From positions 1 to 24,712 of IMG/VR virus record IMGVR_UViG_3300031772_000269: a stretch of 24,712 nt of DNA, one strand, 5' to 3'. Below the pieces are notes generated by a model that did no database searches, was not told the origin of the DNA, and saw only the letters and a list, made by a program, of their open reading frames with translations. The position numbers and the translations under genes are program-made. Source of the stretch: a virus. Positions 1 to 24,712 of the stretch are shown here, piece by piece; the stretch's first letter is position 1; the number at the start of each line of letters is the position of its first letter.

Positions 1-868
1 TATATGTATATATGGCATTGTCAGGAATGGCATTATCTGCTTTATCTAACTGCTTTATTAAAAACCAATCAGATGTTATGTTATTATTATTTTCTCTAAA
101 ACTTAACTCAATTGCTTTTACATCTACACCTCCAGTTGATATGGAAATAGAAATTCTAGCATTTAAACTTAAATCAGGGTTAGTTAAAAATAATGTAGGT
201 TGTTGAGGTAATGGAACTATACTTTTTGAACTCCATACAGATTTTTCATTATTGTCATAAACAAATCTGTAACAAAATTGGTACAATGAATTTCTTAAAT
301 TGTTTACAGTTACCAATGTATCATTTTCAAAAGTAACTTTAGGAGGCATAACTGGAGGAGCTTTTGCTATTAACAAATACTCTAATTTCCAAGATGTTCC
401 ATAATTTGAAATTATGTTTATACTTTTAGGTGGGTTTAATCCATCATTGAAGTACAAAATATCTCCTTCATTATCTCTATAAAATATATTAACTGATAAT
501 ACTTTATATGAAGGATTAAAAGTTAAAATATCTATTCCGTCACTATCAGTTTTGCTTACTAAAACTTTAACAATATTATTATTACTTAAATCATAATATA
601 AAATAGAATTATAACCATTACTATTCCATAAAAAATAATATGCCCTATTTCTTATTTTATCAGGGAAAAACCCAATAATTTTATTAGTTCCAGCAGGCAA
701 AGTATATGGTAATAAAGTATTACCTAAAATATTAGACACTACTCTATCCTGACCAATACCCTCGGCATCTTTTGTAATATTTAATGCATCAATGTAATCT
801 CCATTAGATATTCTATACTCAGCAATATCTAAATTCAATTTACCATTAAAAGGGTTATTTATAATCAT
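1..868 (-). CDS. Large tail protein, N-terminal part (runs off left edge)
   Basis: The minus strand is open from an ATG at 866-868 to the window edge, giving at least 289 residues with no stop. The protein begins MIINNPFNGKLNLDIAEYRI and continues with short alternating beta-rich stretches (for example NIFYRDNEGDILYFNDG, about residues 125-141) resembling beta-propeller or beta-sandwich blades. It is the last visible gene of the neck/tail operon, 3 bases after the preceding gene. In podoviruses of crassvirus-like organisation, the gene after the ring proteins is a large beta-rich tail tube, hub or 'muzzle' protein; that position and the beta-rich look suggest the same here. No catalytic motif is visible. 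The C-terminal part is outside the window, so length and domain order are unknown. The coding frame is certain; the role is inference. Confidence 0.75.
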   Translation of the reverse strand, partial: MIINNPFNGKLNLDIAEYRISNGDYIDALNITKDAEGIGQDRVVSNILGNTLLPYTLPAGTNKIIGFFPDKIRNRAYYFLWNSNGYNSILYYDLSNNNIVKVLVSKTDSDGIDILTFNPSYKVLSVNIFYRDNEGDILYFNDGLNPPKSINIISNYGTSWKLEYLLIAKAPPVMPPKVTFENDTLVTVNNLRNSLYQFCYRFVYDNNEKSVWSSKSIVPLPQQPTLFLTNPDLSLNARISISISTGGVDVKAIELSFRENNNNITSDWFLIKQLDKADNAIPDNAIYTY

Positions 869-871
869 TTA

Positions 872-1642
872 TTATGCTTTTACGGTCATTCTTTGTGTAT
901 CTAAATTATTTTCATACGCTTGCATTAAATACAATGGTTTAAATTGAGCATTTGCTAATCTTCTTTGATTATAAAACTCTTGTTTTCTATCTCTTTTATC
1001 ACCTAAGTTTCCTTTTCTTGTAGTTGGCAAATTTATAATATCTCTCCAAGCTAACCATGAAAGCATTGCTTCTCTAAATTGAATAGGGATAGAAAATGTT
1101 TCTTCTGGATTACCACTTGATAAATATTCTATCATTAAATAAGAATAATAAAAATATTGGTTAAGTAGCACTACACCATTAGAATCATCAATATTAAATT
1201 GACCTACAAATGGAGATCCACTAGGAAGCCCATAAATGTTATTAAAACCATATCCATCCCAATAATTAAACCACACCGGCAGGTCTGATTGATACCATGC
1301 TGCCAATGTATTATCTTGCGTTAATTCTAATCTATTAGGTTGTTGATCACCATAATAAGTCATTTTAGAGTTAAATTTCAATGGTATAATTTCACCTACT
1401 GAATTTAAAACACCAATTTTGGTATAACTGATATAGTCATTAGGCAATTGAGCTGTAAAATTAGTAGTATCAACTGGTACTTTAACTGTTCTTATTTTAT
1501 AAAAAAAGTCAAGGCCTAATTTTTCCATACCTCTAACAGCTATATTGTATAGCTTTGTATATTTGTGTACCGATTGTTCACTTTCATCAATGTAATCATT
1601 AATTACTGAATCAAGGGTTATATAATTTCTAACTTGCGACAT
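872..1642 (-). CDS. Connector/neck ring protein (crassvirus-like)
   Basis: A 256-residue soluble protein without signal peptide or membrane segment. Its first third is helical (DSVINDYIDESEQSVHKY, then a helix ending RGMEKLGLDFFYKI), followed by a beta-rich part with LPNDYISYTKIGVLNSVGEI at about residues 87-106. An N-terminal helical bundle followed by a 'LP.DYi...kvGvln..G.i.pL' segment is how I remember the ring/head-tail connector proteins of crassviruses and related Bacteroidota podoviruses. It lies between the GroES gene and the large tail protein, with 2- and 3-base gaps, so it is certainly co-transcribed. The probable role is a ring stacked below the portal that links head and tail. 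It could instead be a tail-tube (gp11-like) subunit. Family assignment rests on visual similarity and synteny. Confidence 0.7.
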   Translation of the reverse strand: MSQVRNYITLDSVINDYIDESEQSVHKYTKLYNIAVRGMEKLGLDFFYKIRTVKVPVDTTNFTAQLPNDYISYTKIGVLNSVGEIIPLKFNSKMTYYGDQQPNRLELTQDNTLAAWYQSDLPVWFNYWDGYGFNNIYGLPSGSPFVGQFNIDDSNGVVLLNQYFYYSYLMIEYLSSGNPEETFSIPIQFREAMLSWLAWRDIINLPTTRKGNLGDKRDRKQEFYNQRRLANAQFKPLYLMQAYENNLDTQRMTVKA

Positions 1643-1644
1643 TT

Positions 1645-1917
1645 TTAATTATTTGATAAGTAAGCTAATATATCATTATGTCGGATCAGAAAATGCATTT
1701 CATTATTTACTATAATAGGCTCTCCTGCTCCTTTGATATGAAAAATAACATCATCTTTTTTGGCCTCAATTTTTATTTTAGCTGTCCCATTGCCAACTGA
1801 AATTACTTTTGCCTTACAATTTCTTTCTCTAAATCCTTCAGGCAATAATAACCCACCTTCTGTTATTTCTTCAGGTGCAAATGGTTTTACTAAAACAAAA
1901 TCTCTAATTGGTTTCAT
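1645..1917 (-). CDS. groES: Phage GroES-type co-chaperonin (Cpn10)
   Basis: At 90 residues this is close to bacterial GroES in length (about 95). It opens with IRDFVLVKPFAPEE (GroES: 'IRPLHDRVIVKR...'). The mobile-loop region follows (about residues 16-33), with GGLLLPEG in place of the GroES GGIVLTG; LLL would be the hydrophobic tripeptide that docks on GroEL. Then come AKVISVGNG (36-44), a shortened roof loop, KKDDVIFH (53-60, equivalent to VKVGDIVIF) and the C-terminal strand LIRHNDILAYL (77-87, equivalent to MSESDILAIV). Known biology: GroES caps GroEL during folding, and phage T4 gp31 replaces GroES for folding its capsid protein. No GroEL gene is in the window, so it presumably works with host GroEL. 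It sits among neck protein genes, 2 bases from its downstream neighbour, so it should be made at the time of virion assembly. Confidence 0.88.
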   Translation of the reverse strand: MKPIRDFVLVKPFAPEEITEGGLLLPEGFRERNCKAKVISVGNGTAKIKIEAKKDDVIFHIKGAGEPIIVNNEMHFLIRHNDILAYLSNN

Positions 1918-1928
1918 ATGTTTCTTTT

Positions 1929-2555
1929 TTAATTATCTACTCCATCATTGCTAGTATCAATTGGTCTTGATTTTTCAAAAGCCAATTGTCCTTTTATATA
2001 TTCAATAATATGTGGGATATAATCATCTGGTACAACTAATGTTGAAGTTAAATCTGTTGAATCACCACCACTAATTAATCTTAATGTTGCTTTATAATTT
2101 GTTAATGGTATTGCACTTTTAACATAAATCTTTTTACCTTCTATCCAATAAAGTATTTTATTTTGAATTGGTCTTAATTGTTCTTGATAAGCAACTTGAT
2201 TCATACTTAATGGCATAGCCGTTTGAGATGTTTTTTTATCACCTACAAATTGCAACATAGCTACACCTTCATTTCTTCCTAATGCATATGGTATAACTGG
2301 CAATGCAACACTATATGTAACAGAATCAACTGTTTCTGCATTAATAGTAATGTCCGTAAATGTTGTATAAAATGAATTATTTACATAAGCTATTCCGTCA
2401 ATTTGAATATTATCTGTATAATTCTTCTTTGCAGCTAAACCAATAGCATCATTAAGCCATTGATTAACTAAATTATAAGTAATATTTGAATCATCGGATG
2501 GCTGTCCGTTATATATTTGTCGCAATACTCTTTCTATAAGCGCATTTCTAGTCAT
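1929..2555 (-). CDS. Connector/neck ring protein (second)
   Basis: A 208-residue protein. The N-terminal helical part, MTRNALIERVLRQIYNGQPS, leads into a second helix (VNQWLNDAIGLAAKKN, about 29-44). The middle is beta-rich and the end is a helix, VPDDYIPHIIEYIKGQLAFE (about 175-194), with a short acidic tail. The DDYIPHIIEY segment resembles the closing helix of head-tail connector and neck proteins of Bacteroidota podoviruses. Its start codon overlaps the stop of the upstream 233-residue gene in TAATG, so the two are translationally coupled and probably made in fixed ratio. With the flanking 233- and 256-residue proteins it probably forms stacked rings between portal and tail. No enzyme motif is seen. 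The specific ring identity cannot be decided by eye. Confidence 0.68.
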   Translation of the reverse strand: MTRNALIERVLRQIYNGQPSDDSNITYNLVNQWLNDAIGLAAKKNYTDNIQIDGIAYVNNSFYTTFTDITINAETVDSVTYSVALPVIPYALGRNEGVAMLQFVGDKKTSQTAMPLSMNQVAYQEQLRPIQNKILYWIEGKKIYVKSAIPLTNYKATLRLISGGDSTDLTSTLVVPDDYIPHIIEYIKGQLAFEKSRPIDTSNDGVDN

Positions 2556-3256
2556 TACTGTCCTGTTTGTGTTATTTGATTAGCATATTGCTCTACCATG
2601 CCGTCTTGTAAATTTAATCCAATTAATTTTAATGCACGCGTAATAATTTCTAGCAAGTCAACATCATCCCATACTGGGTTTACACTTCCAGTTACAGGAG
2701 TTTGAGCTGGAGGTTGAACTTGTCCAGGAGGGGCATAAACCGGCCTACCACTTACAGTTGTATAAGCCCATACAATATCTGGTGCATTTTTAACATAAGT
2801 CAAAATAGCAGTTCCTAATGTTTTTGGATAAAATTGAAATTTATCAGGCTCTATTAAATAAATAGGATTAGTTGCAACAGGATCAATTTCGCTATTATAA
2901 TAAGAATATAAACTATCTTGAGGTACAAATCTAATCCTTTTAAAATCAGTTGTAATTATCGCGTCCACTTGCAAATAATTAGCAGGATAAGGGGATTCCC
3001 CAGTTGAAGCATTAATAGTCAATGTAGCCTCTGTAATCAAAGGTGTTAATCTTTGTCTTATATTTTCATTTTGACTATAATTAATCCTAGCTTGCGGCCT
3101 CCCGTATTGGTATTGTTGAAACTCTCCTAATAAATAATCCTGGTAAGAAATCTGTGCTTGATTTATTACAAGATTAAAATCAGATGGTGTCAAATAACCA
3201 TTTTGGGCTTTATTAACCGCAAATTGGCAAATACGATACATATCATTAACATTCAT
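2555..3256 (-). CDS. Connector/neck ring protein (third)
   Basis: A 233-residue protein starting MNVNDMYRICQFAVNKAQNG. A long N-terminal helical part (about 1-50, including SDFNLVINQAQISYQDYLLG) is followed by PYPANYLQVDAI (about 90-101) and IYLIEPDKFQFYPKT (about 131-145). This helical bundle plus 'yP.dYl..dai' arrangement is like ring/neck proteins encoded after the major capsid gene in crassvirus-like phages. A proline-rich stretch, PPGQVQPPAQTP (about 176-187), probably forms an exposed loop. It is the first gene of the neck sub-operon, starting just downstream of a TAnnTTTG promoter element and a terminator. It ends in a one-base overlap with the next gene. The structural role is inferred from order and general look; no enzyme signature is present. 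Confidence 0.68.
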   Translation of the reverse strand: MNVNDMYRICQFAVNKAQNGYLTPSDFNLVINQAQISYQDYLLGEFQQYQYGRPQARINYSQNENIRQRLTPLITEATLTINASTGESPYPANYLQVDAIITTDFKRIRFVPQDSLYSYYNSEIDPVATNPIYLIEPDKFQFYPKTLGTAILTYVKNAPDIVWAYTTVSGRPVYAPPGQVQPPAQTPVTGSVNPVWDDVDLLEIITRALKLIGLNLQDGMVEQYANQITQTGQ

Positions 3257-3273
3257 TGAAATAAGTTATACAA

Positions 3274-3281
3274 CAAATATA
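3274..3281 (-). promoter_or_regulatory. Leftward promoter (-7 element) for the neck/tail operon
   Basis: On the minus strand the sequence reads TATATTTGT, an exact match to the Bacteroidota -7 consensus TAnnTTTG. It lies 18 bases upstream of the ATG at 3256 and directly downstream of the terminator at 3298-3327. No good TTTG is found at the -33 position, which falls inside the terminator stem, so an activator may be needed. It would start a transcript carrying the three ring proteins, GroES and the large tail protein. Confidence 0.55.
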
Positions 3282-3291
3282 CGAAAAAGTA

Positions 3292-3328
3292 ACAAAAAAG
3301 CCCCGTAATTTTTAGGCTACAGGGCTTC
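3292..3328 (-). terminator. Rho-independent terminator, partly bidirectional
   Basis: The arms AAGCCCCGTA (3298-3307) and TACAGGGCTT (3318-3327) form a 10-bp stem with one mismatch and a 10-base loop. On the minus strand the stem is followed by a run of six T's, so it ends the transcript of the 3350-4243 gene. On the plus strand it is followed by CTTTTATTT, so it could also stop opposing transcription. Confidence 0.82.
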
Positions 3329-3349
3329 TTTTATTTAGAGGGGGAAGAA

Positions 3350-4243
3350 CTACACTAATTTCTTTAATTGCTCTAAAAATGCCTTACATTCATCTTGAGG
3401 GTACATTGCGTATTCAACTAGATAATTTTCAGGTCTTTTATCCGATGGTATTTTACAAATAAAACCACCATCATTAGCCCAATAAGCAGAACCTTTTTTG
3501 CTATTAACATCAATTCTATTATCAATTAAAGCTTTTTTAATAATAAAAGCTACTTCAACTTCTTTAGAACCAGCACTTTCCATAAATTTATTAGGTTGTG
3601 CTTCAGCATACAATTCGTAATCATTTCTTAGTGCTTCGTTAGATTTAGGCATACCTAATTCATCTGTGAACAAAATACCAAGATAATTACAATGTTTACG
3701 CATTTCTTCATCAGTAGCTAATGATGCATATTTAATAGCTTTAACCTTAGCAACTCGTTTTTCTCTTTCTAATTCAGCTGTTCTTTGAGGATTCCATTGA
3801 AAGAAAGTGATTTTTCTAGTGCCCTTTTTGTTTGGATTGTCTAAATTAGCATTACATAGACTTAAAAACTCAAGTGCTTGCATGTCATAATCTGCTATTC
3901 TTAGCACTCTCCTATCAAATATTAAGCTTCTTCTGTTTTGCTCTACAAATGACTTTTCAAGGCCTTTTTGATCTTCTACCCAAATACTAGGATAACCTCT
4001 CAAAAGCCTAATTCTTTCCATTCTTTTCTTTTCTGGATTCCAAACATCATCAATACCTTCCATATGGTATTTACCATTCTTTTTGGTATCTGATAATTTG
4101 AAAATTTTATAAGTGACTCCTTCATTTGCAACAGAAGCTTCGCTCATTGCAACGGCTGCTTCTTCATGTTGTCTTACATCAGTAAATTCTCCTTGTTGAG
4201 ATAAATTAAATTCGTTTATCCCTATTGCCTTTAACTTTGCCAT
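3350..4243 (-). CDS. Virion-associated protein candidate downstream of capsid gene
   Basis: A 297-residue protein of unknown function. I chose the ATG at 4243 (MAKLKAIGINEFN...) rather than the in-frame ATG at 4279, because the earlier one lies inside the strong hairpin at 4269-4299. The protein is highly charged and Lys/Glu-rich, with no signal peptide or membrane segment. Features include KRMERIRLLRGYPSIWVEDQKG in the first third, a basic helix ELEREKRVAKVKAIKYASLA near the middle, and a C-terminal segment ENYLVEYAMYPQDECKAFLE. It is directly downstream of the major capsid gene and is followed by a terminator, so it is co-expressed with capsid at late times. Many phages of this type encode an inner-capsid, DNA-associated or auxiliary head protein at this place. 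The basic charge suits DNA or scaffold contact, but this is inference. Confidence 0.6.
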   Translation of the reverse strand: MAKLKAIGINEFNLSQQGEFTDVRQHEEAAVAMSEASVANEGVTYKIFKLSDTKKNGKYHMEGIDDVWNPEKKRMERIRLLRGYPSIWVEDQKGLEKSFVEQNRRSLIFDRRVLRIADYDMQALEFLSLCNANLDNPNKKGTRKITFFQWNPQRTAELEREKRVAKVKAIKYASLATDEEMRKHCNYLGILFTDELGMPKSNEALRNDYELYAEAQPNKFMESAGSKEVEVAFIIKKALIDNRIDVNSKKGSAYWANDGGFICKIPSDKRPENYLVEYAMYPQDECKAFLEQLKKLV

Positions 4244-4268
4244 AAAATGGTTTTTAAATGTTAAAATA

Positions 4269-4299
4269 GGTAGAGGCAATCAATAAAGTTGCCCCTACC
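4269..4299 (-). terminator. Hairpin after the capsid gene (partial terminator or mRNA stabiliser)
   Basis: On the minus strand, GGTAGGGGCAA (4299-4289) pairs with TTGCCTCTACC (4279-4269) over 11 bp including one G-U pair, with a 9-base loop. It lies between the capsid stop (4325) and the next start (4243). The tail TATTTTAACATTT is only moderately T-rich, so it probably terminates in part. This would make the capsid message more abundant than the downstream one, or protect its 3' end. Confidence 0.65.
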
Positions 4300-4324
4300 A
4301 TAATTATAAGTTCTAAATAACTAA

Positions 4325-5734
4325 TTAGTTACCTTGAACGATGATGAATTGGTTTGCTGCACAAACACGAGTACCACGATAAGTGATCATCGCAATTTGA
4401 TTAGTCATTGTACCATCTGTTGGATTAGGAGATCCACCACCATATTGCCATACACGAATACCATTACCAACTGTTCCACCTTGAGGTGGTTGTTGATACA
4501 TAATAGTAATGTTCTTGTAAGCTTGAGCAGTTTTTGCATCCTTAGTTTCACCCATTGGATAGATTAAACCAAAATTACGGAAGTAATCAACATTTGGAGT
4601 TAAACCAGTTGTAACCTCAGTGTTAAATGCGGCATATTTCTTAACAGACAATAAATATCCATCAATAAAGATTTCTTGGAAACCATAAGCAACAGAAGCC
4701 TCTTTAGACTTTTCACCTTGTCCATAAACGAAAGCACCAGCTGGGTAAGCAGCAAAGATACCATCAGAGAAATCTTGTCTTTGGAAAATGTCAGTTAACC
4801 ATGCAGATTGCTTAGCACAACCGTTAACGTCCATGATACGAGTAATTTCATGTAATTTAGCGATGTCTAATGTACCCGGAGTGTAACCAACAGTTTCACC
4901 GTCAGCAACTACTTTAGGGATAATACCTTCAGAACCAGTTGAATTGTTAATTGCTGAGTTATTTTGGACATTACCACGCATTAATTTAGCTTCCACATTG
5001 TTTTTGAAACGAACAAGAGTCTTATACATACCTTTGTAAGTAAACGCAGTTACGCCATTTTGTGCCATATCTGGAGATACAGGGAACTCATAGTATGTTT
5101 CAGCCATTTGCGCTAAGTCAGTGTTAGACCAACCATCACGAATTTCTGTTACATAGTTATCATATCTTTGATCCAATTGGATTAAAGGATTGATTGCTTG
5201 AGAAGCTTCACCAGCATCTGCATCACCACCAAATAATAAAACCTCACCTGCTAACAAACTAGTTGAACCAGCTGAAGCAAATCTTTGAGAAGTTTGTTTT
5301 GGAGCAACTGTAAAAGTCCATGCATATGGAGTAGAACTATTAATTGACAAGATAACCCCTTCAATGTTTGAAGAAGCCACACGCAAAGTTTCATTAACTC
5401 TTAAAGGAGTTTGAGTACCACTGTTAAAGTAAGCCTCTTGTCCTAAAGTTAGAGTAATAGTAGCACCAACGCCAGCAGCAACTGTGCCAGTATTTGTAAC
5501 ACCTGGCATTAATTTACCGCGGTTTTCAAACCAGAAGTAGTTTAAGTTTTTAACTTCTTCCATGCCGCTATGAGCAGCTAACCACCATGTAAAATCTTCA
5601 TTGCCATACTTTTGAGTGTATTGCTTGTAGTACTGTGGTGTTAATAATTGTAGGTCAACCATAAGTTGCCTATTCTGGGTTTGCAACGAGATTGAACCTG
5701 GCTGCAAAATATTTGAGGTAGGTATTCCTGCCAT
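4325..5734 (-). CDS. Major capsid protein
   Basis: A 469-residue protein, the size of a HK97-fold major capsid protein of a large podovirus. It lies after terminase, portal and an acidic scaffold-like gene, which is the canonical place for the capsid gene. The N-terminal region has LTPQYYKQYTQKYGNEDFTW and NLNYFWFENRGKLM (about residues 64-77). Beta-rich, Gly/Thr-rich segments follow, such as VAAGVGATITLTLGQEAYF. The C-terminal half contains YKTLVRFKNNVEAKLMRGN and ITRIMDVNGCAKQSAWLTDI, consistent with a spine-helix/P-domain pattern. Codons use more C and G than most neighbours (many GGT, AAC, CCA, GCA), as expected for the most abundant late protein. A hairpin follows the gene. No protease-processing site is evident. 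Function is inferred from order, length and composition; other large structural proteins are less likely at this place. Confidence 0.82.
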   Translation of the reverse strand: MAGIPTSNILQPGSISLQTQNRQLMVDLQLLTPQYYKQYTQKYGNEDFTWWLAAHSGMEEVKNLNYFWFENRGKLMPGVTNTGTVAAGVGATITLTLGQEAYFNSGTQTPLRVNETLRVASSNIEGVILSINSSTPYAWTFTVAPKQTSQRFASAGSTSLLAGEVLLFGGDADAGEASQAINPLIQLDQRYDNYVTEIRDGWSNTDLAQMAETYYEFPVSPDMAQNGVTAFTYKGMYKTLVRFKNNVEAKLMRGNVQNNSAINNSTGSEGIIPKVVADGETVGYTPGTLDIAKLHEITRIMDVNGCAKQSAWLTDIFQRQDFSDGIFAAYPAGAFVYGQGEKSKEASVAYGFQEIFIDGYLLSVKKYAAFNTEVTTGLTPNVDYFRNFGLIYPMGETKDAKTAQAYKNITIMYQQPPQGGTVGNGIRVWQYGGGSPNPTDGTMTNQIAMITYRGTRVCAANQFIIVQGN

Positions 5735-5781
5735 GATATTTGTTTTTTGTTTTAAACGCCTCCTCCAAAGGCAATATCAAG

Positions 5782-6927
5782 TTACGTACTAAAGGCCCAT
5801 TCAGCCATTCTTAGCCTTTCAGCTTCAACGCCATTTAAGTCTGGTTTCGCTCCTTGAGGAGTTGCGGTTTGGTTGATATTAATGTTTCCATTCTTCTTTA
5901 AATGAGCCAACAATCTTTGAGATGCTGCTTCATTTGCTATTTTAGAGAATATTTTTTCACGATTCTCTAACAGATATTTATCTGCCATTATTTGTTGAAC
6001 ATTTGGTTTACCGTCCTTGTTAAACCATCTGTTTTCAAAATAAGTATCAGTGTCAAAATCCTCCAATTGATTCTTCATTACCAATTTTTCATCTTCACCA
6101 ACATTAAACGAAATCGGTATTTCAACATCCTCGTCTTTTACCGATACATTAAATCCGTTAAAGGATTGGAAATCAGAATTTAGCGTTTTTTCATATTCAG
6201 ATCTAGCTTCTTGCATTATCTCAAATTCTGCTTGAGATTCAGCTTGTCTGCCAGATTCATTATAAATATCTGGTAATTGAATATCAGATTTATATTTTTC
6301 TAATTCTGGTCTTGAAAGCTTTGCTTCAATCATTAATCTTTTCTCAACATAATTAACTTGATTTTGCCAAGTTTTTACTTTTTCAGTATAATCTTCATCA
6401 GAATCATCAAACGTCTGTTCTGGCTTTAAAGGTACATAAAATTTTTCAAAAAATAAAAGATCAATTTCTTCCTGATCTAAATCTTTATGTTTATTTTTTA
6501 TATTTTCCTTTATAATTTCTACAGCTAAATCAGGATTTAGTTCAGCTGTAGTTAATTTATCAAGTCTTTTTTGTTCATTTAAAACTTGATAAACATCATC
6601 TGCCTTACCTTCTCTAATAGCATCAAACAATGTTTTACTTACATCATCTTTAAATTCAAAAGAGGGTTGTTCTTTAAATTTTTTAAATTGATTTTCAGCA
6701 TCTTCTACACTTTCAAACCCAAATCTTTCTTTTACAAATTGGTTTTGATCAAATGATGAATTAGATACTTGTTCATTTTGAGCCGATTGAGTACCATCTT
6801 GCGGCTCATTTGGTGCAGTAGGGGCTACTTCTACTGCTGGTTGTACTTGTGGTACATTTTCATCCGAAAACGGATTGTAACCTTCTGCCAGCTTAATTGG
6901 TGCTGACATGTCTGTATTCTCTGGCAT
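5782..6927 (-). CDS. Capsid scaffolding protein
   Basis: A 381-residue, very acidic and largely helical protein (many Asp, Glu, Lys, Gln). A disordered Pro/Gln/Asn-rich N-terminus (about 1-60, including VQPAVEVAPTAPNEPQDG) is followed by charged helices such as VEDAENQFKKFKEQPSFEF and LDQEEIDLLFFEKFY. The C-terminus RLRMAEWAFST follows a Lys/Asn-rich segment (HLKKNGNININQTATPQGAK) and may be the capsid-binding helix-loop-helix. Scaffold genes usually lie immediately upstream of the major capsid gene, as here (47-base gap), and have this low-complexity acidic composition. No serine-protease triad is obvious, so a separate or host protease, or scaffold exit without cleavage, would be needed. 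The role is inferred from position and composition; a nucleoid-type internal head protein is the alternative. Confidence 0.72.
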   Translation of the reverse strand: MPENTDMSAPIKLAEGYNPFSDENVPQVQPAVEVAPTAPNEPQDGTQSAQNEQVSNSSFDQNQFVKERFGFESVEDAENQFKKFKEQPSFEFKDDVSKTLFDAIREGKADDVYQVLNEQKRLDKLTTAELNPDLAVEIIKENIKNKHKDLDQEEIDLLFFEKFYVPLKPEQTFDDSDEDYTEKVKTWQNQVNYVEKRLMIEAKLSRPELEKYKSDIQLPDIYNESGRQAESQAEFEIMQEARSEYEKTLNSDFQSFNGFNVSVKDEDVEIPISFNVGEDEKLVMKNQLEDFDTDTYFENRWFNKDGKPNVQQIMADKYLLENREKIFSKIANEAASQRLLAHLKKNGNININQTATPQGAKPDLNGVEAERLRMAEWAFST

Positions 6928-6953
6928 AAATGCTGATTTGGTTTCTATTTTGT

Positions 6954-7313
6954 TTAAGCTGCTGTTGTTGTTGTTGTTGTTGGTGCAGCAGTCGTTGTAG
7001 TAGTTGTTGGTGCAGCTGTAGTAGTAGTAGTAGTAGTAGTAGTTCCAGAACCAATTACTATAGTTCCACTACCATTTATGGTAATAGGATATAAAACAGA
7101 ATCATCTGTTAATAATTGTGCCCCATACCAACTTGTACCATCTCCATAAATAGGTTGTGTTAATCTACTATCGGCAAATAATACATTTGCAGATGTTAAT
7201 GTACTTGTTGTTGCATAGACAATTTGAGTGCCTTGATCAACTCCTATAAGATTTGCCTGAAAGGCATCAGGGTATGTATTTTTAGACAATACATATGCTA
7301 TTGAATTTGCCAT
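6954..7313 (-). CDS. Small beta-rich protein with Thr-Ala-Pro tail (decoration or fibre protein candidate)
   Basis: A 119-residue protein. Residues 1-90 are beta-rich and non-repetitive (IAYVLSKNTYPDAFQANLIG, then DDSVLYPITINGSGTIVIGSG). From residue 91 to the end it consists only of Thr runs separated by Ala-Ala or Ala-Ala-Pro, in three units. It lies between portal and scaffold genes together with a 128-residue neighbour that ends in the same kind of tail. Thr-rich TTTTTTAAP repeats occur in exposed fibre or decoration proteins of aquatic Bacteroidota phages, as I recall. A flexible stalk or surface tether on the head is the likely meaning, possibly glycosylated. No leader peptide or membrane segment is present. 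The stop falls directly after the repeat, so the length may vary between strains through slippage. Confidence 0.62.
   Translation of the reverse strand: MANSIAYVLSKNTYPDAFQANLIGVDQGTQIVYATTSTLTSANVLFADSRLTQPIYGDGTSWYGAQLLTDDSVLYPITINGSGTIVIGSGTTTTTTTTTAAPTTTTTTAAPTTTTTTAA
6957..7043 (-). repeat. Threonine-codon microsatellite (Thr-Ala-Pro tail)
   Basis: Eighty-seven bases made almost entirely of ACT/ACA/ACC-type Thr codons interrupted by GCA/GCT and CCA. They encode three blocks of six to nine Thr separated by Ala-Ala-Pro. On the plus strand it reads as GTT, GTA and GTG triplets. It is prone to replication slippage in steps of three bases, which would keep the frame. Confidence 0.85.
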
Positions 7314-7332
7314 TTTTTTTTATTTTTTTTTA

Positions 7333-7719
7333 TTAAGGTGCTGCTGTTGTTGTTGTTGTTGTTGTTGTAGAACCTTGTAATAGTAAATATTTACCAATAA
7401 TGCCAAATTCCACAATTCCAGCAGTTGCAATAGATGAAACATCAGTTTTAGTGGATAAATTTACCCCTAATACTGTTACCCCATTAATAGGCACCTCTGG
7501 TGCAGGCAATAATTGCCCTGTAATTGAACCATCATCGTTTGTAGTACTAAAACTAACCGTTCCAGATGTACCTACAAATTGAACTACTGCTGAATCCCAT
7601 CCAGATAAATCTTGATAGAAATTGTTATTAGCATTAAAAGATTCAGTTGCATCTACAACTGTACTAATTTTTGAGCTAAATTTCTGTAGTCTTATTAAAA
7701 GTTTACTTACCGTTGCCAT
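7333..7719 (-). CDS. Small beta-rich protein with Thr-Ala-Ala-Pro tail
   Basis: A 128-residue protein starting MATVSKLLIRLQKFSSKIST. The body (1-117) is a predicted beta-sandwich with alternating hydrophobic residues, for example WDSAVVQFVGTSGTVSFSTT at about 41-60 and GVTVLGVNLSTKTDVSSIA at about 80-98. The last 11 residues are eight Thr then Ala-Ala-Pro. The body does not obviously align with the neighbouring 119-residue protein, yet both end in the same low-complexity tail. They therefore look like two exposed parts of one structure, or they share an assembly signal. It begins 23 bases after the portal stop and is followed by the 119-residue gene after 19 bases. A head decoration or fibre role is inferred from position between portal and scaffold; no enzyme motif is seen. 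Confidence 0.6.
   Translation of the reverse strand: MATVSKLLIRLQKFSSKISTVVDATESFNANNNFYQDLSGWDSAVVQFVGTSGTVSFSTTNDDGSITGQLLPAPEVPINGVTVLGVNLSTKTDVSSIATAGIVEFGIIGKYLLLQGSTTTTTTTTAAP
7336..7368 (-). repeat. Threonine-codon microsatellite, second copy
   Basis: Thirty-three bases encode eight Thr plus Ala-Ala-Pro at the very end of the 128-residue protein, the same kind of repeat as at 6957-7043. On the plus strand it is a run of TTG/GTT triplets. Confidence 0.8.
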
Positions 7720-7742
7720 TTTTATTTATTTTAAGTTTTTAT

Positions 7743-7910
7743 TTATTGTTGTTGCATTTGTTGTTCCATCATCATTTGTTGCTCTTCTGGTGACATCTGT
7801 TCACCTTCTTGGCCTTGTTCTTGTCCCATACCTTGCTGTTGCATTTCAGCTTGTTGTTGCTGTTGCATTTGTTGCTGTTGCTGCATTAATGCTTGTTCTT
7901 GTTGTTGATT
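7743..7910 (-). repeat. Glutamine-codon-rich low-complexity stretch in portal C-terminus
   Basis: CAA/CAG and ATG codons dominate the last part of the portal gene, seen on the plus strand as TTG/TTGCTG triplets. Runs of five Gln alternate with Met and Glu. It is a simple-sequence region likely to vary in length between relatives. Confidence 0.75.
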
Positions 7911-10169
7911 TTGAACAGTAATTGGAACTGTTACATTTTGTAACATACTCATAACTAATTGTTGCAATTCAGCCGGAACTGGTATATTTGCTTTTGCTAA
8001 ATCAAAGACTCCTTGCAATATGATTTCTTTTTCTTTAGTTAATGATTTTTGTTGTTCTATAGCAGAATCAGCTTGCATTTTAGCTTGTATGCTTGCTTGT
8101 TGAGCTTCAGCGTTTTGTTGACTATTATTAGAAGCATTTTCTTGCTCTGTTTTAATATATCTCTTTTGAGCTTGTCTAAAATATAATTCACCCAATTCTA
8201 CATTTTCTTTAGCCATTCTCATTGCTTTAAATGGATCTAAATATACTACAAATTGAGGATTTGATGCAATTGCATTGTTTATCATACCCTGCAAGTTTGC
8301 TAAATCATAATCAGTAGGTAACATTTTAATTGTTGCAAGAAAATTTCTATCTACAACATCTTGTTCATTCAATAAATTTCTATATCTTTTAGCACCATAA
8401 GTTACACTTTTATTTATTAAACATGCAACTTTTTTAGCTGTTTCTTCCATTACATATATATAAGCATCATACATATATTCAGTAGCATTATTAGCCAATT
8501 GCCTAGATGCTTGAATATTAGAAGCTGAAACTCTAGGTTGAGCAGCCTGACTCATTAAATTAGGATCTTCACCTAATTCATCTTTTAATACTTGATAATG
8601 AAATTGGTATAATTGAATTAACGCATTTAATTGAGGCGCAAATCCTGTATTAGCTAATTCTGTAATTGGAACAGGTATTCTATTTCCCTCGGCATCTCTA
8701 CCACGATAATAAAGTTTACCTGTTTGTTCCCATATTCTTTGAACATCTAATGGTTTAACAGAATCGCCCAATCCTAAATCTAACTCTTGCATTGCATCAA
8801 CATCTATAGCAGCACCTGCCGGCACCATCTTAGCTACCAACTGTTGAATTTTCAATCTTGATAAAATCATTTGTTCAATAGGCTCTTCAATTTTTTCAGG
8901 TACAGCTACATTACGCATGTCATAAGGATCATACATATAAAAGCTATAAGAAAATTCTGCATTACCTATTTCTTTTGGATCTTGTGGGCGAATCATATTC
9001 TTTTTAATATCCCACTTAATCATCTTTTGAGTAACTGGACAATATACACCTTCGTATATATTCCACTTTTTCTCTTCTAAATATTGTTGATTATCGTCTA
9101 ATTTTTCAGGTTTGCCTTTTCTAATTATAGTGCTACCATTTTTCTTTGTTTTGGTAACAGTATATCCATCAGAATCTAATGTTTTAATTTCAAATTGCAT
9201 TAAATCAATATTCCATTCATCATAAGGTCTTAACCAAGCAACATTCCAATCTTGCATCCACTTAATCTTATCTGTTAATTGGTATTCTTTTGATGATTGA
9301 GCTAAAGCAAAAATATCTTCTTCACTTAAACTACCGCCATTTGCTTTACCATATCTTGCTCTTATTTCACTAATCTTCATTGATAAAATATGACCTCTAT
9401 AAGTAGTATCTCTAAAATCAGGAAAATCAGAATAAGAATAAATTGCATTTTCTGGACGAATCCATTGAACATGGACTTCACCTTCTTCATCCATCCAAGT
9501 ATAAGTACATACTAATCCAACCTCTGCTGAATCGTGTAGCAACCTTTGCTTTAAAACATCATTCCATCCATTAGCCTCAAAAACATTATTACAAGTAATG
9601 CTATATAATATTTCTTCTGGTAAATGATTAAACTCCATAATCCATTGATCTAATTCATCTTTATCTTCAGCTATAAATTGATCTTTGGGTATAATTGGAA
9701 CGCCAGATGCTTGTTGTAAATAAGCAAGTGTTTCTTTATTTTGATACATATACTCAGCTTCATCTGCTGCTCTTTGTTTCATCATTGATGAAGTTGTATC
9801 TGTTGCCGTAACTGTAACTTTTTCTTTTCTACTCATCCATGATCCAACTAATCTTGCAACAATTGTATTACCAATAATAATTGATTTCCAATTAATATTT
9901 ACAAAGTTAGCTTTACTATTCATTTCCAAACGATCCATAAACACACTCATGTCTATTTTACCATTTGCTATTTGTCTATTTTTTCTAAATCTATTATTTC
10001 TTAACCAAAAATAAGTTTGGTTTCCGTAAATTGTAGAATAGATGCTTTGTGCAACATTTTTACCATATGTAAAATCTTTTTTAGATGCTACATCTGTAGT
10101 GATTTGAAACTTTTTTAAAGCTTGGCCATCACTATTTGCTGCCGATATTGATAAAGGACTATCTGCCAA
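7743..10169 (-). CDS. Portal protein
   Basis: An 808-residue protein directly after TerL. The start is TTG at 10167-10169: an in-frame TAA lies four codons upstream and no ATG lies between, while the N-terminus reads (M)ADSPLSISAANSDGQALKKF. Portal-like content includes a helical N-terminal wing, VNINWKSIIIGNTIVARLVGSWMSRKEKV (about 93-121, given here in outline), many Trp/Tyr in the middle, and the segment around RVSASNIQASRQLANNATEY followed by a long helical stem/crown. Residues from about 735 to 808 are a Gln/Met/Glu-rich tail, presumably disordered inside the capsid. The length matches the large portals of crassvirus-like phages. The portal forms the dodecameric DNA entry ring and binds TerL and the ring proteins. 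A TAnnTTTG promoter lies just upstream, so the portal-to-capsid group can be transcribed separately from terL. Confidence 0.82.
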   Translation of the reverse strand: MADSPLSISAANSDGQALKKFQITTDVASKKDFTYGKNVAQSIYSTIYGNQTYFWLRNNRFRKNRQIANGKIDMSVFMDRLEMNSKANFVNINWKSIIIGNTIVARLVGSWMSRKEKVTVTATDTTSSMMKQRAADEAEYMYQNKETLAYLQQASGVPIIPKDQFIAEDKDELDQWIMEFNHLPEEILYSITCNNVFEANGWNDVLKQRLLHDSAEVGLVCTYTWMDEEGEVHVQWIRPENAIYSYSDFPDFRDTTYRGHILSMKISEIRARYGKANGGSLSEEDIFALAQSSKEYQLTDKIKWMQDWNVAWLRPYDEWNIDLMQFEIKTLDSDGYTVTKTKKNGSTIIRKGKPEKLDDNQQYLEEKKWNIYEGVYCPVTQKMIKWDIKKNMIRPQDPKEIGNAEFSYSFYMYDPYDMRNVAVPEKIEEPIEQMILSRLKIQQLVAKMVPAGAAIDVDAMQELDLGLGDSVKPLDVQRIWEQTGKLYYRGRDAEGNRIPVPITELANTGFAPQLNALIQLYQFHYQVLKDELGEDPNLMSQAAQPRVSASNIQASRQLANNATEYMYDAYIYVMEETAKKVACLINKSVTYGAKRYRNLLNEQDVVDRNFLATIKMLPTDYDLANLQGMINNAIASNPQFVVYLDPFKAMRMAKENVELGELYFRQAQKRYIKTEQENASNNSQQNAEAQQASIQAKMQADSAIEQQKSLTKEKEIILQGVFDLAKANIPVPAELQQLVMSMLQNVTVPITVQNQQQEQALMQQQQQMQQQQQAEMQQQGMGQEQGQEGEQMSPEEQQMMMEQQMQQQ

Positions 10170-10188
10170 TTTGATTGTATTTTATTGT

Positions 10189-10196
10189 CAAATATA
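10189..10196 (-). promoter_or_regulatory. Leftward promoter (-7 element) for the portal-capsid group
   Basis: The minus strand reads TATATTTGA, matching TAnnTTTG, 19 bases upstream of the TTG start of portal. The -33 region holds only a weak TTTA. The perfect inverted repeat at 10196-10216 touches the element, so binding of a regulator there could control it. Confidence 0.45.
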
Positions 10197-10216
10197 CTAA
10201 ATATTAAGAATTTAGT
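10196..10216. repeat. Perfect inverted repeat between terL and portal
   Basis: ACTAAAT (10196-10202) and ATTTAGT (10210-10216) are exact inverted copies around a 7-base loop. The stem is AT-only and there is no T-run on the minus strand, so it is a poor terminator. Its position right upstream of a -7 element fits an operator better. Confidence 0.5.
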
Positions 10217-10227
10217 AAAATTTTTAA

Positions 10228-12276
10228 TTAATTGAACATTGGAACATAACTTTTAACAAGTGGTTCTCTTTTAATTTGCTTCTGAATTGGCTCCATTAAA
10301 CAAACAATTAACATTAAAAATGATACCGTAATGTCATAATCTGTTCTATTATTTGGATCAAATTTTTTAGCATCTTCAAGTAGATTTTCAAAATCTATAG
10401 AATCTATGTGAGATTCAAAATACATAATTCCCACATCAGCTTGTTTTGTTAAACTAAACGGAGTTGTAGGGAATCCTTTGTGCCTATCTGCTGTTTCTCT
10501 TTTAGATGGATCTATGGTTGAAATTGGGTATGAACCAAGATAACCAACTCTACCTCTATCTCTGAAATAGGATAAATAATCATCACTATTATGCTCGTAC
10601 CATGCTTGATAACCGTAAAATTCAGCAGCTAAAAGCACTTGTTCATGCAATGTTTCTTTAACTTGTGGCCTACCGTATAGATGACCTATAGCCTTACCGG
10701 TTTGCTCTGGATTTAATAAATCATACCTTCTACCTATCCAAGCTGAAGCTTTTGATCCATATTTACCCCCCTGACTATTACTATAGCCGTCAATTGCTAT
10801 TGCACCATCTGAAACTCTTCCTGGCTTTCTAGTTTTTACATCAAATGTGTGTTTATTTTCTTCTCCAGGATTTGGGAATTGTGTAATTACCCAATGAAAA
10901 TCCTCTTCTTTATCATTAATATTTCTCCACCTAACTATTTGATCTATATCTCTATAGAACATAATGTGCCTTTTTAAAACAGGGTTTTCTTTTAAATATT
11001 GCTCTCTAGCCCCAATATTAATTACATTAAATATACACTTGTCAGAATCTGTGCTAAATGCCTCATCTATAGTTAATGGTTCTTTTCTAACACGAGCAGA
11101 TAGGGCTCTTGAGTTATTCTTAACTGTTTCCCTATCAGCTAAAATCATATCTAAAGTCTTATTTTCATCAGGGAAACCAAAGTCATCAAAGTTTCTTGTA
11201 CGTTTTGCAGACATGAAAAATCTATAAAGTCCACTTGATGTTGTACCGTTTTCTTGTCTTTTATCTTGATTACTTTCCTCCCATAATAATTTAAAAGCAT
11301 CTTGAACACCATCTTTTTCGGTAGTTAATTTCTCTACTGTTGTGGTATATAAGGCTTTACCAATAATTTTACCCTCATCATCTAGCAAACAATAACGCAC
11401 AACCTCGTGCCTATCATAGACATTTACTTCTGTTGTCTTACCACACTCGTCAGCAACATATCTATGTAATTTTTGTCCATCATAAGCAACTGTATCTGCT
11501 GATTGATGGTCAATTATTGATCCTAATTCATCTTTATCTACGCTATCCTCTGCTTTTCTACCTCTTACATTCGTTTTTTGGAATCTCATTTCAGTCTTAG
11601 GATTAACACCCAAAGACATATCATATTCTGGTCTAAAAAACTTAGGAAGCCTTCTAAATGGATTTACCACAGTTTTAGCAAAGAATTTTTTAGCATCAGA
11701 TCCAGTTTTAGACTGAATCCCACCGTTTGTCATCTTAGTTCTAGTAATATATTCGGAAACAAATAACCCAGCAACAAATGACTTACCAAAACGCCTTTTA
11801 GTTACTTCTAGCATCCCCATACATAATGTATCTTGGATGCAATAGTCCATAAAATAAAATTTTTCTAAGTCTGGCATCCTAAATTTAGGATAACCAATAT
11901 CTATGGGCCACCATTGTAAATATAGATAATGCAAACCAGTTAAAAATGTAGGAGTACCATTATTCATATACCAAAATCCATTTAATCTTCTATCCCACTC
12001 TTGTTTTTTATAATCTTCTAATCTTTCGTCATAAAACTCTGTTTCATCATCTTTTTTCTTTTTATCAAATTCATCCCACTTCTTCATTGTATCTTGGTAC
12101 CAATCTGGTAACATTATTCTTTTCCAATATTGTTCTGACTCAATTTCAGATCTTTTATATACTCCCCTAAATTCTACTTGTTTTGTAATTATATTAAATA
12201 CATATCCTTCAGGAGGTAAATTGCAAAGCAACCCCTGTATATTTACGACACTACCACCTTCAATTTTATCGTACAT
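10228..12276 (-). CDS. terL: Terminase large subunit (ATPase-nuclease)
   Basis: A 682-residue DNA packaging motor. The N-terminal ATPase has a deviant Walker A, TKRRFGKSF (about 159-167), of the Arg-rich type found in many terminases; a Walker B, HRYVADE (about 271-277), with catalytic Glu; and a coupling motif YTTTVEK (about 310-316). The C-terminal RNase-H-like nuclease shows its acidic residues in AIAIDGY (D about 496), in LLAAEFYG...YEHN (E about 552 and/or 561), and in RTDYDIT (D about 646/648). The N-terminal FLTGLHYLYLQWWPID (about 111-126) resembles the adenine-binding region of large Bacteroidota phage terminases. It is 2 bases after a small coiled-coil gene and 58 bases before portal. 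In the virion cycle it docks on the portal and pumps DNA. All required residues are present, so it looks functional. Confidence 0.93.
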   Translation of the reverse strand: MYDKIEGGSVVNIQGLLCNLPPEGYVFNIITKQVEFRGVYKRSEIESEQYWKRIMLPDWYQDTMKKWDEFDKKKKDDETEFYDERLEDYKKQEWDRRLNGFWYMNNGTPTFLTGLHYLYLQWWPIDIGYPKFRMPDLEKFYFMDYCIQDTLCMGMLEVTKRRFGKSFVAGLFVSEYITRTKMTNGGIQSKTGSDAKKFFAKTVVNPFRRLPKFFRPEYDMSLGVNPKTEMRFQKTNVRGRKAEDSVDKDELGSIIDHQSADTVAYDGQKLHRYVADECGKTTEVNVYDRHEVVRYCLLDDEGKIIGKALYTTTVEKLTTEKDGVQDAFKLLWEESNQDKRQENGTTSSGLYRFFMSAKRTRNFDDFGFPDENKTLDMILADRETVKNNSRALSARVRKEPLTIDEAFSTDSDKCIFNVINIGAREQYLKENPVLKRHIMFYRDIDQIVRWRNINDKEEDFHWVITQFPNPGEENKHTFDVKTRKPGRVSDGAIAIDGYSNSQGGKYGSKASAWIGRRYDLLNPEQTGKAIGHLYGRPQVKETLHEQVLLAAEFYGYQAWYEHNSDDYLSYFRDRGRVGYLGSYPISTIDPSKRETADRHKGFPTTPFSLTKQADVGIMYFESHIDSIDFENLLEDAKKFDPNNRTDYDITVSFLMLIVCLMEPIQKQIKREPLVKSYVPMFN

Positions 12277-12278
12277 AA

Positions 12279-12665
12279 TTAATATCTTTTACCAGCTAAT
12301 TCACCAACGGCATCAGCCATATTCTCTGGTGAAAATGGTTTTTTAACTTGAGCAGTTTCTTTTTTTTCTTCTTTTAAATCCACACCTATTCCTGCAATAA
12401 CGCCAAGTGATTTAATTGCAGTTGATACCCCTTCTGCATCTGTCCAAATTTTTTGCAATCTATCAAATGTCTTATCTTTTGGATCTTCTATCATTGTGCT
12501 AGTTAATTTGTTATCATTTAACAAATCAGCCATTTCATTAGCTTTCCTTTGTAAGCTATAATATAATTTACCAACCCCATCTTGCTCATAATAATTATTT
12601 TTACTTTGCAAAAATGCTATTTGTTTCTCTAAATCTTTTATTTTAGCCTCTAATTCTGTTGACAT
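12279..12665 (-). CDS. Coiled-coil protein before TerL, possible small terminase
   Basis: A 128-residue hydrophilic protein. It begins with a clear coiled coil, LEAKIKDLEKQIAFLQSKNN (about 4-23), continues with a long helical part (YSLQRKANEMADLLND, about 36-51) and ends with a charged tail AELAGKRY-like (VGELAGKRY). It lies immediately upstream of terL in the same transcript, where many phages encode the small terminase subunit, which is often of this size and has a coiled-coil oligomerisation region. Against this, no helix-turn-helix for DNA recognition can be picked out. The one-base TAATG overlap with the preceding gene and 2-base gap to terL mean the three genes are one translational unit. 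The function is therefore a guess from position; the coding status is firm. Confidence 0.6.
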   Translation of the reverse strand: MSTELEAKIKDLEKQIAFLQSKNNYYEQDGVGKLYYSLQRKANEMADLLNDNKLTSTMIEDPKDKTFDRLQKIWTDAEGVSTAIKSLGVIAGIGVDLKEEKKETAQVKKPFSPENMADAVGELAGKRY

Positions 12666-13330
12666 TAAATTAATTTTTTAGCATCTGAAGTATTATAACC
12701 AACCAATAATTCGCCATTTTTAACTTTATTAGTAAATTCATGCTCAATTGAAATTACCTCATTTCTATCATTACCTTCTGGATAATATCTTAATCTTATA
12801 ATTTTACCCTCAGTGCCATCGTCATCTTGATAAATAATCTCGTAATCGCTAGATATTACTGTTCCAACTACATTCCCTTCTAATTCTCCACTTGTAACAT
12901 AAATTTTATTTTTAACCAATGCCGGCTCAACCCCCTCTAAAAAACCAGTATATGGTTCAAATATCCTTAAACCCGTAATAAAATTATTTAAAGCGTTCCA
13001 CGTGGAACCTTTTTTATCTCTCCACATAAAACACTCTTCAATTGGTATTGAAAAATATTGCATATCAGAAGATGCTTCTGCTGTAGGTCTTTGGTAATTA
13101 AAAATCTTATAAGTATCATGAGTAGCATTATGATGTATTAAAATTTCAGAACCAACTGGTATGTCTTTGGCATTTACCACTTCCGCATTAACAGGCTTAA
13201 CATAACGCATATTAAAATTATCATATACCCTTTCTAACTTAATCTTTGTGCCATCCTTAAATGTATGGCTATTTTTACTTTCTAAATCAACCTTAATGAT
13301 TACTCTATTACTTGGAGCTTTCAATTTCAT
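12665..13330 (-). CDS. First protein of the late operon, possible Cpn10-like fold
   Basis: A 221-residue protein beginning MKLKAPSNRVIIKVD. The first 110 residues recall a GroES barrel. RVIIKVD would match the first strand, DGTKIKLERVYD would lie in place of the mobile loop, NAEVVNAKDIPVGSEILIHH (about 49-68) matches the 'GEVlavG...vkvGd.Vlf' stretch, and YFSIPIEECFMW resembles the last strand. The second half (RIFEPYTGFLEG onward) is also beta-rich. A GroES-like assignment is only a hint from pattern; a virion or DNA-packaging role is equally possible from position. It is the promoter-proximal gene of the late block, 18 bases downstream of a TAnnTTTG element, and overlaps the next gene by one base (TAATG). 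Confidence 0.55.
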   Translation of the reverse strand: MKLKAPSNRVIIKVDLESKNSHTFKDGTKIKLERVYDNFNMRYVKPVNAEVVNAKDIPVGSEILIHHNATHDTYKIFNYQRPTAEASSDMQYFSIPIEECFMWRDKKGSTWNALNNFITGLRIFEPYTGFLEGVEPALVKNKIYVTSGELEGNVVGTVISSDYEIIYQDDDGTEGKIIRLRYYPEGNDRNEVISIEHEFTNKVKNGELLVGYNTSDAKKLI

Positions 13331-13348
13331 AATTTAATTAATTTAATT

Positions 13349-13378
13349 CAAAGGTAATGATTTTATTAACTTAATCAA
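13349..13378 (-). promoter_or_regulatory. Leftward late-operon promoter
   Basis: On the minus strand TTG (13378-13376) is followed after 19 bases by TACCTTTG (13356-13349), a good fit to the Bacteroidota TTTG-N19-TAnnTTTG pattern. It is 18 bases upstream of the ATG at 13330, giving a leader of about 10 bases. It would transcribe the 221-residue gene, the coiled-coil gene and terL. Confidence 0.65.
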
Positions 13379-13402
13379 TTTTAAATAAACATAAAAATAG
13401 AT

Positions 13403-13410
13403 TATATTTG
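13403..13410 (+). promoter_or_regulatory. Rightward promoter (-7 element) of the single 81-aa gene
   Basis: TATATTTGT matches TAnnTTTG; the -33 region has only TTTT (13379-13382). It is 43 bases upstream of the ATG. The untranslated leader is A-rich (ATAACAATTAAAACAAAAAC before ATG), which is typical for strongly translated Bacteroidota genes. The element lies back to back with the leftward late promoter at 13349-13378. Confidence 0.6.
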
Positions 13411-13453
13411 TACTGCCAAAAAAATATTATATAACAATTAAAACAAAAACAAA

Positions 13454-13699
13454 ATGGCAAACATTTTCGCAGTAACGGTTTTACAAAGAAACCAATACGC
13501 AACAGCAACATCAGGTGGTGTAGTATGCGCTATCCCATCTCAAGGTATTGTAGTTGTTCCTTACACAGGTGCAAACCCTGTTAATGGAGCTACTGCTAAC
13601 TCTGTAATTACTCTTCCTCCAACTGGTTTAAACCAAAGAAGCGTACAATTAATTGTAACTTCTACAGTTAACCAGGTTATTACAGCAGCAAATGCTTAG
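13454..13699 (+). CDS. Small, probably abundant beta-rich protein, isolated on the plus strand
   Basis: An 81-residue protein made mostly of Ala, Val, Thr, Asn and Gly: IFAVTVLQRNQYATATSGGV at the start, then VVCAIPSQGIVVVPYTGANP and SVQLIVTSTVNQVITAANA at the end. There is no signal peptide with a basic start, no long hydrophobic helix and almost no charge. This fits a beta-sandwich structural protein such as a head decoration protein or fibre base. It is the only rightward gene between two long leftward blocks. It has its own promoter, an A-rich leader, codons richer in C than its neighbours (GGT, AAC, CCT, ATC) and a strong terminator, all signs of high expression. Function is not recognised; an abundant virion protein is the inference. 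Confidence 0.68.
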   Translation: MANIFAVTVLQRNQYATATSGGVVCAIPSQGIVVVPYTGANPVNGATANSVITLPPTGLNQRSVQLIVTSTVNQVITAANA

Positions 13700-13705
13700 T
13701 AAATT

Positions 13706-13734
13706 AGCCCCTAGTTTTTAGGGGCTTTTTTATT
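13706..13734 (+). terminator. Strong rho-independent terminator
   Basis: AGCCCCTA (13706-13713) and TAGGGGCT (13719-13726) form a perfect 8-bp stem with a 5-base loop, followed by TTTTTTATTTT on the plus strand. It ends the 81-aa transcript 7 bases after its stop. The same bases encode the last codons (AP, K, N) and stop of the convergent 47-aa gene on the minus strand. Confidence 0.88.
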
Positions 13735-13854
13735 TTCTTTATAAACCGATTTAAGGTTTTTGTAAATTCTTTCAGCATCATCAATAGTTTTACCGGCACC
13801 TGCGGCTAATGCTACAGATAATCTTCTTAATTTTTTTGCGGCTTTGTTATTCAT
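13711..13854 (-). CDS. Small basic protein (47 aa)
   Basis: ATG at 13852-13854 to TAG at 13711-13713 encodes 47 residues beginning MNNKAAKKLRRLSVALAAGA. It is rich in Lys/Arg, with an Ala-rich helix and DDAERIYKNLKSVYKENKK. It is the last gene of the leftward replication block, 9 bases after the 40-aa gene, and its stop codon lies within the terminator stem of the convergent 81-aa gene. The basic helical nature suggests nucleic-acid or virion-DNA contact. I do not recognise a family. The coding call rests on the ATG, spacing, strand agreement and lack of other explanation for the stretch. Confidence 0.6.
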   Translation of the reverse strand: MNNKAAKKLRRLSVALAAGAGKTIDDAERIYKNLKSVYKENKKAPKN

Positions 13855-13863
13855 AATTTAATT

Positions 13864-13986
13864 TTACCTCCCCTGACCTCTATAATCTTTGGGTTTTGGA
13901 GAGTGCTTGTTATAAGTTTTTTTTGCACTACCAGTCTTTCTTTTACCAAAAGTAATTTTTCTGGAGTCTGATTTTACTTTAGCCAT
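13864..13986 (-). CDS. Small, highly basic protein (40 aa)
   Basis: ATG at 13984-13986 to TAA at 13864-13866 encodes 40 residues: MAKVKSDSRKITFGKRKTGS, then a second half ending PKDYRGQGR. Thirteen of the 40 are Lys or Arg, with His and Tyr but no hydrophobic core, so the protein is probably disordered and binds nucleic acid. Short proteins of the pattern 'ITFGKRkTGkAkK.YNKH.PKp..YRGQGR' are, as I recall, common in Bacteroidota phages, usually unnamed. It lies 1 base after the winged-helix gene. The role could be condensing packaged DNA or a ribosome- or RNA-binding function; neither is shown. Confidence 0.65.
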   Translation of the reverse strand: MAKVKSDSRKITFGKRKTGSAKKTYNKHSPKPKDYRGQGR

Positions 13987-13987
13987 T

Positions 13988-14260
13988 TTATTCGTTATTT
14001 AGGATTAATTGGTACGAATATAAGCCATTTTCTAAATATTTTTTATTCAAAATATGACTTCCGAACCTTTCTTTCCTAAAATCTCTTAATCCGGCTGAAA
14101 CAGAAGCTTCTGGAATATTGGTTATATGGGATATTTCACTCAAAGTTCTATATACCCTATCACTCATTAAGTCTTTTAATTTCAAGTGGTTTTTGGCTAA
14201 CCTTTTACCATCTCGCTCATGTATGTAATCAGATCCGTCAAATACTAATTCTTGTTGCAT
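13988..14260 (-). CDS. Winged-helix DNA-binding protein
   Basis: A 90-residue protein. Residues 30-85 fit a winged helix-turn-helix. SDRVYRTLSEISHITNIPEA (about 33-52) holds helix 1-turn-helix 2, SVSAGLRDFRKERFG (about 53-67) is the basic recognition helix, and LENGLYSYQLILN (about 76-88) is the wing and last strand. Such domains occur in phage replication and regulatory proteins. It lies in the replication block between a 74-aa gene and two small basic proteins, in tight spacing (4 and 1 bases). It may act as an origin accessory factor or late-gene regulator. DNA binding is fairly likely from the pattern; the target is unknown. Confidence 0.68.
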   Translation of the reverse strand: MQQELVFDGSDYIHERDGKRLAKNHLKLKDLMSDRVYRTLSEISHITNIPEASVSAGLRDFRKERFGSHILNKKYLENGLYSYQLILNNE

Positions 14261-14264
14261 AGCA

Positions 14265-14489
14265 TTATTTTTTGTTTTTAAAATAATCTAAATTTAATTG
14301 TCCACCATCCATGTAATTTGGGTGTACGAGTATGTCATCATCGTAAAAGTTTCTGACCATACCACTGTCGTATAATATGACTTTCCAAACAGTGTTGGTT
14401 TGGCTTCCGTAGTCAATCCAGGCAATTGCTTTTCCATATCCTAATGGTGTTTCAACGTCAATAATAGTTGTTAATTCGTGAATATACAT
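14265..14489 (-). CDS. Hypothetical protein (74 aa)
   Basis: A 74-residue protein: MYIHELTTIIDVETPLGYGK, then AIAWIDYGSQTNTVWKVILY and a Tyr/Asp-rich end. It is beta-rich, resembling an SH3-like or small barrel fold (alternating strands with Gly turns, 'GYGKAIAWIDYG..tnt.WkVil'). I do not recognise a family. Its start overlaps the SSB stop in TAATG, so it is translated with SSB. Proteins of this kind in phage replication blocks may be DNA-binding accessory or inhibitor proteins, but that is not supported beyond position. Confidence 0.6.
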   Translation of the reverse strand: MYIHELTTIIDVETPLGYGKAIAWIDYGSQTNTVWKVILYDSGMVRNFYDDDILVHPNYMDGGQLNLDYFKNKK

Positions 14490-14827
14490 TATAATAAGTT
14501 TTCATCTTTTGAACTTGATAATAACTGAATACTTGTTACTCTTGAATGTAATTGAGCAACGGTTTCCTTAGTTTTATCGTTTAAATAAGTTTTAGCTTCT
14601 GGCTTTCCTTCCATGTAAATCAAAGTCCCTTTTTTAAGATAGTTTGATACATTTAATTTGTCCGTCCAATAAGCGCAAGACACCCATGTAGTTTTATCTA
14701 CATCTTCGCCTTGTTGATTTTTAAATTTTTCACTGTAAGCCATTGAGAAATTAATCACTGTTTTACCATTCACTGTGTTTACTATTGCATCTTGTCCTAA
14801 TCTTCCGATTACGCTAATTCTAATCAT
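14489..14827 (-). CDS. ssb: Single-stranded DNA-binding protein
   Basis: A 112-residue SSB with one OB fold. The pattern is clear: ISVIGRLGQDAIVNTVNGKT at the start (SSB: 'nkviLiGrLgkDPe.r...G..v'), VINFSMAYSEKF, TTWVSCAYWTDKLNVSNYLK (as 'tewh.vv.wgk.Ae....ylkKG'), then KKGTLIYMEGKPEAKTYLND. It coats single strands at the replication fork and in recombination. It is shorter than bacterial SSB (about 170) because the Gly/Gln-rich linker is absent. The C-terminus is KDENLL rather than the usual acidic DDDIPF tip, so docking to host partners may differ. It lies 21 bases after the helicase gene in the replication block. Confidence 0.9.
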   Translation of the reverse strand: MIRISVIGRLGQDAIVNTVNGKTVINFSMAYSEKFKNQQGEDVDKTTWVSCAYWTDKLNVSNYLKKGTLIYMEGKPEAKTYLNDKTKETVAQLHSRVTSIQLLSSSKDENLL

Positions 14828-14848
14828 TGTTTTTTGTTTTTATTATTA

Positions 14849-16711
14849 TTAAAATATTACTTCTTCTCCATTTTCATCTTTGTATGGAAGCCATGATTGA
14901 TTTGCTTCTTGTCTTTTCCAAAAATCCATTTTTTTAGTGTTTAATAATTCTTGTAAAATATCTCTACCTTCTACAAAAAATCTTCTTCTATCCCATACAT
15001 AATCAAGCATCATAAATCCTTTTCTACCAACACTCTTTTTCTTAATTTTCTTTGAATGAAATTCTGCTAAAGGATTACTTGGATCTGTTTGTGCAAATGG
15101 TCTATGATAAACTAATATATTGTCCATTTTATTTGACCACATGGCACCATCGTTAACATCAAATACATCAGGACATTTATAATTACCGGATCTATCTCTT
15201 TCCATTAATTTAGGATGTGCAATAATCCAAAAATAAACATCATTTTTTCTAGCAAATCTTGAAAAGTCTGCTAATAATGTTTCAAGGTATTTATCTGTTC
15301 TACCACCATAACCCTTATAATCATTTGTCATCTGGTTAAATGGATCTATACAACAAAAATCAACTTTTTCTTGAACTATTAATTCTAAAAATTTTTCTTT
15401 GATATATTGCGGTGTTGGTGATAACATTTCAGCACTAATGTAAAAAATATGCTTAGATACAAAATCATATGCTGCTTCATAAATATCATCGGAAGGTCTA
15501 TTAGGATTATATGGCGTACACTCACAACCTAAAAGCATTTCAACATAATCGTGGAAATATTCTTCAGCTGGTACATCCTCTGGTGAAAATGTAGCAACCT
15601 TCTCTCCAAACATAACCATTCTCATAAGTAATTGAGCTTTCTGCCATGCTGTTTTACCGTAGTTACCAATACCGGTAAGTAATGTAATTTCACCTCTTTT
15701 TGGTTTAAAAAGATAATCTAATTGCTGTATTCCAAATCCTAAAACTTTATCAAATCCCTTCTGATTGATATACAATGCTCTATCTTTTACATCAATTCCA
15801 TATACCACATCTTCAACTCTGTAACTCTCTCCAAATTCTTCTGTAAATTCTTTTTTAACATCAATTTCGTAATTAGTAGTTTTACTTACAAGTTTCTCTT
15901 TTTGTATTGACGCAGTACCAAAATTGTTTTTATTTGCCCTATATCCACTCTTAACAGCACTCCTCATTTCAGACATTGTAAAATCATTGCTAACAGTGTA
16001 TTCTGTAGATATTAAACCTAATGCTGATTCTTCTCCAATACCAAATCTACAACAAGCAGATGCTAATTTAAAAATATATGTATTTCTTTCTCCAGTTACA
16101 AAAGCATCATTTTTGTTAGTTAACCATTTTAAAATTCTACGAAAATTTTCATTATCATCTAAATTTTCCGTTTCAGATACTACTACTTTTTCAACCTTCT
16201 TTGCCTTTGTAAATACTTCAGCATTTTCGTTTATGTAAATATCTGGATCAAAACTTTCGTAACAAACCCTGCTTACATTTATCCCACTTCTATCAATTTC
16301 AGGAAAAATATCCTGTAAAGATTGAAAATGTTCTCTATGTTTTTTACCATCAGCAACTTTAACCAAAGCTTTTAATCCATTACCGGAAGGACTTACCCAA
16401 CAAGAATAGATAAAACTATTAGAAATGATTTCGGTTTGCTTATCCCTTAAATCAGAAATATCATCAAAATCAAGAACAATAAACCCACTATGTTGAATAA
16501 GTTGTTCATCTTTCCTGTCTTGGCGAAATTTACCACTAAAGCAAATTGATGGTAGGTTAAGTTTAAGCTTATTTGCTTTTTCCTTGTCCAAAGCCAATCT
16601 AATATCCAAAACTAGTTGCTTACTTGCACCTAATTTAATCCTTTCAAGAGCCTTTTCTACAGTTATAAAATGAGGCTCTTTGCTAAAAATGTTTTTAAAA
16701 ATTGTTATCAT
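14849..16711 (-). CDS. Replicative helicase with primase-like (VirE/BT4734-type) N-terminus
   Basis: A 620-residue fusion. Residues 1-170 look like the BT4734/VirE N-terminal domain common in Bacteroidota mobile elements, with SGFIVLDFDD (about 75-84) and SPSGNGLKALVKV (107-119), the latter like the nucleotide-binding motif of archaeo-eukaryotic primase-like folds. Residues 185-265 (ERNTYIFKLASACCRFGIG) resemble a primase C-terminal helical linker. From about 320 a RecA-type motor follows: IQQLDYLFKPKRGEITLLTG, Walker A GIGNYGKT (347-354), SPED (about 376-379), Walker B DFCCIDP (451-457) and a sensor His in WIIAHPK (495-501). This matches DnaB/RepA-family helicases. It probably unwinds the phage origin and may also prime; primase activity is uncertain. 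It shares one base (TAATG) with the upstream DUF4373 gene. Confidence 0.85.
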   Translation of the reverse strand: MITIFKNIFSKEPHFITVEKALERIKLGASKQLVLDIRLALDKEKANKLKLNLPSICFSGKFRQDRKDEQLIQHSGFIVLDFDDISDLRDKQTEIISNSFIYSCWVSPSGNGLKALVKVADGKKHREHFQSLQDIFPEIDRSGINVSRVCYESFDPDIYINENAEVFTKAKKVEKVVVSETENLDDNENFRRILKWLTNKNDAFVTGERNTYIFKLASACCRFGIGEESALGLISTEYTVSNDFTMSEMRSAVKSGYRANKNNFGTASIQKEKLVSKTTNYEIDVKKEFTEEFGESYRVEDVVYGIDVKDRALYINQKGFDKVLGFGIQQLDYLFKPKRGEITLLTGIGNYGKTAWQKAQLLMRMVMFGEKVATFSPEDVPAEEYFHDYVEMLLGCECTPYNPNRPSDDIYEAAYDFVSKHIFYISAEMLSPTPQYIKEKFLELIVQEKVDFCCIDPFNQMTNDYKGYGGRTDKYLETLLADFSRFARKNDVYFWIIAHPKLMERDRSGNYKCPDVFDVNDGAMWSNKMDNILVYHRPFAQTDPSNPLAEFHSKKIKKKSVGRKGFMMLDYVWDRRRFFVEGRDILQELLNTKKMDFWKRQEANQSWLPYKDENGEEVIF

Positions 16712-17457
16712 TATTCAGAAATTGGTTTATAAGCCCTTCTAGCGGCCTCTAATTGTTGTTGATAAGGGTTATTACTATTTTGCTGAGAAAGTGTCTTATT
16801 TGGCTTATTTACAGCCTCTAGCACCCATCTACGTATTGTTAGGTAATCCGATTTTGTAGTATAAGACTTTTCAATCTTATATGATGATAAAAATTCATAA
16901 GCTTTATCAATCGTGTCTTTACCAAATTCAGAAACAAGCTTTTGGTTCTCATTTTCAGTTAAAGAAATATTATCCTTAAACTTTAGTTTAATTTCTTTTA
17001 CTTTACTTTCTTTTACTTTACTTTGCGGCATTTCTGGAGCAGAAACTCCGTCAGTTACCGTATTAACAGAAGCAAATTTACCGTTTACGCGGAGTTGTTT
17101 CTTACTTTTATCTTTATTTGTTCCTCTTTTTTCATATACTGGTTTTAATCTTTCATCAAGTGATTCTGAGTTAATAAAGTCGTTATTATTAAATAACATA
17201 TCCAGTTTGATGCAGTAATCCACCACATCCCGTATTTCTGTAGCAGAAACTCCAAAGTCACCAGCCATTAATTCAAATTCTACATCTGAATATTCAAATA
17301 CATTACCATCAATACCGGTTAAATATTCTAAAGTCATTGACCAAATAGCATAACCTATAGGCCCAAACTTTGTACGAATGGCTTTAACCTTTCTATGGTT
17401 TCTCATATCCCTATCATGAGGGAAGTAATCGCAATAATTCTTTTTAGGGCGAGCCAT
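16711..17457 (-). CDS. DUF4373 / DnaD-like replication initiator or helicase loader
   Basis: A 248-residue protein. The N-terminus YFPHDRDMRNHRKVKAIRTK followed by GPIGYAIWSMTLEYL (about 32-46) is typical of the DUF4373 (Lin1244/Lin1753) domain, a winged-helix-like DNA-binding region. A charged linker with a 5-residue duplication (SKVKE twice, about 145-154) leads to a helical C-terminal domain, FGKDTIDKAYEFLSSYKIEK (about 178-197), resembling the DnaD-type primosome domain, and then a Gln/Asn-rich tail. In related phages such proteins lie directly before the helicase gene, as here, and are thought to recognise the origin and load the helicase. It lies 10 bases after the regulator gene and overlaps the helicase by one base. 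Confidence 0.78.
   Translation of the reverse strand: MARPKKNYCDYFPHDRDMRNHRKVKAIRTKFGPIGYAIWSMTLEYLTGIDGNVFEYSDVEFELMAGDFGVSATEIRDVVDYCIKLDMLFNNNDFINSESLDERLKPVYEKRGTNKDKSKKQLRVNGKFASVNTVTDGVSAPEMPQSKVKESKVKEIKLKFKDNISLTENENQKLVSEFGKDTIDKAYEFLSSYKIEKSYTTKSDYLTIRRWVLEAVNKPNKTLSQQNSNNPYQQQLEAARRAYKPISE
16992..17021 (-). repeat. Perfect 15-bp tandem duplication inside the DUF4373 gene
   Basis: TTTCTTTTACTTTAC occurs twice without a gap (16992-17006, 17007-17021), encoding the repeated SKVKE residues in the linker. It includes CTTTAC, the same hexamer repeated at 19105-19155, and continues into TTTGCG, so that an 11-mer (CGCAAAGTAAA on the minus strand, 17017-17027) recurs at 19049-19059. Confidence 0.75.
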
Positions 17458-17467
17458 TGTGTTATAA

Positions 17468-17665
17468 TTAATCGTTAATTAAATCGGTTTTCAAAGCTTC
17501 GTTAATACGAGCTATTTCTGCATCTGTAAATAATAATTTACCCTGCATCTTGCGAGATAATTCCGATTCTGGTATCTTTGCGTTTAATGATAGCCACCTT
17601 TGTGTACGGCCATCTAAAGCTTCTTTTATTTTCTCATGAAGCTTTAATTCTGTTTTGATTTCCAT
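17468..17665 (-). CDS. Small Cro/XRE-type helix-turn-helix regulator
   Basis: A 65-residue protein starting at the ATG 17663-17665. A TTG nine codons upstream is in frame but overlaps the promoter's -7 element, so it is not the likely start. The sequence MEIKTELKLHEKIKEALDGR, then a compact helix-turn-helix region (QRWLSLNAKIPESELSRKMQ, about 22-41), then FTDAEIARINEALKTDL, matches Cro/CI-like folds, where the last helix packs on the domain. It is the first gene of the leftward replication transcript and lies next to a divergent promoter pair, the classical place for a switch repressor or autoregulator. It probably binds the 70-bp region at 17698-17768. It is too short to carry an additional cleavage or dimerisation domain. 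Confidence 0.75.
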   Translation of the reverse strand: MEIKTELKLHEKIKEALDGRTQRWLSLNAKIPESELSRKMQGKLLFTDAEIARINEALKTDLIND

Positions 17666-17689
17666 AAATTTGTTTTGATTATTGGATGA

Positions 17690-17720
17690 CAAAAATAGTC
17701 TTATTTTTTATATTCCCAAA
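17690..17720 (-). promoter_or_regulatory. Leftward promoter of the replication block
   Basis: On the minus strand TTTG (17720-17717), exactly 19 bases, then TATTTTTG (17697-17690): the best match in the window to the Bacteroidota vegetative promoter. The expected start of transcription is near 17683, giving a leader of about 18 bases to the ATG at 17665. The regulator gene and all downstream replication genes follow. Confidence 0.8.
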
Positions 17721-17746
17721 TATTTTTAACTTTTTTTTAAAATAAT

Positions 17747-17776
17747 TTTGTGATTTAATTAAATTAATTATCTTTG
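17747..17776 (+). promoter_or_regulatory. Rightward early promoter
   Basis: TTTG (17747-17750), 18 bases, TATCTTTG (17769-17776), then ATG at 17791. It fits the Bacteroidota promoter pattern with a spacer one base shorter than usual. It diverges from the leftward promoter at 17690-17720; only about 26 bases separate the two -33 elements. Confidence 0.72.
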
Positions 17777-17790
17777 TTGAAATAATTGTT

Positions 17791-17973
17791 ATGGAAACTG
17801 GACAAACCAAGGTAATAAATATAAATTTTGTTTATTACAAAATAGAAAAAGTTACAAAAGATAAGTATCTAATAGAGTCTAAAAAAAATAATAAAGTAGC
17901 GTATATTGATAAATTAACCTTAAATGATTTATTAAAAGAAAAGTTATCACCTGAAAAATTAAAATGGTATTAA
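17791..17973 (+). CDS. Hypothetical early protein (60 aa)
   Basis: A 60-residue protein, METGQTKVININFVYYKIEK at the start, then Lys-rich beta/helix content (KDKYLIESKKNNKVAYIDKL). It is the first gene behind the rightward promoter and ends in a TAATG overlap with the next gene. I do not recognise a family. Small Lys-rich early proteins next to phage promoters often bind host proteins or DNA, but nothing in the sequence identifies the target. Confidence 0.6.
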   Translation: METGQTKVININFVYYKIEKVTKDKYLIESKKNNKVAYIDKLTLNDLLKEKLSPEKLKWY

Positions 17974-18101
17974 TGGAAAATAGAGAATTAATATACGATA
18001 TTGCTAGAAGGTTAGATATGATAATTGAAGTATGGAAGAAAGGAAAGTATATTGGTAAATATAGATTTATAAATGGAGTATTGCATAAACTAAAAGAATA
18101 A
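17973..18101 (+). CDS. Hypothetical early protein (42 aa)
   Basis: ATG at 17973 (overlapping the previous TAA) to TAA at 18099-18101, itself overlapping the next ATG. The 42 residues (MENRELIYDIARRLDMIIEV, then WKKGKYIGKYRFINGVLHKL) form one or two amphipathic helices and are basic at the end. The double TAATG linkage makes it clearly part of a translationally coupled chain with its neighbours and is the main evidence that it is real. No family is recognised. Confidence 0.65.
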   Translation: MENRELIYDIARRLDMIIEVWKKGKYIGKYRFINGVLHKLKE

Positions 18102-18301
18102 TGGAAGGCTATCAAGCTAAAGCAATTAAGTTGTATTTAAATTTTTTTTTAAAAGATAAAGTAACTGATTTTGAAAATAGAATTATTAAAGCCAAAAGTA
18201 GTGCTATATCATATGTCCAAAAAGAAATTGAATTAAAAAGTAATAACCCAGAAGATTTGTTTTATTGGTGTAATGTAAAAAACGCACTTGAAAAAATATG
18301 A
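18101..18301 (+). CDS. Hypothetical early protein (66 aa)
   Basis: A 66-residue helical protein, MEGYQAKAIKLYLNFFLKDK followed by charged helices and ending LFYWCNVKNALEKI. Its stop overlaps the NinG start in ATGA, so it is coupled to NinG. Composition suggests a small soluble helical bundle. No family is recognised; position suggests an accessory of the recombination/early module. Confidence 0.6.
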   Translation: MEGYQAKAIKLYLNFFLKDKVTDFENRIIKAKSSAISYVQKEIELKSNNPEDLFYWCNVKNALEKI

Positions 18302-18843
18302 GAAACTCAACAATAATAGTTAAGAAAAAGCGTTGTATAAATTGTGGTAACATTGATTATCATTTTTCAAAAAAAATGTGTAAACAATGCGCTACCATAG
18401 CTTCTACGCAAAAGCGAATGGTTGAATTTGAAGATGATTCTGAAAGTTTTAATAATTTAGTTCAAGACTTGGATCATGTATTTAGCCAATACATTAGAAA
18501 TAAACATGCCGATAAAAGCGGTGTAGTTGAATGTTATACATGTGCAGGCAAACATACAATTGCAGAAATACAGTGTGGCCATTTTATGGGTAGATCTAAC
18601 TTAGGAACCAGGTGGATGGAATCTAATTGTAAGCCACAATGTATGGAATGTAATTACTTTAAAACCGGCAACATAGAAGAATTTGAGAATAAGTTACATG
18701 ATGAAAATGGTGCATTGGTGGAATATTTAAGAGAAACTGCTAGGCAACCGGTAAGGCCAACTAGAGAAGAATTAAAAGCCTTAATTTTAGAATATAGAGC
18801 AAAGCTTAATTTAGTAAAAAAGAAGTTTATAAATATTGGTTGA
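18298..18843 (+). CDS. ninG: NinG/Rap-type recombination protein
   Basis: A 181-residue Cys-rich protein. A first zinc site is CINCG (C13, C16) with CKQC (C28, C31). The conserved core has CYTC (C79, C82), IQCGHFMGRS (about 91-100, Cys and His of an HNH-like site), TRWMESNCKPQC (about 104-115), MECNYFKTGN (about 116-125) and the trailing LRETARQPVRPTREEL. This matches the lambda NinG/Rap family, an HNH-related endonuclease that acts on branched recombination intermediates. All metal ligands appear intact. It closes the first rightward transcript, is coupled by ATGA to the gene before it and is followed by a terminator. It works logically with the SSB and the YqaJ-type nuclease in phage recombination. 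Confidence 0.87.
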   Translation: MRNSTIIVKKKRCINCGNIDYHFSKKMCKQCATIASTQKRMVEFEDDSESFNNLVQDLDHVFSQYIRNKHADKSGVVECYTCAGKHTIAEIQCGHFMGRSNLGTRWMESNCKPQCMECNYFKTGNIEEFENKLHDENGALVEYLRETARQPVRPTREELKALILEYRAKLNLVKKKFINIG

Positions 18844-18864
18844 CGGTTTTTTATAGTAAATATC

Positions 18865-18895
18865 CCTCCTGTATTTCTATACTGGGAGGTTTTTT
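18865..18895 (+). terminator. Rho-independent terminator after NinG
   Basis: CCTCC (18865-18869) pairs with GGAGG (18885-18889), with an inner GTAT/ATAC stem around a TTCT loop and small mismatches between; the run TTTTTTAT follows. It ends the first rightward early transcript about 20 bases after the NinG stop. Confidence 0.82.
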
Positions 18896-19104
18896 ATCAA
18901 TCAATAAATAAGTCAAAATATGGGTTTTTTGATTGATAAATTCAAACATGTGTCAAAATTATAAACTTTTGATGCATTAAAATTATAAAAACTTGTCATA
19001 AATGTCACAATTTTAGGCAGATTTGTGACTTATAAGATACTTTATGGGCGCAAAGTAAAATATATAGGCGCAAATGTTACTTTTATATATAAATATGTAA
19101 CAAA

Positions 19105-19155
19105 GTAAAGGTAAAGCTTGACCAAACTTTACACAAAGTAAAGCTAAGACTTTAC
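19105..19155. repeat. Five copies of GTAAAG/CTTTAC within 51 bases
   Basis: GTAAAG at 19105-19110, 19111-19116 and 19138-19143 and its reverse complement CTTTAC at 19127-19132 and 19150-19155. Neighbouring copies in opposite orientation can form short stems. The spacing is uneven, as in binding-site clusters. The longer unit CAAAGTAAA is shared by two of these and by a copy at 19051-19059. Confidence 0.7.
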
Positions 19156-19264
19156 TAATCAGGTAGTAATACTACGCTATTAGCAAAAAATGTAAACTCT
19201 GCAAGTTTTGATAGTGTTCACATTTTTAAGCTGTTTACGGAAACGTGAAAGGGTAAATAAGGTG

Positions 19265-19322
19265 AATAAAAAGCCCCTCGTAGAAACGAAGGGCGAGATT
19301 AAACCGTTAACACTTGCTATAT
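19265..19322 (-). ncRNA. Predicted small minus-strand RNA (about 60 nt)
   Basis: On the minus strand a -7 element TATATTTGT (19336-19329) is followed, about 50 bases later, by a strong terminator: GCCCTTCGT (19294-19286), loop TTCT, ACGAGGGGC (19281-19273), then TTTTT. There is one mismatch in the stem. The predicted transcript starts near 19322 and also holds a 5' hairpin (TGCT/AGCA around GCATAT). No open frame starts inside it and no minus-strand gene reads into it, so the terminator has no other obvious use. The -33 element is weak. It lies antisense to the leader region of the gene at 19403. Confidence 0.5.
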
Positions 19323-19402
19323 GCAGCACAAATATACAAAATTTAATTAAATTTATTTTTTTAATTAAATTAATTAAATTAATTTTACAAAAAATATATA
19401 AA

Positions 19403-19600
19403 ATGGCAAGAAAAATAGATCCAGAATCAGTTTCAAGCAAAGTAGCTGAATTAGCATTAGGAGAACATTTACGTTTTGAAAACCCATATACCTCAGTAAT
19501 GGTAATGGTTTCAAATTTAAAAAAGAAAGAAGCCCACAAAGACAAGTTGTTTAAGATTAAATACGTAGATGGTATTACCACCGTATCTAGAGTAAAATAA
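19403..19600 (+). CDS. Hypothetical basic protein (65 aa)
   Basis: Starts at the ATG 19403 (MARKIDPESVSSKVAELALG); the open frame extends further upstream to 19208 but that part runs through the terminator and A/T-repeat region and has no protein-like composition. An A-rich leader (ACAAAAAATATATAAA) precedes the ATG. The 65 residues are basic, with a helix near the start and beta-rich middle (NPYTSVMVMVSNLKKKEAHK), ending YVDGITTVSRVK. It is the first gene of the second rightward group. I do not recognise a family; a small DNA-binding protein would fit. No clear TAnnTTTG promoter was found upstream. Confidence 0.62.
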   Translation: MARKIDPESVSSKVAELALGEHLRFENPYTSVMVMVSNLKKKEAHKDKLFKIKYVDGITTVSRVK

Positions 19601-19612
19601 AAACCAACACAT

Positions 19613-19978
19613 ATGCACATCCAAACCGTTAACTACACTAGAACATTTAATTTAGGCAATTATTCTTCTGAAAAAATTGGCGTTGAATTTTCCCTTAATG
19701 AAGGAGATTCGGCTAATGCAGCTTTAGACACTGCTAGGGAATTGGTAGAAGAATATCACAAACAAAGCGTGGTTAGATTAAAAAATCTAGGGTATTTTTA
19801 TGATGAACAAATTTCTGAAGAAGTAATACCTACTCAATCAAAAAAATCATTAGTTGAAAAAACTAAAGACTTTATTAATTCATGTAAGACAAAAAATGAA
19901 TTAAAAGCCTGGGAATTGATGAGTAAAAGCAATCCGGAGTTACTAGAACACTATAATAATAAATTTAAAACACTGTAA
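19613..19978 (+). CDS. Hypothetical protein upstream of YqaJ-type nuclease (121 aa)
   Basis: A 121-residue protein: MHIQTVNYTRTFNLGNYSSE, then KIGVEFSLNEGDSANAALDT, a helix ELVEEYHKQSVVRLKN, an unstructured Ser/Lys linker and a C-terminal helical part KTKNELKAWELMSKSNPELL. The opening 'yt.tFNLGNYsSEKIgVe..l.egd....al..a...Vee.hk' is, as I recall, a conserved small protein found beside exonuclease or RecT-type genes in Bacteroidota phages. The C-terminal helix pair may bind a partner. It is 2 bases before the nuclease gene, so the two are co-translated, and it may be its accessory subunit. No catalytic motif is visible. Confidence 0.62.
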   Translation: MHIQTVNYTRTFNLGNYSSEKIGVEFSLNEGDSANAALDTARELVEEYHKQSVVRLKNLGYFYDEQISEEVIPTQSKKSLVEKTKDFINSCKTKNELKAWELMSKSNPELLEHYNNKFKTL

Positions 19979-19980
19979 TT

Positions 19981-20703
19981 ATGCAATGGAATGACACACA
20001 CATCAGAGCAAGCTCTGTAGGGTATTTAATGACCGAACCCGTAACAAAGGCTGATAAAGAAGCCGGATTGTTATCTAAAACAGCTCAAAAACATTTATTA
20101 GATGTCTATATAGCTGAAAAATATGGCCGTAAAAAAGACATACAAACCAAGCAAATGAAAAAAGGTGTAGAGGTAGAGCAAGAATCAATTGATTTGCTTT
20201 CTATGTACCTAAAGATGCCATTTAATAAAAATGAACAAAGGTTTACTAATGATTTTATTTCTGGCTTACCAGATATTATTGATAACGATAGAATAATTGA
20301 CATTAAATCTAGCTATGATTTATGGACATTTATAGGAAATATACCTGATAAGTTGGATAATTTATATTATTGGCAAATGCAGTCTTACATGTGGTTAACA
20401 GGAACAAAAAGTGCCGTTATTGCATACTGTTTAGTAAATACACCAGAGAATATTATTGAGCAAGAGAAGTATTATTTGCTTAAAAAAATGGATGTAGCTA
20501 CAGAAGAAAACCCAGAATATGTAAAAGAAGCAATGAAGATTGAATTTAACATGTCATTTGATGATATTTCAATAAACGAAAGAATACTTATGTTTCACGT
20601 TAGTAGAAATGAAGATGATATATTACGCATCCAACAAAAAGTAGAAAAAGCAAGAGAATTTTTAAAAGAAATAGAAGAAACACATTTAAACTTTAATAAG
20701 TAA
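19981..20703 (+). CDS. Lambda-exonuclease / YqaJ-type PD-(D/E)XK nuclease
   Basis: A 240-residue nuclease. It opens RASSVGYLMTEP, like the 'iggSdig.ilg' start of YqaJ-type recombinases. Catalytic parts: a Glu in GVEVEQESIDLL (about 62-73, helix with E64/E66/E68), GLPDII (D98), DRIIDIKSS (D107, K109: the D-x-K core) and WQMQSYMWL (Q132, Y136: the Q-x-x-x-Y motif of the RecB/lambda-exo family). It digests one strand from double-strand ends to make single-stranded tails for annealing. An annealing protein (RecT/Erf) is not visible in the window, so it may lie elsewhere or SSB may serve. It is followed after 1 base by the 121-residue gene. All core residues are present. Confidence 0.87.
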   Translation: MQWNDTHIRASSVGYLMTEPVTKADKEAGLLSKTAQKHLLDVYIAEKYGRKKDIQTKQMKKGVEVEQESIDLLSMYLKMPFNKNEQRFTNDFISGLPDIIDNDRIIDIKSSYDLWTFIGNIPDKLDNLYYWQMQSYMWLTGTKSAVIAYCLVNTPENIIEQEKYYLLKKMDVATEENPEYVKEAMKIEFNMSFDDISINERILMFHVSRNEDDILRIQQKVEKAREFLKEIEETHLNFNK

Positions 20704-20704
20704 T

Positions 20705-21070
20705 ATGAATCCTGAAGTTAATAATGGTGCCAACATCATAAATGCTATTCAAAATTTAAAAATGGCTCAAGAGCAATTTGAAGATTTTTGTAGACAATAC
20801 CCTAATTCACAAGGTTCAAGGTTATTTAAAAAATATAGTGATAAAATAGGTTGGATATTTAGCGATTTAGTATCAAATCCATTTCTTACTGAAGAGGTTA
20901 GGACTGGTATTAAAAACGAAATAGCTAGTGATGTATTTGCAGTCCCTGCGATTGTAGAAAAGGTAGCATTATTAACTCCAGATCAAAGAGATTTAATTGA
21001 ATCTACATTAGATGCATTAATAAACGGAGAAGAAGTTAAAATAGTTGACATAAACGAAACAAAACAATAA
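20705..21070 (+). CDS. Hypothetical helical protein (121 aa)
   Basis: A 121-residue, mostly helical, acidic protein: NIINAIQNLKMAQEQFEDFC (about 11-30), WIFSDLVSNPFLTEEVRTGI (about 49-68), LLTPDQRDLIESTLDALING (about 89-108), ending with an acidic, flexible tail. No family is recognised. It lies between the nuclease and the 87-residue gene, with 1- and 3-base gaps, so it belongs to the same operon. A nuclease accessory or inhibitor role is possible but unsupported. Confidence 0.6.
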   Translation: MNPEVNNGANIINAIQNLKMAQEQFEDFCRQYPNSQGSRLFKKYSDKIGWIFSDLVSNPFLTEEVRTGIKNEIASDVFAVPAIVEKVALLTPDQRDLIESTLDALINGEEVKIVDINETKQ

Positions 21071-21073
21071 AAA

Positions 21074-21337
21074 ATGGCAAAGAAAAAAACAGAAATACCA
21101 AAAGAAATACAAGTTTATACAGAAGGATGTGATTTCTGTATGCAATTTGATTATGATGAACCACATGTAGTAGGTGCAAGCCCTGACGGAGAGGGTGGAT
21201 TGGAAATAGTATTAAAAGCTTACCAAGATGCTGGGATTACTTTTGTATGTCCTAATACAGGTAAAAAACTTAGATTATTCTCACGACCATTATCAGATGC
21301 TGGTAAAAAAATATTAGAAGACCAACCAAAAGTTTAA
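21074..21337 (+). CDS. Hypothetical Cys-containing protein (87 aa)
   Basis: An 87-residue protein beginning MAKKKTEIPKEIQVYTEGCD. It has CDFC (about 19-22) and a later FVCPNTGKKLRLF (about 57-69), together a possible partial zinc site with three Cys. The middle holds the acidic strand-turn PHVVGASPDGEGGLEIVLKA. No known family is recognised. It is 3 bases after its upstream neighbour and 3 bases before a small membrane-peptide gene. Confidence 0.62.
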   Translation: MAKKKTEIPKEIQVYTEGCDFCMQFDYDEPHVVGASPDGEGGLEIVLKAYQDAGITFVCPNTGKKLRLFSRPLSDAGKKILEDQPKV

Positions 21338-21340
21338 TTT

Positions 21341-21442
21341 ATGATATATATAGTAATACTTATACTGCTAATAATAATATTTTGGTTGGCATATGAAATA
21401 AAAAATGCACCATTTGAAAATAAAGATAAAACCCCCAAGTAA
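21341..21442 (+). CDS. Small single-span membrane peptide (33 aa)
   Basis: ATG at 21341 to TAA at 21440-21442 encodes 33 residues: MIYIVILILLIIIFWLAYEI followed by a hydrophilic, charged end. The first 18 residues are almost entirely Ile/Leu/Val/Phe/Trp, a clear transmembrane helix, with a charged tail expected in the cytoplasm or periplasm. It starts 3 bases after the previous stop, so it is in the operon. Its stop overlaps the hairpin at 21431-21454. Small membrane peptides in phages can be holin-like, superinfection-exclusion or host-membrane modulators; the early-type position argues against a holin. Function is not determined. Confidence 0.6.
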   Translation: MIYIVILILLIIIFWLAYEIKNAPFENKDKTPK

Positions 21443-21454
21443 AAACTTAGGGGT
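21427..21454 (-). terminator. Terminator for the right-hand leftward block
   Basis: ACCCCTAAGT (21454-21445) pairs with ACTTGGGGGT (21440-21431) on the minus strand with one mismatch and a 4-base T loop, followed by TTTATCTTTATTTTC. It stops the leftward transcript 30 bases after the stop of the metallopeptidase gene. For the rightward transcript the same hairpin is followed by a poor T-run, so it may terminate only partly. Confidence 0.72.
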
Positions 21455-21484
21455 TACACTTCTAAAACTATATGAAAAACAAAC

Positions 21485-22648
21485 CTATGAAAGGTAATTA
21501 GTATCTTTTACCATTCCTGATGGTAAAGCATTTTCGTAAGCAACTCTGTTATTTAAATTAATAATAGATTTGTCATCAAAGTTTTTTCTCATTCTTTTTA
21601 TATGTTCATCTTGATTTACTTTTTTATCTTGCAATGCTTTTTGCCATAATTCTGGTGTTATATTATCACCATAATTTTGGGTGTAACCATTCTTTTTAAG
21701 TACAAATCTTACAGCATCTAAATCAGCTTTATTTTCATCTGCACCATAATCATGTGAATCATATGCGCCATTCATTACATCTAATAAACTATTTGCAAAT
21801 GACTTTCTAGGTATTCCATTAGCAAATCCAGTAGTTGGGCTATAATCATGTATATTTTTAAAAAAATCCTCTTTATATGCCGGACTATTTACTAGATCAA
21901 AAGCAAAATTTGGATTTTTTTTCATTGATTTAACAATGTTTAAAATAGTTGTAGGATTTTTAGTTCCAGAAGCAATTGCTGTAGATGGTTGTTCTAAAAC
22001 AGAAGTAGATGGATATAAACTAACATTAGTCCCTGCTGGCCAATTAGTAATTGGATATTTTTCTTCATTTGGTTTATTATAATACCAATCATTAATTGAT
22101 CTTCCTTTATGCCATTTATCAAATAAAAATCCTTTTTTAGGAAGTTCATTAGATTGTTTGTTTTGTAAATCAATAAAATATTTTTCAGCAGGTGACATAT
22201 ACATTGAACCGCCTGTACCTATAACTTTTGCTAATTCTTTTTTTGAATCATCAATGCTTCTATAACCACTATGACTAGGATAATAAGTTGACAAACCCAA
22301 TGTACTTGAATCAACTCCAGAAGTTAAATGCCCTAATTCATGAGCAAAAACACTGTCTGAATTTGATTTTGTGTTATCAAAAGCCAAATATGGTCTATTT
22401 GTTTTAGGATCTACGCTTGCACTTCCTCCCCCAGTCCAATCCATTCCAGTACCTTGATATGGTCTAAGTTCTGTATTTCTTAATACATTTACTCTATCCT
22501 GTATTAATTTCATAACCGTATCTTCTGGTTCTCCCATTTCTAAAAGCCTTTTTTTATAAATAGGGCTTAATATATAATTAATCTTCTCTTCTATTTGAGG
22601 ATGAAGTTTTTTTACAGGGCCTGAACCTTTCATTGAGCTTAATGCCAT
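21485..22648 (-). CDS. Zinc metallopeptidase-like protein (HELGH)
   Basis: A 387-residue protein with SVFAHELGHLTSG (about 99-111). HELGH (103-107) is the HExxH zinc motif, with a Gly before the second His as in many active metallopeptidases. A candidate third ligand is E305 in GADENKADLDA, as in gluzincin-like enzymes where E-x-x-x-D follows. The N-terminal 90 residues are charged and helical (LLEMGEPEDTVMKLIQDRVN), and the part after the active site is Ser/Asn/Tyr-rich without a membrane segment or signal peptide. It could be a virion-associated peptidase that cleaves structural or host proteins, or an inactive structural relative. It is the last gene of the right-hand leftward block, 6 bases after the DUF5856-like gene, and is followed by a terminator. 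Zinc binding is likely; substrate is unknown. Confidence 0.68.
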   Translation of the reverse strand: MALSSMKGSGPVKKLHPQIEEKINYILSPIYKKRLLEMGEPEDTVMKLIQDRVNVLRNTELRPYQGTGMDWTGGGSASVDPKTNRPYLAFDNTKSNSDSVFAHELGHLTSGVDSSTLGLSTYYPSHSGYRSIDDSKKELAKVIGTGGSMYMSPAEKYFIDLQNKQSNELPKKGFLFDKWHKGRSINDWYYNKPNEEKYPITNWPAGTNVSLYPSTSVLEQPSTAIASGTKNPTTILNIVKSMKKNPNFAFDLVNSPAYKEDFFKNIHDYSPTTGFANGIPRKSFANSLLDVMNGAYDSHDYGADENKADLDAVRFVLKKNGYTQNYGDNITPELWQKALQDKKVNQDEHIKRMRKNFDDKSIINLNNRVAYENALPSGMVKDTNYLS

Positions 22649-22654
22649 GACATA

Positions 22655-23026
22655 CTATTTTAAACTAAGTAAGTAAAGTGTTTCTGCAACTAATTGAGAT
22701 ATTTCATCTACTTGATTTTGAATCCAGCTTTCTTGGTAAATATCTTGTCTTTCTTTTTGAATTGCATTATAGCAAGACTTAAAATATTTAACAACTTGCT
22801 CATGATTTTTATAATCTACTGGACTATCTAATTGATAATGTTTAGGTCTTTCGTAAATTCCACTTACGCTTTCTACTAATCCATCAGTTAAACCAACGAT
22901 TGCATCATAAAATTTACCTAATGCTTTATGTTCTGCATAAGACTCGGTTTGATGGTGCCATACTACAGATTGATCAAAAGCATCTTTAAGATAAGATACA
23001 AAATATGAAAATTTTTCTTCAGCCAT
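22655..23026 (-). CDS. Ferritin-like (Dps-type, DUF5856-like) protein
   Basis: A 123-residue, all-helical protein. The segment VVWHHQTESYAEHKALGKFY (about 21-40) followed by DAIVGLTDGLVESVSG (about 41-56) matches the first two helices of Dps/ferritin-like proteins: 'W.H..t.sy..H.al...y..i....D.l.E...G', with His24/25, His33, Asp48 and Glu52 as possible metal ligands. The rest (VKYFKSCYNAIQKERQDIYQ, and SQLVAETLYLLSLK) forms two more helices, as in a four-helix bundle. Phages and T4-like viruses carry related DUF5856 proteins of unknown role. It lies between the 94-aa basic gene (20 bases) and the metallopeptidase (6 bases). Iron binding, DNA protection or virion cargo are all possible. Confidence 0.65.
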   Translation of the reverse strand: MAEEKFSYFVSYLKDAFDQSVVWHHQTESYAEHKALGKFYDAIVGLTDGLVESVSGIYERPKHYQLDSPVDYKNHEQVVKYFKSCYNAIQKERQDIYQESWIQNQVDEISQLVAETLYLLSLK

Positions 23027-23046
23027 AATATTTTATTTGTGCTAAA

Positions 23047-23331
23047 TTACGATTTTTTATGTGCATTGGCAAATTTTCTAGCGGCTTCCACACTACCAAA
23101 TCCCCACGCTTTGAGGGCTAACGCTTTGCGTGTAGGCTCTCCGTTTGGTTTTTTCATAGCCCCAAGCATACCAGAAAATCTAGCTGCAAATGAAACTCTA
23201 CGAGGATTAACGCCAGATTTAACAGGTGATTTTAGATGACCACCAGTTTCTGCATTATATGATGCTCTACCTTTGGCATTTAAGCCACCTTCAGGATTTT
23301 TTCCTTCTTTACGTTGCCAAGCTCCAGGCAT
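23047..23331 (-). CDS. Basic DUF6321-like phage protein (94 aa)
   Basis: A 94-residue protein: MPGAWQRKEGKNPEGGLNAK at the start, then GVNPRRVSFAARFSGMLGAM and KKPNGEPTRKALALKAWGFG. It is strongly basic (about one quarter Lys/Arg), Gly-rich, and has the 'MPGAWqRkeGKNpeGGLNakGRaSyn' opening I remember for a DUF6321-type family widespread in phages. No enzyme motif is visible. It starts 3 bases after the 51-aa gene's stop. The base composition is visibly more GC-rich than the genes on either side, consistent with constrained Gly/Arg/Ala-rich sequence. Function unknown; DNA or virion association is suggested by charge. Confidence 0.7.
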   Translation of the reverse strand: MPGAWQRKEGKNPEGGLNAKGRASYNAETGGHLKSPVKSGVNPRRVSFAARFSGMLGAMKKPNGEPTRKALALKAWGFGSVEAARKFANAHKKS

Positions 23332-23334
23332 AAC

Positions 23335-23490
23335 TTATTTTTTTTCTTGTGCTTTAATTTTTTTTTCTTGTTTAAGCATTTCTGGTGTAGGCTTTTTACC
23401 TGAACCAGCAGCCGCACGAATGTTGTCCCAAAGACCACGAGGAGAAGATGAGCCATCAGCCCTTTTCATCATTTTTAATTTACTTTTCAT
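23335..23490 (-). CDS. Small basic protein with the MKxKLKMMKRA leader (51 aa)
   Basis: ATG at 23488-23490 to TAA at 23335-23337 encodes 51 residues: MKSKLKMMKRADGSSSPRGL, then WDNIRAAAGSGKKPTPEMLK and a Lys/Gln/Glu end. The first 11 residues are identical, except for Ser/Gly at position 3, to those of the gene directly before it, and the DNA is 25/26 identical. The WDNIR.aaGSGKKPT.eML segment is, as I recall, common in small proteins of Bacteroidota phages. It overlaps the previous gene by ATGA and precedes the 94-aa gene by 3 bases. Mostly disordered, basic; possibly packaged with DNA. Function unknown. Confidence 0.68.
   Translation of the reverse strand: MKSKLKMMKRADGSSSPRGLWDNIRAAAGSGKKPTPEMLKQEKKIKAQEKK
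23465..23490 (-). repeat. 26-bp repeat encoding a shared leader, copy 1
   Basis: The first 26 bases of the 51-aa gene match the first 26 bases of the 150-aa gene (23914-23939) at 25 positions; the one difference changes the third codon (AGT/GGT). The encoded residues are MK(S/G)KLKMMK, and the similarity continues to R-A. Confidence 0.85.
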
Positions 23491-23939
23491 TTTATAAGTT
23501 TAAGGTTTTTTAATTTTTCTATGATTTTATTAGCTTCTTCTTCTGCAAATCCTATTGCTTCCTCTTCTTTATCCTTTATATCCCAATTGTTTAGCAAAAT
23601 ACCCATGTGCATTGTTTCGTGCATTATTGCTGTCTTTTGTTCTTCAGCTTTATATCTTTTAAAAGTACCCATGTTTAAAAAAATAAACGGTTTATAAGGA
23701 CTTTTGGCTGTAAGTTTTTTATCTGCTGGATTATAATTCGTAAGCCCATAAATATACACCCCATTTCCCTTGGTTTTATCTACCTCCTCTGCTTGAGCAT
23801 CCTTTAGATTTAACCCATGCATTTGTTTTACATCATAAAATTTAAAAATATCTGTAGCATCTTTACCAACAACCAATATGTATTTACCCATATCAAAATT
23901 GGTAACTGCTCGCTTCATCATTTTTAATTTACCTTTCAT
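23487..23939 (-). CDS. Second metallopeptidase-like protein (HETMH) with shared leader
   Basis: A 150-residue protein. It starts with MKGKLKMMKRA, nearly the same as the next gene's start, then a beta-rich part (GKYILVVGKDATDIFKFYDV, about 18-37) and PYKPFIFLNMGTFKRYKAEE (about 81-100). The segment KTAIMHETMHMGILLNNWDI (102-121) contains HETMH (107-111), the HExxH zinc motif. A helix with E125-E127 and EEEAIGFAEEEANKII follows, in which a Glu could be the third ligand, as in gluzincins. It is much shorter than the other metallopeptidase in this block and not obviously its paralogue. It overlaps the following gene by ATGA. A minimal secreted or virion peptidase, or an inactive zinc-binding protein, are possible. 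No signal peptide is seen. Confidence 0.68.
   Translation of the reverse strand: MKGKLKMMKRAVTNFDMGKYILVVGKDATDIFKFYDVKQMHGLNLKDAQAEEVDKTKGNGVYIYGLTNYNPADKKLTAKSPYKPFIFLNMGTFKRYKAEEQKTAIMHETMHMGILLNNWDIKDKEEEAIGFAEEEANKIIEKLKNLKLIK
23914..23939 (-). repeat. 26-bp repeat encoding a shared leader, copy 2
   Basis: First 26 bases of the 150-aa gene; 25/26 identical to 23465-23490 in the same direction. The copies are 449 bases apart. Confidence 0.85.
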
Positions 23940-23955
23940 ACCGCTAAGATACGAA

Positions 23956-24291
23956 TTATTTCCAATTCTCTGCCTTCCAAATAGTCAAGTCTATCCCTTT
24001 TAAGCCCTCTGGAGGCGTTTTCATATTTTCACGAGGTATTGCTACTATTCTTGGATAATCTGCCATTATTGAGCTATCTATGTCGTAAGGAGGCATATTT
24101 TTAAATGGTGCTCCTCTTTTCGTTTTAATTTTATCTAATTCTGCTATTATTTTATCAGATTGGCTGTGTGCCAAATAAAAATCAATAAGATAATCTAAAA
24201 CAGATTGCGTAGATGTCAAATTCTGCTCTTTTTGAATTATTTCCAACTTATATAAGTCAAATCTGACTCCTATTGGTTTACTTTTTGCCAT
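23956..24291 (-). CDS. Ribbon-helix-helix-like protein (111 aa)
   Basis: Start taken at ATG 24289-24291 (MAKSKPIGVRFDLYKLEIIQ); an ATG four codons earlier is possible but lies deeper in the upstream gene. The N-terminal 45 residues fit a ribbon-helix-helix: strand KPIGVRFD, helix LYKLEIIQKEQNL, then TSTQSVLDYLIDFYLAH. This is the pattern of small dimeric DNA-binding repressors (Arc/MetJ/CopG). The C-terminal 60 residues (KTKRGAPFKNMPPYDIDSSI, then a Pro/Glu-rich part ending DLTIWKAENWK) are unrecognised. It overlaps the methyltransferase end by 14 bases, so it is translated after it. It may regulate the methyltransferase or the block. Confidence 0.65.
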   Translation of the reverse strand: MAKSKPIGVRFDLYKLEIIQKEQNLTSTQSVLDYLIDFYLAHSQSDKIIAELDKIKTKRGAPFKNMPPYDIDSSIMADYPRIVAIPRENMKTPPEGLKGIDLTIWKAENWK

Positions 24292-24712
24292 TTTCAAATT
24301 CATTTATTATTTTAAAAATTTCATATGCTACTTGTGGAACTATTGCGTTCCCATATGCTTTTATTGATTCTGTTCTCCATTTAGAAAAGGTAATTCTGTC
24401 CAATTTTTCGGAAATCCCATCATTTCCGCAACAAATCGGGTACTCAATTGAATATTTTTTCCATTCTCTTTTTTCGGAATCATGCTTGAAATTTGAGTTG
24501 CTAAATTTGGCATTGTTGTTCCATTTGGGTATTTCTCCATTCTTTCCTTGAATTTTTTCAAATCCTGAACTTGTTCTCTTGTTGTTGGAGTGAGCAATAA
24601 ACCAGATTCTATCCCTTCTGTGCGGTGCATTGACACTTGCAGCAGGAATAATAAACGGTTGGACTTCATAACCTTGCCCTTCCAAGTCAGCACACACCTC
24701 ATTGAATACCAC
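24278..24712 (-). CDS. dcm: DNA cytosine-C5 methyltransferase, C-terminal part (runs off right edge)
   Basis: The last 144 residues of a C5 cytosine methyltransferase. QPFIIPAASVNAPHRRDRIW (about 18-37) is motif VIII (Q-R-R-x-R in the family; here APHRRDRIWFIA). ESIKAYGNAIVPQVAYEIFK (about 113-132) is motif X (GNAVxP). The insertion between, rich in Asn, Lys and Ser, is the variable target-recognition region. The N-terminal motifs (SAM-binding FxGxG, PCQ catalytic loop) lie beyond the window, so activity cannot be judged. It methylates cytosine in a specific DNA sequence, probably to protect phage DNA from host restriction. The final residues overlap the ribbon-helix-helix gene. No cognate restriction gene is seen in the window. 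Confidence 0.88.
   Translation of the reverse strand: MVFNEVCADLEGQGYEVQPFIIPAASVNAPHRRDRIWFIAHSNNKRTSSGFEKIQGKNGEIPKWNNNAKFSNSNFKHDSEKREWKKYSIEYPICCGNDGISEKLDRITFSKWRTESIKAYGNAIVPQVAYEIFKIINEFENGKK

Follow-up and report, generated by a model that had tools for sequence, protein, structure and literature searches.

The capsid-targeting sequence (CTS) of phage T4 ends at a cleavage site of the (L/I)xE type. It is carried by the T4 internal proteins IPI, IPII, IPIII and Alt, and consists of ~10 N-terminal residues common to phage proteins that are unrelated apart from it and are dispensable, variable and often basic (PMC9026906). The encapsulation peptides of bacterial microcompartments are described as short helical tags joined to their cargo by a disordered linker (PMC12339742); these are cellular organelles and an unrelated system, and the likeness is one of analogy only. 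The cargo of crassvirus crAss001 is different again, consisting of the large proteins gp45-gp50, for which no shared short N-terminal tag is mentioned in the passages considered (PMC10172136). The locus considered here resembles the T4 case in that a short N-terminal sequence is found on several unrelated phage proteins (20 families); it differs in its sequence and in the phage group that carries it, and both packaging and cleavage are here putative. No Glu is conserved; LxxM is followed by K, Q or R and then mostly by K or R. A gp21-type prohead protease was recognised in none of the PHROG-tested structural proteins, several of which gave no match at all. By analogy, the T4 CTS would be the nearest known mechanism; membership is not claimed, since the leader has no cleavage site with a Glu and its packaging is putative.

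The stretch of DNA analysed (the window) is the entire 24,712-nt IMG/VR record IMGVR_UViG_3300031772_000269, which probably represents part of a genome of 60-70 kb. Its terminase and portal proteins belong by PHROG search to head-and-packaging families, and the described phages nearest to the terminase are Flavobacterium (elemo), Cellulophaga, Tenacibaculum and Maribacter phages together with an unassigned Caudoviricetes record, at 27-29% identity (the best among the matches listed). These distant matches to flavobacterial phages argue that the host is probably a member of the Bacteroidota, and the virus is probably an uncultured phage of flavobacteria. Two neighbouring proteins at 6954-7719 both carry Thr-rich TTTTTTAAPTTTTT repeats at the C-terminal end.

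The gene pair of interest lies on the minus strand. A 150-aa metallopeptidase-like gene (23487-23939), with an HETMH motif and a core that begins with FDMGKYIL at residue 15, is followed by the gene of a 51-aa basic protein with the GLWDNIRAAAGSGKKPTPEMLKQEKKIKA module (23335-23490), and the two reading frames overlap by 4 nt (ATGA, 23487-23490). As the preliminary description had claimed, both proteins open with MK(G/S)KLKMMKRA, residue 3 (G or S) being the sole difference in the first 11, and the 26-nt starts, encoding MKGKLKMMK in the peptidase gene (23914-23939, minus) and MKSKLKMMK in the native start of the 51-aa gene (23465-23490, minus), differ at one base (25/26 identical). Its judgement that such a start is unlikely to be shared by chance has also been upheld: the leader DNA has exactly two matches in the window at <=3 mismatches, where 0 are expected (100 shuffles), and a chance origin is rejected on the shuffles together with the motif permutations given below (0/1,000). 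Given the same peptide and the codon usage of the window, in which AAA and TTA dominate, the three Lys codons and one Leu codon would be identical with a probability of ~0.10; since this is a match of about 1 in 10, and Met has a single codon, it is the peptide and not the DNA identity that constitutes the signal. Both reading frames are, to judge by their conservation, real genes, because relatives were confirmed in viral contigs for each (416 stretches for the 51-aa protein and 136 for the peptidase) and HET(M/V)H is kept, being present in 28/28 aligned peptidase homologs in agreement with the HExxH pattern of a zinc metallopeptidase.

The leader has a different standing in the two families. 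Peptidase homologs beyond the closest relatives mostly start at or near MKKFDMGKYIL, without the leader, and in the AlphaFold model of the window protein (mean pLDDT 79) the core is folded and the leader is disordered (residues 1-9 with pLDDT <50), partly helical at low confidence. A Pfam search with the 150-aa protein gave Peptidase_M56 at E 0.099, short of the cut-off, and a PDB fold search with the model reached E 0.27 at best, with no significant zincin; a search of bacterial and archaeal genomes yielded no cellular homolog, and a tblastn search of described phages gave only a match at E ~1. In the 51-aa family, MKxKL(K/Q)MMKR is kept by nearly all of the best 80 of the 416 relatives, and among 30 distinct leaders the residues are kept through synonymous changes of the Leu, Lys and Arg codons; judged from this conservation, it is to the 51-aa family that the leader natively belongs. 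The 51-aa protein itself matched no Pfam or PHROG family and nothing by tblastn in described phages. In one relative (L248:2550-6386) a 51-aa module (MIKRADGSYSQRGLWD) is fused inside a 1278-aa protein.

The preliminary description had also considered that no other gene might carry the leader; the window in fact holds a third tagged gene, that of a 387-aa zincin-like protein (HELGH; 21485-22648, minus) opening with MALSSMKG. M1, M6 and K7 are invariant among its 9 homologs, which have 24-78% identity to it; the structural model is poor (mean pLDDT 56, first 11 residues <50), and a fold search with it gave nothing significant. The tag, which stands ahead of a variable linker on accessory proteins that are otherwise unrelated, would be of the general form M-x(0-8)-[LI]-x-x-M-[K/Q/R]. 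Starts of this form, M-x(0-8)-[LI]xxM[KRQ], occur in 20/149 families located <=2.6 kb from a 51-aa gene versus 0/256 families that these phages carry only outside that range, structural genes included (Fisher 9e-10). In a de novo search of 8,563 gapped three-residue features at residues 2-14, the [LI]xxM[KRQ] class was the best, and was equalled in 0/1,000 label permutations; the same search at residues 21-33 gave no signal, and the positional enrichment of the tag is at residues 2-9. Among held-out families, from later-fetched loci and with no similarity to the earlier set, 3/22 versus 0/74 are tagged (p 0.011). That so short a motif was tested after it had been noticed is a concern, which the permutations of the de novo search and the held-out families lessen. 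A stricter held-out test, confined to genes on the same strand and downstream of a slot-element match (see below), found 0/14 tagged, mostly on unrelated contigs, and a comparison of all pairs of N-termini gave a weak excess (29/14,130 versus 10/10,738 at score >=35).

Among the families with the tag are two of zincin-like peptidases, one of a histidine phosphatase (Pfam E 1e-24; its only match among defence-system models is a weak one to JetB) and several that have no known relative. The Leu, Lys and Arg codons of the tag vary, and many of the genes have other upstream regions than the slot element. In the tagged KTPTG family, which has no tblastn match in described phages, the tag M is almost invariant though the linker varies. 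Two tagged proteins (L091:1179-2117 and L053:646-1359) share LPTVTVTSK after the linker, a sequence that we take to resemble a TonB box. Adjacent structural-type genes at L193:18561-19276 and L104:6551-8058 share N-terminal segments of another sort (MAIPSxQIGW, MDILNFISWI), perhaps tail-fibre attachment domains and unlike the tag in kind.

The best explanation, to which a probability of about one half is given, is that the leader is an N-terminal address tag on exchangeable accessory proteins, most plausibly for virion loading. The tagged proteins would sit in one exchangeable gene cluster of phages probably infecting Bacteroidota, where the tag most likely recruits the two zincin-like peptidases, the histidine phosphatase and small basic proteins to one phage partner that binds it; the partner would be virion-related, and recruitment would most plausibly serve loading of the virion and then delivery into the host. 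The distribution of the tag suggests such an address label for virion-carried proteins. The idea of a targeting or packaging tag, put forward from the sequence of this window, thus stands as to the tag, which is found on 20 unrelated families and on none elsewhere; its packaging half stays conjectural. Counting against the tag reading are the DUF6321 protein (94 aa; 23047-23331, minus; Pfam PF19846 E 2e-24), the DUF5856 protein (123 aa; 22655-23026, minus; Pfam PF19174 E 1.5e-18; phrog_858) and some 200-205-aa proteins, all of which occupy the cluster or its slot without a tag.

That slot explains how the two members of the window pair came to match so closely. The element TTCGTATCTTAG (23944-23955, minus) is separated by 4 nt from the ATG of the gene that opens the cluster, and contains TATCTTAG, which is 1 mismatch from TAnnTTTG, the Bacteroidota -7 box consensus. 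In relatives the slot is directly preceded by a 115-aa gene of the MAKSKPIGVRFD family (23956-24303, minus, in the window). Many relatives have the conserved element TTCGTANNTTAG 3-4 nt before the ATG of the 51-aa gene; in the window it stands ahead of the peptidase instead. Across relatives the slot element precedes 51-aa, 150-aa, 77-aa, 129-aa, 130-aa, 200-aa or 215-aa genes, so that at least seven different genes, most of them tagged, are found behind it. The tags of these occupants include MLKSMKK (77 aa), MKSKLEIMKQ (129 aa), MAKLQIMKK (130 aa) and MAKLQAMKN (215 aa); the occupants of 200-205 aa are untagged, and the 200-aa proteins have a hydrophobic start.

In relatives without the peptidase, the equivalent 24 nt upstream and the leader belong to the 51-aa gene. 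The peptidase start of the window matches the empty-site 51-aa start of one such relative (L068) at 57/60 nt (24 upstream and 36 coding), versus 38/60 nt, or 22 differences, for the window's own 51-aa start, whose leader is a different allele (AAAAGGGCTGAT in place of AAGCGAGCAGAT). The peptidase thus sits in the slot and uses the local 51-aa start. The alternative that the peptidase gene recently received a copy of the leader downstream of it was rejected, the coding part of the peptidase start having 2/36 differences from empty-site leaders versus 6/36 from its own neighbour. It would appear that the incoming peptidase gene took over the local promoter-like element, the ATG and the tag codons of a 51-aa gene, and that the 51-aa gene which now follows retained a leader of its own, overlapping by the ATGA; the close match within the pair would arise because the peptidase occupies a slot that begins at the 51-aa start. 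For the window pair, the empty-site relatives therefore support the earlier suggestion of a recombination trace that copied a start region. Where relatives keep both genes adjacent, the leader, whose loss had been named as telling against the idea, is on both, with slight changes in L088 and in a rebuilt form in L089. Genes of T4-type phages are reportedly exchanged as mobile regulatory cassettes at a conserved regulatory start element; the joint exchanged here differs in that it includes the first codons of the protein.

Takeover of starts may also be all that there is to explain: in a recombination hot spot, cargo inserted where genes start would copy the start codons, and the leader peptide would be functionless. 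The window pair fits this exactly, and the same architecture is seen at an untagged gene in L168 (5241-6060), where a 185-aa Cys-rich protein opens with MSGAWQRKEGKN, like DUF6321 in its first 12 residues, and is followed by the DUF6321 gene with other codons; to judge from this arrangement it is a second case of start takeover, at an untagged neighbour gene. GIY-YIG and HNH endonuclease genes, which L037, L039 and L168 carry within the cluster or next to it, are a plausible source of the mobility of the slot. However, this account leaves unexplained why 20 unrelated families have tags that differ in codons and in residues, and the M and K that remain invariant in the 387-aa zincin family down to 24% identity, and it is on the whole unlikely. 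The tag is, from its behaviour across families, more than a recombination scar.

For the address tag, the suspected link to the virion comes from the neighbourhood of the cargo genes in related phages. In one locus (L096) the peptidase directly follows a homolog of the 233-aa protein of the window, a PHROG "virion structural protein", and precedes by one gene a homolog of the tail protein of the window. In four others (L225, L226, L228, L247) KTPTG-family cargo is just upstream of homologs of the 221-aa and 128-aa genes of the window, and in the first three of these also upstream of terminase and portal homologs. Such neighbourhoods argue for virion loading from gene position; counting against it, the tagged cluster of the window and its close relatives is apart from the structural operon. 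The tag might instead direct proteins to a site other than the virion, such as the host membrane, a replication compartment or a host partner. The L/I-xx-M-K/R spacing would fit a short amphipathic helix, as would the part of the leader that is helical, at low confidence, in the peptidase model, but related phages have homologs of the cargo domains in their packaging and structural operons, and such a destination is rather doubtful. An expression signal, in which A-rich N-terminal codons help Bacteroidota phages to initiate translation on mRNA that is SD-less or nearly leaderless, is very improbable, since despite the slot element 3-4 nt before the ATG and the A-rich codons, it is the Leu and Met residues that are conserved while their codons vary, the motif is absent from the 256 other families of the same phages, structural genes included, and the upstream regions differ among many tagged genes.

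If the tag is a packaging or delivery signal, it labels accessory proteins that phages may bring into the host, and proteins of unknown function become a defined and testable class. A T4-like combination of short N-terminal address and interchangeable cargo would then have arisen separately in Bacteroidota phages, and ten residues would offer a handle on how such particles are loaded.

Other lineages, reached by alignment of the KTPTG family and inspected at few loci (the statistics above cover lineage A only), show other shared starts. MKKIGIMNTPVD, MMGIMQAPGDP and MLGIMNAPLDP, of a type assigned to lineage B, are found on the same kinds of cargo (L229, L233, L236, L241), and three adjacent genes in L247 start with MSVVSKLIGILNRREMGGSGEDPKPKP, MADVNKLISIINKRETGG and MADVNKLISILNRREMGGSGEDPKPKP. 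It is tentatively suggested from these starts that related lineages use different short N-terminal tags on shared exchangeable cargo, which would be re-addressed on moving; the tags would be LxxMK in lineage A, GIMNxPxD or GIMQAPGD in B and KLISILNRREMGG in C. The cluster of L089 is of the B type and still has what is left of a truncated A-type 51-aa gene; its peptidase reads MVGIMNTPLDQLKMMKRAIANFDMGKY, in which the B tag MKKIGIMNTPVD precedes a window-type A tag; the double leader MVGIMNTPLDQLKMMKRAIANF and the truncated remnant (MKNKLKMMKRADGSYSRRKARTLQ) lie at L089:3348-3821.

The tagged cluster is often close to the limit of the available sequence. A 66-kb relative (G001) has the same 150-aa/51-aa pair at its end, and large relatives mostly (e.g. 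G001, G002, G003, G005, G007, G009) break within ~0.4-4 kb of the cluster, the pattern that either a hypervariable region or the end of a genome would be expected to give. Inverted duplications, representing either a genome-end structure or an assembly artefact, are seen around the cluster or at contig ends (L011/L015, contig 3300032323_002596; L246; the ends of G005).
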